DNA of 64,000 nt from assembly GCF_014243345.1 (NCBI RefSeq), contig NZ_JACLZF010000002.1, forward strand, positions 1,426,001 to 1,490,000. Direction: 5' to 3'. Position 1 is the stretch's first letter. Each line of letters starts with the position of its first letter. Both the position numbers and the translations under genes were made by a program. The DNA is from Robiginitalea sp. SC105. Lineage in GTDB: Bacteria > Bacteroidota > Bacteroidia > Flavobacteriales > Flavobacteriaceae. The notes beneath the pieces were generated by a model. That model ran no database searches, had not been told where the DNA came from, and was given only the letters and a program-made list of their open reading frames with translations. Of the stretch, positions 1-64,000 are shown piece by piece.

Positions 1-306
1 CCCCTTGGCAACGATTACTTTTACCTGGTGCACAAATGGGGGGACGACCTGCATCCACTGCGGCGTTTACTGGTTTGGCCCTTCCGGAATATCGTCAATC
101 TGACCCTGGTGGTCCTGTTGGCCAGTTACCTGCTCTCTCTGATGGTGCCCGGCGGGTTGTTTTCAAAAAACGACAGCGCGGCGGAATTCTGGATAATTTT
201 CTTCTTTATGTTCAAATCCCTGGCTGCAGTGGTTATTTTTTACGGTTTTGCACTGGGAAAAAACTTTAATCCGGCCATCTGGAACAGTAAATATTTCAAC
301 GCCTGA
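1..306 (+). CDS. C-terminal end of an integral membrane protein (5' truncated by window edge)
   Basis: The reading frame is open from base 1 to the TGA at 304-306, so the start lies outside the window; a GTG at 28 is in frame but probably internal. The visible 101 residues hold two clear hydrophobic segments, one around LTLVVLLASYLLSLMV and one around FWIIFFFMFKSLAAVVIFYG, separated by a short polar stretch, and end in a short polar tail. This is the pattern of the last two transmembrane helices of an inner-membrane protein. I do not recognise the family. The next gene is convergent, ten bases away. Confidence 0.6.
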   Translation, partial: PLGNDYFYLVHKWGDDLHPLRRLLVWPFRNIVNLTLVVLLASYLLSLMVPGGLFSKNDSAAEFWIIFFFMFKSLAAVVIFYGFALGKNFNPAIWNSKYFNA

Positions 307-315
307 ATACAGGAA

Positions 316-1452
316 TCACTGCCCGAGGATGACAAACGGTGCAGCGGGTAATTCAATGTGGTCCAGATACCGGAATTCCCCGTCGATTTGGAGGCGGAGC
401 ATTCCGCCCCTTCCGGGGTCCGAGGCCCTGCGGTAACCCACCAGCAGCAGTCCGTTGAGGCGGTCGTAGCCCACAGCGCTGGCCGTACCAATATCGAGTT
501 CATTCCCCAGTTGTCCGGGGGTCAGGAAGTTGTCGAAATAATAAATCCTCAGGGTACGCCCCGGGAAGTCATATACGGCTGCCGCCGAGACTCCTGCCCA
601 GGGACCTTCAGTAACCGGGTAGGTATAGAACAGGCGTTCGCCAGTTGCATCTGAAAACGGATTCTGGTTACAGAACCCGGGCCGGAAGGAATCCTGGTAG
701 CGAATCTTTTCCAGATTGGTCAGGGAATCCATGTCCAGGAGCTGGTGCAGGTCGGGGTAACCGATGAGCAGGCTGCTTTGTCCGACACGGGTCAGTGACC
801 GCGCCCCGGGTTCCAGGGCCAGGTCCTCCAGGATTTCCATGTTCCCGGCATGCACAACCACCAGCCTGCTGGAATTACCTTCTGTCAGTTCGTTCGTGAC
901 CAGTACGTAAATACGATTTCCGTCCGTTTCAAGGTCTACAGGCTGTCCTTCAAGGATCAGGTCGGCGGGCGCACCCCCTTCCAGGGGGAATTTACGCAAG
1001 ATGTAGGCAGGGGGTTTTTCGCCATTCTCTGTATTGCGGATGGCCAGGAAAAGTGTGGTGCCCGCATGCGCAATGGACAACAAATCGGATTTGCACGGAT
1101 CGAATCCGGCGAGCACTTCCCCGGTGAGGAGGATTTGTTCCGGGTACCGGTAAAGGCCGGCACGGCCATCGCAGGGTGACTGCCCGGTAACAAAACTCAG
1201 TCCCCCGGGGTTTCGGTAAAACAATTCGGGAAGCGATTCCCCCGAATAGACTTCACTGCCCCCTGAAAGTTCAATTCCTTCGGAATCCGAACTGAGAAGA
1301 GCGGTTCCGAGCGTTCCCCCGGAACCAGTCAGAACGGTGTAATCGGCAGGACGCAAAACGCTTTCAGGCGTCTCTCCCCCGGATGAATCAGGCGTTGTAC
1401 AGCTCCCCACCAGCCATAGTCCCGCCAGTAGTAACGGCAGGTAGGCTTTCAT
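316..1452 (-). CDS. Predicted lipoprotein, beta-propeller-like, unknown function
   Basis: 378 residues. The N-terminus is a lipoprotein signal peptide with a lipobox ending LVGSC, so the mature protein is probably anchored on the periplasmic side or surface. The rest is rich in beta-strand-like blocks, with repeated patterns of hydrophobic strand, Gly/Asp turn and strand (for example GNRIYVLVTNELTEG, SSLLIGYPDL), which suggests a propeller fold. I see no enzyme motif. It starts 30 bases downstream of the ABC-F gene on the same strand, so the two may be co-transcribed. The propeller call is inference from composition only. Confidence 0.7.
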   Translation of the reverse strand: MKAYLPLLLAGLWLVGSCTTPDSSGGETPESVLRPADYTVLTGSGGTLGTALLSSDSEGIELSGGSEVYSGESLPELFYRNPGGLSFVTGQSPCDGRAGLYRYPEQILLTGEVLAGFDPCKSDLLSIAHAGTTLFLAIRNTENGEKPPAYILRKFPLEGGAPADLILEGQPVDLETDGNRIYVLVTNELTEGNSSRLVVVHAGNMEILEDLALEPGARSLTRVGQSSLLIGYPDLHQLLDMDSLTNLEKIRYQDSFRPGFCNQNPFSDATGERLFYTYPVTEGPWAGVSAAAVYDFPGRTLRIYYFDNFLTPGQLGNELDIGTASAVGYDRLNGLLLVGYRRASDPGRGGMLRLQIDGEFRYLDHIELPAAPFVILGQ

Positions 1453-1482
1453 TTGTCATTGAATTAATATGACGGGGCCGTT

Positions 1483-3177
<1,695 letters not shown>

Positions 3178-3252
3178 TTAAAATCAGGACCCGCAAATGC
3201 CTGATACTCCATTTTTAACTAGCCATTAACAGGCGGACCATGGGTGTTTCAG

Positions 3253-3260
3253 TAGTTTTG
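3253..3260 (+). promoter_or_regulatory. Bacteroidota -7 promoter box (TAGTTTTG)
   Basis: Exact TAnnTTTG match 24 bases upstream of the ATG at 3285. It lies downstream of an in-frame ATG at 3240, which argues that 3240 is not the true start of the lipoprotein that follows. No clear -33 TTG element. Confidence 0.45.
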
Positions 3261-3284
3261 TTTAGGAATTTGCAGATGCGATCT

Positions 3285-4673
3285 ATGCTGAAAAAATACA
3301 TTTTTGTCTTTCTTCTCGTACTGGTGTGTTCCTGTGGGGATTCAGATCCGCAATCTTCAGCCGTTTTTATTGGGGGTGAAATTGTCAACCCAACGGCCAA
3401 CAACGTGGTGCTTTTCAAAGGGGAAACGGCGGTGGATTCGGCCTTTCTCGACGAAAATAACCGTTTTGAAATCCGCGTGGATTCGCTGGAGGATGGCCTG
3501 TATTATTTCCTGCACAAACCGGAAATGCAATACGTTTACCTGGAGCAGGGCGACAGCCTGCAAATCCGGCTCAACACGGTGGCGTTTGACGAGTCCCTGA
3601 TCTTTTCGGGCCGGGGCGAGGTGATCAACAACTTCCAATTGGAGGTTTTCCTGGATACTGAAAAAGAGGAACAGGTGATCCGCGAGGCCTTTTTTCAATT
3701 GGAACCCCAGTCATTCAGTGCCAAACTGGATTCCCTCAGCGACCGGAAGGTAGCACAGCTCAACGAGTTGCAGGAGGAAGAAGGTTTTTCAAAAGCAGCC
3801 TACGATCTGGCCTATGCCAGTATCCGCTACAAATACTGGACCTTCAAGGAGGGATACCCATTCTGGCACCGCCGGGCTTCTGACGATAAAACCCTCCACA
3901 GTCTCCCCGATGATTTTTATGCGTACCGGGACCAGGTTTCCTACAGCGACCCGCAGTTGACCTACCTGCGCCCCTATTACGATTTTATGAAATTCCATAT
4001 CGGGAACCTGGCCTTTATGGGGTGCAAGGAGGCTTGCGGGGAAAAAGTCACCAGGGTCACCAACCAGTTGCACTTCAACCGGCACCAGCTGCAGCTGATA
4101 GACAGCCTGGTGCATCAGGAAACCCTCAGGGACAACCTTTTCCGAACAGTTGCCATCGAATACCTGCTCAAGCATGATTCAGAGGAGAATTTTGAGGTCT
4201 TTATGGAGGATTTCCACCAGCGTTCCGCCAACAACCGACACCTGCCGGAAATAGCCCGCCTGGGCCAGGATATCCGGAACCTGAGACCCAACAACCCCCT
4301 GCCCCCGCTGCAGGTTGTGGATGTACAAGGCGAACAGCACTGGTTGCGGGACATCCCCAGGGAAGGTCAGCAAATCGTCTTTTATTTCTGGTCAGGGCCC
4401 GAGCAGCGTCATTTAAAAAATATTACCCAAAGGGTTCGTCAATTGCAGGAACACCACCCCGAATACCGCTACGTGGGAATCTGCATGCGCACGGACATGG
4501 ATCAGTGGAAAAGCCTGATGGCCTCCTACAGTCTGGATCCAGGCGACCAGTTCCTGGCGCCGGATTACGAACAATTTGCGCACGCTCTGGTCGTCTACAA
4601 CCCGTATAAGAGCGTTATAGCCAAAGATGGTATCATCATTGATGGTTTCGCCAACCTGAATACCTCCTTCTAA
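3285..4673 (+). CDS. Lipoprotein with DUF4369-like N-terminus and thioredoxin-like C-terminus lacking CxxC
   Basis: 462 residues from ATG 3285 (ATG 3276 is also possible). The start gives a clean lipoprotein signal, MLKKYIFVFLLVLVCSC. Next comes a beta-rich region (GGEIVNPTANNVVLFKG onward) resembling the DUF4369 domain of Bacteroidota TlpA-like proteins, then a helical middle part. The last about 120 residues have a thioredoxin-like layout (PLPPLQVVDVQGEQHWL, then IVFYFWS), but where the redox CxxC should be the sequence is FWSGPEQRH. It therefore probably does not act as a disulfide reductase and may be a binding or scaffold relative. It stands alone between divergently and convergently oriented neighbours. 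Confidence 0.75.
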   Translation: MLKKYIFVFLLVLVCSCGDSDPQSSAVFIGGEIVNPTANNVVLFKGETAVDSAFLDENNRFEIRVDSLEDGLYYFLHKPEMQYVYLEQGDSLQIRLNTVAFDESLIFSGRGEVINNFQLEVFLDTEKEEQVIREAFFQLEPQSFSAKLDSLSDRKVAQLNELQEEEGFSKAAYDLAYASIRYKYWTFKEGYPFWHRRASDDKTLHSLPDDFYAYRDQVSYSDPQLTYLRPYYDFMKFHIGNLAFMGCKEACGEKVTRVTNQLHFNRHQLQLIDSLVHQETLRDNLFRTVAIEYLLKHDSEENFEVFMEDFHQRSANNRHLPEIARLGQDIRNLRPNNPLPPLQVVDVQGEQHWLRDIPREGQQIVFYFWSGPEQRHLKNITQRVRQLQEHHPEYRYVGICMRTDMDQWKSLMASYSLDPGDQFLAPDYEQFAHALVVYNPYKSVIAKDGIIIDGFANLNTSF

Positions 4674-4805
4674 AGTACCTATTCAAAGGATTTCTTGGGG
4701 GGATACAGGGGATCCTCTGAACCCCAACTTCAAAGAATCTGTTCAGGAGTTCTTTAGGTGCTATTCGGTTTTAGTACCCTTCCGCTTCATTAGTAGCCTT
4801 CCCCT

Positions 4806-5465
4806 TTATGAGTTGCCCTTGCGGTAATCGGCAAGGAATTTTTCCAGGCCGATATCGGTCAGCGGGTGCTTGAGCAGGCCTTCGATTGCAGAAAGCGGGC
4901 CGGTCATTACATCCGCACCGATCTTGGCACAATCGATGACATGCATGGTATGCCGGATGGAGGCCGCCAGGATTTCCGTACTATACCCGTAGTTGTCATA
5001 GATTTCGCGGATTTCCGCGATGAGGTGCAACCCGTCTGTGGAAATGTCGTCCAGCCGCCCGATAAAGGGGGAAACATAAGTGGCCCCGGCTTTGGCAGCC
5101 AGAAGGGCCTGGCCTGCCGAAAAGACAAGCGTGCAGTTGGTCCGGATCCCCTTGTCAGAAAAATATTTTAACGCCTTTACGCCATCGCGGATCATGGGCA
5201 CCTTGACGACGATCTGCTCGTGCAATTCAGTGAGTTCCTCCCCCTCGGCAATAATTTCATCAAAGGTGGTGGCAATCACCTCGGCCGAAACATCCCCGCC
5301 ATCCACGATGTTGCAGATATCGATATAGTGTTTGAAGATGTTGTCCTTGCCGGTAATCCCCTCTTTGGCCATCAGCGAGGGATTGGTGGTGACCCCGTCC
5401 AGTACGCCAAGGGCCTGCGCTTCGCGAATCTGGTCCAGGTTGGCGGTATCGATAAAAAATTTCAT
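4806..5465 (-). CDS. tal: Transaldolase / fructose-6-phosphate aldolase-like (small TalC-type)
   Basis: 219 residues from ATG 5465; an in-frame upstream ATG at 5504 is rejected because the family starts [13 protein letters not shown]. This is the short transaldolase subfamily, a single TIM barrel. It transfers dihydroxyacetone units between sugar phosphates in the non-oxidative pentose phosphate pathway, or acts as a fructose-6-phosphate aldolase. The Schiff-base lysine is K88 in IVVKVPMI, and VTTNPSL near residue 25-31 is the family signature. No redox or regulatory domain is fused. A promoter-like element lies in the 3' end of the upstream SDR gene, so it is likely transcribed independently. 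Confidence 0.93.
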
Positions 5466-5490
5466 ACGTATGTCTTCTTTAAGATTTCCC

Positions 5491-5505
5491 GGTGCAAAAC
5501 GCACC
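5491..5505 (-). promoter_or_regulatory. Small hairpin in the leader of the transaldolase gene
   Basis: GGTGC and GCACC form a perfect 5-bp stem around a 5-base loop, about 25 bases upstream of the ATG at 5465 and just downstream of the predicted -7 box. It would sit near the 5' end of the mRNA. Role unknown; it could be a stability hairpin or chance. Confidence 0.25.
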
Positions 5506-5508
5506 GTA

Positions 5509-5540
5509 CAAAACTACAATTTATAATGCTTTAGGAGCAA
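5509..5540 (-). promoter_or_regulatory. Bacteroidota promoter (TTG - 21 - TAGTTTTG) for transaldolase
   Basis: On the minus strand TTG (5540-5538) is followed after 21 bases by TAGTTTTG (5516-5509), matching the -33 and -7 elements used by the primary sigma factor of Bacteroidota. It overlaps the last codons and stop of the SDR gene and would give a leader of about 40 bases. Confidence 0.45.
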
Positions 5541-6326
5541 GCGCTCGAATATTTTATCCGGCAGGAGCCGCTTGAGGCTGAGGGAAAAACGCTGCATGGG
5601 GCTGCCAACCGCATAGTGCACCTTCGGATTTTTCTTTTGCAGGATTCCATGGATCTTCCGGGCTACCTCCATGGGGTCATTTCCCGAATCGACATGGTCA
5701 TTCATGAGGTCCAGGCTGTTCCCATACGTCTCCCGATAAGGGGAATTTTCCCTAAGCGGGCTGTGGAAGCGACCTGCAGCTATATTGGTGGAATAGTCCC
5801 CCGGTGCCAGGGTGCACATCAGGATCCCGAAACTCCGCAGTTCCATCCGGTACGCCTCCGTTGCAATACCCAGGGCCGACTTCCCGGCACTGTATACGCC
5901 CCGGTACGGCAACCCCATATACCCTGCAATCGAAGTAATGTTTACGATAAAGCCCTCCCCCTGCTTCCTCATAGCCGGCACTACGCTGCGGATGACACGG
6001 AGAGGTCCGTGAAAATTCGTTTCCATGGCATCCAGGCAGGCCTCGTGGGGAGTCTCCTCGAGCGGGCCGGTAATCCCCACCCCGGCATTATTGATCAGGA
6101 TGTCGATGCGCCCTTCCTGTCGGAGCAGTTCCGCTACCGCTTCCTGCACGGAGGCTTCTTCCCTTACGTCCATCCGGAGGAACCGGACTGCCCCGGCACC
6201 GGAAATGCGCGAGGGGTTCCGGGAAGTGCCATAGACGCGATATCCCTTCCCGGCAAGAAAATTAGCAGTTGCTTCACCCAGGCCGGAGGAAGCTCCGGTA
6301 ATGAGTACGACTCCCTTATTTTTCAT
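5514..6326 (-). CDS. Short-chain dehydrogenase/reductase (SDR)
   Basis: 270 residues, classical SDR. A Rossmann glycine motif TGASSGLGEA (10-19), the NNAG motif (79-82), catalytic Ser132 and the Tyr145-x3-Lys149 pair (YSAGK) are all intact, so it should be an active NAD(P)H-dependent oxidoreductase. The substrate cannot be read from the sequence. The C-terminal part (LSLKRLLPDKIFERLLLKHY) is like that of SDRs acting on lipid or sterol-like substrates, which is a weak hint only. It ends just upstream of the transaldolase gene on the same strand; there is no sign of functional linkage. Confidence 0.9.
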   Translation of the reverse strand: MKNKGVVLITGASSGLGEATANFLAGKGYRVYGTSRNPSRISGAGAVRFLRMDVREEASVQEAVAELLRQEGRIDILINNAGVGITGPLEETPHEACLDAMETNFHGPLRVIRSVVPAMRKQGEGFIVNITSIAGYMGLPYRGVYSAGKSALGIATEAYRMELRSFGILMCTLAPGDYSTNIAAGRFHSPLRENSPYRETYGNSLDLMNDHVDSGNDPMEVARKIHGILQKKNPKVHYAVGSPMQRFSLSLKRLLPDKIFERLLLKHYKL

Positions 6327-6395
6327 GTTTCCAAATTACGGATAAAACGATGGATTTTGCAGCCCGGAGCACCGGCAGCCCAGAATTTCGGGCAT

Positions 6396-6403
6396 AAAAA
6401 AAA
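6396..6403 (-). terminator. U-tract terminator of the SRP RNA
   Basis: A run of eight A on the plus strand follows the closing stem of the SRP RNA, giving eight U in the transcript. The 5'-3' terminal stem of the RNA itself serves as the hairpin arm. Confidence 0.6.
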
Positions 6404-6499
6404 CGGCAAGCTACCTACATCGCACCGCTACGACCGCATACCCTTGCTGCGTTCCCGCCCTGGGGGATTCTGCAGGAGCTGGTCGTGTAGGACTTGCCG
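6404..6499 (-). ncRNA. ffs: Signal recognition particle RNA, small bacterial type (4.5S)
   Basis: The minus strand carries the conserved SRP core in the form CAGGGCGGGAACGCAGCAAG, with the GGAA tetraloop and the asymmetric internal loop that binds Ffh. The ends are complementary (CGGCAAGTCCTAC at the 5' end against GTAGGTAGCTTGCCG at the 3' end), which closes the single long hairpin. Length is about 96 bases, normal for the Alu-less bacterial type. A perfect promoter sits directly upstream and a U tract directly downstream. The RNA works with Ffh and FtsY in co-translational targeting of membrane proteins. The exact ends are inferred from stem and promoter positions. Confidence 0.93.
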
Positions 6500-6503
6500 C
6501 GCG

Positions 6504-6533
6504 CAAATATACGATCTTTTGTTTTTGGGACAA
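6504..6533 (-). promoter_or_regulatory. Strong Bacteroidota promoter of ffs (TTG - 19 - TATATTTG)
   Basis: On the minus strand TTG (6533-6531) is separated by 19 bases from TATATTTG (6511-6504). Both elements match the Bacteroidota consensus, and the predicted start, about five bases beyond the -7 box, coincides with the 5' base of the SRP RNA stem. This is the best promoter in the window. Confidence 0.7.
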
Positions 6534-6597
6534 TGGAAATGCATCCGTAATTTAGCAACTGATCCGGGCGGCCTGCCCATATTTTTATTTGCAAGAA

Positions 6598-7647
6598 ATG
6601 ATTATGACGTATTGGAAAATAAGCTTATCCGGGCTACTGCTCGGACTCTTCCTGGGATGTGGCGGGAACGACCCCTCCAGGGATTTTGCCATCGAACTCG
6701 GTGAGGGCGGTAAGAAATTCACGCATAACCAGGAGGTATCCATCGGGCTCCGGAACACGTCCGGGCTTGAAGTGGACTCGGTCCGGTATTTCCTGGACGG
6801 AAGCCCTCTGGCCCTGCAGGATGGCAGGGCGGTGCTGGCATCCCGTACCCTGGGCGAAAAATCGCTGGAGGCCAGGATCCATGCCGGCGGTACCCTTATT
6901 CGCGTCGAAAAAGACTTTGACCTTTTGGCCGAAAAGGCGCCCGAAATCTATACCTACGAGATACTGAATACCTATCCCCACGACCAGGAGGCCTTTACGC
7001 AGGGATTGGAATTCCGGGGGGATACGCTGTATGAAAGCACGGGACAGAGGGGATATTCCAGCCTTCGCAAGGTGGATTACCGGTCCGGGGAGATCCTGGC
7101 ACAAACAGACCTGTCCGACAACTATTTCGGCGAAGGGATCAGCCTGCTCGGGGATACGCTCTACATGCTTACCTGGCAGAGCAAAACGGGCTTCCTGTTC
7201 GATCCGGATACCCTGGAAAAACTCGGCAACTTTGCTTATGGGGAAAGCAAAGAGGGCTGGGGGCTGTGCAACGACGGGCAGGTGCTATACAAGAGCGATG
7301 GCAGCCAGCGGATCTGGAAACTCGACCCCCGGACGCTCCGCGAAATCGGCCATATCGAAACCGTGACCGATAAGTCCGTTTTCAACAAGGCCAATGAACT
7401 CGAATTTGTCAACGGGAAAATCTACGCCAACGTGTGGCAAAAACCGAGCATGATGATTATTGACGCCGCCAGCGGGGCTATTGAGGGCGTGGTCAACTTC
7501 GGGGGGTTGGAAAAAAAAGTAACCCAGCACGACCGCCTGGATGTATTTAACGGGGTAGCCTACCACGCGGGCAGGGGGTCCTTCTTTGTGACGGGCAAGC
7601 GCTGGGACAAACTCTTTGAGGTCCGCATTGTAAAACGCGAGCCATGA
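6598..7647 (+). CDS. Glutaminyl-peptide cyclotransferase (glutamine cyclotransferase family), lipoprotein
   Basis: 349 residues from ATG 6598 (ATG 6604 also fits). A lipoprotein signal ends GLFLGC, so it is exported and lipid-anchored. After an N-terminal accessory region of about 110 residues comes the plant/bacterial-type glutamine cyclotransferase propeller (YPHDQEAFTQGLEF, LYESTGQRGYSSL, EGISLLGDTLYMLTW, KANELEFVNGKIYANVW). The family converts N-terminal Gln of peptides to pyroglutamate, releasing ammonia; unlike the animal enzyme it is a five-bladed propeller. The stop overlaps the start of the thioesterase gene by four bases (ATGA), so the two are translationally coupled. Confidence 0.9.
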   Translation: MIMTYWKISLSGLLLGLFLGCGGNDPSRDFAIELGEGGKKFTHNQEVSIGLRNTSGLEVDSVRYFLDGSPLALQDGRAVLASRTLGEKSLEARIHAGGTLIRVEKDFDLLAEKAPEIYTYEILNTYPHDQEAFTQGLEFRGDTLYESTGQRGYSSLRKVDYRSGEILAQTDLSDNYFGEGISLLGDTLYMLTWQSKTGFLFDPDTLEKLGNFAYGESKEGWGLCNDGQVLYKSDGSQRIWKLDPRTLREIGHIETVTDKSVFNKANELEFVNGKIYANVWQKPSMMIIDAASGAIEGVVNFGGLEKKVTQHDRLDVFNGVAYHAGRGSFFVTGKRWDKLFEVRIVKREP

Positions 7648-8030
7648 GGCGGTATACGAAGCAGATTCAGGTTGTCGAAACCGACCTGGACGAGCTCAAC
7701 CACGTCAACAACATCCGCTACCTGGAGTGGGTGCTCCAAATAGCCGGAGAACATTGGGCAACCCTCACCAGACCGGACTGGGAAGCGTCCTTCATCTGGG
7801 TGGTCAAAAGCCACCATATTTCCTATTTCCGGTCGGCCGTAAAAAATGATGCGCTTGAATTGGAAACCTATGTGGACCAGGCCCGGGGTGCACTTTCACA
7901 CCGCGTCGTGGAGATACGCCTGGCCGGAACGGATACCCGGGTGGCCACCTGTAAAACCGAATGGTGCCTACTCGATAAATCGAGGCTGAAGCCCGTTCGC
8001 ATGCCGGAAGCGATGCTTCAGGCTTTTTAA
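7644..8030 (+). CDS. Hotdog-fold acyl-CoA thioesterase (4HBT family)
   Basis: 128 residues, one hotdog domain. The signature near the N-terminus, ETDLDELNHVNNIRYLEW (12-29), matches the YbgC/4HBT type with Asp and His near the active site. Such enzymes hydrolyse acyl-CoA or acyl-ACP thioesters; the chain preference cannot be seen. Its start overlaps the stop of the cyclotransferase gene by four bases, although the two reactions are unrelated, so the coupling may only reflect compact gene packing. A rho-independent terminator is built into its last codons. Confidence 0.88.
   Translation: MRRYTKQIQVVETDLDELNHVNNIRYLEWVLQIAGEHWATLTRPDWEASFIWVVKSHHISYFRSAVKNDALELETYVDQARGALSHRVVEIRLAGTDTRVATCKTEWCLLDKSRLKPVRMPEAMLQAF
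8003..8028 (+). terminator. Rho-independent terminator overlapping the end of the thioesterase gene
   Basis: GCC (8003-8005) pairs with GGC (8021-8023) and GAAGC (8007-8011, after a G/A mismatch) with GCTTC (8015-8019), loop GAT, followed directly by five T (8024-8028). The hairpin lies wholly inside the coding sequence and the T run supplies part of the stop codon. Confidence 0.6.
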
Positions 8031-8238
8031 CCCCTAACGCCTTGTATTTCATTAAGTTGTGCAATATAAATAAGGTTTTTCTTATTAATTATATTCTATT
8101 TTCTTAATAAAACCGGCGTTCCATCTTACTTATCCGTAATTATTTCCGCCTTTAGCAAGGTTTCCCATACTATTTCTATGGTTTTTACATAGGTCTAAGC
8201 GCCTTGTAATCATTAATTTAACAGAAATTATTTCGGGC

Positions 8239-8970
8239 TTGGAATTTAACTACGGTATTGTCGATCCCAATGCGGCCTCCTTCCTCCAGTTGCAACATTT
8301 CCTGGAGGAATATGAGGGGTTGCAATGTGTTTCCCATGATGCCGAGCCCAGGGATGCCCTCAACAGCATCCTGAAATTCAAACCGGATATCGTTTTTGTC
8401 AACCTCGAAGAGCGGGCGTCCGAAATTTTTGCAATGATCCGGGACATCCACCAATATTTGGAATCCATCCCGGTATATATCGGAATGGCCCAGAGCAGGG
8501 ACCATGCCTATGAGGCGATCAAACACCAGTTTTTTGATTACTGGGTACTGCCATTCTCCGAATTCGAGATCCGCAAAACCCTCTTAAAAGTCGGCAAGCG
8601 TCTACCCAAGCCCGAATCGGCACCGGTTATTTGCCTGCAGTCGTACAAGGATTACCAATTTCTCAACACCAATGAAATCCTCTACCTCAAGGCCGACAAC
8701 AACGCCACGGATTTCATCCTGAAAGACGGTTCCCGGGTCAGCGCCTTTAAGACGCTCAAGAGCTTCGAACAACAATTGCCAGCCAATTTTGTACGCGTCC
8801 ACCAGAGTTACATCCTGAACCGGGACTACATTTCCCGGATCAATTACGGCAAAAGCAGGTTTACCCTGAAGTTTGGAAAAGCAGAATTGCCATTCTCACG
8901 CGGATACCGCCAAAATGTGGATGCACTTAAACAGGCCCTCTCCCTGAAATCCCTGAGCGGGGATAATTGA
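8239..8970 (+). CDS. LytTR DNA-binding regulator with a degenerate receiver domain
   Basis: 243 residues from TTG 8239; no ATG occurs upstream in frame, so a TTG (or ATT) start is needed. Residues 1-120 follow a CheY-like receiver, but key positions have changed: the phospho-acceptor is Asn55 (DIVFVNLEE, where LDIEM is usual), the acidic pair is reduced to VDP, and the conserved Lys before Pro-Phe is Leu (WVLPFSEFE). Phosphorylation is therefore unlikely. Residues about 130-235 are a LytTR domain (LNTNEILYLKADNN, FVRVHQSYILNRDYI) that binds direct repeats on DNA. No kinase gene is adjacent upstream. A 209-base AT-rich gap precedes it. It may read another signal or be constitutive. Confidence 0.88.
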   Translation: MEFNYGIVDPNAASFLQLQHFLEEYEGLQCVSHDAEPRDALNSILKFKPDIVFVNLEERASEIFAMIRDIHQYLESIPVYIGMAQSRDHAYEAIKHQFFDYWVLPFSEFEIRKTLLKVGKRLPKPESAPVICLQSYKDYQFLNTNEILYLKADNNATDFILKDGSRVSAFKTLKSFEQQLPANFVRVHQSYILNRDYISRINYGKSRFTLKFGKAELPFSRGYRQNVDALKQALSLKSLSGDN

Positions 8971-9039
8971 CTGAATTCTCGTACCACCCTGCCGAATACT
9001 AACAGATCCCCACTGCTGGCTAAATGCAGGCTCAAATAA

Positions 9040-9069
9040 TACCATGTCCCCCATGGTAATACTATTTTT
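9040..9069 (+). terminator. Inverted repeat followed by a T run between the LytTR gene and the repeat lipoprotein
   Basis: TACCATG (9040-9046) and CATGGTA (9052-9058) form a perfect 7-bp stem around TCCCC, followed after six bases by a run of T. It may terminate the LytTR transcript. It could equally be an operator for the lipoprotein gene that starts at 9112, about 50 bases downstream. Confidence 0.4.
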
Positions 9070-9111
9070 CAACTATAAAAGATCCTCTAACCTTCTAATA
9101 CTATTTGAATT

Positions 9112-9375
9112 ATGAAAAAAGTAATGAGTATAGCGGCCGCAATGGTACTTCTATTTGGATTGAGCGCTTGCGAATCCGATTCCGCCCTGGCCGATGTAGA
9201 TGCACTTTATGAAGCTGAGTGTGCCACTTGCGATGATATCGATATGGATGGAGATTCTGAATGCGCCACTTGCGACGACATCGATATGGATGCTGCATGT
9301 GCGACCTGTGACGATATTGATATGGATGCCGAATGTGCGACTTGCGATGATATCGATATGGACGGGGACAATTAA
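9112..9375 (+). CDS. Small lipoprotein with four CATCDDIDMD repeats, unknown function
   Basis: 87 residues. A lipoprotein signal (MKKVMSIAAAMVLLFGLSAC) gives a lipidated Cys20. After a short spacer, the mature part is four copies of CATCDDIDMD with first cysteines at 37, 51, 63 and 75, separated by two to four small or acidic residues. Each unit has a CxxC pair and four Asp, so the protein is extremely acidic and offers eight cysteines. The ten residues are identical in all four units while eight of the ten codons differ synonymously among copies, so the protein sequence is being maintained. Metal binding or a disulfide ladder is conceivable, but no known family is recognised. It lies between the LytTR gene and the TPR kinase, closed by its own terminator. 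Confidence 0.85.
   Translation: MKKVMSIAAAMVLLFGLSACESDSALADVDALYEAECATCDDIDMDGDSECATCDDIDMDAACATCDDIDMDAECATCDDIDMDGDN
9235..9360 (+). repeat. Four in-frame tandem units encoding CATCDDIDMD
   Basis: The units of 30 bases start at about 9220, 9262, 9298 and 9334, with linkers of 12, 6 and 6 bases. The DNA copies differ at third codon positions (TGT/TGC, GCC/GCG, ACT/ACC, GAT/GAC, ATC/ATT) while the encoded residues stay identical. The span given covers the core of the array. Confidence 0.75.
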
Positions 9376-9415
9376 ATCCATACCTATTGCCTGATCCAAA
9401 CTATATAATAAAACT

Positions 9416-9447
9416 GAGCCTTGCGGATAGCAGGGCTCTTTTTTTTA
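9416..9447 (+). terminator. Rho-independent terminator after the repeat lipoprotein
   Basis: GAGCCTTGC (9416-9424) pairs with GCAGGGCTC (9430-9438) through a 9-bp stem with one T-G wobble and a GGATA loop, followed directly by eight T. It should separate the lipoprotein transcript from the kinase gene starting at 9471. Confidence 0.8.
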
Positions 9448-9470
9448 CTTTTAGGCCTTCATTCGGTTGT

Positions 9471-11555
9471 ATGAAAATTACGTATCAAATAATTTCCGTT
9501 TTCCTACTGCTGTTATTCCTGACGGGGACATCCTGCCAGCGGACCAGGTCGGGTGCAAAGCGATACACGATACAACAAGAGGGCCTTTCACAGAGGATAA
9601 AGGCCCTGGATCTCGATTCCCTTCCTGATGAAAACAAATCGGGGCAGGTGATTGAAATCATGACAGAACTGGAAGCCACTGCCACAGATACGCTGCCAAG
9701 AAGTTTATTCCTCAGCCTCTTTGATAAAATTGATGCCAAAACCCATACCGCCCTGAAAAGGGAAGCTTATCGGGAAGCCTTAAAAATGGCCGACATGGCT
9801 TCAGATTCCATGGCCATAGGTTCCTTTTTAATCGACCTAAGCCAATTTTACTGGACATTGGGCAGTCCCGACAGTACATTTTTGAGCTCGGAAAGAGCCT
9901 ATAGAATATTCAGTGAATTAGACGATCCGTTTTTGACTGCTCGCAGTGCATACAATTTGGCGGCTGCACAGTTTGCGGCCAGCGATTATTTGCAAGCGGA
10001 ACAAACCGCGATCAATTCTTTGACTTCCCTGGAAGCGTCCACAAACGAGAATAAGGCACCCCGCTTCATTGCCACCTATAATCTGCTGGGTTCCATTGCC
10101 TCAAAACTCAATGCCTTTGATCGTGCCATTGAATATCGGGAAACAGCCCTGGAATATCTTTCACCAGACGAAATGGATAGCAGGGCATATTACCAAATAA
10201 TGAACAACCTGGGGAATACCCAGATCGAAGCAGGAGCCTATAAAGACGCCTTGAATTCTTTGGAAAAAGTAGCAGGCAATACCCAGTTAAAGGAAGACAA
10301 CCCCCACCTGTATGCGATGGCGATCCTAAACCGGGGGCGGGCTAATTTTGCACTCGGCAACCTGGAAGCCGTGGAGGAAGACTACCGGGAAGCCCTTGAA
10401 ATCAGGGAAGCGTTGAATGAAACACGCAACCTGCCCCGGAGCTATTACTACCTGGCCGAATATTTCTGGTCCCGGCAGGATACCTCCCAGGCAAAGGACT
10501 TCTTAAAAAAAGGTAAGGAAATTGCCCTCGAAACCGAAGAGCTCGATGGGCTCCAGGATATCCTGAAGCTCCAGATGCTGGTCGACCGTGATAACGGCGC
10601 CCAATACGGCCTGGAACTCAGTGAACTCAAGGACAGCCTGATACAGGAGGAGCGCAGTCTGCGGGACAAGTTTGCCAGGGTCCGTTACCAAACGGACCAG
10701 TATATTGCCGAAAACCAATTCCTCTCCCGGCAGCGGATGATCTGGATCTGGATTGCCATAGGGGTGTTGCTCCTGGGGGTCGCCCTTTTTATTATCATCG
10801 ACCAGCAGATACGCAACCAGAAACTCCGTTTCCTCCAGCAGCAGCAGGAGGCCAATCAGGAAATCTTCAACCTGATGCTCACCCAGAACGAGAAAATCGA
10901 GGAAGGCAAACAGGAAGAGCAAAAACGGATCTCGGAAGAGCTTCACGATGGGGTGCTGGGCGAAATGAATGGAATCCGGATGGTCCTGCTGGGCCTGAAT
11001 GGCAAGGAAGATGAAAATTCCGTGGCCCTGCGGGCACAGGCCATTGAAAAGCTGAAGAATGTACAGGAGGAAATCCGCGGGATTTCACACGCCCTCAGCC
11101 ATGCCGCCTATCAGAAATTCTCTAACTTTATCGTATCCATTGAAGACCTGCTGCAGAATACGGCCGGGGCGGCCAACCTGGAGTATGACCTGGAATACGA
11201 TCAGGAAGCCGATTGGGATGGTGTTTCCGGGGAGTTGAAGATCAACCTGTACCGGATTATACAGGAATGCCTTCAAAATACCATCAAACACGCCCGGGCC
11301 ACCCGTGTAACAGTAGAGCTTGGGGCTACCTGCGAATCCCTTGAGGCCCGGATACGGGATAACGGTCGGGGTTTTCAGAAGCGCCGTGGAAAACGCGGGA
11401 TCGGACAAAAGAATATCACCTCCCGGGTACAAAGGCTCGGAGGGAAATGGGAAATTGAATCCGCCCCGGGGTCGGGGACTGAAATCTGGGTGCAGTTCCC
11501 CAGGCGCCAAACCCTTGTGGATACCCCACCGGAGGTACTGGAAGGATCGGTTTAA
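9471..11555 (+). CDS. TPR-containing sensor histidine kinase (HisKA_3 / NarL-type)
   Basis: 694 residues from ATG 9471; an upstream in-frame start at 9387 is rejected because it crosses the terminator. The N-terminus is a signal peptide ending GTSC that looks like a lipobox. Residues about 60-400 are helical TPR-like repeats (for example RAYRIFSELDDPFLTARSAY, YYQIMNNLGNTQIEAGAYKD) and should be periplasmic. A membrane helix lies at about 423-447 (IWIAIGVLLLGVALFIII). The cytoplasmic part has the HisKA_3 box with His492 (RISEELHDGVLG), the N box with Asn603 (ECLQNTIKHA), then DNGRGF and a G2 region GIGQKNI. This is a complete kinase, very likely paired with the response regulator 30 bases downstream. 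Confidence 0.92.
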   Translation: MKITYQIISVFLLLLFLTGTSCQRTRSGAKRYTIQQEGLSQRIKALDLDSLPDENKSGQVIEIMTELEATATDTLPRSLFLSLFDKIDAKTHTALKREAYREALKMADMASDSMAIGSFLIDLSQFYWTLGSPDSTFLSSERAYRIFSELDDPFLTARSAYNLAAAQFAASDYLQAEQTAINSLTSLEASTNENKAPRFIATYNLLGSIASKLNAFDRAIEYRETALEYLSPDEMDSRAYYQIMNNLGNTQIEAGAYKDALNSLEKVAGNTQLKEDNPHLYAMAILNRGRANFALGNLEAVEEDYREALEIREALNETRNLPRSYYYLAEYFWSRQDTSQAKDFLKKGKEIALETEELDGLQDILKLQMLVDRDNGAQYGLELSELKDSLIQEERSLRDKFARVRYQTDQYIAENQFLSRQRMIWIWIAIGVLLLGVALFIIIDQQIRNQKLRFLQQQQEANQEIFNLMLTQNEKIEEGKQEEQKRISEELHDGVLGEMNGIRMVLLGLNGKEDENSVALRAQAIEKLKNVQEEIRGISHALSHAAYQKFSNFIVSIEDLLQNTAGAANLEYDLEYDQEADWDGVSGELKINLYRIIQECLQNTIKHARATRVTVELGATCESLEARIRDNGRGFQKRRGKRGIGQKNITSRVQRLGGKWEIESAPGSGTEIWVQFPRRQTLVDTPPEVLEGSV

Positions 11556-11585
11556 TCCCGTTCGGCATAAACAAAAAAGATCGCT

Positions 11586-12254
11586 ATGAATATCGTGCGC
11601 ATACTGGCCGTAGACGACCATGAAATGACGACCCTGGGATACAAATTTATCCTGGAGGACAGTGAATTTGATGGCTTCAAGGTCCACGTGGATTCGGCCA
11701 AGACCTTTGAAGAAGCTTCCGAAAAAATCCGGCAATCAGTCAAACGCCTCCCCTATCACATACTCCTGCTGGACATCCAGCTTTCCAGTAACACGGAGCA
11801 CAGGGGAAAAACCGGTGAGGATGTGGGCATCCTCGCCCGGGAAGTCAGTCCCGAATCAAAGATTGTGTTTATGTCGTCTTTCAGCGATAACTACCGGATC
11901 AACAGCATCATGCAGACGGTCGACCCGGAAGGGTACATGGTCAAATCCGAGATCGATGAGGCCTCCCTCCGGGCCATGGTAAACACGGTTACTACCAATC
12001 CGCCCTATTACACCCAGAAAGCGCTGGCAGCCATCCGGAAAAAAATGGCCAACTCGATCAACCTGGATGAGAATGACAAGAAAATCCTGTACCATCTTTC
12101 CATCGGGACAAAGACCAAGGATATGGTGAACCATATATCCCTCTCCCTCCCAACCATCGAAAACCGGAAGCGGCATATAAAGTCACTTTTTGGTATCGAA
12201 AAACAGAATGATCAGGCCCTGATCTCCGAAGCCAGGGAACGGGGCTTTATCTGA
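11586..12254 (+). CDS. Response regulator with receiver and LuxR-like HTH
   Basis: 222 residues. The receiver (about 1-130) has the acidic pair Asp10-Asp11 and phospho-acceptor Asp63 in HILLLDIQL, so it should be phosphorylated, unlike the LytTR regulator of this cluster. A longer than usual loop (SSNTEHRGKTGEDVG) follows the acceptor. The C-terminal part (about 155-222) has a LuxR/NarL-type helix-turn-helix (ILYHLSIGTKTKDMVNHISL, then SLPTIENRKRHIKSLFG). The gene follows the TPR kinase by 30 bases on the same strand, the usual arrangement of HisKA_3 kinases with NarL-type regulators. Targets cannot be seen. Confidence 0.9.
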   Translation: MNIVRILAVDDHEMTTLGYKFILEDSEFDGFKVHVDSAKTFEEASEKIRQSVKRLPYHILLLDIQLSSNTEHRGKTGEDVGILAREVSPESKIVFMSSFSDNYRINSIMQTVDPEGYMVKSEIDEASLRAMVNTVTTNPPYYTQKALAAIRKKMANSINLDENDKKILYHLSIGTKTKDMVNHISLSLPTIENRKRHIKSLFGIEKQNDQALISEARERGFI

Positions 12255-12360
12255 ACCCCTGCCGGAAACCGGGACTACTCCCCCCTGCATTTTTTTAAGG
12301 GCCTATAAAAACCATCGATAATGTATGGTTTTTATACAACCCCGTCTGCGAACATCCACC

Positions 12361-12368
12361 TACTTTTG
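12361..12368 (+). promoter_or_regulatory. Bacteroidota -7 promoter box (TACTTTTG)
   Basis: Exact TAnnTTTG match 37 bases upstream of the ATG at 12405. It lies inside an upstream extension of the same frame, supporting 12405 as the start of the unknown protein. No -33 TTG is evident. Confidence 0.4.
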
Positions 12369-12404
12369 TCACAGGACATTGCTTTGGATCGAAATGACGA
12401 AAGG

Positions 12405-13055
12405 ATGCGGACGAATTTTCCATACGACTTAACCCTGAAAATGGATTCCAACCCCTCCCTGCCGGGGCTGGAAGATTTCCTTAGATCCCTTGAGCGCGTA
12501 TTTTTCGCAGAATCGGATGTCAAACTGGTTGCAGGAAAAAATGGCGAGAACCAGCTCATCCTGAATCTCCGTTGCCGTCTCGGGATCCTCGATGTCCTTT
12601 ACCACTACCGACAGGGCACCTGGGGATATACCTCCCCGGATACCTGCCCCGGCGGGGAGACCGACCACCTGACCGTATTGTTGCAGCACCTGCAAAACCA
12701 GAACAGCAAGACCATCGATCTGGAGGAAATCAACCTGGAACTCGATGACATGCTGATTGTGATCCGGAGTATCGGGCCAAACAGCATTGCGCTGGAACTG
12801 GAAAATATCTTTACGGCCCTGGGCAAACATTATGTGCACTACACCCAGGGGCTAGCCGCCATGCCCTACGAGATCTATATCCCCGTTATCGAAACCGCAC
12901 CCACGGCCCCTGTCCTGCCGGGTGAAGAAAACCCGTTTCACAAGTTTTACGATTATTGGGCGGTTTATTATGAAAGCGATACCGATGCCCGCATTTACAG
13001 CCTGAAGCAACGCCAGTTGCTGGCTGAGGATCTGTACTACTCCGATTCGGAGTAA
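12405..13055 (+). CDS. Hypothetical protein of unknown function
   Basis: 216 residues from ATG 12405. The frame is open back to ATG 12321, but the extra 28 codons have low-GC third positions unlike the rest of the gene and hold a promoter-like box, so the shorter form is preferred. No signal peptide or membrane helix. The sequence alternates acidic helices with strands (FLRSLERVFFAESDVKLVAG, NQLILNLRCRLGILDVLYHY) and ends in an acidic tail. I recognise no family. It follows the kinase-regulator pair on the same strand after about 150 bases and precedes convergent glyA, so it may belong to the same regulon; that is inference. Confidence 0.65.
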   Translation: MRTNFPYDLTLKMDSNPSLPGLEDFLRSLERVFFAESDVKLVAGKNGENQLILNLRCRLGILDVLYHYRQGTWGYTSPDTCPGGETDHLTVLLQHLQNQNSKTIDLEEINLELDDMLIVIRSIGPNSIALELENIFTALGKHYVHYTQGLAAMPYEIYIPVIETAPTAPVLPGEENPFHKFYDYWAVYYESDTDARIYSLKQRQLLAEDLYYSDSE

Positions 13056-13109
13056 TTCCCTCGTACAATTTTAAGGAGCAAGGCCGGTCAGCCTACAAAC
13101 AGGGGCGGA

Positions 13110-14384
13110 TTAGCCCACAAACAAGGGCCGGTCACCCATCATTTCATTGACTTCCCTGCGGACTTCCCGCGCCGTTTTTTCCGACTCCGGGTCGCTGATC
13201 ACGCGGTCGATGAGGGAAACCACGGTTTCCATATCCGATTCCACCAGGCCGCGGGTGGTTATGGCGGCGGTTCCGAAGCGGATGCCGGAGGTTACAAAAG
13301 GCGACTGGTCGTCAAAGGGAACCATATTTTTATTGGCTGTGATATCGGCCGTCACCAGAAGTTTCTCAGCGTCCTTACCCGTGATTTGCTTGTTGCGCAG
13401 GTCAATGAGCATCATGTGGTTGTCCGTGCCCCCGGATATCAGGTGGTAATCCCTTGCAACAAAAGCCTTAGCCATGGCATCTGCATTTTTCTGGACCTGG
13501 ATGGCGTAGTGGAGGAACGCATCGGATAGCGCTTCCCCATAGGCTACCGCCTTGGCTGCTATGATGTGTTCCAGAGGCCCCCCCTGGTTACCGGGGAATA
13601 CGGCCAGATCGATCAGTGAAGACATCGAACGGAGGTTTCCGTTTTTAAGACGGATACCAAAGGGGTTTTCAAAATCCTCCCCCATCAGGATCATCCCGCC
13701 CCGGGGCCCCCTCAGCGTCTTGTGTGTCGTTGTGGTAACAAAATGGCAATGAGGTATCGGATCACTCAGGAGCCCCTTGGCAATCAGTCCGGCCGGATGA
13801 GCGATATCGGCCAGCAAAAGGGCCCCGACACTGTCTGCTATTTCCCGGAAGCGCTTGAAGTCCATGTCCCTGGAATAGGCGGAAGCCCCGGCAATGATCA
13901 TCCTGGGCTTTTCCTTTTCGGCAATTTCCTGGATCTTGTCGTAATCCAGGCGCCCGGTTTCCTTTTCTACCCCGTAAAACACGGGGCGGTAAAGTTTCCC
14001 CGAGAAATTGACCGGTGACCCGTGGGTGAGGTGCCCCCCGTGGGAAAGGTCAAAACCCAGGATGGTATCCCCAGGTTTGAGGCAGGCCTGGTAGACGGCG
14101 GCATTGGCCTGGGACCCGGAGTGCGGTTGTACATTCGCATAGGCGGCACCAAATAATTCCCTGGCCCGGTCAATTGCGAGTTGTTCTACCTGGTCCACCA
14201 CCTCACACCCTCCATAATAGCGTTTTCCAGGGTACCCCTCTGCATATTTGTTGGTCAGGACCGACCCGGCCGCCTCCCGCACCTGGGGACTCGCGAAATT
14301 TTCGGATGCTATCAGCTCTATCCCATTTATTTGTCTGCGCTCTTCGGCACGGATCAGGTCAAAAATTTGTTGGTCTCGTTGCAT
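13110..14384 (-). CDS. glyA: Serine hydroxymethyltransferase
   Basis: 424 residues, normal length. The enzyme interconverts serine plus tetrahydrofolate with glycine plus 5,10-methylenetetrahydrofolate, the main one-carbon source. The PLP-binding lysine is K222 in [15 protein letters not shown]; other family blocks are IELIASENF near the N-terminus, [15 protein letters not shown] (45-59), QPHSGSQAN and GLIAKG. All key residues are intact. It is convergent with the unknown gene that ends at 13055 and divergent from fahA, with about 190 bases between the two starts. Confidence 0.98.
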
Positions 14385-14530
14385 TTTGGCATATTCGTTT
14401 TAGGTGGCGCCCCATTAGGCGGTTACCGGCTACCGGACTCCTTTTTTAGGTCAATCGGCAAGCCCTTCCCGCCAACTTTTTTAGGCTGCGTAAAAGTACA
14501 AAAGGAAAGGGGTTAAACCAGATAAAATGA

Positions 14531-14538
14531 TATATTTG
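14531..14538 (+). promoter_or_regulatory. Bacteroidota -7 promoter box (TATATTTG) for fahA
   Basis: Exact TAnnTTTG match 37 bases upstream of the ATG at 14575, in the gap between the divergent glyA and fahA genes. No clear TTG at the -33 spacing. Confidence 0.5.
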
Positions 14539-14574
14539 GTCAGGTATTTATCAAACAAAAATTAACAATTCCGC

Positions 14575-15864
14575 ATGTCCATAAAAGCAAATGACCCCAG
14601 CAGGCAATCCTGGTTACCCGTTTCCGAAGATTCCGATTTCCCGATACAGAATATCCCTTTCGGGGTGTTCCTGACCCGGGACGACGTCATCACCATCGGT
14701 ACGCGGATCGGGGATACGGCTATCGACCTGGGCGCCATGCACCAACTGGGGTATTTCAGGGACATCCCGCTGACGGACGATATTTTCCTGCAGGACAGCC
14801 TGAATGATTTCATCTCGGACGGGAAGAAGACCTGGCGGCTGGTGCGAAACCGGATTGCCGAGGTTTTCGACAAGCGGAATCCCGAATTGCAACAGCAGGA
14901 AGAACACCGCAAAACGGTCCTGTTTTCAATGGATGAAATCGAAATGCAGCTGCCGGTACAAATCGGGGACTACACGGATTTCTATTCGAGCAAGGAGCAC
15001 GCGACCAATGTGGGCAGTATGTTCCGGGACCCGGATAACGCCTTGTTGCCCAACTGGCTGCACATTCCGGTGGGCTACCATGGGCGCAGCTCCACGATTG
15101 TTCCCAGCGGTACCCCGGTACGCCGGCCCAACGGCCAGACGCTGCCCCAGGATTCGGACCAACCCGTTTTCGGACCTTCCAGGCGGGTGGACTTTGAACT
15201 GGAAATGGCTTTCATCACCACGGACGCCAACAAGATGGGGGAACCTATCCCCGTTTCCGAGGCGGAAGACTATATCTTCGGGCTAGTCCTTTTCAACGAC
15301 TGGAGCGCCCGGGATATACAGAAGTGGGAATATGTGCCCCTGGGGCCCTTTCTGGCTAAGAACTTTGCCTCCTCCATCTCGCCCTGGATCGTCACCCTGG
15401 ATGCCCTGGAGCCTTTCCGTACAAGCAGCCCGCCCCAGCAGCCCGAGCCACTCCCCTATCTTCGGCAGTCCGGCAAACATAGTTTTGATATCGCACTCGA
15501 GGTTGACCTGATCCCGGACGGCGGTACCCCTGCCACCGTCAGCAAATCGAATTTCAAATACATGTACTGGACCATGGCCCAGCAGCTGGCCCACCATACA
15601 GTCAACGGGTGCAAGGTTAACAGCGGGGATATGATGGGCAGCGGGACCATTTCGGGCCCCACCCCGGACTCCTTTGGTTCCATGCTCGAGCTCTCCTGGG
15701 CCGGCAGCAAGCCGCTTTCACTACCCGGAGGAATCTCCCGGGTCTTCCTGGAAGACGGGGATACCGTGGTCATGCGGGGGCATTGCAATAAAGGTGGGTT
15801 GCGTATCGGCTTTGGGGAAGTGCGCACCAAATTACTCCCTGCCCCGGGACTCAAACACTTGTAA
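14575..15864 (+). CDS. fahA: Fumarylacetoacetase
   Basis: 429 residues, the length of two-domain fumarylacetoacetases of the animal/proteobacterial type. It hydrolyses fumarylacetoacetate to fumarate and acetoacetate, the last step of tyrosine and phenylalanine breakdown through homogentisate. Visible family blocks: FPIQNIPFGVF in the N-terminal SH3-like domain, YTDFYSSKEHATNVG and PVGYHGRSSTIVPSG (substrate/metal site), RRVDFELEMAF with the metal-binding acidic residues, and LFNDWSARDIQKWEYVPLGPF. Other tyrosine catabolism genes are not in the window. Confidence 0.97.
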   Translation: MSIKANDPSRQSWLPVSEDSDFPIQNIPFGVFLTRDDVITIGTRIGDTAIDLGAMHQLGYFRDIPLTDDIFLQDSLNDFISDGKKTWRLVRNRIAEVFDKRNPELQQQEEHRKTVLFSMDEIEMQLPVQIGDYTDFYSSKEHATNVGSMFRDPDNALLPNWLHIPVGYHGRSSTIVPSGTPVRRPNGQTLPQDSDQPVFGPSRRVDFELEMAFITTDANKMGEPIPVSEAEDYIFGLVLFNDWSARDIQKWEYVPLGPFLAKNFASSISPWIVTLDALEPFRTSSPPQQPEPLPYLRQSGKHSFDIALEVDLIPDGGTPATVSKSNFKYMYWTMAQQLAHHTVNGCKVNSGDMMGSGTISGPTPDSFGSMLELSWAGSKPLSLPGGISRVFLEDGDTVVMRGHCNKGGLRIGFGEVRTKLLPAPGLKHL

Positions 15865-15973
15865 AATAGGTTTTTAACCCAGTTTATACGAAGTTTCATC
15901 GATTTGCGTTCTATTTAGGATTGATTTTGGCACAAACATTGGATTCAACCAGCCAAACCCAAAATAGACCATC

Positions 15974-17161
15974 ATGAAAAAGGCACTACTCTACGGACTT
16001 GTTGTGGTTCTGGCCGCTGCCTGTGGCGGGGTAAAAAAGACCCAGGAAGCCGTCAATACTGGAAACTACGAACAGGCGATCTACCGGGCCATCGATAATT
16101 TGGCGGACAACAAAACCAAAAAAGGCAACCAGCCCTACGTGGTTCTGCTGGAGGAAGCCTTTGCAAAATATACTACAAGGGAACTCCAGGAAATTTCCTT
16201 CCTCAACCAGGACGGAAACCCGGCGAACCTCGAGACCGTTTATAAAAAGTATAACAACCTCAAAGAGATGCAGAACCGGATCCGTCCGCTCCTGCCCCTG
16301 CCCATCTTTGACGAAAACCGCGATGCGCGTTTCAAGTTCGGAAACTACGACCGGGAAATCCTGGCGACCAAGGATGACCTTTCCGAATACCTGTATACGA
16401 ATGCCTCCCGGCTCCTTTCCGATGCCCGGACCAAATTCGATTTCCGCCAGGCCTACGACGATTTCAGGTACCTGGAGGAAATTAACCCGGGGTACGGGGA
16501 TACGCGGGAGATGATGGAAGAAGCCCGGCTCAGGGGGCTGGATTATGTAAAGGTCACCATGATCAACGATACCCAGCAGATTGTACCGGAACGCCTGGAG
16601 GAAGAATTGCTGAATTTCAACACCTACGGGCTGGATGACCTGTGGACTACCTACCACACCAACCCGCTCAAGGATATCGAATACGACTATGAGATGCAGG
16701 TAGCCTTTCGGGACATCGTAATATCACCCGAACGGGTGAACGAAAAACAATTCATCCAGGAGCGCCAGATTAAGGATGGCAAACAATTCCTGCTGGACGA
16801 ACAGGGCAACGTGGTCAAGGACAGCCTGGGGAATAAAATCGAAGTTGACCGGTTTCGCTCCGTACGCTGCAACTTTTACCAGTTTACCCAACAAAAAACG
16901 GCCCACGTGAACGGGAATGTGAATTTCATTGACCTGCATACGCGCCAGTCGCTGAATTCCTATCCGCTGGCGAGCCAGTTTATATTTGAGCACGTCTACG
17001 CCAATTACGACGGGGACCGCAGGGCGCTTGACAACAACCTGGTTGCCCTGCTGGACCTGGCTGCCGTGCCCTTCCCGACCGACGAACAAATGGTCTATGA
17101 TGCCGGGGAAGACCTGAAGGCGCGGTTGAAAAATATCCTGCAGCGACAAAAATTCAATTGA
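15974..17161 (+). CDS. Predicted TPR-like lipoprotein, unknown function
   Basis: 395 residues with a lipoprotein signal ending VLAAAC. The N-terminal half is helical with a TPR-like look (NTGNYEQAIYRAIDNLADN, KFDFRQAYDDFRYLEEINPGY). The C-terminal half is more strand-rich (FRDIVISPERVNEKQFIQER, TAHVNGNVNFIDLHTRQSL). I see no catalytic motif. It stands alone, with a promoter region of about 110 bases upstream and a strong terminator 22 bases after the stop. The composition suggests an outer-membrane or periplasmic structural protein; this is inference. Confidence 0.75.
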   Translation: MKKALLYGLVVVLAAACGGVKKTQEAVNTGNYEQAIYRAIDNLADNKTKKGNQPYVVLLEEAFAKYTTRELQEISFLNQDGNPANLETVYKKYNNLKEMQNRIRPLLPLPIFDENRDARFKFGNYDREILATKDDLSEYLYTNASRLLSDARTKFDFRQAYDDFRYLEEINPGYGDTREMMEEARLRGLDYVKVTMINDTQQIVPERLEEELLNFNTYGLDDLWTTYHTNPLKDIEYDYEMQVAFRDIVISPERVNEKQFIQERQIKDGKQFLLDEQGNVVKDSLGNKIEVDRFRSVRCNFYQFTQQKTAHVNGNVNFIDLHTRQSLNSYPLASQFIFEHVYANYDGDRRALDNNLVALLDLAAVPFPTDEQMVYDAGEDLKARLKNILQRQKFN

Positions 17162-17183
17162 TCAATCTGGTAATTACCAGGGA

Positions 17184-17209
17184 CCCCGGCCGGTTGGCCG
17201 GGGTTTTTT
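17184..17209 (+). terminator. Strong rho-independent terminator
   Basis: CCCCGGCC (17184-17191) and GGCCGGGG (17196-17203) form a perfect 8-bp GC stem with a GGTT loop, followed by six T. It terminates the lipoprotein gene ending at 17161. The T run touches the stop codon of the convergent ytxJ gene; on the minus strand the hairpin lacks a T run. Confidence 0.9.
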
Positions 17210-17609
17210 ATTCCAGGTAGGCTGCGGGTTGCAGTCTGTCTATATCCCCATGGGACGCATGGGCCAGCAATTGCCCCTCCCGGAGGATGAGGACCTGTGG
17301 GGACTGGTGGGTACAATCGAGTTCCCTGGCCAGCGCCTGGGATATTTCCCGGTCCTGCCGGACATCCACCAGGTAATAATCAATCCCGCTTCCAGGCCAT
17401 TTATTTTCAAATCGATTCAGCATGATCCGACTCAGGCCACAGGAGTTTGAATGCTTGAATACGACCTGCAGTGGGGTATCCGGCCCCTTGCCGGAGAGTA
17501 CATCCCCCGGTCCCTGGGCGAGCCGTTTCCAGGGGATCTGCCCCGTGTCCTGCGAACCGCTTTGTCCCCCTGTCCCGAAAAGGTTGCCGAAAACCTTTGA
17601 AATACCCAT
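17208..17609 (-). CDS. ytxJ: Bacillithiol system redox-active protein YtxJ
   Basis: 133 residues from ATG 17609; the open frame extends to 17690, but the family starts near MGISKVFGNLFG. The thioredoxin-like fold has a single-cysteine active site, VVFKHSNSCGLS, where the partner cysteine of the usual CxxC is lacking, and a cis-Pro region HQSPQVLILREG. Family members are monothiol bacilliredoxin-like proteins that occur together with bacillithiol synthesis genes and probably remove bacillithiol from oxidised proteins. It is divergent from clpB, which fits a shared stress context. The bacillithiol synthesis genes (bshA/B/C) are not in this window. Confidence 0.88.
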   Translation of the reverse strand: MGISKVFGNLFGTGGQSGSQDTGQIPWKRLAQGPGDVLSGKGPDTPLQVVFKHSNSCGLSRIMLNRFENKWPGSGIDYYLVDVRQDREISQALARELDCTHQSPQVLILREGQLLAHASHGDIDRLQPAAYLE

Positions 17610-17719
17610 GGTTACTGTCTTATTGTCTTGTTTAATTGCTTTTTTGCTGCCAGAATGGCCGCTGTGATCACTTGGTAGGATTCTTGACATCCATCCGTGT
17701 AAACATAAGAATCACAGCG

Positions 17720-20320
17720 ATGAACATAAATAATTTTACCATAAAATCCCAGGAGGCGATCCAGCAGGCCCAGCAGCTTGCACAGGAGATGGGCCACCAG
17801 CAGGTCGAAAATGAGCACCTGTACAAGGCCATTGCCGCCGTGGATGAAAATGTCCTGCCGTTCCTGCTCAAGAAACTGCAGGTGAATGATGTACTGGTAG
17901 GGCAGATTGTCGACAAGGAGTTGCAAACCTTCCCCAAGGTCTCCGGGGGCGACCTTATCTTTTCTGCCGAGGCCGGGAGAACCCTGAATGAAGCGAGCAA
18001 TATTGCAAAAAAAGAGAAAGACGAATACGTTTCGGTAGAACACCTCATGCTGGCAATTCTCAGGTCTAAATCCAAGGTGGCCCGGATCCTGAAGGACCAG
18101 GGCGTCACCGAAAAGGACCTGGGCAAAGCCATTGAAGAGCTTCGCAAGGGCGGCCGGGTGACCTCCCAGAGTGCGGAAGAAACCTACAACGCCCTGGATA
18201 AGTATGCCCGGAACCTGAACGATCTGGCAGACCGCGGGAAGCTGGACCCCGTGATTGGCCGGGATGAGGAAATCCGCCGGATCCTGCAGATACTTTCACG
18301 CCGGACCAAAAACAACCCGATGCTGGTCGGGGAGCCGGGAACCGGCAAGACGGCCATTGCCGAGGGGCTTGCGCACCGCATTGTTCAGGGGGATGTGCCT
18401 GAAAACCTGAAGGATAAGGTGATCTATTCCCTGGATATGGGTGCATTGATCGCCGGTGCAAAATACAAGGGGGAATTTGAAGAGAGGCTCAAATCCGTGA
18501 TCAAGGAGGTCACCTCCTCGGATGGGAATATCGTCCTGTTCATAGACGAGATCCATACGCTGGTAGGCGCCGGCGGCGGACAGGGCGCCATGGATGCAGC
18601 GAACATCCTCAAGCCGGCCCTGGCACGGGGGGAATTGCGCGCCATCGGGGCTACCACCCTGGATGAATACCAAAAGTATTTCGAAAAAGACAAGGCGCTG
18701 GAGCGTCGTTTCCAGAGGGTTACCGTGGAGGAGCCGGACACGGAGGCAGCCATATCCATCCTGCGTGGGTTGAAGGAAAAATATGAGACCCACCACAAGG
18801 TACGCGTACGGGATGAGGCCGTCATTGCCGCCGTGGAGCTCTCCGAGCGCTACATCACCAACCGGTTTTTACCGGACAAGGCCATTGACCTGATGGACGA
18901 GGCGGCCTCCAAGCTGCGGATGGAAATCAATTCCAAACCCGAGGAACTCGACGCGCTCGACCGGAAAATCATGCAGTTGGAAATTGAGATCGAGGCCATC
19001 AAACGGGAGAACGACCCGGACAAGCTCAAAGCCCTGAACGCCGACCTGGCCAATTACAAGGAGGACCGGAACGAACTTTTTGCCAAATGGGAAAGCGAGC
19101 GCAGCGTGGTGGATGCCATACAGAAAACCAAACAATCCATCGAGGAGTTTAAGAACGAGGCCGAACGGGCCGAGCGCAACGGCGAATACGGACGTGTCGC
19201 CGAACTGCGCTATGGTAAGATCAAGGAGGCACAGGCCGAACTGGACCGGCTGCAGGAAGAACTGGACCGGCAACAGGAGGCTGGCACGCTGATCAAGGAA
19301 GAGGTTACCCGTGAGGACATTGCCGAAGTAGTCGCCAAATGGACCGGTATCCCGGTAAACAAGATGCTGCAGAGTGAACGGGAAAAACTCCTGAAACTGG
19401 AGGAAGTACTGCACCGTCGGGTGGTCGGACAGGATGAGGCGATCGAAGCGGTTTCGGATGCCATCCGGCGCAGCCGGGCGGGCCTGCAGGATGCCAAACG
19501 GCCCATTGGTTCCTTTCTGTTCCTGGGTACCACCGGGGTGGGAAAAACGGAACTGGCCAAAACCCTGGCGGCCTATCTCTTTGACGATGAAAATGCCATG
19601 ACCCGGATAGATATGTCCGAATACCAGGAACGCCATGCGGTAAGCCGGCTCGTCGGGGCGCCCCCCGGTTACGTGGGTTACGACGAAGGCGGTCAGCTTA
19701 CCGAGGCTGTTCGCAGAAGGCCCTATTCCGTAGTGCTGCTCGACGAAATCGAAAAGGCCCACCCGGATACCTTCAATATTTTGCTGCAGGTACTGGACGA
19801 GGGACGGCTTACGGATAACAAGGGGCGCGTGGCCGACTTCCGGAACACCATCATTATTATGACCAGCAACATGGGCAGCCATATCATCCAGGAAACCTTT
19901 GAAGACAACCCGGACCTGTTCAGCGCCACGGAAGCAGCCAGGGTAGAAGTCCTCGGACTCCTGCGGAAGACCATACGCCCGGAGTTTCTGAACCGGATCG
20001 ACGATATCATCATGTTTACCCCGCTAAGCAGGGAAGATATCCGGCAGGTGGTGCGGCTGCAGCTCGACAACGTCCGGAAAATGCTGGCGGCCCAGCACAT
20101 CGAGATCGATGCGACTGAGGAAGCCATCCAATACCTCGCGGAGAAGGGCTTTGACCCCCAGTACGGGGCCCGGCCCATAAAACGGGTAATCCAGCGGGAG
20201 GTCCTCAACAAATTGTCCAAGGAGTTGCTCAGTGGCAATATCCACGCAAACAGCGCGGTGTTGATCGATAGTTTTGAGGACGAACTGGTTTTCCGAAATC
20301 AGGACCAATTGGTCGAATGA
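17720..20320 (+). CDS. clpB: ATP-dependent disaggregase ClpB
   Basis: 866 residues from ATG 17720, normal for ClpB. Domain order: N-terminal Clp_N domain (about 1-150, [20 protein letters not shown]), AAA+ 1 with Walker A GEPGTGKT (about 204-211), the coiled-coil middle domain (about 400-530, [16 protein letters not shown] at its end), and AAA+ 2 with Walker A GTTGVGKT (about 602-609) and the pore loop [14 protein letters not shown]. The middle domain identifies ClpB and not a ClpA/ClpC protease partner; there is no ClpP-binding loop that I can see. It works with DnaK to dissolve protein aggregates after heat stress. A terminator follows the stop. Confidence 0.98.
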
Positions 20321-20341
20321 ACCAATAAAATAGATGAGATG

Positions 20342-20368
20342 AACCCCTGGCCCCCGGTCAGGGGTTTT
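20342..20368 (+). terminator. Rho-independent terminator of clpB
   Basis: AACCCCTG (20342-20349) and CAGGGGTT (20359-20366) form an 8-bp stem with a 9-base loop, followed by a T-rich tail (TTTTATTTTT). It sits 22 bases after the clpB stop codon. Confidence 0.8.
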
Positions 20369-20435
20369 ATTTTTGGTTACATTTATACCATACCGTATCT
20401 AATTTTTATATTAGCAATCTATAACCGCCTGCTTC

Positions 20436-21032
20436 ATGACCACCAAAGCCGAAAGGACCACAGCCTATATCATCGAAACCGTGGCCCCTATTTTTAACAG
20501 GCAGGGTTATGTGGGCACCAGCATGAGCGACCTTACCGAAGCGACAGGACTGACCAAAGGCGCACTCTACGGAAACTTTGAGAATAAGGATGCCCTGGCC
20601 CTTGCGGCATTTGAATTCAACAGCCGGCGCCTGCTCGATGCCCTGGAAGCGGAACTGGGCGGTGAAGGCGGGGCCATGGAAAAACTGGGCCGCCTGTTGG
20701 GATTCTACAGGAACTACGATGTTTTCACCCGGTCCATGGGAGGATGCCCCATCCTCAACGTCGGGGTGGACGCCCAATACAACCACCGCACCCTGGCGGC
20801 CGCTGCAAGGGAAACGGCACGGGTCATCGAAGGAAAAATCGCCGTTGTGCTGGAAGATGGGGTTCGCAGCCGGGAGCTGCACCTCGTGGTCCCGCCCCTG
20901 ATGTTCGCACGGCAATTGTTTACCATGATACAGGGGGCCGTGACCATGGCCACCATTACCAGCGACCGCAAGTACCTCCACAATACCATTGCCTACCTCG
21001 ATATCCTGATCCGCAAGGAACTCGGCAAATAA
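20436..21032 (+). CDS. TetR/AcrR family transcriptional regulator
   Basis: 198 residues. The N-terminal helix-turn-helix is clear (residues about 25-50: YVGTSMSDLTEATGLTKGAL, then YGNFENKDAL), the hallmark of TetR repressors. The C-terminal part is a ligand-binding helical domain with a region resembling the TetR_C-type found in regulators such as those of the AcuR/YcdC kind (GCPILNVGVDAQYNHRTLAA). No transporter or enzyme gene is adjacent in the same direction, so the target is unknown; self-regulation from the upstream 115-base gap is likely but not shown by a clear operator. Confidence 0.92.
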   Translation: MTTKAERTTAYIIETVAPIFNRQGYVGTSMSDLTEATGLTKGALYGNFENKDALALAAFEFNSRRLLDALEAELGGEGGAMEKLGRLLGFYRNYDVFTRSMGGCPILNVGVDAQYNHRTLAAAARETARVIEGKIAVVLEDGVRSRELHLVVPPLMFARQLFTMIQGAVTMATITSDRKYLHNTIAYLDILIRKELGK

Positions 21033-21122
21033 TTACCAGAATTTTAAATAGCATTCAGCAACCCTGGCGTCCGATGGGTTAACCGCAAAGGGGGCATCTG
21101 GTTATTCGATACCGGGAGCCAT

Positions 21123-22616
21123 CTAGCGGATCCTGAGGATCCAGAGGTCTCCTTCATACCTGCCCGAGAATTTGCTGTCCCTGGCCTGACGGGCCTCGGA
21201 GATGTTGTCATACCGCCTCAGGTAAACGTAGTTGTATTTGTTCCGGCTACGGTAGAAGGACTGGGGTTCGAGCCCCTGCCCGCGAAGTTTTTCCATAAAG
21301 GCGTCATAGTAGCGCTTGGTCCCGAAAACATTCGCGATCAGATAATAACCAGGCTCCAATTGGCCTTCCCGGGTGATTTCCTGGTATTTCTCCCCTGCCT
21401 CCGGGGTGACATCCTCCTCCTGAAGCGCCAGGGCACGTTCGGCCTCACTGATCGAATCCCGGCGGCGTTGCTGGGCGAGCAATTCTTCCTGCCGGCGCGC
21501 CGTTTCGATGGAGTCCCTGCGTGCGGCTGCCATTCGCGCAGCCTCGGCTTCGCGTGCGGCCGCAACCCCGGCAGCCTCGGCTTCACGGGCCGCAGCAAGG
21601 GAATCCCGCTCCTGGCGGCGGGCCGCTTCTTCGGCCTGTTCCCTGGCGGCCAGGAGTTCCGCCTCCCGTTTCAGGTCCTCTTCCACATCGAAGCCCACCA
21701 CTTTTTTCCTGTGGTCCGTTTTCCCGAAATCATAGGCCAGGACCAATTCGTAGGAAAGCCCATCTGTTTCAGGGGCATTGTCCGAAGCGAATTCCACGAC
21801 TCCCCCAATGGAAAGGTGTTGTAAAAACCGTCCCCCTGCCCCGAGTGACGGACCGTAAAAGCTGTTGTATCCGCCCTGAATCCAATACCGGGATGCGTTG
21901 AATATGCCGTTTAGGCCGATTTGCGTGTCAAACCCGGGTATTTTCTTGAAATAAACCATCGGGGTGAACCGGTCCGGGGAAGCTGCGCTCCCCCCTCCCG
22001 TTTCGAAATCATACCGGGCCATGCCGATAACGATCTTTTCGTCCGACCGGCTTACCGCCTCCTGGTAATCGAAGCTGTAATCAAAAAGGTTTTCAAAGAC
22101 AAATCCCACTCCCAGATCGTTGTATTTCAACTCAATGGCCGGGGCTACCTGAATGATAAAATCCTGGTTGTCCTCCGGGAAAGGCAGTATGGGTTCCTGG
22201 ATGATGAAGCGGTTGTCCGTAAGCTCCTGCCGGTAGGCAAAGGCATTGAAACCAGCCGCCACTGAAAATTCGTCCGTAATGCGGAAATCGTAGGCGAAAT
22301 TCACCATGCCCCCCGTGTGCTGGAACAGGCGGTTATTGTTCTGGAAAAGGCCGCCCCCGAGGGCAAAGCCATCAAATTTCCCGGTATAGTTCAACAACAG
22401 GGTGGTCGGGTCCCCATCGATGGTCTGCCATTGCCATCTGGTCCAGAGTCCGATGCGGTGCCGGGGGTCCTGTCGAAGGGAAAACACCGGGTTGAACAGG
22501 CTGGAATTGATCGACAGGAGGTTGTGCTGGCGGAAATCGGCTGGGAGGGGTACCTCCTGGCCGAAAATGGGAATGACGGCCATTAAAAGCATCAGGGCCG
22601 ATATACTTTTTGCCAT
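21123..22616 (-). CDS. PorP/SprF-like type IX secretion membrane protein fused to a SPOR-like domain
   Basis: 497 residues. A signal peptide (cleavage after about residue 20, IPIFGQ) leads into a PorP/SprF-like outer-membrane barrel (about 21-300): PADFRQHNLLSINSSLFNPV, then many strands such as FDGFALGGGLFQNNNRLF. Such proteins anchor gliding adhesins or type IX secretion partners at the outer membrane. Residues about 308-405 are a highly charged Ala/Glu/Arg-rich coiled-coil-like linker with repeated RRDSI and AAREAEAA blocks. Residues about 412-497 look like a SPOR-type fold (GYYLIANVFGTKRYYDAFME, then LYFR-like YNYVYLRRYDN), which may bind peptidoglycan glycan strands. The fusion suggests a barrel tethered to the wall. 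No partner adhesin gene is adjacent. Confidence 0.85.
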   Translation of the reverse strand: MAKSISALMLLMAVIPIFGQEVPLPADFRQHNLLSINSSLFNPVFSLRQDPRHRIGLWTRWQWQTIDGDPTTLLLNYTGKFDGFALGGGLFQNNNRLFQHTGGMVNFAYDFRITDEFSVAAGFNAFAYRQELTDNRFIIQEPILPFPEDNQDFIIQVAPAIELKYNDLGVGFVFENLFDYSFDYQEAVSRSDEKIVIGMARYDFETGGGSAASPDRFTPMVYFKKIPGFDTQIGLNGIFNASRYWIQGGYNSFYGPSLGAGGRFLQHLSIGGVVEFASDNAPETDGLSYELVLAYDFGKTDHRKKVVGFDVEEDLKREAELLAAREQAEEAARRQERDSLAAAREAEAAGVAAAREAEAARMAAARRDSIETARRQEELLAQQRRRDSISEAERALALQEEDVTPEAGEKYQEITREGQLEPGYYLIANVFGTKRYYDAFMEKLRGQGLEPQSFYRSRNKYNYVYLRRYDNISEARQARDSKFSGRYEGDLWILRIR

Positions 22617-22646
22617 AGCACAAACCGATTAAAAGGATCGTTATAC

Positions 22647-22654
22647 TATATTTG
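22647..22654 (+). promoter_or_regulatory. Bacteroidota -7 promoter box (TATATTTG)
   Basis: Exact TAnnTTTG match 55 bases upstream of the ATG at 22709, in the gap shared with the divergent PorP-like gene. No -33 TTG at usual spacing. Confidence 0.4.
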
Positions 22655-22708
22655 GTGAAATACAGTTAAATTCTGTGGGGACCACAAAGTTAAACAAACC
22701 GCTTCATT

Positions 22709-23257
22709 ATGAAAATAAATAACTGCCTTATCCTGCTGTGCATCCTGTTTCTCGGGCTTTCCTGCAAAGACGATGCCCCGCTTCAGGATCTGGATCCCGG
22801 ACCCGCAGAAGTAACCACTTTCTACCTGATCCGGCATGCGGAAAAAGACCGGAGCAACCCGGAGGACATCGACCCGGAACTTACCCAGAAAGGCCTGGGA
22901 AGGGCCATGCACTGGGCAGAAATCCTCAATGACGTACCGCTTGACGCGATTTACACCACGGATTTTGAACGCACATCCATGACGGCAGCGCCCGCGGCAG
23001 TGAAACAGGATATCACCGTCCAGTACTACGACCCCCAAACCCTGGATGTCGAAGCCTTCAAAACGGAGAACAGGGGTGGCAATGTCCTTGTGGTGGGCCA
23101 CAGCAATACAACTCCGGAACTGGTCAACCGCCTGCTGGGTGAAACGCGGTATCCCGCCATGGACGACAGCGACAACGGCTCCCTTTTTATCGTCCAGCTG
23201 GTAGGTTCCCGGGCGACGGCAACCCGCCTGATCTTCAATTGTAATTGCCCGGACTGA
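22709..23257 (+). CDS. Histidine phosphatase (phosphoglycerate mutase-like) lipoprotein
   Basis: 182 residues with a lipoprotein signal (lipobox LGLSC), so it is exported and anchored. The histidine phosphatase signature is FYLIRHAEKDRS, with the phospho-accepting His after Arg, and a second catalytic His lies in VLVVGHSNTTPEL. These proteins hydrolyse phosphate esters by way of a phospho-histidine; the size fits the small SixA/PhoE-like group, and the substrate is unknown. The 3' end overlaps the end of the convergent lipoprotein gene by 23 bases. Confidence 0.9.
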   Translation: MKINNCLILLCILFLGLSCKDDAPLQDLDPGPAEVTTFYLIRHAEKDRSNPEDIDPELTQKGLGRAMHWAEILNDVPLDAIYTTDFERTSMTAAPAAVKQDITVQYYDPQTLDVEAFKTENRGGNVLVVGHSNTTPELVNRLLGETRYPAMDDSDNGSLFIVQLVGSRATATRLIFNCNCPD

Positions 23258-23987
23258 CCTCGATATTCGTCAGTTCAATGACGGATAACTCCTCGAGTTC
23301 GCCTGCAGCATACAGGCTGTCGATTGTTGGCAGGGGTATTTTTGCGGCCGGTTTGTAGTTCCTGTAATCCTGGAACCGGATACCGCCTACTTCCCGGTCG
23401 TTATACGCCACGCGAAAGCGCTGTCCGCCCCCGTCGGTATGGTACTCATAGGCCAGGTAGTCCGGCCGGAAGGTCTCCGTGTTGAACCAGTACAGGAATA
23501 CATCCTCGTAGTCCTTGCCCCCGCCTTCCTGGTCAAAGGTTACCCGGATTTTATAGTATTCGGAACCTTCCAGCGGGACGACCCCCACCAATTCCTTATT
23601 GACCGCCCGGTCATTGAGCCCGTGGGGCAGAAAGGCAAAGTAGTGCACGGAATTTACCGAATTTGCCAGTTTGTTTGCCGTGGTGTCCGCAAGCACTACC
23701 GGGGAATCATTGACCAGGCGCTCAAATTCATTGCCAATCTTGCTGTCAGTGATCACCGCGGTGTCGGTGGTGGTAATCCGCCTCAGGACCTCGCGCCCGT
23801 TCTCCCGGAAGGCCACGTAGTTGCGGTCCCGGAACCCGAATTGTATGGTACTTTCCACATAGCGGCTACCCCCGGATACCTCAATGGCCCGGTCCACAAT
23901 TTCCTGAGCGGTGAGGGCTGCAGGCTTTTTGTCTTCCCGGCAACCGGTAATCAAGGCTGGAAGCAATAGCAGAAAAAGATATTTCAT
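23235..23987 (-). CDS. Lipoprotein, DUF6503-like
   Basis: 250 residues from ATG 23987; the upstream in-frame ATG at 24020 would add residues ahead of a perfect lipoprotein signal (MKYLFLLLLPALITGC) and is rejected. The mature part is rich in beta strands (YVESTIQFGFRDRNYVAFRE, FRPDYLAYEYHTDGGGQRF), as in LolA/LppX-like or DUF6503 proteins that may bind a lipid or small ligand. The DUF number is from memory and not certain. It converges on the histidine phosphatase gene with a 23-base overlap and is divergent from smpB. Confidence 0.75.
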   Translation of the reverse strand: MKYLFLLLLPALITGCREDKKPAALTAQEIVDRAIEVSGGSRYVESTIQFGFRDRNYVAFRENGREVLRRITTTDTAVITDSKIGNEFERLVNDSPVVLADTTANKLANSVNSVHYFAFLPHGLNDRAVNKELVGVVPLEGSEYYKIRVTFDQEGGGKDYEDVFLYWFNTETFRPDYLAYEYHTDGGGQRFRVAYNDREVGGIRFQDYRNYKPAAKIPLPTIDSLYAAGELEELSVIELTNIEVSPGNYN

Positions 23988-24079
23988 CAGTATGCGATTT
24001 TGGATTGCAAATTTCGCCATTTATGCCGGATAGTCGCAGTTTTACGCCTAAAATAACCGAAATGCCCCATTTTTTCCCT

Positions 24080-24087
24080 TAATTTTG
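24080..24087 (+). promoter_or_regulatory. Bacteroidota -7 promoter box (TAATTTTG), nearly abutting smpB
   Basis: Exact TAnnTTTG match ending seven bases before the smpB ATG at 24094. If this box is used the mRNA would begin at or next to the start codon, that is, a leaderless transcript. Confidence 0.4.
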
Positions 24088-24093
24088 CCCGGT

Positions 24094-24555
24094 ATGCAGA
24101 AGCAGATCAACATTAAAAACCGCCGCGCCCGGTTCGATTACGAATTAATCGACACCTACGTGGCCGGGATTGTCCTTTCCGGCACCGAAATCAAATCGAT
24201 CCGGGAGGGGAAGGCTTCCATTGCCGAAGGCTTCTGTGAATTCAACCCCGGGGGCGAATTGTTTGTGATCAATATGCAGGTGGACGAATACAGCCACGGC
24301 TCGCATTTCAACCACCAACCCAAGGCGGCCCGGAAATTATTGCTGAACAAGCAGGAACTGGCCAAACTTCACAAGGCCGTGAAAACCACCGGGAACACGA
24401 TCGTCCCGCTCAACCTTTTTATCAACGACCGGGGGCTGGCCAAGCTCAAAATCGCCCTGGCCAAAGGGAAGAAGCAATACGACAAGCGGGAAACGATCCG
24501 GAGCCGGGAATCGAAGCGGCAACTCGACCGGGTGAAGAAGGCGTTCAACTCCTGA
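24094..24555 (+). CDS. smpB: SsrA-binding protein SmpB
   Basis: 153 residues from ATG 24094; a TTG at 24085 is in frame but overlaps the promoter-like box. Family blocks are complete: [38 protein letters not shown], and the basic C-terminal tail rich in Lys/Arg ([18 protein letters not shown]). SmpB binds tmRNA and brings it to stalled ribosomes for trans-translation. The tmRNA gene is not found in this window. The stop directly abuts the end of the convergent pcm gene. Confidence 0.97.
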
Positions 24556-25197
24556 CTAACCCTTGTCCTCCAGCAGGGGCACGAAGCGGAAGGCCCCGCC
24601 GGCCTGCCGTTCAAACTCCGTTTCCGAAGCGCGGCGGATCAACATCATGGTCTGGTCCTCCTCCCCAACCGGGATCACCATACGGCCTCCGATGGCAAGC
24701 TGTGACATCAGGGGCCGGGGCACCCATGGCGCCCCGGCAGTGACGATGATCGCATCGAATGGTGCCTCATCCGGCAGTCCTTTATATCCGTCGCCAAACA
24801 CAAATTTTTTGGGCCGGTATCCCATCCGCCGGAAAAACAGGTTGGTTTTCTTGAAGAGCTCCAGTTGGCGCTCCACCGTATAGACCCGTGCCTTGAGATG
24901 CAGGAGCACTGCAGTCTGGTAACCGCTGCCCGTACCTATTTCCAATACCTTATCACCCGGTTTAATCCCGAGAAGCGCAGTTTGATACGCCACGGTGTAC
25001 GGCTGGGAAATGGTCTGCTCTGCGGCAATGGGAAAGGCCTTGTCCTGGTAGGCGTGATCCTCAAAACTGCTGTCCATGAACAAGTGGCGGGGAACCGACC
25101 GGATGGCATCCAGGACGGCTTTATCCGTTACCCCCTTGGAGGCAATGGTGTCTGCCAGCTGGTTCCTTTTCCCGCGGTGTTTTAAGGTATCCCTCAA
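24556..25197 (-). CDS. pcm: Protein-L-isoaspartate O-methyltransferase
   Basis: 213 residues from TTG 25197; no ATG fits at the N-terminus, and the TTG gives the usual family start (RDTLKHRGKRNQL). The SAM-binding motif VLEIGTGSGYQTAVLL is at 84-99, preceded by the PCMT region (QDKAFPIAAEQTISQPYTVA). The enzyme methylates isoaspartyl residues in aged proteins so that they can revert to Asp. It is convergent with smpB, the two coding regions meeting with no gap. The neighbour upstream is divergent. Confidence 0.95.
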   Translation of the reverse strand: MRDTLKHRGKRNQLADTIASKGVTDKAVLDAIRSVPRHLFMDSSFEDHAYQDKAFPIAAEQTISQPYTVAYQTALLGIKPGDKVLEIGTGSGYQTAVLLHLKARVYTVERQLELFKKTNLFFRRMGYRPKKFVFGDGYKGLPDEAPFDAIIVTAGAPWVPRPLMSQLAIGGRMVIPVGEEDQTMMLIRRASETEFERQAGGAFRFVPLLEDKG

Positions 25198-25260
25198 GTG
25201 TGGTGGTTTTTCGCTAAGTTAGAAAATATTGCGCATGCCCCCGGTCTGGCAAAGTATGTT

Positions 25261-25268
25261 TATTTTTG
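25261..25268 (+). promoter_or_regulatory. Bacteroidota -7 promoter box (TATTTTTG) before the 25-32 kb gene run
   Basis: Exact TAnnTTTG match 18 bases upstream of the ATG at 25287. It would drive the first gene of a long co-directional run. No -33 TTG at usual spacing. Confidence 0.45.
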
Positions 25269-25286
25269 GGGAAAACAGAATCCATT

Positions 25287-26264
25287 ATGATACGAGCCGG
25301 CGTACTAGGGGCAGGACACCTTGGTAAAATCCACCTGCGCCTTTTGAAAGAATCCCCCAGGTACGAACTCGTGGGGTTCTTTGACCCGGACCTGGTTCAG
25401 GGGAAAAAGGTCTCTGAAGAATTCGGCATCCCTTATTTTGACAATATGGGCCAGTTGATCGAAGCGGTGGACATGGTGGACATCGTCACCCCCACGCTAT
25501 CCCACTACGACTGTGCCACCCGCGCCGTAGGTACGGGCAAACATATTTTCATCGAAAAACCGGTTACGCATACCTACGAAGAAGCCCGGGATCTGATGGC
25601 TCAGGTCGAAAAAAAAGGCGTTCAGGCACAGGTGGGCCATGTGGAACGGTTTAACCCGGCATTCACAGCCGTGGCCCCCATGCTGGATTCCCCCATGTTT
25701 ATTGAGACCCACCGCCTGGCCGAATTCAACCCGCGCGGGACAGATGTCCCGGTGGTACTGGACCTGATGATCCACGACATCGACATCATCCTGAGCGTAG
25801 TCAAGTCTCCGGTCCGGGATATCCGCGCCAGCGGGGTGTCCGTGATCAGCAAATCGCCTGATATTGCGAATGCTCGTATCGCCTTTGAGAACGGTTGTGT
25901 CGCGAACCTGACGGCCAGCCGCATCTCGCTCAAGAACATGCGGAAATCCCGGTTTTTCCAGCGCGACGCCTATATATCGGTGGATTTCCTGGAACGGAAA
26001 GTGGAGGTCGTCAAAATGAAGGATGCCCCTGCGACCCCGGGGGAGTTCGATATGATCCTGCAGAATGCCGAAGGGGAGAAGAAACAGATCTATTTCGAAA
26101 ATCCCGAAATAAAGACCAACAATGCCATCCTGGACGAACTTGAACACTTTGCGACTTCCATCGAAACCGGAAGTACCCCTGTGGTTTCCCTGGGGGATGG
26201 CGCCCGGGCGCTCGACGTGGCACTACGGATCATCGGGGCCTTCGAAACGCAAACGCATTCTTAA
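25287..26264 (+). CDS. Gfo/Idh/MocA family NAD(P)-dependent oxidoreductase
   Basis: 325 residues from ATG 25287 (an in-frame TTG at 25266 lies in the promoter box and is rejected). The N-terminal Rossmann domain shows AGVLGAGHLGKIHLRLL and the family EKP motif in HIFIEKPVTH (about 88-97); the C-terminal domain contains the catalytic-type His region MIHDIDIILS. These enzymes oxidise or reduce sugars and related polyols; the substrate is not evident. It is the first gene of the run up to 32509, with 20 bases to the next gene. Confidence 0.92.
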   Translation: MIRAGVLGAGHLGKIHLRLLKESPRYELVGFFDPDLVQGKKVSEEFGIPYFDNMGQLIEAVDMVDIVTPTLSHYDCATRAVGTGKHIFIEKPVTHTYEEARDLMAQVEKKGVQAQVGHVERFNPAFTAVAPMLDSPMFIETHRLAEFNPRGTDVPVVLDLMIHDIDIILSVVKSPVRDIRASGVSVISKSPDIANARIAFENGCVANLTASRISLKNMRKSRFFQRDAYISVDFLERKVEVVKMKDAPATPGEFDMILQNAEGEKKQIYFENPEIKTNNAILDELEHFATSIETGSTPVVSLGDGARALDVALRIIGAFETQTHS

Positions 26265-26284
26265 CCTTTAACCTGAAACGCATC

Positions 26285-27172
26285 ATGAAGCATATATCCG
26301 TAATCGGCGCCGGAACGATGGGCAATGGAATTGCCCATGTATTCGCCCAGCACGATTACCGCGTCCAACTCATTGACATCGACGAACAAAGCCTGAAAAA
26401 GGGGCTGGCCACCATCGAAAAGAACCTGCAGCGGATGGTAGCGAAGGGCACCCTGGAAGCTTCCCGGGTGGCAGCCACCCTTGACAATATACAGGCAGGC
26501 AGCTCTATCGCCAAGGGGGTGGCCGAGGCCGACCTGATAGTGGAAGCGGCTACTGAAAACGCAAAGCTCAAAATGGACATCTTCCGGGAGCTGGACCAGG
26601 CCGCACCCCCCGAAGCCATCCTTGCCAGCAACACCTCGTCCATCTCCATCACGCAAATCGCGGCAGCAACCAGCCGGCCCCAGCAGGTCATCGGGATGCA
26701 TTTCATGAACCCGGTCCCCCTGATGCAACTGGTCGAGGTAATCCGGGGGTACAGCACCAGCGACTCGGTGACCACGACCATCCTGGAGCTCTCCGAAAAA
26801 CTGGGCAAAACGCCGACGGAAGTCAACGATTACCCGGGGTTCGTAGCCAACCGGATCCTGATGCCCATGATCAATGAAGCCATTGAAACCCTATACCACG
26901 GCGTTGCCGGTGTCGGGGAAATCGATACGGTCATGAAGCTCGGGATGGGACACCCCATGGGGCCGCTGCAGCTGGCCGACTTTATCGGCCTGGATGTATG
27001 CCTGTCGATCCTGGAGGTACTCAACGAGGGGTTCAGGAATCCGAAATACGCCCCTTGCCCGTTGCTGCGCAAGATGGTCACTGCAGGGAAACTCGGGGTC
27101 AAATCCGGGGAAGGGTTCTACGATTATTCCGAATCCAGGAAAGCCGAACGCATCTCCGCCCAGTTCAGCTAA
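26285..27172 (+). CDS. 3-hydroxyacyl-CoA (3-hydroxybutyryl-CoA) dehydrogenase
   Basis: 295 residues, the length of monofunctional 3-hydroxybutyryl-CoA dehydrogenases. NAD-binding ISVIGAGTMGNGIAHVFAQ at the N-terminus, the family signature GMHFMNPVPLMQLVEVI with the catalytic His, and a C-terminal helical domain (DYPGFVANRILMPMINEA). It interconverts (S)-3-hydroxyacyl-CoA and 3-ketoacyl-CoA. Thiolase and enoyl-CoA hydratase genes are not adjacent, so the pathway role (butyrate/fatty acid oxidation) is not fixed by context. Confidence 0.95.
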   Translation: MKHISVIGAGTMGNGIAHVFAQHDYRVQLIDIDEQSLKKGLATIEKNLQRMVAKGTLEASRVAATLDNIQAGSSIAKGVAEADLIVEAATENAKLKMDIFRELDQAAPPEAILASNTSSISITQIAAATSRPQQVIGMHFMNPVPLMQLVEVIRGYSTSDSVTTTILELSEKLGKTPTEVNDYPGFVANRILMPMINEAIETLYHGVAGVGEIDTVMKLGMGHPMGPLQLADFIGLDVCLSILEVLNEGFRNPKYAPCPLLRKMVTAGKLGVKSGEGFYDYSESRKAERISAQFS

Positions 27173-27177
27173 GCGGT

Positions 27178-28413
27178 ATGGCAGAAATCCTCCCCTTTGC
27201 CGCCATACGGCCTGCCGTGGACAAGGCCCCTTTTGTGGTCTCCCGTTCCTGGGACGACTACCTGCCCAGGGACCGGAATGCGGAAATGCGGGCCAATCCG
27301 TTTTCCTTCCTGCATATCATCGATCCCGGGTTTAAATTCAACACGGCCCTGTCCGGCGTTAAGCGTCATAAATTGGTCAGGAATCGGTACCTGGAATTCC
27401 TGGAAGAGGGCATCCTGGTCAAAGAGGACCGGCCCAGCTTTTACATCTACCAGAGCTCCCGGCCGGGATTTACCTGCCGGGGTATTTTTTGCGCGACTTC
27501 CACCAACTCATACCGACAGGGGCTCATCCGTCCCCACGAGGACACCATACGCCGCCGGGAGGAGCTTTTCGCAGATTACCTGGAGCAGGTCCGATTCAAT
27601 GCGGAACCGGTCCTGCTGACGTATCCGGACCACCCCGGGGTTGCCGGAAGCATCTCCGCCGCCCTGGACAACCCGCCGGAGTATCATTTTACCACCCCGG
27701 ACCGGGTGGAGCACAAGCTCTGGATCGTGAGCGAAACAAAAACGGTGGCCGCGATCCGGGACGCCTTCCGGGAAATCCCGGCCCTTTATATCGCTGACGG
27801 CCATCATCGAAGTGCCTCTTCGGACCTCCTGGCCCGGCGGCTGCAGGAGGCCAACCCTTCACATAGCGGGAAGGAACCCTACAACTATTTTATGAGTTAC
27901 CTGATCCCGGAGTCCCAGGTGCGAATCCGGTCCTTTCACCGCCTGCTCAGGGAGCTCGGGGGTATGGACCCCGCGTCCATCCTGATGCAGCTCGATGCCC
28001 ATTTCAGGATAAAGCCCCTGGGGGCAAAACCTTTTGAGCCCGCAGAAAAGCACACCTTTTCCATGTATATGGACGGTGCGTATTACGAACTGAGGCTCCG
28101 GAAGGAATCCCAGGGCGGGGATTCCTTCCGGAATCGCCTGGATGTGCATATCCTGAATGACCGGGTACTGAAACCGGTTTTTGGGATCACGGATCCGAGG
28201 CGCGACCAGCGCCTGGCTTACCGGTACTGGGAAAACCCGGCCCATGAACTCAAGGCCGAGGTAGACAGCGGGCGTTTCGCTGCGGGCTTCGGGATGGTAC
28301 CCGCCACCATGGAGGAAATCCGCCAGGTGGCCGACAGTGGGGAAACAATGCCCCCCAAAAGCACGTTTCTGGAGCCGAAATTGCGCAGTGGGCTGACTAT
28401 TTATGATATTTGA
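27178..28413 (+). CDS. DUF1015 family protein (putative kinase/phosphatase-like, unknown function)
   Basis: 411 residues from ATG 27178, six bases after the dehydrogenase stop. DUF1015 blocks are visible: EILPFAAIRPAVDKAPFVVS, NPFSFLHIIDPG, the conserved YIADGHHRSAS, and the C-terminal YRYWENPAHELKAEV. The biochemical function of the family is not known to me; neighbouring use in other genomes with 3-phosphoglycerate dehydrogenase suggests a link to serine metabolism, but here the neighbour is a hydroxyacyl-CoA dehydrogenase. Its stop lies just upstream of, or overlaps, the start of the YggS gene. Confidence 0.9.
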   Translation: MAEILPFAAIRPAVDKAPFVVSRSWDDYLPRDRNAEMRANPFSFLHIIDPGFKFNTALSGVKRHKLVRNRYLEFLEEGILVKEDRPSFYIYQSSRPGFTCRGIFCATSTNSYRQGLIRPHEDTIRRREELFADYLEQVRFNAEPVLLTYPDHPGVAGSISAALDNPPEYHFTTPDRVEHKLWIVSETKTVAAIRDAFREIPALYIADGHHRSASSDLLARRLQEANPSHSGKEPYNYFMSYLIPESQVRIRSFHRLLRELGGMDPASILMQLDAHFRIKPLGAKPFEPAEKHTFSMYMDGAYYELRLRKESQGGDSFRNRLDVHILNDRVLKPVFGITDPRRDQRLAYRYWENPAHELKAEVDSGRFAAGFGMVPATMEEIRQVADSGETMPPKSTFLEPKLRSGLTIYDI

Positions 28414-28435
28414 ACCTGAAGAAGCAAATGGATCC

Positions 28436-29089
28436 ATGGAAATAGCGAAAAGATTAGAGGAAGTACGGAAATCCTTACCCGGGGGCGTAACCCTGGTTGC
28501 CGTATCCAAAACCAAGGGGGATGCGGCCATCATGGAAGCCTATGAGGCCGGGCAGCGCATCTTCGGCGAAAACAAGGTGCAGGAACTGACGGCCAAGTAC
28601 GAACGGCTGCCCCGGGACATCGAATGGCACATGATTGGCCACCTGCAGCGGAACAAGGTGAAATACCTGGTGCCTTTTGTAAGCCTGATCCAGGGCGTGG
28701 ACAGCCCGAGGCTCCTGCGGGAGATCGACAAGCGGGGACGGCAGGCCGACCGCAGGATCGACTGCCTGTTGCAGGTCCATATCGCCGAAGAAGACAGCAA
28801 ATTTGGATTCAGCCGGGAGGAACTCGAGGAACTGCTTTCCGGGGACCTCCCCGGGGAGCTCCCCCATGTGCGGATCCGGGGGCTGATGGGGATGGCGACC
28901 TTTACGGACGACCAGGAACAGGTCCGCCGGGAATTCCGGAACCTGAAAACCCTTTACGACCGGTGGCTCGAGGCAGACCCAGGGGCGGACATCCTTTCCA
29001 TGGGGATGAGCGGGGATTATGAGCTGGCCATTGAGGAAGGCAGCAACATGGTCCGGATTGGAAGCAGTATCTTTGGGGAAAGGAATTAA
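28436..29089 (+). CDS. YggS family pyridoxal phosphate homeostasis protein
   Basis: 217 residues from ATG 28436; ATG 28403 is also in frame and would overlap the preceding gene by 11 bases. Single TIM-barrel fold with the PLP-binding lysine K25 in LVAVSKTKG, FGENKVQE, and WHMIGHLQRNKVKYL. The family (YggS, human PLPBP) binds PLP without known catalysis and controls vitamin B6 and amino-acid balance. The ending SMGMSGDYELAIEEGSNMVRIG is the usual phosphate-binding C-terminus. Confidence 0.95.
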   Translation: MEIAKRLEEVRKSLPGGVTLVAVSKTKGDAAIMEAYEAGQRIFGENKVQELTAKYERLPRDIEWHMIGHLQRNKVKYLVPFVSLIQGVDSPRLLREIDKRGRQADRRIDCLLQVHIAEEDSKFGFSREELEELLSGDLPGELPHVRIRGLMGMATFTDDQEQVRREFRNLKTLYDRWLEADPGADILSMGMSGDYELAIEEGSNMVRIGSSIFGERN

Positions 29090-29111
29090 TGCAGGAAAAA
29101 GCAACGAGCCG

Positions 29112-30236
29112 ATGTACGCGGTACTGGATATAGAAACTACCGGCGGGAAATTTGACGAAGAGGGGATTACGGAAATCGCGATCCACCTGTTCGACGGGCA
29201 CGAGGTGGTGGATACCTTTATCAGCCTGGTGAATCCCGAGCGACCGATACAGCCCTACGTCCAGAAACTGACGGGCATCGATACCAATATGGTGCGGAGC
29301 GCCCCAAAATTCCACCAGGTGGCCAAGCGCATCGTTGAGATAACGGAAGGCAGTGTCCTGGTTGCCCATAATGCCCAGTTCGACTACCGGATTCTCCGGA
29401 CCGAATTCCGGAGGCTCGGGTACAATTACGAGCGGAAGACCCTCTGCACCGTGGACCTCTCCCAACGGCTCATCCCGGAGGCGGAATCCCACAGCCTCGG
29501 AAAATTGGTGCGGTCTCTGGGTATCCCGGTCAGCAACCGCCACCGGGCCAACGGGGATGCCCTGGCAACCCTGAAGCTGCTGCAGATCCTTCTGGACAGG
29601 GATTCGGGCAAAACGATTACCGCCGAAGTGATCCGGGCCGAAACCCTCGGGGAACTCTCGAACCGGCAACTCCGGATGGTGGAAACCGTACCGGATGAAA
29701 CCGGGGTCTACTATCTGTACGACAAGGAGGGGTCCCTGCTTTTCCTGGACTCCAGCAGGGATATGAAGCGAAGCCTGAACAGCCATTTTACAGGTGAAAG
29801 CGCCCATTCCCGCTCCCTGAGGAAGATGACCCGGGAAGTGCGTTTCGAAAAGACGGGAAGCGAGCTTTTTGCCCGCCTGAAGGCCCATACCGAGCTGCTG
29901 GAAAACAAACCGGCCTACCGCCCGAAGATCAAAGGTCGGAAAATGAAACCCGGGAATTCCCTCCGGGTTAACGGGGATTCGTTCGAACTGGAGGGTGCGG
30001 ACCTGCTGCTGATCGATGCGGGCCGGTCCGACGGGGAACGCGCTGCCATCCGGATTGGCGGGGAAGGTATCCGTGGCATGGGGTATTTTGGCCTGAACCA
30101 CCAAATTAATAATATCCCTATCTTGGAAACACTGTTGACTCCCATAGCCGATCCGAAAGGCGGCCTGGGTGTCGCCGCTGCTTACCTGAGGGAAAAAAAG
30201 GTCCTTCGGATCCTGGAACTCAATAAGTCCACTTGA
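29112..30236 (+). CDS. DEDDh 3'-5' exonuclease with a degenerate GIY-YIG-like domain
   Basis: 374 residues from ATG 29112; an earlier in-frame start at 29019 would overlap the YggS gene and is rejected. Residues 1-165 are a DnaQ-type exonuclease with Asp6, Glu8 (VLDIETTG), Asp91 (HNAQFDYRIL), His144 and Asp149 (HRANGDA), a complete DEDDh set. Residues about 193-275 resemble the UvrC/Cho GIY-YIG nuclease domain (GVYYLYDKEGSLLFLDSS, then KRSLNSHF), but the YVG half of the motif is FLD, so endonuclease activity is doubtful. This resembles bacterial proteins in which a proofreading-type exonuclease is fused to an UvrC-like domain, suggesting a role in DNA repair. Confidence 0.88.
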   Translation: MYAVLDIETTGGKFDEEGITEIAIHLFDGHEVVDTFISLVNPERPIQPYVQKLTGIDTNMVRSAPKFHQVAKRIVEITEGSVLVAHNAQFDYRILRTEFRRLGYNYERKTLCTVDLSQRLIPEAESHSLGKLVRSLGIPVSNRHRANGDALATLKLLQILLDRDSGKTITAEVIRAETLGELSNRQLRMVETVPDETGVYYLYDKEGSLLFLDSSRDMKRSLNSHFTGESAHSRSLRKMTREVRFEKTGSELFARLKAHTELLENKPAYRPKIKGRKMKPGNSLRVNGDSFELEGADLLLIDAGRSDGERAAIRIGGEGIRGMGYFGLNHQINNIPILETLLTPIADPKGGLGVAAAYLREKKVLRILELNKST

Positions 30237-31087
30237 AAAAGAACAACAGCCAAAGCACGTGGAAAAGCTGGCTCCATGAAATCATTTATGAAGCCGACAC
30301 ACCAGAAGGAAAATGGTTTGACCTGATCCTTTTTGCGGTGATTGTGCTCAGCGTGATCCTGGTCATGCTGGAAAGCGTCTCGGAATTCGATGCGAAGTAC
30401 CATGGGGAGTTACTGGTGCTGGAATGGGCGGTCACCATCTTCTTCACGGTTGAATATATCGCACGGATCATCTGTATCCGCAAACCGTCCCACTATATCT
30501 TCAGTTTCTACGGCATCATCGACTTTTTGTCGACCATCCCGCTGTACCTGTCCTATATTTTTGCCGGCTCACAGGTGTTCCTGGCCGTCCGCGCCCTCCG
30601 GTTGCTGAGGATTTTCAGGATCCTGAAGCTGGTGCAGTTTATCGGGGAGGCATCCCAGTTAAAAACGGCCCTCCGGGCCAGCCGGGCCAAGATTTTTGTC
30701 TTTGTCTATGCGGTGCTCATCCTGTCGGTGATCATGGGGACCATCATGTACCTTATCGAGGGGGATGAGGCGGGTTTTACCAGTATCCCGAGGAGCATTT
30801 ACTGGACCATTGTCACCCTGACCACGGTGGGATACGGCGATATTGCACCCCAGACCAACATCGGGCAGTTTATCGCCACGATCATCATGGTGCTGGGTTA
30901 CGGCATCATCGCGGTGCCAACCGGCATTGTAACCGTGGAATACGCGCGTCAGGAGAAGGACGGCAAGGACGGGAAAACCGAGGAAGGCCCCACCATCCAC
31001 CTGAATACCCAGTCCTGCGAGAATTGTTCCGTGGGGGGGCACCGGGACGGGGCACAATTCTGCTTTAACTGCGGTTCCCCCCTGTGA
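30233..31087 (+). CDS. Voltage-gated potassium-type ion channel with C-terminal zinc ribbon
   Basis: 284 residues from TTG 30233, which overlaps the preceding stop (TTGA). Six membrane helices S1-S6 are visible between about 28 and 236. S4 carries regularly spaced arginines (VRALRLLRIFRILKL, 119-133), and the pore has the selectivity filter TTVGYGD (197-203), so it conducts K+. After S6 and a Lys/Asp-rich linker the last 25 residues form a zinc-ribbon-like CxxC (262, 265) and CxxC (277, 280) module. I do not know the role of this tail; it could sense metal or mediate assembly. The stop overlaps the miaA start. Confidence 0.92.
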   Translation: MKKNNSQSTWKSWLHEIIYEADTPEGKWFDLILFAVIVLSVILVMLESVSEFDAKYHGELLVLEWAVTIFFTVEYIARIICIRKPSHYIFSFYGIIDFLSTIPLYLSYIFAGSQVFLAVRALRLLRIFRILKLVQFIGEASQLKTALRASRAKIFVFVYAVLILSVIMGTIMYLIEGDEAGFTSIPRSIYWTIVTLTTVGYGDIAPQTNIGQFIATIIMVLGYGIIAVPTGIVTVEYARQEKDGKDGKTEEGPTIHLNTQSCENCSVGGHRDGAQFCFNCGSPL

Positions 31088-32010
31088 TGGAAAAGCTGTT
31101 GGTTACCATAGGCGGGCCAACGGGGATTGGCAAGACTTCCTGGGCCATCCGCCTGGCCAGGCACTACCGGACGGAGATCCTCTCGGCCGACTCCCGGCAG
31201 TTTTATCGCGAAATGCGCATTGGCACGGCCCGGCCGACCCCTGAGGAGCTCGCACAGGCCCCCCACCACTTTGTAGGGCACCTTTCCATAGAAAACGACT
31301 ACACGGTAGGAGATTTCCGCCGGGATGCCCTGGAGCGGCTGGAAACGCTTTTTGGCAAATACGACCTGCTGATCCTGGCAGGCGGCAGCGGGTTGTACCT
31401 GGATGCGGTGACCCGGGGGCTGGATGAGTTTCCCGAAGTCGACCCCGGGATCCGGGAAGACCTGGAACGGCTGTTGGTAGAACAGGGGTTGGGGGCGCTA
31501 CAGGTTTTACTGCAGGAAAAGGATCCAGCGTATTTTGACCGGGTTGACCGGGAGAACCCGCGACGCCTGATACGGGCCCTGGAGGTCTGCCTGGGTTCCG
31601 GCAAGCCTTACAGTTCCTACCTCGGGAACCGGCAGTCGCCCGGGTTCTTCACTACCCTTCGCCTGGGGATCGATGCCCCGAGGGAGGTGGTATACGACCG
31701 GATCGAGAAGCGGGTGCTCGCGATGGTGCAGGCCGGCCTTGAGGAAGAAGCCCGCGCCCTCTACCCTTTTCGCGAATGCAATGCGCTCCAGACCGTGGGC
31801 TACCAGGAGTTTTTTTCCTATTTTGACGGCGACCTCGACCGGGATACTGCCATCCGGGAAATCGTCAAAAATACACGGCGGTATGCCAAGAGGCAGGGCA
31901 CCTGGTTTCGCAGGGATCCGGATATTCACTGGATACCCTATGATGCAGCCACGGAGGTAGCTACCCGGTATATCGATGAGCGAATGAAAAGCCTGGAAGA
32001 TGGGAATTAA
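31087..32010 (+). CDS. miaA: tRNA dimethylallyltransferase
   Basis: 307 residues from ATG 31087; a GTG at 31084 precedes it in frame. P-loop GGPTGIGKTSWA near the N-terminus, then ILSADSRQFYREMRIGTARP, the family substrate region, and LILAGGSGLYLDAVTRG. The enzyme adds a dimethylallyl group to A37 of tRNAs that read U-starting codons, improving decoding. The ATG overlaps the channel stop (TGATG), and the 3' end overlaps the gluconokinase gene by 11 bases, so all three are probably translated from one message. Confidence 0.97.
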   Translation: MEKLLVTIGGPTGIGKTSWAIRLARHYRTEILSADSRQFYREMRIGTARPTPEELAQAPHHFVGHLSIENDYTVGDFRRDALERLETLFGKYDLLILAGGSGLYLDAVTRGLDEFPEVDPGIREDLERLLVEQGLGALQVLLQEKDPAYFDRVDRENPRRLIRALEVCLGSGKPYSSYLGNRQSPGFFTTLRLGIDAPREVVYDRIEKRVLAMVQAGLEEEARALYPFRECNALQTVGYQEFFSYFDGDLDRDTAIREIVKNTRRYAKRQGTWFRRDPDIHWIPYDAATEVATRYIDERMKSLEDGN

Positions 32011-32509
32011 ACTACCGAAAATCCTGTTCGTGATGGGGGTTTCCGCCAGCGGGAAAAGCACCCTGGCAGAAGCACTTGCCGCTGATCTCGGCAGGCCCTA
32101 TTTCGATGCCGACGATTTTCATCCCCCGGCAAATATCGAAAAAATGAGTGCGGGACATCCCCTGGACGATTCGGACCGCAAAGGTTGGCTGGACTCCCTG
32201 AATGCGCTGGCACGCGCCGAGTGCAACAAAAATGGCGCAGTAATAACCTGCTCTGCACTGAAGGAAAAATACCGGCAAAGGCTGGTCAGGGGACTAGCCC
32301 CCAAGGAGGTGGAATGGGTTGTTCTCACAGGTAGTATCGAGGACATCGGGGAACGTATCCGCAAACGCACCGGCCACTATATGCCGCCTTCGCTGCTTCA
32401 AAGCCAGTTCGCTGACCTCGAAGTGCCGCAGTATGGCATTCATCTGCCTGCCTGCGGCCTGGAAATCCCCGAAATGGTCGCCCGGGTAAGGGCCCGGCTC
32501 AAAAACTGA
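32000..32509 (+). CDS. gntK: Gluconokinase
   Basis: 169 residues, normal for the GntK family. P-loop GVSASGKST (13-21) and the family motifs YFDADDFHPPANIEKMSAG and LDDSDRKGWLDSL; the SALKEKYRQRLR-type block (CSALKEKYRQRL) is also present. It phosphorylates D-gluconate to 6-phosphogluconate, feeding the pentose phosphate or Entner-Doudoroff route. It ends the long rightward run and is convergent with the response regulator gene, with 31 bases between. No gluconate transporter is adjacent. Confidence 0.94.
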   Translation: MGIKLPKILFVMGVSASGKSTLAEALAADLGRPYFDADDFHPPANIEKMSAGHPLDDSDRKGWLDSLNALARAECNKNGAVITCSALKEKYRQRLVRGLAPKEVEWVVLTGSIEDIGERIRKRTGHYMPPSLLQSQFADLEVPQYGIHLPACGLEIPEMVARVRARLKN

Positions 32510-32540
32510 ACCGGTTCCCCATGGTCCTGGATTCGCGCCC

Positions 32541-33263
32541 CTACTCGGACTTTTCGGAATCCGTTTTGACGACCAGGCGGAACCCTTCCCCGTGGATGTT
32601 GAGGATTTCCACGCTGTCATCCTTTTTGAGGTACTTGCGGAGCTTGGCAATATAAACGTCCATACTCCGGGAGGTAAAGTAGTTATCGTCCCGCCAGATC
32701 TTTGTCAGGGCGAGTTCCCGGGGCATCAGATCGTTTTCGTGCAGTGCCAGCAGGCGGAGCAGTTCATTTTCCTTGGGCGACAACTTGGTGGGCTCCTCAT
32801 CCTTGTACTTCAGGAAACGCAGTTTGGAGTTCAGGTGGAAATCCCCGAAATCAAATTCAAATTGCTTGCTGTCTGCCAGGCTGTTGGAAGCCTTGCGCTG
32901 TAAAATGGCCTTGAGTTTGACCAGCAGTACCTCGGAATCGAACGGTTTGTTCAGGTAATCGTCCGCACCCGCTTTATACCCTTTTAACACATCTTCCTTC
33001 ATGGTTTTGGCCGTCAGGAAAATGATGGGGATATGGTCGTTCTTCTCACGAATCTCCTTGGCCAGGGTGAACCCGTCCTTATAGGGCATCATCACATCCA
33101 GGATACACACATCGAAAGGTTCCTTCTTGAATTTCTCAAACCCTTCCATACCGTTCTTTGCGAGGGTTACGTCGAAATCATTCATCGACAGGTAATCCTT
33201 GAGCACGATCCCGAAGTTGGGGTCGTCCTCAACCAAAAGAATCTTCTTGTTTTCTGTTTCCAT
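32541..33263 (-). CDS. OmpR/PhoB-family response regulator
   Basis: 240 residues. Receiver (1-120) with acidic Glu12-Asp13-Asp14 (LVEDDP), phospho-acceptor Asp56 in VCILDVMMP and the conserved Lys in YLNKPFD; a winged-helix output domain (about 135-235: KLSPKENELLRLLALHENDL and SMDVYIAKLRKYLKK) binds DNA. It follows the kinase gene on the same strand by eight bases and is surely its partner. A pair of this form in Flavobacteriaceae is often close to envelope or cell-cycle genes; the target regulon cannot be seen here. Confidence 0.96.
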   Translation of the reverse strand: METENKKILLVEDDPNFGIVLKDYLSMNDFDVTLAKNGMEGFEKFKKEPFDVCILDVMMPYKDGFTLAKEIREKNDHIPIIFLTAKTMKEDVLKGYKAGADDYLNKPFDSEVLLVKLKAILQRKASNSLADSKQFEFDFGDFHLNSKLRFLKYKDEEPTKLSPKENELLRLLALHENDLMPRELALTKIWRDDNYFTSRSMDVYIAKLRKYLKKDDSVEILNIHGEGFRLVVKTDSEKSE

Positions 33264-33270
33264 ACTTCTC

Positions 33271-34851
33271 TTATATTAGAGGGAGTTTGATATAAAAAGT
33301 GCTTCCTTTTCCTTTCTCACTTTCCGCATAGACCTCTCCCTGGTGATCCTCTACTATTTTTTTGACGTAGGCCAGTCCCAGCCCATGTCCCTTTACATTG
33401 TGTATGTCCCCGGTGTGTTCCCGGTAGAATTTTTCAAAAATCCGCTTCAGGACGGCCTTGGACATCCCGGCCCCCTGGTCCTGGATCCGGATGATGATGG
33501 CATTGTTGGCCACTTCCGTATACACGTCTATTTTCGGCGCTTCCGGTGAATATTTCACCGCATTGTCCAGGATGTTGACGACGACATTCCCGAAGTGCAT
33601 TTCATTGGCCAGTATCTCGGAGCGTTCAGCTTCGAGGTGGGTTTTGATATACCCGCCCCTGTCGAGAACGATCAGCTCCACATGGGTGATGGCCTGCCGG
33701 ATCAGGTCGTGGACATCCACCCGTTCCTTGCTGATATCCAACTGGTTTTTCTCCAGTTTCGATATCCGCAGCACATTTTCCACCTGCGCGTGCATCCTCT
33801 TGTTTTCATCGCGGATCATCTGCAGGTACCGGCCTACCTTTTCATGGTCCTGCATGATCTTCGGGTTCTTGATCGCCTCGACAGCCAGGTTGATCGTGGC
33901 GATGGGCGTTTTGAACTCGTGCGTCATATTGTTGATGAAATCCGACTTGATCTCGGAAATCTGTTTCTGCCGGATAAGCTGGTAAATTGCACTTGCATAG
34001 GCCACCATGATGATGAGCGTAAACAGGAGCGAAAGGCCCGCCATGCTCAACACGGAATTGAGCAGGAACTTCTTTTTCCTGGGGAAGGACAACAGCAGGG
34101 CATAATCCGTATTCCCCTCGATATCCCTGAAAAGGGGCGCCTTGTAATAATTATCCTTGTCGTATTTGTATTTCCTCGAGCGAACCTTGGTGGGCAATCC
34201 GCGGCTGTAAACCCCGTATTCGTAATCGATGTCCAGGTTCCTGTCCTGGAGTTCGCGGTCCAGCAACAGTTCTATTTCCTGACGGCTCACCCGTTCGTGT
34301 ATGGGCACCTTTTCCGCATATTCCCGGTATATATCGTCGAATGCCACCTTGTCGAGTATGGGTATACCCCCAACCTTTTCCCACTTTTCAATGGGGTTGT
34401 ACCGATAAGCTTTTCCATCCAGGCCGTATTCCTCTTTAAAAACCGCGCGGGTACGCCTGCTGGTATAGCTTTTAATGGTGGTGGTATCGGTCATTGTACC
34501 ACTGTCAAAGAACGTGGAGGCAATGTCGTAATCCTCCTCCAGGATGCCATGAGAATAAAAGGTGATCTCGTTGGAATTGAGATCGCGGTCAATAAAGAAG
34601 ATATTGCTCCAGTGGGCGCTTTTTAATTCGCCAATGCTATCCTTCAGGGTCAGGAAGCGGTCCGAATAATCCTTAATCTCCCGCTGCTCGATCTGATCGG
34701 TCACCTGGGAGAGAACCTCGGTGACCACATTCGAGAACTGCTCCTCCTTATCCTCTACCGAACTTTTAATCCAGTATAGCTGAACTGCAATAATCCCTAT
34801 GAGCGAAAGACTCATCAGAATGACGAGCAGCACAAAAATTCTCCTATTCAT
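33271..34851 (-). CDS. Two-component sensor histidine kinase (HisKA type)
   Basis: 526 residues. A short cytoplasmic N-terminus and TM1 (FVLLVILMSLSLIGIIAVQL), a periplasmic sensor region of about 230 residues without a recognised domain, then TM2 (about 270-292, SMAGLSLLFTLIIMVAYASA). HisKA dimerisation domain with His311 (NNMTHEFKTPIATI), and a HATPase_c domain with the N box VVVNILDNAVKYS, G1 DQGAGM and G2 GHGLGLAYV. All catalytic motifs are intact. There is no HAMP or PAS domain visible. It is the upstream gene of the pair with the OmpR-type regulator. Confidence 0.95.
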   Translation of the reverse strand: MNRRIFVLLVILMSLSLIGIIAVQLYWIKSSVEDKEEQFSNVVTEVLSQVTDQIEQREIKDYSDRFLTLKDSIGELKSAHWSNIFFIDRDLNSNEITFYSHGILEEDYDIASTFFDSGTMTDTTTIKSYTSRRTRAVFKEEYGLDGKAYRYNPIEKWEKVGGIPILDKVAFDDIYREYAEKVPIHERVSRQEIELLLDRELQDRNLDIDYEYGVYSRGLPTKVRSRKYKYDKDNYYKAPLFRDIEGNTDYALLLSFPRKKKFLLNSVLSMAGLSLLFTLIIMVAYASAIYQLIRQKQISEIKSDFINNMTHEFKTPIATINLAVEAIKNPKIMQDHEKVGRYLQMIRDENKRMHAQVENVLRISKLEKNQLDISKERVDVHDLIRQAITHVELIVLDRGGYIKTHLEAERSEILANEMHFGNVVVNILDNAVKYSPEAPKIDVYTEVANNAIIIRIQDQGAGMSKAVLKRIFEKFYREHTGDIHNVKGHGLGLAYVKKIVEDHQGEVYAESEKGKGSTFYIKLPLI

Positions 34852-34912
34852 CGTCTAAGTAAAAGTAAAAATTTAACATTTAGAGGCGGGTCGGTTTAAC
34901 CAAACCTTAACA

Positions 34913-35515
34913 CTAAGCAGGGTCGGCGGGACCCGATAAATCCAGTAGTTCCCGGTGAATCCGGGTCACGGTTTTCCGGGTTTGGTCCAGGTCGACATTG
35001 GGGATCACATAGTCCGCGAGTGGTATTTTCTCCTGTTCCGGCCACTGGTGTTGCATCCGCTTGCGGATTTCGGCCGCGGTGGTTTCGTCCCTGGAGGCGA
35101 CGCGCCGAACCCGTTCTTTTTCGGGGGCCGTTACGAGGATCATCCGGTCCAGCTTGCGATACCCCCCATTCTCAAAAAGGATGGCGGCTTCCTGCAGGAC
35201 ATAGGGTGCACGCTGCACCTGGGACCAGGCGTTGAAATCGGATGCCACCGCCGGGTGTACCAGGGCATTCAACGCCTGCAGCAATTCAGGGTCAGAAAAG
35301 ACGCGCGAGGCGATATAGGTGCGGTTCAGGGAACCTCCCTGATAGGACCTCGGTCCGAGGAGTGCCGTTATTTCCGCACGCAGTGCCGGTTTCTCCTCCA
35401 TGAGCCGGCGCGCCGCGGTATCCGAATTATAGATGGGTACCCCAAGTTCGGCAAACATGCCGGCAACTGTGCTTTTACCGCTTCCGATGCCCCCGGTCAG
35501 GCCTATGCGCATCAT
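34913..35515 (-). CDS. coaE: Dephospho-CoA kinase
   Basis: 200 residues, normal length. P-loop GGIGSGKST (8-16), and YNSDTAARRLM of the CoaE substrate region. It phosphorylates the 3' hydroxyl of dephospho-CoA, the last step of CoA synthesis; coaBC, acting earlier in the same pathway, lies at 41-42 kb. The ATG at 35515 overlaps the stop of the YbbR gene (ATGA); a second ATG follows at 35512. Confidence 0.96.
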   Translation of the reverse strand: MMRIGLTGGIGSGKSTVAGMFAELGVPIYNSDTAARRLMEEKPALRAEITALLGPRSYQGGSLNRTYIASRVFSDPELLQALNALVHPAVASDFNAWSQVQRAPYVLQEAAILFENGGYRKLDRMILVTAPEKERVRRVASRDETTAAEIRKRMQHQWPEQEKIPLADYVIPNVDLDQTRKTVTRIHRELLDLSGPADPA

Positions 35516-36465
35516 TCGTTGCGGACGATGAATTCCACGGAAGTCTCCAGCAACAACACGCTTTGTATCCCCGGGGGTTGTTCTTCGATCCGCAGTTGCA
35601 GGCGGTTTGTTTCAGGGTCGGGGGTTTCAAAGTCGGCCACAATGCGGAAATCCGAAGGAGACAAATCCTTCAGTGCCTCTATCCGCCCCTTGCAGAGGAC
35701 CCCCACACTGGCCGGGAAAGTCCGTACTTCCTCGGTTCCCGGCAAATTGATCACTTCCACGGGCACATCCACCACCGATTCCGAGAACCGATAAACACGG
35801 GCCTTCACCGTTACCTGCTCCGTCGAAAAACGGGTGTTCGGCAACCGGTCTGCGGCGGGCAGGCGCAACACGCGGCTCACCGAGTCCTTTACCCCTGTCA
35901 ACAGAAGGGATTCTGTCTCCAGGGCCCGGATCGTGTCGATCTCCCCCGGGGGACCCAGCAGGTGGACACTGGGCGGGTCTGCCAGGATGGGCCCGTCGAT
36001 CGCGTAGTTGCTCGCGAGCTCAATCCGCAGGGCCGGCCGTACCGGGACCGTACGGGAGCGGAGTTTCTGGAAATCGAGGAAGATGGTGTCCTCCGCAACT
36101 TCCAGCAGGCTGATGTCATCCCCCAACTGGTTGGCCACCTGCCGCCGGTAGACATCGGGAACAATAAAATATCTCCGCCCCTTGTGTTGCGAAGCACCCA
36201 GGTCAATGGCCACTTTTTTGGGGCTTATCTGATAGCGCATCAACTGAAAGCCGCTGGCCCTGACCCGGACCCTTAAATCTGCAGGGGGCGGGCTCAACAA
36301 AACCAGGCTGTCCGGTACTTGCTGGTACTCCATCCGGAAGGCCAGGGTATGGTTGTAGGTCTGCGCCAGGCGGATAATCAGCCAGGCCAGGAAAGAGCAC
36401 AACAGGAACAGGAGGAAGATTTTCGCCCTGGGGGATGCAATGCCGGATTTTAATTTTTTGATCAA
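35512..36465 (-). CDS. YbbR-like domain protein
   Basis: 317 residues. One N-terminal membrane anchor (FLLFLLCSFLAWLIIRL, about 17-33), followed by an extracytoplasmic part of repeated strand-rich YbbR-like modules (SPPPADLRVRVRASGFQLM, about 90-residue period). In Firmicutes YbbR (CdaR) regulates the diadenylate cyclase CdaA; in Bacteroidota a similar neighbourhood has been noted, but no cyclase gene is next to it here. It overlaps coaE and is four bases downstream of the glycosyltransferase gene, so it is probably part of the same operon. Function here is inference only. Confidence 0.85.
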   Translation of the reverse strand: MIKKLKSGIASPRAKIFLLFLLCSFLAWLIIRLAQTYNHTLAFRMEYQQVPDSLVLLSPPPADLRVRVRASGFQLMRYQISPKKVAIDLGASQHKGRRYFIVPDVYRRQVANQLGDDISLLEVAEDTIFLDFQKLRSRTVPVRPALRIELASNYAIDGPILADPPSVHLLGPPGEIDTIRALETESLLLTGVKDSVSRVLRLPAADRLPNTRFSTEQVTVKARVYRFSESVVDVPVEVINLPGTEEVRTFPASVGVLCKGRIEALKDLSPSDFRIVADFETPDPETNRLQLRIEEQPPGIQSVLLLETSVEFIVRNE

Positions 36466-36468
36466 TTG

Positions 36469-37485
36469 TCAGTTGTTGAAAAACAGGCCCGGAAAGAGAG
36501 ACTCCGGTTTCTGTTTACTAAAGGTAAGCAAGATGGTGGACTTGAAAAAGCCCCAGCCATAGCCTGCGAATTGTACCAACAGGGCCGGTACTGCCAGCAG
36601 GGATGCCCGGAAATTCCGGGTGGTGGCCCATGCCCCGAACCAAACGCCCAGGAAGTACAGGAGGTAGCCGGCAAGCGGGAGGATGCCCAGGGGTGTGGGC
36701 AAAAAAAACGGTAGCGCAAGCGCGGACAGGAGACCGAGCGAAAACAGGGTGGGGAACCAATACGTCGGCCGGGCGCTGCCGGGATGCCAGCGGTTGAGGA
36801 TGGGCCGCGCCAGCCCGAATTTATATACCTGACGGAAAAAGGAACGGAAGTCGATGCGCCGTTTGTGATAGACTATTGCTTCCGGGATAAACAAAATTTT
36901 AAACCCGTTCCGGGACAGCCGTAGGCTCAGGTCGGGATCTTCACCCGGGTGGATGTTGCCAAAACCGCCACTGGCTTCGAATGCCCGGCGGGACAAGCCC
37001 ATATTGAAACTCCGCGGCTGGAAATTGGCCTGTTTCCCGCTGCCCCCCCTCAGGCCCCCGGTTGTCAGCGGGGCTGTCATGGTATAGCTGATGGCCTTCT
37101 GGAGCGCATTAAAGGAAGGGTCGGCCGCATCCCGCCCCCCAAAACAGTCGGCGGGGTTTTGTTCGAGGGTTGCCTGCAAGGTGGCGAGATAGTCATCGGG
37201 CAGGATACAATCGGAATCCACAAGCAGGAAATAGTCTCCACTGGCACGTTGCATCCCGTAATTCCTCGAATCCCCGGGACCCGTATTGGGCTTTTTGAAA
37301 TAGCGGATATCCAGGTGGGGGGCGTATTTATGTACCACTTCCCCCGCATCCCGGGAGGAGCCATCCTCCACGATCACCACCTCGAAGGGTTTGCCGAACT
37401 CCTGGCGGCGGATGCTTTCCAGCAACTCATCCAGTTCTTCCGGCCGGTTGTAGACGGGGACGACAAAAGAAAAACGCAACTCCAT
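36469..37485 (-). CDS. Family 2 glycosyltransferase with C-terminal membrane helices
   Basis: 338 residues. GT-A fold from the first residues (FSFVVPVYNRPEELDELLES), the nucleotide-sugar region VVIVEDGSS (37-45), and a DxD-like metal site LLVDSDCILPDDY (90-92 for the Asp pair). Donor and acceptor are unknown. The last about 90 residues hold two or three hydrophobic helices, so it is membrane bound, with a cytoplasmic active site. It is followed after three bases by the YbbR gene. Confidence 0.92.
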   Translation of the reverse strand: MELRFSFVVPVYNRPEELDELLESIRRQEFGKPFEVVIVEDGSSRDAGEVVHKYAPHLDIRYFKKPNTGPGDSRNYGMQRASGDYFLLVDSDCILPDDYLATLQATLEQNPADCFGGRDAADPSFNALQKAISYTMTAPLTTGGLRGGSGKQANFQPRSFNMGLSRRAFEASGGFGNIHPGEDPDLSLRLSRNGFKILFIPEAIVYHKRRIDFRSFFRQVYKFGLARPILNRWHPGSARPTYWFPTLFSLGLLSALALPFFLPTPLGILPLAGYLLYFLGVWFGAWATTRNFRASLLAVPALLVQFAGYGWGFFKSTILLTFSKQKPESLFPGLFFNN

Positions 37486-37546
37486 GGAGGACGGGTTAAC
37501 AGAGGGCTCCTCCCCGAATCCGGGATGGCCCGATCGTCCCGCAGGA

Positions 37547-38359
37547 CTATTCAGAAAACTGGTCGATAATTTCCTGGCTGACCCCCGTACTCGAGAAACC
37601 GCCGTCGTGGAACAGGTTCTGCATGGTCACCTTGCGGGTGAGGTCCGAAAACAGGCTCACCGTATAATCCGCACAATCCTGGGCCGAGGCATTGCCCAGG
37701 GGCGACATCTTTTCGGCATAGGAGATAAAGCCGCCGAAGCCCTTAACCCCCTGTCCCGCCGTGGTGGGCGTGGGCGACTGGGAAATGGTGTTCACCCGGA
37801 CTTTCTTCTCCTTGCCGAAGAAGTAGCCAAAGCTCCTGGCAATGGATTCCAGGTAGGCCTTGTTATCGGCCATGTCGTTGTAATCGGGGAAGGTGCGCTG
37901 GGCCGCCATGTACGTGAGGGCGACGATACTCCCCCATTCGTTCATGGCTTCCGCCTTGTAAAGCGTTTGCATGACCTTGTGGAAAGAGAGGGCGGATACA
38001 TCCCAGCCTTTCTCGGTCCATTCATATTTCTGGTCTGTATAGTGCTTTCCCTTGCGGACATTGATGGACATCCCGATGGAGTGCAGTACAAAATCCAGTT
38101 TGCCCCCAAGGATCTCCACGGCCTGGGTAACCAGGTTTTGAAGGTCTTCCTCGCTGGTGGCATCGGCCGGGATAATCTGGCTGCCGGTTTTTTCGGCAAG
38201 TTCGTTGATCTGCCCCATCCGCATGGCAATCGGGGCGTTTGTCAGCACAAAGGTGCCGCCTTCCTCGTGGACCCGCTCAGCGGTTTTCCAGGCAATGGAA
38301 TTTTCATCCAGTGCCCCGAATATGATACCTCTTTTACCTTTTAATAAATTATATGCCAT
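37547..38359 (-). CDS. fabI: Enoyl-[acyl-carrier-protein] reductase, FabI type
   Basis: 270 residues. FabI is an atypical SDR: NAD motif GIIFGALDENSIAW (11-24), catalytic Tyr150 (ALTYMAAQR) and Tyr160 with Lys167 (FPDYNDMADNKAY), the spaced Tyr-x6-Lys layout of FabI. It reduces trans-2-enoyl-ACP with NADH (or NADPH) in the last step of each fatty acid elongation cycle and is the triclosan target in other bacteria. It has its own promoter-like box about 25 bases upstream. Confidence 0.97.
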   Translation of the reverse strand: MAYNLLKGKRGIIFGALDENSIAWKTAERVHEEGGTFVLTNAPIAMRMGQINELAEKTGSQIIPADATSEEDLQNLVTQAVEILGGKLDFVLHSIGMSINVRKGKHYTDQKYEWTEKGWDVSALSFHKVMQTLYKAEAMNEWGSIVALTYMAAQRTFPDYNDMADNKAYLESIARSFGYFFGKEKKVRVNTISQSPTPTTAGQGVKGFGGFISYAEKMSPLGNASAQDCADYTVSLFSDLTRKVTMQNLFHDGGFSSTGVSQEIIDQFSE

Positions 38360-38384
38360 GGTTTGTCTGTTTGTTTTGTACGTT

Positions 38385-38392
38385 CAAAGATA
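38385..38392 (-). promoter_or_regulatory. Bacteroidota -7 promoter box (TATCTTTG) for fabI
   Basis: On the minus strand this is an exact TAnnTTTG match 25 bases upstream of the ATG at 38359. No -33 TTG in the usual spacing. Confidence 0.45.
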
Positions 38393-38460
38393 GCTAAAAT
38401 GGGGGATTAAGTGGTTGCCCCGGTATTCCCAGTACATTGCGCGAGTTCCCCGGTTTAGGG

Positions 38461-40116
38461 TCAGTTGAGCAATTCCCGGGCATGGGTCATCGCGGTATCG
38501 GTGAGTTGGCTGCCGCCGAGCATCTGGGCGAGTTCCAGGATGCGCTCCTCCTGGGTCAGCAATTTGATCCGGGTATGGGTACGCCCGTCCACATCTTCCT
38601 TGTAGACCTTGTACTGCAGGTGACCCTTGGAGGCCACCTGTGGCAGGTGCGTAATGGCAAATACCTGCATATGCCGGCTCATCTGCCGCATAATGTCGCC
38701 CATGCGGTTTGATATTTCCCCGGAAACCCCGGTGTCAATCTCGTCGAACATCATGGTGGGCAGTGCCTCGTAGGCGGCCAGTTGTGCCTTGATAGCCAGC
38801 ATGATCCGGGATAATTCGCCCCCTGAAGCGGTTTTTTTGAGGGAGCCGAAACTCCCCCCTTTGTTGGCCGAGAACAGCAATTCCAGCACGTCTTTGCCGC
38901 TGGGGCCAAAGGCATCCCGGGGCAGCAGTTCCCAGGTAAAGGAGGCATTGGGGATGCCCAGTTGCACCAATTCCTTCCGCAGGTCTTCCGTAAACCCAGG
39001 GAGCACCCCGGCCCTGCGTTCGTTCAGCTGGGCCGCCAGGTGGTCCAGTTCCTCCTCCATCCGGCCCATCTTTTCTTCCAGGTCCGCAATATCCGTGTCC
39101 ATCTGGGCCGTATCATGGACTTTCTTCGAAAGGGTTTCGCGGATCTCGAGCAACGCTTCCACGGAATTCACATGGTGTTTTTTCTGAAGGTCGTACAGCT
39201 GCCGCAATTTCGCATTCACCTTTTCCAGGGCATCCGGGTCGGGCTGCTGCAACTCCAGCAGCTGCCCCAGTTCCCCGGCGATGTCATCCGCCTCGATGGC
39301 AAGGGATTGCACCCGGTCGTGAAGGGCGCCAAACCGGGAACCAAAACCCGAAAGCCGGGACGTGATCTGCCGCAGGCGGGCCTGCATGGCAAGCAATCCG
39401 TAGTTTTCCTCCTGCATCAGCTGGTCCGCATTGCCGAGCAGCTCAATAATCTGTTCTGAATTGCTCAGGGTGGCCTGCTGTTCCTCCAACTCTTCCTGCA
39501 GTCCGGGCTCCAGTTCTACCTGCCGGAGTTCCTCGAGCAGGAATTCATTGTAGTCCTGTTCCCTGAAAGCCACTTCCCGCTTCCCCTGAAGGTCCGCAAG
39601 CCGTTTCTCCGCTTCCAGGTAGGCGAAGCGACGTGCGCGGTAGGTTTCCAACAGGGCCGTGTTGCCGGCCAGGGCGTCCACGACCCGCAATTGAAAATCG
39701 CGCTCGGTCAGCTCCAGGGTCTGGTGCTGGGAATGCACGTCGATCAGCCGGTGCCCGAGTTGCTGCATCACATCCAGGGTAACCGGGCTGTCGTTGATAA
39801 AGGCCCTGGACTTGCCATTGGGCCTGATTTCCCGCCGGAGCAGGGTCTGGGTTTCGTAATCCAGATCGTTGGCCTCAAAAAAATCCCGCACCCCCGGGTA
39901 GGTACCAATGGCAAATTCGGCCTCCACCACGCACTTTTTGTCGGCATCCCTCAGGGCTGTCCTATCGGCCCGGTTCCCCAGAACCAGCCCGAGGCTCTCG
40001 AGCAGGATGGATTTGCCGGCACCGGTTTCGCCCGTAATGGTGGTGAGCCCGCCGGAAAAGTCAACCCGCAAGTCGTCGATCAGCGCGTAATTTTTTATGG
40101 AAAGTTGGGTAAGCAT
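38461..40116 (-). CDS. recN: DNA repair ATPase RecN
   Basis: 551 residues, SMC-like. Walker A GETGAGKS (29-36) in the N-terminal head, a central coiled coil (about 155-370), and the C-terminal head with the signature TASGGELSRIMLAIK and Walker B MMFDEIDTGVSG. RecN acts early in double-strand break repair, bringing ends together with RecA. Length and motif order are normal. It is the last gene of the leftward block that starts at bamD. Confidence 0.97.
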   Translation of the reverse strand: MLTQLSIKNYALIDDLRVDFSGGLTTITGETGAGKSILLESLGLVLGNRADRTALRDADKKCVVEAEFAIGTYPGVRDFFEANDLDYETQTLLRREIRPNGKSRAFINDSPVTLDVMQQLGHRLIDVHSQHQTLELTERDFQLRVVDALAGNTALLETYRARRFAYLEAEKRLADLQGKREVAFREQDYNEFLLEELRQVELEPGLQEELEEQQATLSNSEQIIELLGNADQLMQEENYGLLAMQARLRQITSRLSGFGSRFGALHDRVQSLAIEADDIAGELGQLLELQQPDPDALEKVNAKLRQLYDLQKKHHVNSVEALLEIRETLSKKVHDTAQMDTDIADLEEKMGRMEEELDHLAAQLNERRAGVLPGFTEDLRKELVQLGIPNASFTWELLPRDAFGPSGKDVLELLFSANKGGSFGSLKKTASGGELSRIMLAIKAQLAAYEALPTMMFDEIDTGVSGEISNRMGDIMRQMSRHMQVFAITHLPQVASKGHLQYKVYKEDVDGRTHTRIKLLTQEERILELAQMLGGSQLTDTAMTHARELLN

Positions 40117-40172
40117 GCAATCTTTGGATTACTGCCTGTAAAGATAAAGGAATCGGTGCAATCCGCTACCGG

Positions 40173-41087
40173 TCAATAGGTAATTTGGTTCCAGGTGCTG
40201 GCGTAGAAGGGCGCCACCTTGTTGAGGGTTTCCTTGAGCTGGACGATATCCACTTTGGGGCCGTCCGAAAAGATATTCTGGATCTCCTCCGCCTTCGCGT
40301 CGAAGAAAGTCTGTATCAGGAAGGCATTCGGCCGCCGCTGGATCAGGGTTTCGAACAGCCTCAGGGAGCCGGCGATAACCTGTTTCCCGGTACTGTTATT
40401 GTCCGACATGATATCGAGCCCTTTCCGGTGGTAATTGTAGAGCGCAATCCGGTACTCCCTGAAGGTATTGGACAACAGGTTGTCGACCAGCTGAAAACGG
40501 GTGCGGTTATCGGAAGCCGTCTGCCCCCATCCTGGAAAACTGCTGCCCTGCGCCTGGGTCACGATGGCCTGTGCCCTTTTATAGAGCTCGGTGCCCCCCT
40601 CCAGCTGGAAGGTATCCGCATCCAGGCCCAGCATGATATAGGCGTAATAAGCCACCACCCCCACCAAGTTGGAATTGAAGTTGTTCTCATTGAAAACCAG
40701 TGGCTGAAATTCGATGTATTCAAAATTGAACTGGTCGTCCTTGTAATTGAAAACCGGAGTTTCATAGGAGGCATTGAAAACCGGTCGGGAGGACTGGAGC
40801 TGAATAGTCGCCTCGAACCTGTTCGAATCAAAATTGGTAACGGTTATAAACATCCTGCAGTTCAGGCGTTCATTCTCCTTATACACCCGGTTGGTCCACT
40901 GGGTCTTGTTGACGAATTCCGTCAGGGATCGCTCCAGGGTCCTGAATATTTGCTGGTTGGTCTGGGAGACCTGGTCCGAATTCACGGTGACCGTGCAATT
41001 GAGCTCCTGGGCCGTCGCGCAGAAAACACTCCCCAGGCAGATCAGCCCGCAGAGGATGTTATTTCGAAATGCGTTTGTCAATCTCAT
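40173..41087 (-). CDS. porD: Type IX secretion system protein PorD-like (DUF4835)
   Basis: 304 residues from ATG 41087, which overlaps the coaBC end by 29 bases; an upstream in-frame start at 41129 lies deeper in coaBC and is rejected. A signal peptide (ILCGLICLGSVFCATAQ) precedes the family N-terminus ELNCTVTVNSDQVSQTNQQIF. DUF4835 proteins are known in Bacteroidota as PorD-type accessories of type IX secretion; the mechanism is not known to me. The symbol is assigned from family memory. Confidence 0.85.
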   Translation of the reverse strand: MRLTNAFRNNILCGLICLGSVFCATAQELNCTVTVNSDQVSQTNQQIFRTLERSLTEFVNKTQWTNRVYKENERLNCRMFITVTNFDSNRFEATIQLQSSRPVFNASYETPVFNYKDDQFNFEYIEFQPLVFNENNFNSNLVGVVAYYAYIMLGLDADTFQLEGGTELYKRAQAIVTQAQGSSFPGWGQTASDNRTRFQLVDNLLSNTFREYRIALYNYHRKGLDIMSDNNSTGKQVIAGSLRLFETLIQRRPNAFLIQTFFDAKAEEIQNIFSDGPKVDIVQLKETLNKVAPFYASTWNQITY

Positions 41088-42264
41088 GGAGTATGTCCCG
41101 TGCGGCCTCGGCCTTGCTTTTAAGTTCAAACGGCGTAATCTGCGAATTCTTGTCTACAAAGCTGACTTTATTGGTGTCCCCCCCGAATCCCGCTCCCGAA
41201 TCCCGAAGGGAATTCAGGACGATGGCATCCAGGTTCTTCCGCCGGAGTTTTTCCAGGGCATTGGCTGCTTCATTTTCGGTCTCCAGGGCAAACCCCACAA
41301 TATACTGGTGTTCCCGCTCGCCGGCCAGGGTCCGGATGATATCCGGGTTCCGGACGAGTTTCAGCTCCAGCTCCTCTGCAGCCTTTTTGATTTTCTGGTC
41401 CCGGATCTCCGCGGGCCGGTAATCCGAAACTGCAGCCGCCCCGATGACCACATCTGCGGCACCAAAATGGGAGCGCGCTGCATCCAGCATTTCACGGGCG
41501 GTCCGAACACGTATGCAGATTACCAGCGGGTGTGCGATCTCCTCCCCGGTGGGGCCCGTGACCAGGGTGACCTTTGCCCCCCGCTCTGCAGCGGCCCGGG
41601 CCAGTTCGAACCCCATTTTCCCGCTTGAATGGTTCCCCAGAAACCGCACGGGGTCGATCGGTTCATAAGTAGGCCCTGCGGTGATCAGCACGTGTTTCCC
41701 CTTCCAGGGCATCCGGGCCAGCAGGCCCTGCTCCAGCTGCCGGACGATTTCTTCGGGTTCGGCCATGCGCCCCTCGCCTTCCAGGCCGCTTGCGAGTTCT
41801 CCTGAAGCCGCCGGGATCAGGATATTTCCAAATCCTTGAAGTTTCTCGATGGATTCACGCGTTGCCGGGTGGCGGTACATGTCCAAATCCATGGCAGGTG
41901 CAAAAAACACAGGGCATTTGGCGGAAAAATAACACCCCAGCAACAAGTTGTCGCAGGTGCCCGAGGCCATTTTGGAAAGCGTGTTGGCCGTGGCCGGGGC
42001 AATCAGCATCAGGTCGGCCCAGAGGCCCAGTTCCACGTGGTTGTTCCAATCGGTGGTCCCTTCTTCCTCCCGGATAAAAGCAGTGTGTACAGGGTTTCTG
42101 GAAAGGGTCGCCAGGGTAAGGGGGGAAACGAAATCGCCGGCGCTTTCGGTCATCACGATACGGACCTCGGCGCCGGCTTTTATCAGCAAACGGGTTAGGA
42201 AGGTGGTCTTATACGCCGCAATACCCCCGGTAATGCCCAAAAGGATACGCTTGGAAGCCAGCAT
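41059..42264 (-). CDS. coaBC: Bifunctional phosphopantothenoylcysteine decarboxylase/synthetase
   Basis: 401 residues from ATG 42264 (an in-frame upstream start at 42336 would overlap rpoZ and is rejected). The CoaC half has the flavin region LLGITGGIAAYKT (8-20) and the PATANTLSKMASG motif (PASANT in most species). The CoaB half has ITAGPTYEPIDPVRFLGNHSSGKMG, the synthetase signature. It makes 4'-phosphopantothenoylcysteine from 4'-phosphopantothenate and cysteine and then decarboxylates it, steps two and three of CoA synthesis. It follows rpoZ by one base. Confidence 0.97.
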   Translation of the reverse strand: MLASKRILLGITGGIAAYKTTFLTRLLIKAGAEVRIVMTESAGDFVSPLTLATLSRNPVHTAFIREEEGTTDWNNHVELGLWADLMLIAPATANTLSKMASGTCDNLLLGCYFSAKCPVFFAPAMDLDMYRHPATRESIEKLQGFGNILIPAASGELASGLEGEGRMAEPEEIVRQLEQGLLARMPWKGKHVLITAGPTYEPIDPVRFLGNHSSGKMGFELARAAAERGAKVTLVTGPTGEEIAHPLVICIRVRTAREMLDAARSHFGAADVVIGAAAVSDYRPAEIRDQKIKKAAEELELKLVRNPDIIRTLAGEREHQYIVGFALETENEAANALEKLRRKNLDAIVLNSLRDSGAGFGGDTNKVSFVDKNSQITPFELKSKAEAARDILHEIDKRISK

Positions 42265-42265
42265 G

Positions 42266-42601
42266 CTACTCCTCGTCTTTCGCCGTGTTCCGGTAGTAGA
42301 TCTTGTCTTCCAGCCACTCCTCGATAGCGAGTGCATGCGGCTTGGGAAGCTTTTCGTAAAACTTGGAAACCTCTATTTGCTCCTTGTTTTCGAATACCTC
42401 TTCGAGGCTGTCGCTGTAGGTGGCAAACTCTTCCAGTTTTTCGAGTAATTCCTTTTTGATCTCGGAATTGATCTGGATGGCTCGTTTGGCCACGATGGAA
42501 ATCGCTTCGTAGATATTGTCGGTTTTATCGTCAAACTCATTCCGGTTGATGGTGACGGTAGTAACCGGGGCCTGAGAATTTTTAAGGTCGTTCATATTCA
42601 T
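42266..42601 (-). CDS. rpoZ: DNA-directed RNA polymerase omega subunit, Bacteroidota type
   Basis: 111 residues. The central block NIYEAISIVAKRAIQINSEI is the omega core in the form seen in Bacteroidota, with a longer acidic C-terminal extension (EQIEVSKFYEKLPKPHALAI and a charged tail). Omega helps assembly and stability of RNA polymerase. The ATG at 42601 overlaps the stop of bamD (ATGA), and coaBC follows immediately, a close-packed operon. Confidence 0.9.
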   Translation of the reverse strand: MNMNDLKNSQAPVTTVTINRNEFDDKTDNIYEAISIVAKRAIQINSEIKKELLEKLEEFATYSDSLEEVFENKEQIEVSKFYEKLPKPHALAIEEWLEDKIYYRNTAKDEE

Positions 42602-43440
42602 TTGGATAAAGTTTCTAACTCTTGTATGTCGGTAATTTCCTCCTGCAGGTCCTCGTACAGTTCCCGCGCATCCTCGGCGTACTGGCTGTCGGAATAATAG
42701 CGCATAAATGCGTTATAGGCCGATACCGCATTGTCCAGACGCTCTTTCTTCTTGGAAAACGTACTGTTCTTTGCCAGGGTAGATGCCGCCCGCAACTTGA
42801 GGAAGAAGGCTTCTTCCCGGTAAATGGAGCCCGGGTGGTCGGAGATGAAATTATCGAGGGTGGCGATGGCCGAGATATTGTAATCCAGGGTATAGTATTT
42901 GCCCAGTTTTACAAACTGCTTGGCAATTTCAAAGGCCTTTTTCTGCTTCTTCCGGGTCAGCTCCTGGGCCATGGCATTCGCCTCTTCCATGAATTCCGAT
43001 TCCGGGTAGCTGTTAATGAAAACCTGCAGCTTACTAAGCGCCTTGTCAGTATCCGTCTGGTCCAGGGAGTATTTGGGCGAAAGCATGTAATAGCTCTTTG
43101 CCCCGAGGAAGGCCGCCTCCGGTGCCTTGTCGCTCTTCGGGTAGGATTTCAGGAAACGTTCGAACTGGTAACCCGCAAAGTTGTAATCCTTTTTTTTGTA
43201 GTAGCTGTCCGCCAAGAAAAACATGACCCTTTCGCCCTGGGGTTTCCCCACAAACTGGGGGGCGATCTGTTCCAGCAGGCGGTTGGCCTTTTTAAAGGAA
43301 CCCTCCTGGTACAGGCGCTCTGCCATTTCGTACTTCCGGTTGATGTCCGGGTCCTTCAGCACTTTCTGGTACTCGCTGCAGGAGACCAGCAACAGCCCGG
43401 CCAGCAAAAGAATTCCGAAACTTCTGGTTTTCAAAAACAT
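42598..43440 (-). CDS. bamD: Outer membrane protein assembly factor BamD
   Basis: 280 residues with a lipoprotein signal (lipobox LLVSC21). The mature protein is a chain of TPR-like helical hairpins (AERLYQEGSFKKANRLLEQI and similar), the BamD/ComL form. BamD is the essential lipoprotein of the BAM complex that inserts barrels into the outer membrane. The gene heads the leftward run bamD-rpoZ-coaBC-porD-recN. A promoter-like box lies only five bases upstream of the ATG. Confidence 0.94.
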   Translation of the reverse strand: MFLKTRSFGILLLAGLLLVSCSEYQKVLKDPDINRKYEMAERLYQEGSFKKANRLLEQIAPQFVGKPQGERVMFFLADSYYKKKDYNFAGYQFERFLKSYPKSDKAPEAAFLGAKSYYMLSPKYSLDQTDTDKALSKLQVFINSYPESEFMEEANAMAQELTRKKQKKAFEIAKQFVKLGKYYTLDYNISAIATLDNFISDHPGSIYREEAFFLKLRAASTLAKNSTFSKKKERLDNAVSAYNAFMRYYSDSQYAEDARELYEDLQEEITDIQELETLSK

Positions 43441-43444
43441 TTGG

Positions 43445-43452
43445 CAAAATTA
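43445..43452 (-). promoter_or_regulatory. Bacteroidota -7 promoter box (TAATTTTG), nearly abutting bamD
   Basis: Minus-strand exact TAnnTTTG match ending five bases before the ATG at 43440. As with smpB, use of this box would give a leaderless or nearly leaderless transcript. Confidence 0.4.
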
Positions 43453-43541
43453 GCGATTTTCCACGACATAGAAAACCGAAAATTACAGCATAAATTGCCC
43501 TGGTTTGCAGGGCCTGTTGGATTTAGGCAAATTTTAACGCC

Positions 43542-44435
43542 TCACACCTGCTCCCGCCTGAAGGTCTTCATGAAGGCCCCGAGGTCCCGGACCAATTCCG
43601 CACTGGCCGGCACCAGTGGCAGGCGGACATGGGGTTCGCATATACCGTGCTGCGCCAGCAAGGCTTTCACCCCGGCGGGGTTGCCTTCCCGGAAAATCAG
43701 TTCCACCAGGGGCCGCAAGCTTTCCGACAGGCCCGTCGCCTGTTGGGCGTTTCCCTCCAGCGCCTGACGGATCATCCCGGAAAATACCTCGGGAAGGGCC
43801 TGGCCCAGTACGGATATCACTCCCGCCCCACCCCAGTTAACGGTGGGCACGGCGGTAAGGTCATCCCCTGAGATCACCAGGAAATCACCCGGCACCACCT
43901 GGAGGAGCTCACGAATTTGCGCCTCCTCCCCACAGGCTTCCTTGATACCTGCTATCCTATCACAATCACGAGCCAGACGGGCAACCGTGGCAGGCAGCAT
44001 ATTGCTTCCTGTCCGGGCTGGCACATTATAGAGGATAAGTGGCAGGGGGGTTTGGGCTGCCAGGAATTTAAAATGCTGGTAAATACCCTCCTGGGTGGGC
44101 CTGTTGTAATAAGGGGAAACGGAAAGGATGGCGTCATAGCCCTCTAGGTTGGACGTATGCATCTCCCGGGCTACGGCCAGCGTATTATTCCCTCCAATCC
44201 CGGCCACCAGTGGGAGCCGGCCGGCATTCTCCTCTGCCACTACCCGGAGGATTTCTTCCTTCTCAAGGGGGGATAGCGTAACGGATTCGGCCGTGGTCCC
44301 CAGCACGACCAGGTAATCACAGCCCCCTCCGGTAACGTGCCGGACCAGTTTCCGGAGTGCCGGTACATCGAGGCTGAGATCTTCACGGAATGGGGTCACC
44401 AAAGCCACGCCGGTTCCTTTCAGTTCGCTAATCAT
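43542..44435 (-). CDS. dapA: 4-hydroxy-tetrahydrodipicolinate synthase
   Basis: 297 residues. TIM barrel with the Schiff-base lysine K165 (RIAGIKEACG), catalytic Tyr136 (LYNVPARTG) and the Thr-Thr pair at 48-49 (LGTTAES). It condenses pyruvate with aspartate semialdehyde at the entry of the diaminopimelate/lysine route; dapF, a later step, lies at 61.9-62.7 kb. The ATG overlaps the stop of the preceding DUF6913-like gene (ATGA). Confidence 0.95.
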   Translation of the reverse strand: MISELKGTGVALVTPFREDLSLDVPALRKLVRHVTGGGCDYLVVLGTTAESVTLSPLEKEEILRVVAEENAGRLPLVAGIGGNNTLAVAREMHTSNLEGYDAILSVSPYYNRPTQEGIYQHFKFLAAQTPLPLILYNVPARTGSNMLPATVARLARDCDRIAGIKEACGEEAQIRELLQVVPGDFLVISGDDLTAVPTVNWGGAGVISVLGQALPEVFSGMIRQALEGNAQQATGLSESLRPLVELIFREGNPAGVKALLAQHGICEPHVRLPLVPASAELVRDLGAFMKTFRREQV

Positions 44436-44965
44436 ACCAATTCGTTCAATACTTCCAGATATTTTTTCGTTTCCTTCCTGAACAAACCGAAATCCGCCAG
44501 GTCACAGTCAAAAATCAAATCGTTATAAGCCGGGTCCAGTTCCGCAAATCCGATGCGCATCCGCGCCTGCGTCCTCACACTCATCAATTGCATCAACAGG
44601 TTCTCTTCCTTGAAATAATTGATCAGGATGTCGTATTCACGGCTCAGGAATTCCAGGGCATAGCTGTTTTCAATTTCACCGTTCCACCCAAGGTCCTTGT
44701 CCGAAAACACCGGGGTGGCATAAGGGGAATTCTTGTCGTAATACCGCCTGTATCCAATCACCTTGATTGCATTCGGCCGCAGTCCAAAAGCGTCAATCAA
44801 TTCAAAAAACACCTCCGCCTTGTCGAACTGGTCGAGATCCACGATCACAGCTATGGCGTTGACCCCGGATTTGCGCTTCGGGGCCGGCCGCGAACGGGAC
44901 AATTCCTGCCGGAGGTATTTCACGCCGGATTTGTATTTAAATTTGTCTTTGAGACCTTTAAACAT
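44432..44965 (-). CDS. DUF6913-like protein, unknown function
   Basis: 177 residues. The N-terminal part is basic (FKYKSGVKYLRQELSRSR), then an alpha/beta region (GVNAIAVIVDLDQFDKAEVF, IKVIGYRRYYDKN, EYDILINYF). No signal peptide or known catalytic motif. The DUF number is from memory and not certain. It is translationally coupled to dapA by an ATGA overlap, but nothing in the sequence links it to lysine synthesis. Confidence 0.8.
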   Translation of the reverse strand: MFKGLKDKFKYKSGVKYLRQELSRSRPAPKRKSGVNAIAVIVDLDQFDKAEVFFELIDAFGLRPNAIKVIGYRRYYDKNSPYATPVFSDKDLGWNGEIENSYALEFLSREYDILINYFKEENLLMQLMSVRTQARMRIGFAELDPAYNDLIFDCDLADFGLFRKETKKYLEVLNELV

Positions 44966-44983
44966 GTACCTTTACGCTTTCCG

Positions 44984-44991
44984 CAAAGGTA
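44984..44991 (-). promoter_or_regulatory. Bacteroidota -7 promoter box (TACCTTTG)
   Basis: Minus-strand exact TAnnTTTG match 18 bases upstream of the ATG at 44965, in the gap between divergent genes. A TTTG lies 24 bases further upstream (45019-45016), slightly longer than the usual spacing. Confidence 0.45.
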
Positions 44992-45044
44992 GGGAATATA
45001 CCCGCTTGCACAGCGCAAAGTTACGGGGTCCCGTCTGTTTAAAA

Positions 45045-45803
45045 ATGAAACAATTTGTTTTAATTGTAACAATTAGCCTGCTGGCTTCCTGCCGGCAGGG
45101 ACCCGTACACCTTTCGGGAATTCGTGCTTCTCAGACCGTTATAGACAGCAGTCTGTCCGTCGACGATTCCCTCGACCTCTTTATCGCCCCCTATCGGGAC
45201 CACCTGGAAGCCGAGCTGAATGCGCCCCTGGCATATGCCCCGGAGACGCTGCGCAAAAACGATGGCACCCTTACCTCAAGCCTCGGGAACCTCCTTGCCG
45301 ACCTGGTCCTGGAACAAACCGATTCCCTGCGCGTGCTGCAGGGCAATCCCCCTGTGGATGCCGTGGTGCTCAATGCGGGAGGCATCCGGAACATCATCTC
45401 CCGCGGGCCGGTAAGCCAGCGGACCGCTTACGAGGTAATGCCCTTTGAAAACACCATCTTTATCGTCCCCATGCAGGGCGCACCAGTCCGCGAGTTGATT
45501 TCCTTCCTCACCGCCAATCGCAAGCCCCATCCCATAGCGGGTCTGGAAATCGTCCTTGCCCCTGACGGCTCCCTGGCGTCGGTGAATATTGGCGGGCAAC
45601 CTTTTGACGAGGAACGGACCTATTATATCGCCACCTCCAACTACCTGTACGAAGGCGGGGACGACATGGCTTTTTTCCGGCATGGCGGAACCCCGGAAGA
45701 TACGCGGTATAAGATCCGCAATGCCATGGTGGACTATTTCCGGCGAATCGACACGTTGCGGTCCTCGGCGGATGACCGCTTTTTTCAAATGCCCGAAAGA
45801 TGA
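45045..45803 (+). CDS. 5'-nucleotidase C-terminal (substrate-binding) domain protein, lipoprotein
   Basis: 252 residues from ATG 45045; the frame is open further upstream into the divergent gene, without support. The signal is a lipoprotein type (lipobox LLASC16). The rest matches the C-terminal domain of UshA-like 5'-nucleotidases: GTLTSSLGNLLADLVLEQT, VVLNAGGIRN, and the substrate-site region EVMPFENTIFIVPM, with YLYEGGDDMAFF near the end. The metal-binding phosphatase domain is absent here and is encoded by the next gene, which overlaps the stop by four bases. The two proteins probably form one enzyme. Confidence 0.9.
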   Translation: MKQFVLIVTISLLASCRQGPVHLSGIRASQTVIDSSLSVDDSLDLFIAPYRDHLEAELNAPLAYAPETLRKNDGTLTSSLGNLLADLVLEQTDSLRVLQGNPPVDAVVLNAGGIRNIISRGPVSQRTAYEVMPFENTIFIVPMQGAPVRELISFLTANRKPHPIAGLEIVLAPDGSLASVNIGGQPFDEERTYYIATSNYLYEGGDDMAFFRHGGTPEDTRYKIRNAMVDYFRRIDTLRSSADDRFFQMPER

Positions 45804-46711
45804 AACGAAGAAATTTCCTGAAAACCGGCGCCTCGGCGGGTGCTGCGCTGGGGCTGGCGGGATTGAACCTGGCGTCCTGTAGCTCATTCGGACGCAAACA
45901 AATTACCATCCTCCATACCAACGACGTCCACAGCCATATCGACCCTTTCCCCCCAAACCATGCGGCATTCCCAAACCTGGGAGGTGCGGCCAGGCGGGCC
46001 GGCCTGATCGCATCCATCCGGGAGGAAAACCCCAATACCCTCTTGCTGGATGCCGGGGATATCTTCCAGGGCACCCCGTATTTCAACTTTTACGGGGGCG
46101 AGCTGGAATTCCGGCTGATGAGCCGGATGAACTACCAGGCGGCCACCCTGGGCAACCACGATTTCGACAACGGGATTGGGGGCCTGATGGCCCAGCTGCC
46201 CTATGCGGACTTCCGGTTTGTTTCGGCCAACTATGATTTCAGGAATACGGACCTCCACGGTTATGTCGACCCGTATATGATCCATGAGGTGGATGGGATC
46301 CGCGTGGGTATCTTCGGGCTTGGGATTGAACTGGAAGGCCTGGTCCTGCCCGACCTGTACGGGGAAACCAGGTACCTGGACCCGGTGGAACAGGCGCTGG
46401 ACACGGCGCGAATCCTGCGGGAGGAAGCGGCATGCAACCTGGTGGTGTGCCTGTCGCACCTGGGCTACCGGTATGAAGACCCAACCCGGGTCAGCGATGT
46501 GGTCCTGGCGCGCAGGACCGAGGGGATCGACCTGATAATCGGCGGGCATACGCACACCTTTATGGAAACTGCCCAGGCCCTTACCAACCGGGCGGGTGGC
46601 AAGGTACTCATCAACCAGGTGGGGTGCTTTGGGATCAACCTAGGGCGCGTCGACTTCTTCCTGGAGCCTGGCGGCGCCAAAGAGGGCTCCGGCGTTTCGA
46701 TTTCCGTTTAG
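45800..46711 (+). CDS. 5'-nucleotidase-like metallophosphatase (N-terminal catalytic half), Tat-exported
   Basis: 303 residues. It starts with a twin-arginine signal (KRRNFLKTGASAG), and a lipobox-like LASC27 suggests a Tat lipoprotein. The metal-binding motifs of UshA-type calcineurin-like phosphatases are complete: LHTNDVHSH (39-46), DAGDIFQGTP, LGNHDFDNG, and GGHTHTF. The protein ends where the usual substrate-binding domain would begin; that domain is the gene just upstream. Export by Tat suggests that the metal site is loaded in the cytoplasm, whereas the partner appears to use Sec. Substrate probably nucleotides; not certain. Confidence 0.93.
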   Translation: MKRRNFLKTGASAGAALGLAGLNLASCSSFGRKQITILHTNDVHSHIDPFPPNHAAFPNLGGAARRAGLIASIREENPNTLLLDAGDIFQGTPYFNFYGGELEFRLMSRMNYQAATLGNHDFDNGIGGLMAQLPYADFRFVSANYDFRNTDLHGYVDPYMIHEVDGIRVGIFGLGIELEGLVLPDLYGETRYLDPVEQALDTARILREEAACNLVVCLSHLGYRYEDPTRVSDVVLARRTEGIDLIIGGHTHTFMETAQALTNRAGGKVLINQVGCFGINLGRVDFFLEPGGAKEGSGVSISV

Positions 46712-46816
46712 CGCGTTCCGGGCACAACTTTCTATTTTATTTTGGATTCCCCTTGCCTGTATCCACTGCCCGCATCCACCTAAAAAGGGCATTTCACCCG
46801 GTTTTGCAGACGGAAA

Positions 46817-47635
46817 TTAAAAATAGATCGGGCCGCTGCCCAGGTACTTTTCGGCAATGGGCTCATAGTGCTCCCGGATCTCCTCCAGGGAATAGGTTTT
46901 GGTGCTCTTGGTATAGAGGTCGTATTTGTTGAAATCGCGGATCCATTCCAGGTACTGCTGGTCTCGGGGTGCCAGCAACCGGCTATAGCTGCCCCCGGTA
47001 TGCCAGGGGTAAAAGGAGTGGTACCGGATCATCACCATCCCGGCTTCGGGAATCCGGTTTGTCGCGTGGTTGGAAAGTACCTGAAAGAGGTATTCGTCAT
47101 GGCCCCAGGCCAGCATAAGGGCATCCAGGCCGCACTCTTCGCTGTAGATTCCCGTTTCCGTGTTGTATTCCGGGTTTTCCATATCCGGGTTCAGCCGGTT
47201 GAATTCCGGGTAGACGCAGGTGTCGGGCAGGGCGCACCCCACAGCAAAGACATCCCCTACCATCCCCCACTGCTCGTCCTGGCTGGTCCCGTCAGCATCG
47301 CTCCCCCAAAGGTAAAGGACCTTTCCGAGGTCGTGGATCAGCCCCACGAGCTGCATCCAGTCGGGGCGGCCATCCTCCCGGATCGCTTCCGCGCTCTGGA
47401 TCAGGTGCTGGACGTTGGGCAGGTCCAGGTCCGGATCGCTGACATCTATCAGGTCGTCCAGGGATGCCATGGCCTCCCAGAGCCCCAGGGGCTTGTCGTA
47501 AGTCAGGTACTTGCGCTGCATCCGCCCCACATATTCGTAGGTTTGGTTGGCGCGCATTTTCCGGTAATGCTCCCTAACGGCCGCCTTGACATCCGCTGCA
47601 TCGTAATTTCTAAATACTTTTTCCATCTCAGACAT
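46817..47635 (-). CDS. Myo-inositol oxygenase (MIOX family)
   Basis: 272 residues from ATG 47635; ATG 47626 and a TTG at 47641 are possible starts. The protein follows the animal enzyme closely. All six di-iron ligands are present: His77 (NVQHLIQSAE), His101-Asp102 (LIHDLGK), His179 (WGHDEYL), His206 (YHSFYPWH) and Asp239 (NKYDLYTK). The enzyme cleaves the ring of myo-inositol with O2 to give D-glucuronate. The gene begins inside the last codons of a sodium/solute symporter gene, an arrangement that suggests uptake followed by oxidation. Uronate isomerase and later glucuronate genes are not in this window. Confidence 0.95.
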   Translation of the reverse strand: MSEMEKVFRNYDAADVKAAVREHYRKMRANQTYEYVGRMQRKYLTYDKPLGLWEAMASLDDLIDVSDPDLDLPNVQHLIQSAEAIREDGRPDWMQLVGLIHDLGKVLYLWGSDADGTSQDEQWGMVGDVFAVGCALPDTCVYPEFNRLNPDMENPEYNTETGIYSEECGLDALMLAWGHDEYLFQVLSNHATNRIPEAGMVMIRYHSFYPWHTGGSYSRLLAPRDQQYLEWIRDFNKYDLYTKSTKTYSLEEIREHYEPIAEKYLGSGPIYF

Positions 47636-49226
47636 TTCCAAGCAAAAGGTACAAAATAATGGTAAATGTTACCAGGAAGATGCTGAACGGGCGCGCGTAC
47701 TTCCAGGGTGCCAGGGATACCTTCCCCGCGTCGGCCATGACGAAGGTGTGCCGGGGTTTCCTGTAAGCGGATACCAGGAGCATCACCCCCATGTTCAGGA
47801 CAAACTCAATCCCCCAGATGTGTACAAAGTGCAGGTCGGCCTCGAAGACAAAATACACCAGGATATAAAACAACAGGCCGAAGCCGAGTCCGGCCTTGGC
47901 CCCGGCCGCCGAAACGCGCGGCAACAGGAAACCCGCCAGGATCACGCTGGCTATGGGGATAAAGAAGATGCCGTTGAGCTGCTGCAGGAGCTGGTAGAGG
48001 CCTTCAGGTGCATCCCCCACATAAGGCGCGATCCCAATGGCAAATACCGCAAGCAGGGCGGAGGTCATCCTGCCCATCCTTACCAGGCGCTTTTCGGGGG
48101 CCTGCCGGTTGAAGTACCGCTTGTAGATCCCGAGGCTGAACAAGGTAGCCGCACTGTTGAGCGCACTGTTGAATGTTGTGAGGACGGCCCCCATCATTAC
48201 CGCCACAAAGAACCCGGTCAGCCAGGGGGGCAATACTTTCTTCACGAGTTCGGGGTATACCCGGTCCGGCTGGTCAAAGAATGTCTCCCCGAAATAATAG
48301 AAGCCGATCAAACCCGGCAGGACAATCACGATGGGGATCAGTATTTTCAAGAGCCCGGTAAACAACAACCCTTTCTGGGCTTCTTTCAGGCTGACGGCCC
48401 CCAGGGCCCGCTGCACGATGGACTGGTGCATGGTCCAGAAATACAGCTGGTTGATAATCAACCCCGTGAAAAGGACCTCAAAGGGCAGGATGGCCGATCG
48501 GGAACCCGGCCCGAAACCCGGCTCGTCGCTGATGACGTTGAATTTGGAAGGGGCGTGCTCAAAAACGGCCTCCAGGCCCGCAACCGGGTCGCCCCCGCCA
48601 ATACTCACCAGGGCCAGGATGGGCACCAGCAGGCCCGCTACCAGCAGGCCGAAACCGTTGATGGTATCCGTATAGGCAACCATTTTCAGCCCCCCGAAAA
48701 CGGCATAGGCGGCCCCCAGCCCGCCCACGGCGAGGATACTGATCCATACCCCCTGTTCCCGGCTCACCCCCATAAGGGAAGACAAATCGAACAGGGCTTC
48801 CAGGTTCAGTGCCCCGGTATATAACACGATGGGCAACAGGGTTGCCACAAAGGAGAGGATCAGGAGCAGGGCCACCAGGGTGCGCGTCAGTCCGTCGAAG
48901 CGCTTTTCCAGGAATTCCGGGATGGTGGTCAGCCCCATTTTCAGGTAACGGGGCACAAAATAGAGGGCCGCTGCCACCAGCGCTAGGGCGGAGGTAACCT
49001 CCCAGGCGATGATGATGGCCCCGTTCTTATAGGAGGAACCGTTCATCCCCACCAGGTGTTCAGTGGATATATTGGTCAGCAGCAGGGATCCCGCAATGAC
49101 CACCCCGGTCAGGGACCGCCCCCCCAGGAAATAACCATCCTGGGTGTTCAGGGTGTCCTTGCGCAGGCGCCAGGTGGCAAAGAAGGCCACAAAACCCGTA
49201 AACAGCAAAAAGCTCAGCAGCGTCAT
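47628..49226 (-). CDS. Sodium/solute symporter (SSS family), probable inositol transporter
   Basis: 532 residues with 13 to 14 predicted membrane helices in SSS/SGLT style (FLLFTGFVAFFATWRL first). Family sites visible: GYFLGGRSLTGVVIAGSLLL, EHLVGMNGSSYKNG in the first repeat, and the GGLKMVAYTDTINGF block in the middle. Members import sugars, inositol or other solutes with Na+. The MIOX gene that overlaps its 3' end by eight bases makes myo-inositol the likely substrate; this is inference from context. A leader with inverted repeats lies upstream (49289-49394). Confidence 0.92.
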   Translation of the reverse strand: MTLLSFLLFTGFVAFFATWRLRKDTLNTQDGYFLGGRSLTGVVIAGSLLLTNISTEHLVGMNGSSYKNGAIIIAWEVTSALALVAAALYFVPRYLKMGLTTIPEFLEKRFDGLTRTLVALLLILSFVATLLPIVLYTGALNLEALFDLSSLMGVSREQGVWISILAVGGLGAAYAVFGGLKMVAYTDTINGFGLLVAGLLVPILALVSIGGGDPVAGLEAVFEHAPSKFNVISDEPGFGPGSRSAILPFEVLFTGLIINQLYFWTMHQSIVQRALGAVSLKEAQKGLLFTGLLKILIPIVIVLPGLIGFYYFGETFFDQPDRVYPELVKKVLPPWLTGFFVAVMMGAVLTTFNSALNSAATLFSLGIYKRYFNRQAPEKRLVRMGRMTSALLAVFAIGIAPYVGDAPEGLYQLLQQLNGIFFIPIASVILAGFLLPRVSAAGAKAGLGFGLLFYILVYFVFEADLHFVHIWGIEFVLNMGVMLLVSAYRKPRHTFVMADAGKVSLAPWKYARPFSIFLVTFTIILYLLLGNV

Positions 49227-49292
49227 CTGGGCTAATTTAAGGATTTGGCGGGAACGCCGGGAACCGGTATGGAGGAGCGCGGTATCGCCGGG

Positions 49293-49368
49293 TGAGCCGC
49301 TCTTAAAGCCTGCGGGCCTACCCGCTAAACCAGCTCGTCATCGGCTCAAACCCGTGGTTCCGCAGGCT
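49293..49368 (-). repeat. Interleaved inverted repeats in the leader of the symporter-MIOX operon
   Basis: TGAGCCG (49293-49299) is complementary to CGGCTCA (49342-49348), and AGCCTGCGG (49307-49315) to CCGCAGGCT (49360-49368). The order A-B-A'-B' is that of a pseudoknot, or of alternative hairpins, in the about 170 bases between the small gene and the symporter start. Either could serve regulation; chance cannot be excluded in GC-rich DNA. Confidence 0.35.
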
Positions 49369-49379
49369 GGTCATTTTCT

Positions 49380-49394
49380 GCCGGGTGGCCCGGC
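49380..49394 (-). repeat. Short perfect hairpin after the 49396-49698 gene
   Basis: GCCGGG and CCCGGC form a 6-bp GC stem with a TGG loop, directly after the stop of the small gene. No U run follows on the minus strand, so it is not a standard terminator. Confidence 0.3.
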
Positions 49395-49395
49395 C

Positions 49396-49698
49396 TCAGC
49401 CCTCGAGGACATGGTCGACGATTTCACGGAATTCGATTTCCAGGGACTTTTCGGGAAAAGGCCGGCCGGCGCGCTTGTACCAGTAGCCCGCATTCCACTG
49501 GTCCCCTTCCCTGCGGTGCAGGTAGGCGTGGATCCAGTAACCCAGTGGGGTTTCCAGCCCCTCTGCGATATCGTGGGAAGCCTGCCAGTCTCCACGCCCT
49601 TCGTGCCAAAGCGCCTTGAGTCCTTCCGGCCAGCCCGGATCAGGTGCGTCCAGTTCAAATGTTGCCACAAAGTTTTCATGGTTTTCAGGAAGGTGCAT
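49396..49698 (-). CDS. Small conserved protein of unknown function (about 100 residues)
   Basis: 100 residues, acidic, without signal or membrane segment. The helical pattern (WPEGLKALWHEGRGDWQASH, DIAEGLETPLGYWIHAYLHR, DQWNAGYWYKRAGRPF) resembles a single TPR-like or SEL1-like unit with many tryptophans. I recall similar short proteins in Bacteroidota and other bacteria but know no function. It lies about 50 bases downstream of ligA on the same strand. Confidence 0.75.
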   Translation of the reverse strand: MHLPENHENFVATFELDAPDPGWPEGLKALWHEGRGDWQASHDIAEGLETPLGYWIHAYLHRREGDQWNAGYWYKRAGRPFPEKSLEIEFREIVDHVLEG

Positions 49699-49747
49699 GC
49701 GGTGATTTTTAGGGATTATTGCCTTTTTGTTCGCCTAGGGTTACGGG

Positions 49748-52611
<2,864 letters not shown>

Positions 52612-52615
52612 GGAC

Positions 52616-53107
52616 TCAGAGGGTTTTGCGCATCCATACCTGGCAGGCCGTATGCCCGGTACACCCCACGGGGCGTTCCAGGTCCGCAAACCCATAACTC
52701 CGGTAGAGGGCAAGGGCGGCTTCCATATAGGGCATGGTTTCCAGGTAACAGGAGGTATAGCCCAATTCCCGGGCCGTCTCCAGCGCCAGTTTCAACAGGG
52801 CCCTTCCGTAACCCATGCCGCGCAATTCCTCCCGGAAGTACATCTTCTGCAACTCGCAGGTCCCGGCATCCCCTCCCTGCAGTGGCGCAATCCCCCCGCC
52901 TCCCCAGACCTGTTCCTGGTCCGCGACCACCCAGAAAGCGCTGTCGGGTCGCTGGTAGGTCAGGAACATCCGGTCCAGAGACGGATCGGCCAGGGCGGTA
53001 CCCTCACAGGGGGCTCCGGTACCCGGGAGCACCTCCCGGATAAGGGCCGCCAGCTGGGCATCGTCACCCGGCTGTATCCTCCGTATTTGCAGGGCCTCTT
53101 TATTCAT
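52616..53107 (-). CDS. GNAT family N-acetyltransferase
   Basis: 163 residues from ATG 53107. The acetyl-CoA pyrophosphate loop is in KMYFREELRGMGYGRALL (near 93-110; R-G-M-G-Y-G is the Q/RxxGxG/A motif). The full GNAT fold seems complete (ending YLETMPYMEAALALYRSYGF). Acceptor unknown. It sits four bases upstream of prmC on the same strand and is divergent from ribD, with 23 bases or fewer between their starts. Confidence 0.88.
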   Translation of the reverse strand: MNKEALQIRRIQPGDDAQLAALIREVLPGTGAPCEGTALADPSLDRMFLTYQRPDSAFWVVADQEQVWGGGGIAPLQGGDAGTCELQKMYFREELRGMGYGRALLKLALETARELGYTSCYLETMPYMEAALALYRSYGFADLERPVGCTGHTACQVWMRKTL

Positions 53108-53118
53108 TTCCAATGTGC

Positions 53119-53126
53119 TATTTTTG
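53119..53126 (+). promoter_or_regulatory. Bacteroidota -7 promoter box (TATTTTTG) before ribD
   Basis: Exact TAnnTTTG match ending four bases before the GTG at 53131. It overlaps an in-frame ATG at 53113 and argues that this ATG is upstream of the transcript. As for smpB and bamD, the box almost abuts the start. Confidence 0.35.
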
Positions 53127-53130
53127 TCGG

Positions 53131-54183
53131 GTGAAGATACAGGAAAAATACATTTTGCGTTGTATCCAGATTGCGAAAAACGCCCTGGGCCGGGCTGCCC
53201 CGAACCCAATGGTCGGGGCCCTGATCGTGTACCATGGCCGGGTCATCGGGGCGGGTTATACGAGCCCTTTCGGCGGACCACATGCGGAGGTCAACGCCAT
53301 CCGCAGTGTCCGGGACCCCGGCCAGCTCCGGGATTCGACCCTCTATGTTACCCTTGAGCCCTGTTGCCACCATGGGAAAACACCACCCTGCACCGACCTC
53401 ATTCTCGAATCCGGCATCCCCAGGGTAGTGGTGGGCATACCTGACCCGCATGACAAAGTCGGTGGAAAGGGCATCGCCCGTTTGCGGGAGGCCGGCTGCG
53501 AAGTAATTCTCGGCCCCGGGGAGGCGGCCTGCCGGGAACACCACCGGCGGTTCCTCACTTTCCATGAAAAAAAACGCCCCTACCTGATCCTCAAATGGGC
53601 CCAGAGCCCGGATGGATTCCTCGCCCCGGTCCCGGCTGTCCGGGCGGCATCCCCCTCCCCCCATTGGATCACCGGGCGGGAATCCCGCCAGCTGGTCCAC
53701 AAATGGCGTACCCAGGAAGCTGCCATCCTGGTGGGTTGGCGGACTGCCGCAGCCGACAACCCACGGCTCACCAGCCGCTCATGGGCAGGCCAGAACCCGC
53801 TTCGGATCCTGCTGGATCCGGGAAAAAAAACACCTCCTGCCTCCCACCTGCTGGATGGGAAGGTGCCTACTCTAAGGGTAGTGAATGAAGCCCCTTCGGC
53901 AGATCCGGTTCCTGCAGTGGAATACCTGGTGATTGCACCCGGGGACAGGTTCCTCGGAAGGTTGAGCAAGGAACTCTTCAACCGGGGGGTACTGAGCCTG
54001 ATCGTCGAGGGAGGGGCCCATACCCTGAATTCCTTCCTGGACGAAGGCCTCTGGGACGAAGCCCGGGTATTTACTGGTCCGGCACCGCTCGGAGATGGCC
54101 TGCGGGCGCCTCAAATAACCGGGAGACTCATGGAATCGACCAAATCCGGCGGGGACCGGCTCGACATCTGGAGAAATGGTTAA
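53131..54183 (+). CDS. ribD: Bifunctional riboflavin biosynthesis deaminase/reductase RibD
   Basis: 350 residues from GTG 53131, which gives the family start (KIQEKYILRCIQIA); ATG 53113 is in frame but coincides with the promoter-like box. The deaminase half has the zinc motif HAE (51-53) and PCCHHGKTPPC (77-87). The reductase half has LKWAQSPDGFLAP, WRTAAADNPRLTSR and SLIVEGGAHTLNSF. It deaminates and then reduces the pyrimidine product of GTP cyclohydrolase II, steps two and three of riboflavin synthesis. The 3' end overlaps the HAD gene by eight bases. Confidence 0.96.
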   Translation: MKIQEKYILRCIQIAKNALGRAAPNPMVGALIVYHGRVIGAGYTSPFGGPHAEVNAIRSVRDPGQLRDSTLYVTLEPCCHHGKTPPCTDLILESGIPRVVVGIPDPHDKVGGKGIARLREAGCEVILGPGEAACREHHRRFLTFHEKKRPYLILKWAQSPDGFLAPVPAVRAASPSPHWITGRESRQLVHKWRTQEAAILVGWRTAAADNPRLTSRSWAGQNPLRILLDPGKKTPPASHLLDGKVPTLRVVNEAPSADPVPAVEYLVIAPGDRFLGRLSKELFNRGVLSLIVEGGAHTLNSFLDEGLWDEARVFTGPAPLGDGLRAPQITGRLMESTKSGGDRLDIWRNG

Positions 54184-54778
54184 AAATCTGATATTCGATT
54201 TCGGGGATGTCGTCATCGACCTGAACTGGAAGGCCATTTACGGGGCGATCAGCGCCTACGGGATTTCCCCTGAGCATCCCGCCTTGCGGGCGGCCAGCCG
54301 GGAATATGAAACCGGGCAGATCGATACCGACACTTTTCTGTTACGCCTGTCGCAATTGTTTGGCAATACAGACCGGGAAACCATCACCCGGCACTGGAAT
54401 TCCCTGATCGGGCCGTTGCCAGAAGGGCGCCTGGAGTTCCTGGAACAACTCAGGGATTCGAATCGCTACCGGATGTTCCTGCTGAGCAATACAAATGCGC
54501 TCCATATGGAATTTGTCGCCCGGGAACTCGGCCCGGCGGGGTACAATAGGCTCAAAGCCTGTTTCGAAGGCTTTTACCTCTCCTACGAACTGGGCCTGCG
54601 GAAACCGGACCCAGAAATATTTGAATATGTCCTTCGGGAAAACAGGCTGCAGCCCACCGAAACCCTGTTTATCGATGACACCCTGGAACATACCCTGGGG
54701 GCTGCCTCTACGGGGATTGCCACCTGGCACCTGCAGCCGGGCAAAGAGGATGTAAGGGAACTCCTTAATCGCATCTGA
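54176..54778 (+). CDS. HAD family phosphatase (YihX-like)
   Basis: 200 residues. Catalytic Asp8 in LIFDFGDVVIDL; position +2 is Gly10, as in the glucose-1-phosphatase-like YihX group where the usual second Asp is missing. LLSNTNALHMEF (motif II), YELGLRKPDPEIF (motif III) and TLFIDDTLEH (motif IV) are present. The substrate is unknown, perhaps a sugar phosphate or flavin intermediate, since it overlaps ribD by eight bases and could supply the missing dephosphorylation step of riboflavin synthesis; this is inference. Confidence 0.9.
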   Translation: MVKNLIFDFGDVVIDLNWKAIYGAISAYGISPEHPALRAASREYETGQIDTDTFLLRLSQLFGNTDRETITRHWNSLIGPLPEGRLEFLEQLRDSNRYRMFLLSNTNALHMEFVARELGPAGYNRLKACFEGFYLSYELGLRKPDPEIFEYVLRENRLQPTETLFIDDTLEHTLGAASTGIATWHLQPGKEDVRELLNRI

Positions 54779-54779
54779 T

Positions 54780-55640
54780 ATGTGGGATCTGATAGGCAGT
54801 GTAGCGTCCTCCAGCCTGATCTTTGTGGTTTTTAAGTTGTACAGCCGCTTCCGGGTGGCAACCTTTTATGCCATCATCGGAAATTACTTTACCGCATTTT
54901 TGGTGGGCATACTGTTTTTCCCGAGGAGCGTACCCCTCGCCCAGCTGCCGGCGAAGCCCTGGTTCCTTCCGGCGGTATCCCTCGGGCTGCTGTTTATTCT
55001 GATTTTCAACCTGATGGCGCGGACGTCCCAGCAGCTGGGTGTTTCCGTCGCATCGGTGGCCACTAAAATGTCCCTGGTAATCCCGGTAATTGCCGGGATG
55101 GTTTTGTACGGCGAAAAACTTGGTGCATTCCGGGTTTTCGGCATTGCCCTGGCGCTGGTCGCCGTTTACCTGGCTTCTGTAAAGGCGCACCGGGTGTCCT
55201 GGAACCCGCGCCTTCTCTACCTGCCTGGCCTGGTGTTCCTGGGGTCAGGGATCATCGATACCAGCATTAAATACCTGGAGGAAAACCATATCCCCGATTC
55301 GGAATACCCCCTGTTTTCGGCCTGTGTTTTTGGCGCAGCAGGGACCACAGGTGCGGTGATCACGTTGTTCCGGACCCCGCAGGCGCTCTTTGCCTGGCGC
55401 CCGAAGAACCTCCTGGGTGGAGTGGCGCTGGGCATCCCCAATTTTTTTTCGGTGTTCTTCCTTCTCAGGGCGCTGCAGTTCCCGGGACTGAACAGCGCAT
55501 CCATTTTTACCCTGAACAATGTGGGGATCGTACTGCTCACAACCCTGCTCGGCATTGCCCTTTTTGAAGAGAAACTCGCTGCCCGGAACTGGCTGGGAGT
55601 CATCCTGGCCGTGGTAAGCATCGCGATCATCAGTTTGTAA
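54780..55640 (+). CDS. EamA/DMT-superfamily transporter
   Basis: 286 residues with about ten predicted membrane helices in two homologous halves (first half ending near LYGEKLGAFRVFGIALALVA, second near ALFEEKLAARNWLGVILAVV). The DMT core motif ANxxxxGExL-like repeats occur. Such proteins export metabolites such as amino acids; the substrate cannot be read. It starts one base after the HAD stop codon and belongs to the ribD-HAD-DMT-YigZ run. Confidence 0.92.
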   Translation: MWDLIGSVASSSLIFVVFKLYSRFRVATFYAIIGNYFTAFLVGILFFPRSVPLAQLPAKPWFLPAVSLGLLFILIFNLMARTSQQLGVSVASVATKMSLVIPVIAGMVLYGEKLGAFRVFGIALALVAVYLASVKAHRVSWNPRLLYLPGLVFLGSGIIDTSIKYLEENHIPDSEYPLFSACVFGAAGTTGAVITLFRTPQALFAWRPKNLLGGVALGIPNFFSVFFLLRALQFPGLNSASIFTLNNVGIVLLTTLLGIALFEEKLAARNWLGVILAVVSIAIISL

Positions 55641-55643
55641 CCC

Positions 55644-56258
55644 ATGGAAAGCGGGGGAAAAACGTTCCGGACACTGACAGCGCCTTCAGGGCCCGTGGAA
55701 TTCAGGGAGCGGAAGAGCAAGTTCCTGGGGGTTGCCTATCCGGTGGACAGTACGGAACAGGCCCGCGAACAGGTTGCCGCCTTGTGGCAGGAATTCCCGG
55801 ATGCCACGCACATCTGCTATGCCTACCGGATCGGGTCCGACCTGCCCGAAATCCGCATGAATGACGACGGGGAACCCTCCCATTCGGCCGGTGCACCTAT
55901 TTTTGGGCAGATAGAATCCTTTGATCTCATGGATGTATTGGTTTGCGTTATCCGGTACTATGGGGGCACCAAGCTGGGGGTTGGCGGCCTGATCCAGGCG
56001 TACCGGGATGCTGCCAGGAGGTGTCTGGAGCACGGGCGGATTGTCACCAGGATACCGAAAGCGGTCCTCAGCCTCGGTTTTACCTATGCAGATCTGGATG
56101 CCGTGCTCCGCATCATTGACCAGAACCGGTTCAACGTAGTCCGCAGGGAAATGGCCCTCAGTTGCCGGATCGACCTGGAGGTCCCCGTGGAAGAGACGGA
56201 AAGGGTGCGGAATGCCTTTGGTCCGGTTCCCGGGGTGACCATCAATGACAAAGGTTAA
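55644..56258 (+). CDS. YigZ/IMPACT family protein
   Basis: 204 residues. The UPF0029 N-terminal domain starts FRERKSKFLGVAYPV and carries DGEPSHSAGAPIFGQIE and VIRYYGGTKLGVGGLI; the C-terminal DUF1949-like part ends with a hydrophobic strand pattern. The IMPACT family is linked to translation control in eukaryotes; the bacterial role is unknown to me. It starts after three bases from the transporter gene and is convergent with the thioesterase gene. Confidence 0.93.
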   Translation: MESGGKTFRTLTAPSGPVEFRERKSKFLGVAYPVDSTEQAREQVAALWQEFPDATHICYAYRIGSDLPEIRMNDDGEPSHSAGAPIFGQIESFDLMDVLVCVIRYYGGTKLGVGGLIQAYRDAARRCLEHGRIVTRIPKAVLSLGFTYADLDAVLRIIDQNRFNVVRREMALSCRIDLEVPVEETERVRNAFGPVPGVTINDKG

Positions 56259-56271
56259 ACAAAAGGGCAGG

Positions 56272-56667
56272 TCAGACGAGTTTTTCCATCAGGTAGGCCG
56301 GACAACGGATAGGTTTTCGGGTAGCGGTATCGAGGAAGGCCAATTCGGTCTCGGCAAGGGCCAGAATTTCCCCCTTTTCGGAACGGATTTCGTACTCAAA
56401 ATGGATACGAACGGTAGGTATATTTTTCAGTCTGGTTACCACCGTAATGAGATCGTCATAAACGGCCGGTTTTTTATATTTGACCGCTAGGGAAATTACC
56501 GGCAACATACAGCCGTTTTTTTCCATGTCCTTGTAAGAAATTCCTAGGGACCTCAGCCACTCAACCCGTCCCATTTCCATATATTGCGGGTAATTCCCGT
56601 GATAGACGATTCCCATCTGATCGGTTTCGCCATATCGGACGCGGAAAGAAATCTGGTGTTCCTGCAT
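56272..56667 (-). CDS. Acyl-CoA thioesterase, YbgC/4HBT type
   Basis: 131 residues, one hotdog domain. The YbgC signature is near the N-terminus: VRYGETDQMGIVYHGNYPQY, with the active-site Asp at position 17 and the following His. It hydrolyses acyl-CoA thioesters; the substrate is unknown. It is divergent from dnaA with about 200 bases between and convergent with YigZ. Confidence 0.93.
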   Translation of the reverse strand: MQEHQISFRVRYGETDQMGIVYHGNYPQYMEMGRVEWLRSLGISYKDMEKNGCMLPVISLAVKYKKPAVYDDLITVVTRLKNIPTVRIHFEYEIRSEKGEILALAETELAFLDTATRKPIRCPAYLMEKLV

Positions 56668-56869
56668 AAAAGTCCGGTGAAAAATTATATATTTAAAAGG
56701 GTGCCTGAAGGGGTGAGAACTTGCGAAAAAAAAACATTAAATTCAAGGCACATGCCATTTTTTTTTTAGGTTTTTTGTTCACATATTTGTCTCATTCTTG
56801 AAGGGCAGGAACGCTGTCCTTTTTCGTACCAACTAACCAGCATCTAACCGGCTTAAGACAACCTTAACA

Positions 56870-58294
56870 ATGAGTGTTACTGCGAATTCCGTATGGAAGA
56901 ATTGTTTGGCTTTCATAGAAGACAACATCCAACCGCAGGCATTCAAAACCTGGTTTGTTCCGATCAAGCCGGTCAAGCTCTCCGAGAAGGCCCTGAGCAT
57001 CCAGGTACCCAGTAAATTTTTCTACGAATGGCTCGAGGAGCACTACGTCAAACTGCTTAAGGTAGCCCTGACCCGGGAACTGGGGGAGGGCGCCAAACTG
57101 GTCTATGTGATCCGAATGGAGAATACCTATGGGAACCGGGAGCCATTCACCGAAAAAATACCCAGCGCCAACAGAGGACAAATGACGCCCCAGGAGATGG
57201 ACGTGCCGATAAAATCCAAGAACCCGGAATTGAAGAATCCCTTCGTGATTCCAGGTATCCGGAATATCAAAATCGAGTCCCAGCTGAACCCGAGCTACAA
57301 CTTTGAGAATTTCCTGGAAGGAGATTCCAACCGGCTTGCGCGGTCTGCGGGCATGGCGGTTGCCAACAAACCGGGGGGGACCTCGTTCAACCCGTTGCTC
57401 GTTTTCGGGGGGGTGGGTCTGGGAAAAACCCACCTGGCACATGCCATAGGGGTCGAAATCAAGGATAAATACCCGGAGCGGACCGTACTCTACATCTCGG
57501 CCGAAAAATTTACCCAGCAATACATCGAGTCCGTCAAAAAAAATACCCGGAACGATTTCATCCATTTCTATCAGCTGATCGATGTGCTGATCATCGATGA
57601 CGTGCAGTTCCTTTCCGGTAAATCCGGTACGCAGGATGTCTTTTTCCATATTTTCAACCACCTGCATCAGAACGGCAAACAGGTTATCCTTACCTCGGAC
57701 AAGGCACCGGTAGACATGCAGGACATCGAGCAGCGTTTGCTGTCCCGGTTCAAATGGGGCTTATCTGCGGAATTGCAGAGTCCCGACTATGAAACCCGGG
57801 TATGTATCCTGAAGAACAAATTATACCGGGACGGGGTGGAAATGCCCGAGGAAATCGTGGATTACGTCGCCAAGCACATCAAAACGAACATCCGGGAACT
57901 GGAAGGCGCCATCATCTCCCTGATTGCCCAGTCTTCCTTTAACAAGAAGGAAGTGACCCTTGACCTGGCCCAGCAAGTCGTCGAGAAGTTTGTCAAGAAC
58001 ACCAAACGGGAAGTGTCCATCGATTATATACAGAAGGTCGTTTCGGATTACTTTGAGATGGATGTTGCCACGCTGCAGTCCAAAACACGGAAGCGCCATA
58101 TTGTACAGGCCCGGCAACTTGCCATGTTCTTTGCCAAGAAATTCACCAAGGCTTCCCTGGCCAGTATCGGTTCCCAAATTGGAAAACGTGACCACGCCAC
58201 CGTATTGCACGCCTGCAAAACGGTCGATAACCTGGCGGAAACCGATAAGCAGTTCCGCAAATACATCGAAGACCTCACCAAGAAATTCTCCTGA
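56870..58294 (+). CDS. dnaA: Chromosomal replication initiator protein DnaA
   Basis: 474 residues. Domain I (about 1-85), a short linker, AAA+ domain III with Walker A GGVGLGKT (180-187) and Walker B VLIIDDVQFLSGK, and domain IV with the DnaA signature KRDHATVLHACKTV. DnaA binds oriC and melts it. The upstream gap has runs of A and T but I find no cluster of DnaA boxes (TTATCCACA), so the origin may lie elsewhere, as in many Bacteroidota. A near-consensus CATATTTG box is at about 56780. Confidence 0.98.
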   Translation: MSVTANSVWKNCLAFIEDNIQPQAFKTWFVPIKPVKLSEKALSIQVPSKFFYEWLEEHYVKLLKVALTRELGEGAKLVYVIRMENTYGNREPFTEKIPSANRGQMTPQEMDVPIKSKNPELKNPFVIPGIRNIKIESQLNPSYNFENFLEGDSNRLARSAGMAVANKPGGTSFNPLLVFGGVGLGKTHLAHAIGVEIKDKYPERTVLYISAEKFTQQYIESVKKNTRNDFIHFYQLIDVLIIDDVQFLSGKSGTQDVFFHIFNHLHQNGKQVILTSDKAPVDMQDIEQRLLSRFKWGLSAELQSPDYETRVCILKNKLYRDGVEMPEEIVDYVAKHIKTNIRELEGAIISLIAQSSFNKKEVTLDLAQQVVEKFVKNTKREVSIDYIQKVVSDYFEMDVATLQSKTRKRHIVQARQLAMFFAKKFTKASLASIGSQIGKRDHATVLHACKTVDNLAETDKQFRKYIEDLTKKFS

Positions 58295-58299
58295 CCGCC

Positions 58300-58755
58300 A
58301 TGCCGGCCCGGATACTGATGGTCTGCCTGGGCAATATCTGCCGGTCCCCCCTGGCCGAAGGGATCTTCGCGTCCAAGGCATCCCCCACACATTTTAAGGT
58401 AGATTCCGCCGGCACCGCCGGTTATCACGTGGGCAACCCCCCTGATCCGCGGTCCGTGGAAGTTGCGGCCCGCCATGGGATCGACATCAGCGGACAGCGC
58501 TGCCGGCGCTTTACGGTTGACGATTTTGACTATTTTGACCATATATTTGCCATGGACCTTGAAAACCTGGCAAACATCCGCAATCTGGCGCGGGACGATC
58601 GGGATCTGGCAAAAGTGAGCCTGTTGCTCCAGGCGGGAGGACAGGGAAAACGGGAAGTTCCCGACCCTTATTACGGCGGGAAGGACGGATTTGAAAAAGT
58701 CTACCGGATGATCGATACCGCCTGTGATCACATCCTTAGGGAATACCTTACCTGA
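58300..58755 (+). CDS. Low-molecular-weight protein tyrosine phosphatase
   Basis: 151 residues. The active-site loop VCLGNICRSPLAEG (8-21, Cys9 and Arg14) and the catalytic acid in VPDPYYGG (about residue 126) are intact. These proteins dephosphorylate tyrosines, for instance on polysaccharide-export kinases, or arsenate; no kinase gene is adjacent. It follows dnaA by five bases, a neighbourhood common in Flavobacteriaceae. Confidence 0.94.
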   Translation: MPARILMVCLGNICRSPLAEGIFASKASPTHFKVDSAGTAGYHVGNPPDPRSVEVAARHGIDISGQRCRRFTVDDFDYFDHIFAMDLENLANIRNLARDDRDLAKVSLLLQAGGQGKREVPDPYYGGKDGFEKVYRMIDTACDHILREYLT

Positions 58756-58760
58756 CCAAA

Positions 58761-59486
58761 TTGGAAACGGACCAAACACCATACGGAAAACTCTACCTTA
58801 TCCCCACCCTGCTGGGCGATAACGAGCCCCTGGTGGTGTTGCCGCTGACCGTGAAACAAACGGTGGAACAGCTGAGCCATTTTATCGTGGAGAACGAACG
58901 GTCAGCCCGGAGGTTTATCAAAAAAATCACCCCCCGTAAATCCCAGGATTCCCTCAAAATTTATCCGCTCAACAAATACACGGAACCGGCCGCCATCCCG
59001 CAGTACCTGGAACCCTGCCTGCAGGGGGTCCCCATGGGGCTCCTCTCCGAGGCCGGGTGCCCGGCCATTGCCGACCCGGGGTCTGAAATTGTATCCCTGG
59101 CCCACGACAAGGGGATTCAGGTAGTTCCCCTGGTGGGGCCTTCCTCCATCCTGCTGGCGTTGATGGCCAGCGGCCTGAATGGCCAGAACTTTTCGTTTAA
59201 CGGGTATTTGCCTATAGATCCGGCAGAAAGGCGCCGGGCCCTGAAGGCCCTTGAAAAAAGGTCGGCAGAGCTGGGGCAGTCCCAGTTTTTCATGGAAACC
59301 CCCTACCGGAATGAAAAACTTGTGGAAGACTTGCTCAGGACCCTCCGCGGGGACACGCGGTTATGCATTGCCGCCGATCTGACCCTGGGCAGCGAATTCG
59401 TGAAGACGTGCCGGGTCGCAGACTGGAAAGGGCATTTGCCTGAACTCAACAAAAGGCCGGCAATTTTCGGTATCCACGCGGCATAG
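58761..59486 (+). CDS. SAM-dependent methyltransferase of the tetrapyrrole/RsmI-like family
   Basis: 241 residues from TTG 58761; no ATG fits at the N-terminus. Tetrapyrrole methylase fold: GKLYLIPTLLGDN at the start, LLSEAGCPAIADPGSEIV and VVPLVGPSSILLALMASG, the glycine and proline pattern of RsmI. RsmI methylates C1402 ribose in 16S rRNA; this form, found in Bacteroidota, is a divergent relative whose substrate is not fixed. It follows the phosphatase gene by five bases. Confidence 0.88.
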   Translation: METDQTPYGKLYLIPTLLGDNEPLVVLPLTVKQTVEQLSHFIVENERSARRFIKKITPRKSQDSLKIYPLNKYTEPAAIPQYLEPCLQGVPMGLLSEAGCPAIADPGSEIVSLAHDKGIQVVPLVGPSSILLALMASGLNGQNFSFNGYLPIDPAERRRALKALEKRSAELGQSQFFMETPYRNEKLVEDLLRTLRGDTRLCIAADLTLGSEFVKTCRVADWKGHLPELNKRPAIFGIHAA

Positions 59487-59558
59487 TCACACCCTGAACA
59501 CCCTATCCTGGAGAAGGAAATTTGCGCTATGCAGCGCGCCAAACTCTTTTGAATGGGC

Positions 59559-60200
59559 TCAGAAAAGGACCTTGGGGTTCTGTTCGGCCAGGATTTCCGA
59601 CATATCGTAGCCCTTGAATTTGCGGAGGTAGTAGGTGATGCTGGTGCCATAGGCATCCACGACATCCATGGATCCCCAGCTCCGCAGGTATTTCTTGACG
59701 TTTCCTGCTCCTGCAAGGTGCGCGGCGGCGAGGATCCCCGATTCGGTTACCTCCACCCCATTGATCCGTTTTCCGACAAACCTGGGGATATCCCTGCGAA
59801 GGATCCACTTGTTGCGGGCGAGGTTGGTGGCAAAGGCCTTCTCCTGCAATTCCGGCGTTTCCAGGAATTTGGTGGCATTGTATACCCCCATGAGCTGCAG
59901 GGTGCCGATGCCGAACTGATACTTTCCTAGATAGCCAAGGGTGTTGGTGGTGAAGTAATCCCCTCCGGACTCCTTAAAGGCAAGCGCCTCCCTGAAGCCT
60001 ATAAAACTGGTGCCTGCATAGGGGATTCGAGGGTATAGGGCCGGAATCGATACTTCCTGTTCCGGGTAGCTGAACGGTTCTGATTCGGTCACCACCAGGG
60101 ATTCCGGTACGCGGACGTCCTCACTGGCTGAATCCGCATCAAAACTCGCTAAAACAAAGATCATGACAAGAGGACTAATGAAACCAATCCATCTTTTCAT
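59559..60200 (-). CDS. Exported lytic transglycosylase/lysozyme-like protein
   Basis: 213 residues with a signal peptide (residues 1-25, GFISPLVMIFVLASFDADSA). The core contains FREALAFKESGGDYFTTN with a Glu as candidate catalytic residue, GYLGKYQFGIGTLQLM and ILAAAHLAGAGNVKKYL, the pattern of lysozyme-like/transglycosylase proteins that cleave peptidoglycan. A cell-wall link fits its neighbour mltG, which starts 152 bases further on the same strand. The exact family is not recognised with certainty. Confidence 0.8.
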   Translation of the reverse strand: MKRWIGFISPLVMIFVLASFDADSASEDVRVPESLVVTESEPFSYPEQEVSIPALYPRIPYAGTSFIGFREALAFKESGGDYFTTNTLGYLGKYQFGIGTLQLMGVYNATKFLETPELQEKAFATNLARNKWILRRDIPRFVGKRINGVEVTESGILAAAHLAGAGNVKKYLRSWGSMDVVDAYGTSITYYLRKFKGYDMSEILAEQNPKVLF

Positions 60201-60351
60201 ACTAGTGCTTTCTTAAGACTTCCGGAACCAGCATGGGTTCCTGCTTAAATTTCTCTAGGCAAAGATACGCCCGGCACCCCAGCCACAACCCAAGATTTTC
60301 ATAAAATGAGCCAAAAACTGGTTAAAACGTTTAAAAAGATCGGGGAATGAC

Positions 60352-61395
60352 CTACCGGCGGATATTCATCGAATTGATCCAGCGGATGTACTGCTCTTTA
60401 TTTCGGTTGTGTTGTGCAAGAGTTTTCGCAAACTGGTGGTAGCCAAAGTTCTCGGTGTCGGCCACCATGTAGAGATATTCATGGGACTCCGGGTTGAGGA
60501 CAGCGTCGATGGCGGAAATATCCGGCATGAAAATTGGCCCCGGGGGCACACCGCCGTATTTGTAGGTGTTGTAGGGGGAATCCAGTTCCAGGTCCCGGTA
60601 CAATACCCTCTTGATAATCGTATCGAAGTTGCCGCTGGTCTTCTTGATGGCATAGATCACCGTGGGGTCCGCCTGCAGGGCCATACCCTGACGGAGCCGG
60701 TTGAGGTAGAGACCGGCAACCCGGGGCCGCTCCTCCGGTTTGGCCGTTTCCTTGTGGACGATGGATGCCAGGGCGATAACCTCTTCTGGTTCCAGCCCAA
60801 TTTCCCTGGCTTTGGCAAGCCGTTCCGCACTCCAGAATCGCTCGTATTCCTGCAGCATCCGCTGCCTGAATTCCTCTGCCCCGGTATTCCAGAAAAACTC
60901 ATAACTGTTCGGTATATACGGCAGGAGGGCCTGGTCCTGGGTCCAGCCATGGGCCCCGAGAAAGGACGGGTCCGTAAAAGCGGCGAGGAGCCCGGCGCTG
61001 TCGGCTTCGATCTGGTCCGCTATGCGCCCCGCCAGGGAGGCCGGGGTTTCCTGGTTGTTGAAGGATACGCGCACCGGGGTATTGGCGGATCGTAGCGAAT
61101 TGACAATTTCATTGTTGTTCATCCCTTTTCGGACGGGATATTTTCCCGGGCGGATATTTCCGGGGTATTTTTTCTGGCGGGCAACCGCATCAAAGGTTTC
61201 CGGGTCCGCCAGCAGCGGGTCCAGCTGTGCGCGTACCTCCTGGTAGGAAGCATCCGTCGGGATATACAGGTAGGCCACCTCGTTTTCAAAGGCGGTATTC
61301 GGCGTAAAGAGCGCCCGGTAGACCATAAACGCAAAATATCCAGCCACAACCAGGCCGCCCAGTAATACGATAAGGAGGATTCGTCTACGATACAT
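60352..61395 (-). CDS. mltG: Endolytic murein transglycosylase MltG (YceG)
   Basis: 347 residues from ATG 61395, within the last codons of the GNAT gene (stop 61385); longer in-frame starts lie deep in that gene. One N-terminal membrane helix (ILLIVLLGGLVVAGYFAFMV), then a LysM-like region and the YceG catalytic domain with Glu in SIVHKETAKPEERPR and ADPTVIYA. MltG cuts nascent glycan strands and sets their length, probably acting with peptidoglycan synthases. It is part of the dapF-GNAT-mltG leftward run. Confidence 0.95.
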   Translation of the reverse strand: MYRRRILLIVLLGGLVVAGYFAFMVYRALFTPNTAFENEVAYLYIPTDASYQEVRAQLDPLLADPETFDAVARQKKYPGNIRPGKYPVRKGMNNNEIVNSLRSANTPVRVSFNNQETPASLAGRIADQIEADSAGLLAAFTDPSFLGAHGWTQDQALLPYIPNSYEFFWNTGAEEFRQRMLQEYERFWSAERLAKAREIGLEPEEVIALASIVHKETAKPEERPRVAGLYLNRLRQGMALQADPTVIYAIKKTSGNFDTIIKRVLYRDLELDSPYNTYKYGGVPPGPIFMPDISAIDAVLNPESHEYLYMVADTENFGYHQFAKTLAQHNRNKEQYIRWINSMNIRR

Positions 61396-61915
61396 CCGGA
61401 TTGATATTTTGGAGGAATATTTCGTCCTGGAAACCGCCCGCCGTCCGGATCCAGTCCTTGCGGACCCCGGATTCCAGGAACCCGGCTTTTTTGAACACCT
61501 GCAGGCTCGCAGGGTTCCCCGCTCCCACCCCGGCGTATACCTGGTGCAGCCCCAATACCCTGAAAGCGTATTCACAAACCAGGCGGATGGCCTCCCCTCC
61601 ATAACCCCGGTTCCGCGCCCCGGCATCGGAGATCACGATCCCGAGTCCCGCCCGCTGGTGTTTCGGGTCAAAATCGAACAGGTCGATTAGTCCGATGCAG
61701 CGGTGGTCCTGCCGGCAAATAGCCAGGCGGAGTTGTTTGGCTTCGTAAATATCCCGGTGGGCACCATCGAGGTACTGCCGGAGCACCTTGCGCGAATAAG
61801 GGGTCAGTGTCCCGCTGATCTCCCAGACCTCCGGGTCGTTTTCGAGGACATAGAGGAATTCCAGGTCTTCCGGCTCCAGCGCCCGCAAACGAATATTCTC
61901 CCCTTGCAGCTTCAC
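61385..61915 (-). CDS. GNAT family N-acetyltransferase (RimJ/RimL-like)
   Basis: 176 residues. RimJ/RimL-type GNAT: starts LQGENIRLRALEPEDLEFLY; the acetyl-CoA loop is in GIVISDAGARNRGYGGEAIR with the RGYG pattern. The acceptor is unknown. It overlaps dapF at its start (ATGA) and mltG at its end, so the three are translationally coupled. Confidence 0.93.
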   Translation of the reverse strand: MKLQGENIRLRALEPEDLEFLYVLENDPEVWEISGTLTPYSRKVLRQYLDGAHRDIYEAKQLRLAICRQDHRCIGLIDLFDFDPKHQRAGLGIVISDAGARNRGYGGEAIRLVCEYAFRVLGLHQVYAGVGAGNPASLQVFKKAGFLESGVRKDWIRTAGGFQDEIFLQNINPDVS

Positions 61916-62685
61916 GACAGCACCCCTTTAAAAACCTGTTTGGCAGGTCCCGTTAACCAAATATCCGTATATCCATTCTCCCCTTTGGAGAAGGTTACTT
62001 CCAGGGAGCCTCCACGGGTGCGGATCCGTGTCGTACCCCCCTTAGAACGACCGGTATGTTCCATGGCCAGGGCCACTGCCGTTACCCCGGTCCCGCAGGA
62101 ATAGGTCTCCGCCTCTACCCCCCGCTCGTAGGTCCGGACAAAGAATTCCCCTGGCCCGTCCGGTTCCACAAAATTGATGTTGCTGCCCCCTTCGCCGTAT
62201 AGCCCGAACCGGAGGCGCCGGCCTTCCCGGTCCACTTCGAAGTTTTCGAGGTTTTTTACGACCTGTACATGGTGGGGAGACCCTGTATCCAGGAAGCAGT
62301 ACTTCGGCTTTTTCTTTATTTCCGAAACATCCCCCATCCGCAGGGAGACCTTATCACCATTAAGCTTTGCGATGTGTCGGCCGTCGGAGGCGAAGAACTC
62401 ACAGGAGTCTTTGATGATACCGAGGTAGCGGGCAAAGGCCGTAATGCAGCGTCCGCCGTTGCCGCACATGCTCCCGGGTTTTCCGTCTGCGTTGAAGTAG
62501 ACCATCCGGAAATCCGCTGCCGGGGTATCCTCCAGGAGGATGAGCCCGTCGGCCCCGATCCCGAAGCGCCGGTGGCACAATCCGGAAATCCGATCCGCGT
62601 CGTCCACGGGAAACTTCCCGTCCCGGTTATCGACCAGGATAAAGTCATTTCCGGTTGCCTGGTATTTATAAAAATTCAGGTCCAT
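61912..62685 (-). CDS. dapF: Diaminopimelate epimerase
   Basis: 257 residues from ATG 62685 (an in-frame ATG at 62703 gives six extra residues). The two catalytic cysteines are C74 in MCGNGGRC and a second in SCGTGVTAV near residue 200. It interconverts LL- and meso-diaminopimelate, the last epimerisation before lysine and peptidoglycan synthesis. Its coupling with mltG fits the cell-wall theme; dapA is at 43.5-44.4 kb. Confidence 0.97.
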   Translation of the reverse strand: MDLNFYKYQATGNDFILVDNRDGKFPVDDADRISGLCHRRFGIGADGLILLEDTPAADFRMVYFNADGKPGSMCGNGGRCITAFARYLGIIKDSCEFFASDGRHIAKLNGDKVSLRMGDVSEIKKKPKYCFLDTGSPHHVQVVKNLENFEVDREGRRLRFGLYGEGGSNINFVEPDGPGEFFVRTYERGVEAETYSCGTGVTAVALAMEHTGRSKGGTTRIRTRGGSLEVTFSKGENGYTDIWLTGPAKQVFKGVLS

Positions 62686-62807
62686 CGCATGCGTTTCGGG
62701 CACAAATATACGTTTAAATCAGGGCCTCCGGCCCGTTAAAATGTCGTTAAACCAAAATATTTTGGCAGGTAATCCTGTAATTTTAGGGTACAAAAAGATT
62801 TAAGCCT

Positions 62808-64000
62808 ATGAAGCGTTTTGCCGGACTTTTCATCGTTGCGCTCCTGGCGGGGGCAACTACCCTGGGAGCCTATAAACTCTTTTTTGAACCCCGCGGGGGC
62901 TCCTACGCGGGGGACAGCAATGACAGCCTCCCCGTTTTTGCCACCAGCCATACCCCGGCTTTCACGTCAGGTTCGGGAATCGATGAGGCGGATTTTACGA
63001 TGGCTGCCGAAAATACGGTCAATGCGGTGGTCCACGTCAAGAACGTGACCCTGAGTCGCGGGGGCGGGAGCCTTCTGGAATTCCTCTATGGATATGAGGA
63101 GCGCGGCCGGCCCCAGGTGGGGACCGGCTCCGGGGTGATCATTTCCCCGGACGGCCATATCGTGACCAATAACCATGTGATCGCGCGGGCCAACCAGCTC
63201 ACCGTTACGCTGAACAACAACCGCACCTATGAGGCTGCGGTCATCGGCACGGATCCGAATACGGACATCGCCCTGATAAAAATTGACCCGGACCGGCCCC
63301 TTCCCTACCTGGCCTTCGGGGATTCCGACAATGTGCGGATCGGCGAATGGGTGCTCGCCGTGGGAAACCCGTTCAACCTGACCTCCACCGTTACAGCCGG
63401 GATCGTAAGCGCCAAAGCTCGCGACCTGGGCCGCAACCAGTCCTTTATACAGACGGATGCGGCGGTGAATCCGGGAAACAGCGGGGGTGCCCTGGTTAAT
63501 ACCAATGGCGACCTGATCGGCATCAACACAGCCATTACCTCCCAGACCGGTTCCTATATCGGGTACTCCTTTGCGGTGCCCAGCAATATCGCACGAAAGA
63601 TCGTGGAGGACCTGCTCGAATACGGGGATGTCCAGAAAGGCGTCATCGGCATTGAATCTCCCAACCTCAATACGCGGTATGCGGTGGAGAACGGGATAGA
63701 CGAAATAGACGGGGTCTACGTGGAAGGCGTTGAAGAGGATTCCGGGGCGGAACGGGCCGGTCTGCAGCACGGGGATATCATCCGGAAAGTCGACGATATC
63801 CGGGTCCGCAAACTAGCGGACCTGGTAGGTTACATCTCCACCAAGCGTCCCGGCGACCAGGTACAGGTAACACTGGAACGGGAGGGGGAGCAACAGGTTC
63901 TCCCCGTGGAGATCCGCGAACGGCAGACGGCTGTGGTGCCCCGAATGGGCGTTAAGGTAAAGAACCTTTCTGAAAAGGACCGGGAACGATACGGCACGGA
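62808..64000 (+). CDS. HtrA/DegP-like serine protease with PDZ domain (3' truncated by window edge)
   Basis: 397 codons are visible, and no stop occurs before base 64000. A hydrophobic N-terminus (FAGLFIVALLAGATTLGAY) is a signal or anchor. The trypsin-like domain has the full triad: His123 (IVTNNHVI), Asp153 (DPNTDIALI) and Ser225 (NPGNSGGALV). The PDZ domain follows (about 275-365, AGLQHGDIIRKVDDIRVRKL). HtrA proteins degrade or refold damaged periplasmic proteins. A second PDZ domain is expected in the missing part. The gene is transcribed divergently from dapF. Confidence 0.93.
   Translation, partial: MKRFAGLFIVALLAGATTLGAYKLFFEPRGGSYAGDSNDSLPVFATSHTPAFTSGSGIDEADFTMAAENTVNAVVHVKNVTLSRGGGSLLEFLYGYEERGRPQVGTGSGVIISPDGHIVTNNHVIARANQLTVTLNNNRTYEAAVIGTDPNTDIALIKIDPDRPLPYLAFGDSDNVRIGEWVLAVGNPFNLTSTVTAGIVSAKARDLGRNQSFIQTDAAVNPGNSGGALVNTNGDLIGINTAITSQTGSYIGYSFAVPSNIARKIVEDLLEYGDVQKGVIGIESPNLNTRYAVENGIDEIDGVYVEGVEEDSGAERAGLQHGDIIRKVDDIRVRKLADLVGYISTKRPGDQVQVTLEREGEQQVLPVEIRERQTAVVPRMGVKVKNLSEKDRERYGT

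Follow-up and report, generated by a model that had tools for sequence, protein, structure and literature searches.

Robiginitalea sp. SC105, a member of the Flavobacteriaceae, carries a small peptide gene between a LytTR-type regulator and a sensor histidine kinase. The window, by which we mean the whole stretch of 64,000 nucleotides that was analysed (assembly GCF_014243345.1, contig NZ_JACLZF010000002.1, positions 1,426,001 to 1,490,000), holds the following features, numbered from its first letter.

7644..8030, plus strand: 4HBT thioesterase, syntenic upstream neighbour (Pfam 4HBT_2, 1.4e-11)
8239..8970, plus strand: LytTR-type regulator, 243 aa, TTG start (Pfam LytTR, E 5.7e-18; Response_reg, E 0.0073, below cut-off)
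8971..9024, plus strand: three direct repeats in the peptide promoter, period 21 bp, beginning where LytTR stops; likely sites for LytTR binding (motif search)
9112..9375, plus strand: peptide precursor lipoprotein, 87 aa (open reading frame with ATG start; orthologues at the loci of relatives)
9112..9171, plus strand: leader with lipobox Cys, residues 1-20 (sequence; alignments of relatives)
9220..9249, plus strand: unit 1, CATCDDIDMD, residues 37-46
9262..9291, plus strand: unit 2, CATCDDIDMD, residues 51-60
9298..9327, plus strand: unit 3, CATCDDIDMD, residues 63-72
9334..9363, plus strand: unit 4, CATCDDIDMD, residues 75-84
9416..9447, plus strand: terminator-like hairpin and T run, 3' of the peptide gene (by eye)
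9471..11555, plus strand: sensor histidine kinase, 694 aa, candidate receptor (Pfam TPR_12, 5.4e-16; HisKA_3, 3.9e-05; HATPase_c, 3.1e-12)
11586..12254, plus strand: response regulator, 222 aa, NarL/MctR-like (NCBIfam RespRegMctR, E 4.7e-14; Pfam Response_reg, E 4.5e-05; both below cut-off)

The gene order is thus LytTR regulator, peptide, TPR-sensor histidine kinase and response regulator, the last being the kinase's partner as judged by position.

Conservation and spread of the locus

The locus is conserved well beyond the window. The best 80 of 338 LytTR matches in an alignment scan came from Robiginitalea, Maribacter, Arenibacter, Zobellia, Cellulophaga, Muriicola, Eudoraea and others, and in 79 of these 80 a small secreted peptide gene directly follows the orthologous LytTR gene, starting 132-179 bp past the LytTR match; the 80th stretch (L030) ends early. 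A TPR kinase lies downstream in 73 of the 79 loci, the other six being five stretches that end too soon and L045, where the kinase gave no tblastn match though a TPR-kinase-like ORF begins at +425. The response regulator was found in 67 of the 79 (41-80% identical) and the 4HBT thioesterase in 71, at varying distance; the latter probably stands outside the system. Among a further 39 stretches, chosen from LytTR places in a survey of the family and overlapping with the 80-locus set (some are identical with named loci), the peptide is present in 36, including beside LytTRs that are only 36-50% identical; the 118 LytTRs comprise 111 distinct ones. The regulator is present at E 1e-60 in 78 of 299 genomes drawn from the family, and when 246 genomes were drawn from the order, the ten that matched at 1e-50 were all Flavobacteriaceae.

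The window genome has a single copy of the peptide gene, and three genomes listed as the same genus (G001, G005 and G008) matched neither the peptide nor the promoter motif. In three loci with distant LytTRs (L133, L135 and L138) a peptide gene of this kind was not seen; the next secreted ORF of L133, from +417, is long and TPR-kinase-like, and in L138 a response regulator comes after the LytTR gene. In the genome G064, two LytTR genes of this type lie side by side (the second is L149), with peptide and promoter repeats after only one of them. A mobile element was also considered and was set aside, as a plasmid collection gave no match.

A precursor of four identical units

The window precursor has a leader that is lipoprotein-type by sequence and ends LSAC at Cys20, followed by an acidic linker and by units that start at residues 37, 51, 63 and 75 (spacing 14, 12 and 12). 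A preliminary description of this DNA had reported an 87-residue lipoprotein with four identical CATCDDIDMD units, eight of whose ten codons vary by synonymous changes only, and had taken this as a mark of selection for the peptide. Reading of the ORF and comparison of the codons agree with the first two points: eight of the ten codon columns vary, every change is synonymous and nonsynonymous changes number zero. Of 60 unit-pair positions, 26 have different codons, where random local codon choice would give 27.3 (ratio 0.95), and the same ratio for LytTR against five relatives is 0.83-0.99. Since the unit codons are at random-choice saturation, the units are old copies held constant rather than a fresh duplication, and recent duplication of this DNA is ruled out. 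The spacers (GDSE, AA and AE) and the end (GDN) provide an internal contrast to the units, varying in both residue and length. When the window was compared with G002, a given unit was no nearer to the unit of the same rank than to shifted units.

The third point, selection for the peptide, is borne out across relatives. Adjacent units of 31 repeat genes, compared by period with spacers included and restricted to stretches whose local identity is 50% or more, have a pN of 0.029 against a pS of 0.366 (pooled pN/pS 0.08); an earlier pooled pN of 0.011 from 23 genes was biased low by typed unit patterns. Purifying selection acts on the likeness of the units. Degenerate units in homologues, which the preliminary description had set against its own proposal, do occur in part: 10 of 23 repeat genes have matched units that differ in one residue or more (e.g. 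in the last unit of L004), and in the other 13 the matched units are fully identical. Each lineage thus repeats a word of its own and holds the copies alike, with a few exceptions such as that last unit of L004. Frameshifts, which had been named together with degenerate units, were absent from the peptide genes extracted from the loci of relatives.

The view that no known family is like this one also stood up to searching. The window protein falls below every curated cut-off in Pfam and NCBIfam; the best values for 19 relatives were E 0.0039 (Pfam) and 3.1e-05 (NCBIfam, PG1828, leader only), for four proteins against PHROGs E 0.0016, and in a PDB search E 1. A zinc ribbon (Pfam DZR_2, E 0.052) and cytochrome-like matches were rejected as below cut-off, as was the PG1828 family lipoprotein (NCBIfam NF050142), a leader-only match. 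Fifteen of 20 scanned members of the present peptide family match PG1828 weakly, by the leader, and of five scanned singly four matched, over the N-terminal 27-37 residues only and with 15.6-21.2 bits against a cut-off of 50. We found no description of the peptide family in Flavobacteriaceae or Bacteroidota in open-licence papers, and the available sections of PMC8895600, consulted for Bacteroidetes and LytTR, contain nothing on it.

The promoter and the LytTR regulator

The promoter of the peptide gene is conserved as well. A motif search in 82 upstream regions reached 43.3 bits against 11.6 in two shuffled sets. Because the motif sampler forces one site per sequence, left-one-out scoring was used as a check, and it gave at least 14.5 bits in all 82 promoters (median 43.8, window 30.7), the best of 1640 shuffled sequences scoring 3.9. 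A second copy of the motif above 12 bits was found neither in those loci nor in the window. Within the window genome the peptide promoter (27.5 bits) is the sole strong site, the runner-up having 12.2 bits, and among 60 genomes, this one included, 11 carry a single site each with an E-value of 1.2e-5 or lower, the next value being 7e-4. Ten of these 11 sites sit just 5' of the peptide gene and the eleventh (G027) adjoins its LytTR match. A -7-like box, TAnTTTRG, is present in 57 of the 82 promoters (shuffled mean 1.1) and is absent from that of the window.

Direct repeats spaced by about two turns of the helix are what LytTR proteins bind, and the triple 21-bp repeats are therefore probably LytTR sites; we infer that the regulator encoded just upstream probably binds the triple repeats of the peptide promoter. 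The phospho-site column of its receiver-like domain has Asn in 86 of 111 orthologues and Asp in nine. Since Asn mostly replaces the phospho-Asp, activation of the regulator is probably independent of ordinary phosphorylation.

LytTR regulators often control bacteriocins, and an architecture of several C-terminal cores resembles that of RiPP precursors, so the gene could be read as a multi-core RiPP precursor that yields a bacteriocin or metallophore rather than a signal. We consider this very improbable: a peptide-modifying enzyme or transporter is absent between the LytTR gene and the response regulator of the window, the search for a modification enzyme being equally negative from the thioesterase to the response regulator, and a Sec/lipoprotein leader is atypical for RiPP precursors.

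Tails of the peptide across relatives

In relatives, the leader is conserved and is followed by a short linker that often ends ALYE or similar; from there on the tails diverge by genus. Robiginitalea uses the words CATCDDIDMD, CTTCNDIDID, CTTCDDVDPE and CTDCTDVDED, some Maribacter CDDCAHDKDRRE, Arenibacter ATDGDNIPKERRDPPP, Zobellia russellii VDGDDVPTDRRG, Lentiprolixibacter TDGDDIPVSERE and Cellulophaga ATDDDEVEAPKGSGG. These tails are acidic and have either CxxC or TxxD in roughly corresponding positions, and in an alignment of short tails made partly by eye many share [TC]-D-x-[DC], CxxC standing where others have TDGD; proline, arginine or glycine is abundant in other tails. The unit is single in many genomes and present in two to eight copies in others. 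The tandem state has changed repeatedly: on a LytTR tree of 111 loci we count at least 13 changes in repeat state, at least 10 in CxxC and at least five in the lipobox, gains and losses being pooled and the tree a quick one (the labels of L016, L085 and L086 come from incomplete peptides, and the L064 peptide has a masked stretch).

Precursors of the Arenibacter type (L050, L077, L080, L095 and L152) have 202-230 residues with six to seven copies of a 28-residue period and are the longest in the family among the loci studied here. The distant locus L136 has repeats of TDGEDDLPG type after a longer gap of 313 bp before the peptide, and these are probably another independent amplification.

The Asp-rich units (DxDxD) and the CxxC motifs invite a reading in which the tail binds calcium or soft metals in the periplasm, as a buffer or sensor that reports to the kinase, and metal capture or redox chemistry had been among the guesses of the preliminary description. 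CxxC is found in 34 of the 111 tails, which lends this some support, yet TxxD takes its place at about the same position, other tails have the proline-, arginine- or glycine-rich composition noted above, the window protein lacks a match above cut-off to a metal-binding family, and binding of metal would not need identical units. A metal role of this kind thus seems distinctly unlikely. As the core function, metal capture or redox through CxxC was not supported by the comparison, given that the motif is limited to those 34 tails and has changed state at least 10 times. Loss of the cysteines in close relatives, which had been set beforehand as evidence against the proposal, is found in Robiginitalea marina (L018), which has neither tail cysteines nor repeats. 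A thiol-based metal-binding or redox peptide was accordingly set aside, the cysteines not being conserved and CxxC being exchanged with TxxD.

A hypervariable block of tail and sensor

The peptide tail and the TPR sensor of the kinase form a hypervariable block between a better conserved LytTR regulator, leader and kinase. Between L060 and L070, identity is 99.2% in LytTR, 91% in the leader, 39% in the tail, 54.7% in the TPR sensor and 94.2% in the kinase; at the DNA level, LytTR and promoter reach 91-100%, the stretch that begins with the tail and takes in most of the sensor 47-73%, the kinase and what follows it 77-97%, and the DNA upstream of LytTR 65-91%. Close pairs follow the same course, identity dropping at the peptide tail, staying low in the sensor and recovering toward the transmembrane helix and kinase. 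From 48 close pairs we took 11 disjoint ones with sensor and kinase values: the sensor is less identical than the kinase in all 11 (p 0.001) and the tail less identical than the leader in nine (p 0.007).

The picture has exceptions. The valleys of L083-L084 (68-85%) and L050-L080 (64-79%) are shallower, the dip of L069-L087 spans no more than the intergenic DNA and the first part of the sensor, and the DNA upstream of LytTR dips too, to 65-68%, in L060-L070 and L069-L087. In L031-L034 a sensor of 57% identity goes with a tail of 93%. Members of Robiginitalea conserve the tail (61-83%) to much the same degree as the leader (47-74%), or even better, and between the window and G002 the sensor is 62%, the kinase 83% and the response regulator 91% identical.

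The ratio of sensor to kinase divergence is 3.3-11.4 at this locus (four pairs) against 1.3-2.9 for other kinases of the same species pairs, whose sensors are not necessarily TPR and for which 10 of 18 rows were used. The rows left out were L182, L186 and L188-L192, with a kinase identity below 0.5 and taken as non-orthologous, and L193-L199 (0.36/0.76), whose ratio of 2.7, by hand, is within the control range. Synonymous divergence, too, is higher in tail or sensor for several of the 16 pairs compared, which is what an exchange of old alleles would produce; the pN/pS of the tail exceeds 1 in only one of the 16.

Three finer tests gave no support for a detailed coevolution of ligand and sensor. 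In a partial Mantel test over all depths, tail distance did not follow TPR distance once kinase and LytTR distance were removed (r 0.05, p 0.085), though it did follow that of the kinase (p 0.0005) and of LytTR (p 0.001); this test used 70 kinases, of which those of L083 and probably L084, L075 and L090 are N-terminally shortened. Tail and TPR divergence were uncorrelated in the 11 close pairs (Spearman 0.20, p 0.56), and the inner TPR helices were not enriched for variation (0.288, versus 0.323 in the outer ones).

Tails that differ between species whose LytTRs are 99% identical would also fit a displayed surface tag, diversifying to escape phages or predators while the kinase sensor diversifies for a separate reason; lipoproteins of this phylum can be surface-exposed, according to the available part of PMC5080379. 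So small and acidic a peptide, encoded next to a regulator and kinase of its own, would be an unusual coat, however, its units stay alike within a genome, and the sensor diverges in the same block as the tail, so that we give this explanation little credence.

The TPR sensor of the kinase

The kinase has a lipoprotein-like N-terminus, a TPR sensor at about residues 25-420, one transmembrane helix at about 425-445 (by eye) and the HisKA_3 and HATPase_c domains. On this topology, read by eye, the sensor is predicted to be periplasmic. Its AlphaFold2 model is a confident all-helical TPR superhelix (pLDDT 91.2, pTM 0.85), and most of the best PDB matches of this model in Foldseek are TPR complexes of LGN or Pins bound to a peptide partner. 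The first 50 matches include Rap proteins (e.g. 8rsv, 6t46 and 4gyo), several of them with pheromone bound. The model also matches many unrelated TPR proteins. TPR folds resemble one another, and the matches therefore point only to a type that often binds peptides.

A proposed peptide signal precursor

We consider it somewhat more probable than otherwise that the window gene encodes a multi-copy precursor of a peptide signal, controlled by LytTR and probably sensed by the neighbouring kinase. The neighbouring LytTR regulator would activate the peptide gene through the three direct repeats, and the precursor would be exported and, in most lineages, lipidated. Beyond the inner membrane its acidic C-terminal units would then present one short peptide in several copies, either still anchored or set free by proteolysis, and the predicted periplasmic TPR superhelix of the next-door kinase would recognise them there. 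The kinase, in turn, would signal through the adjacent response regulator.

The main rival, which we regard as unlikely, is a cell-autonomous accessory: a lipoprotein anchored on its own cell that binds the TPR sensor as a co-regulator, for instance as a gauge of lipoprotein export or of the state of the envelope, with repeats for avidity and neither a released peptide nor a signal between cells. It shares the evidence of locus and cassette with the signal reading, and the lipoprotein leader is conserved, with a lipobox in 80 of 111 precursors. The lipobox is nevertheless missing in most Maribacter and Arenibacter, and many of these clades keep the repeats, so that anchoring looks dispensable. 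Moreover, allele-like hypervariability is more usual for exchanged signals.

Returning to the signal precursor, the locus may be compared with known peptide systems. In ComQXPA and agr, conserved flanks enclose a polymorphic block made up of ligand and sensor, and agr includes a LytTR regulator. The same arrangement is seen here, with a pre-peptide beside a membrane histidine kinase and a response regulator in one locus, and with the polymorphic block of ligand and sensor apparent between close species, with exceptions; as in known pheromone/receptor cassettes, TPR sensor and peptide tail are more diverged than kinase and leader. Unlike those systems, no dedicated peptide-modifying enzyme (ComQ, AgrB) lies beside the gene, only thioesterase, LytTR, kinase and response regulator being found around it in the window; the sensor is a TPR domain with one transmembrane helix; and, unlike in agr, LytTR lies upstream and mostly lacks the phospho-Asp. 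Polymorphic peptide-kinase loci are described for ComQXPA in the available parts of PMC4008528 and PMC4408185.

The Rap-Phr (RRNPPA) systems of Bacillota have tandemly duplicated pheromone propeptides and TPR receptors, with a variable copy number for which up to 8 is mentioned in the sections available (PMC11343458). The likeness to that account lies in a small precursor that is exported and holds several short peptides, identical or nearly so, in variable copy number, next to a TPR protein as receptor; here the candidate is the kinase sensor, whose model matches Rap structures, and the peptide lies 5' of the TPR kinase in the 73 of 79 loci given above, a receptor role for this kinase being presumed. 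Rap is cytoplasmic and its peptide is imported, whereas the TPR part here follows a signal- or lipoprotein-like N-terminus, precedes the transmembrane helix and kinase (topology by eye) and is predicted to lie in the periplasm as part of a histidine kinase. A further difference is the leader, usually lipoprotein-type; the hosts are Flavobacteriaceae, and no sequence relation to Rap-Phr emerged. With some defining features of Rap-Phr and ComQXPA/agr present and others lacking, the locus would work like these systems and not be a member of them.

Most of what is known of peptide quorum sensing concerns Gram-positive bacteria. The Flavobacteriaceae, which are Gram-negative and include many marine polysaccharide degraders, may have peptide cell-cell signalling of their own, a counterpart of agr, ComQXPA and Rap-Phr in which LytTR drives Sec-exported precursors, their species-specific words are read by a periplasmic TPR kinase, units have been amplified in tandem independently many times, and ligand and sensor are exchanged together as alleles; we find this broader proposal plausible, if slightly more doubtful than probable. 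The evidence suggests that the peptide family and the kinase make up a so far undescribed peptide signalling system of this bacterial group. If so, a conserved peptide-sensor module would give Flavobacteriaceae a species-specific communication code, a ligand could be assigned to a group of TPR sensor kinases without known input, and its sequence could be predicted for each species and be open to tests with synthetic peptides. FimS, for which we know of no linked peptide gene, is a sensor kinase that likewise has a TPR part, and the FimS-type TPR sensor kinases of Bacteroidota (NCBIfam NF053520) gave a weak match, below cut-off, at E 7.3e-06.
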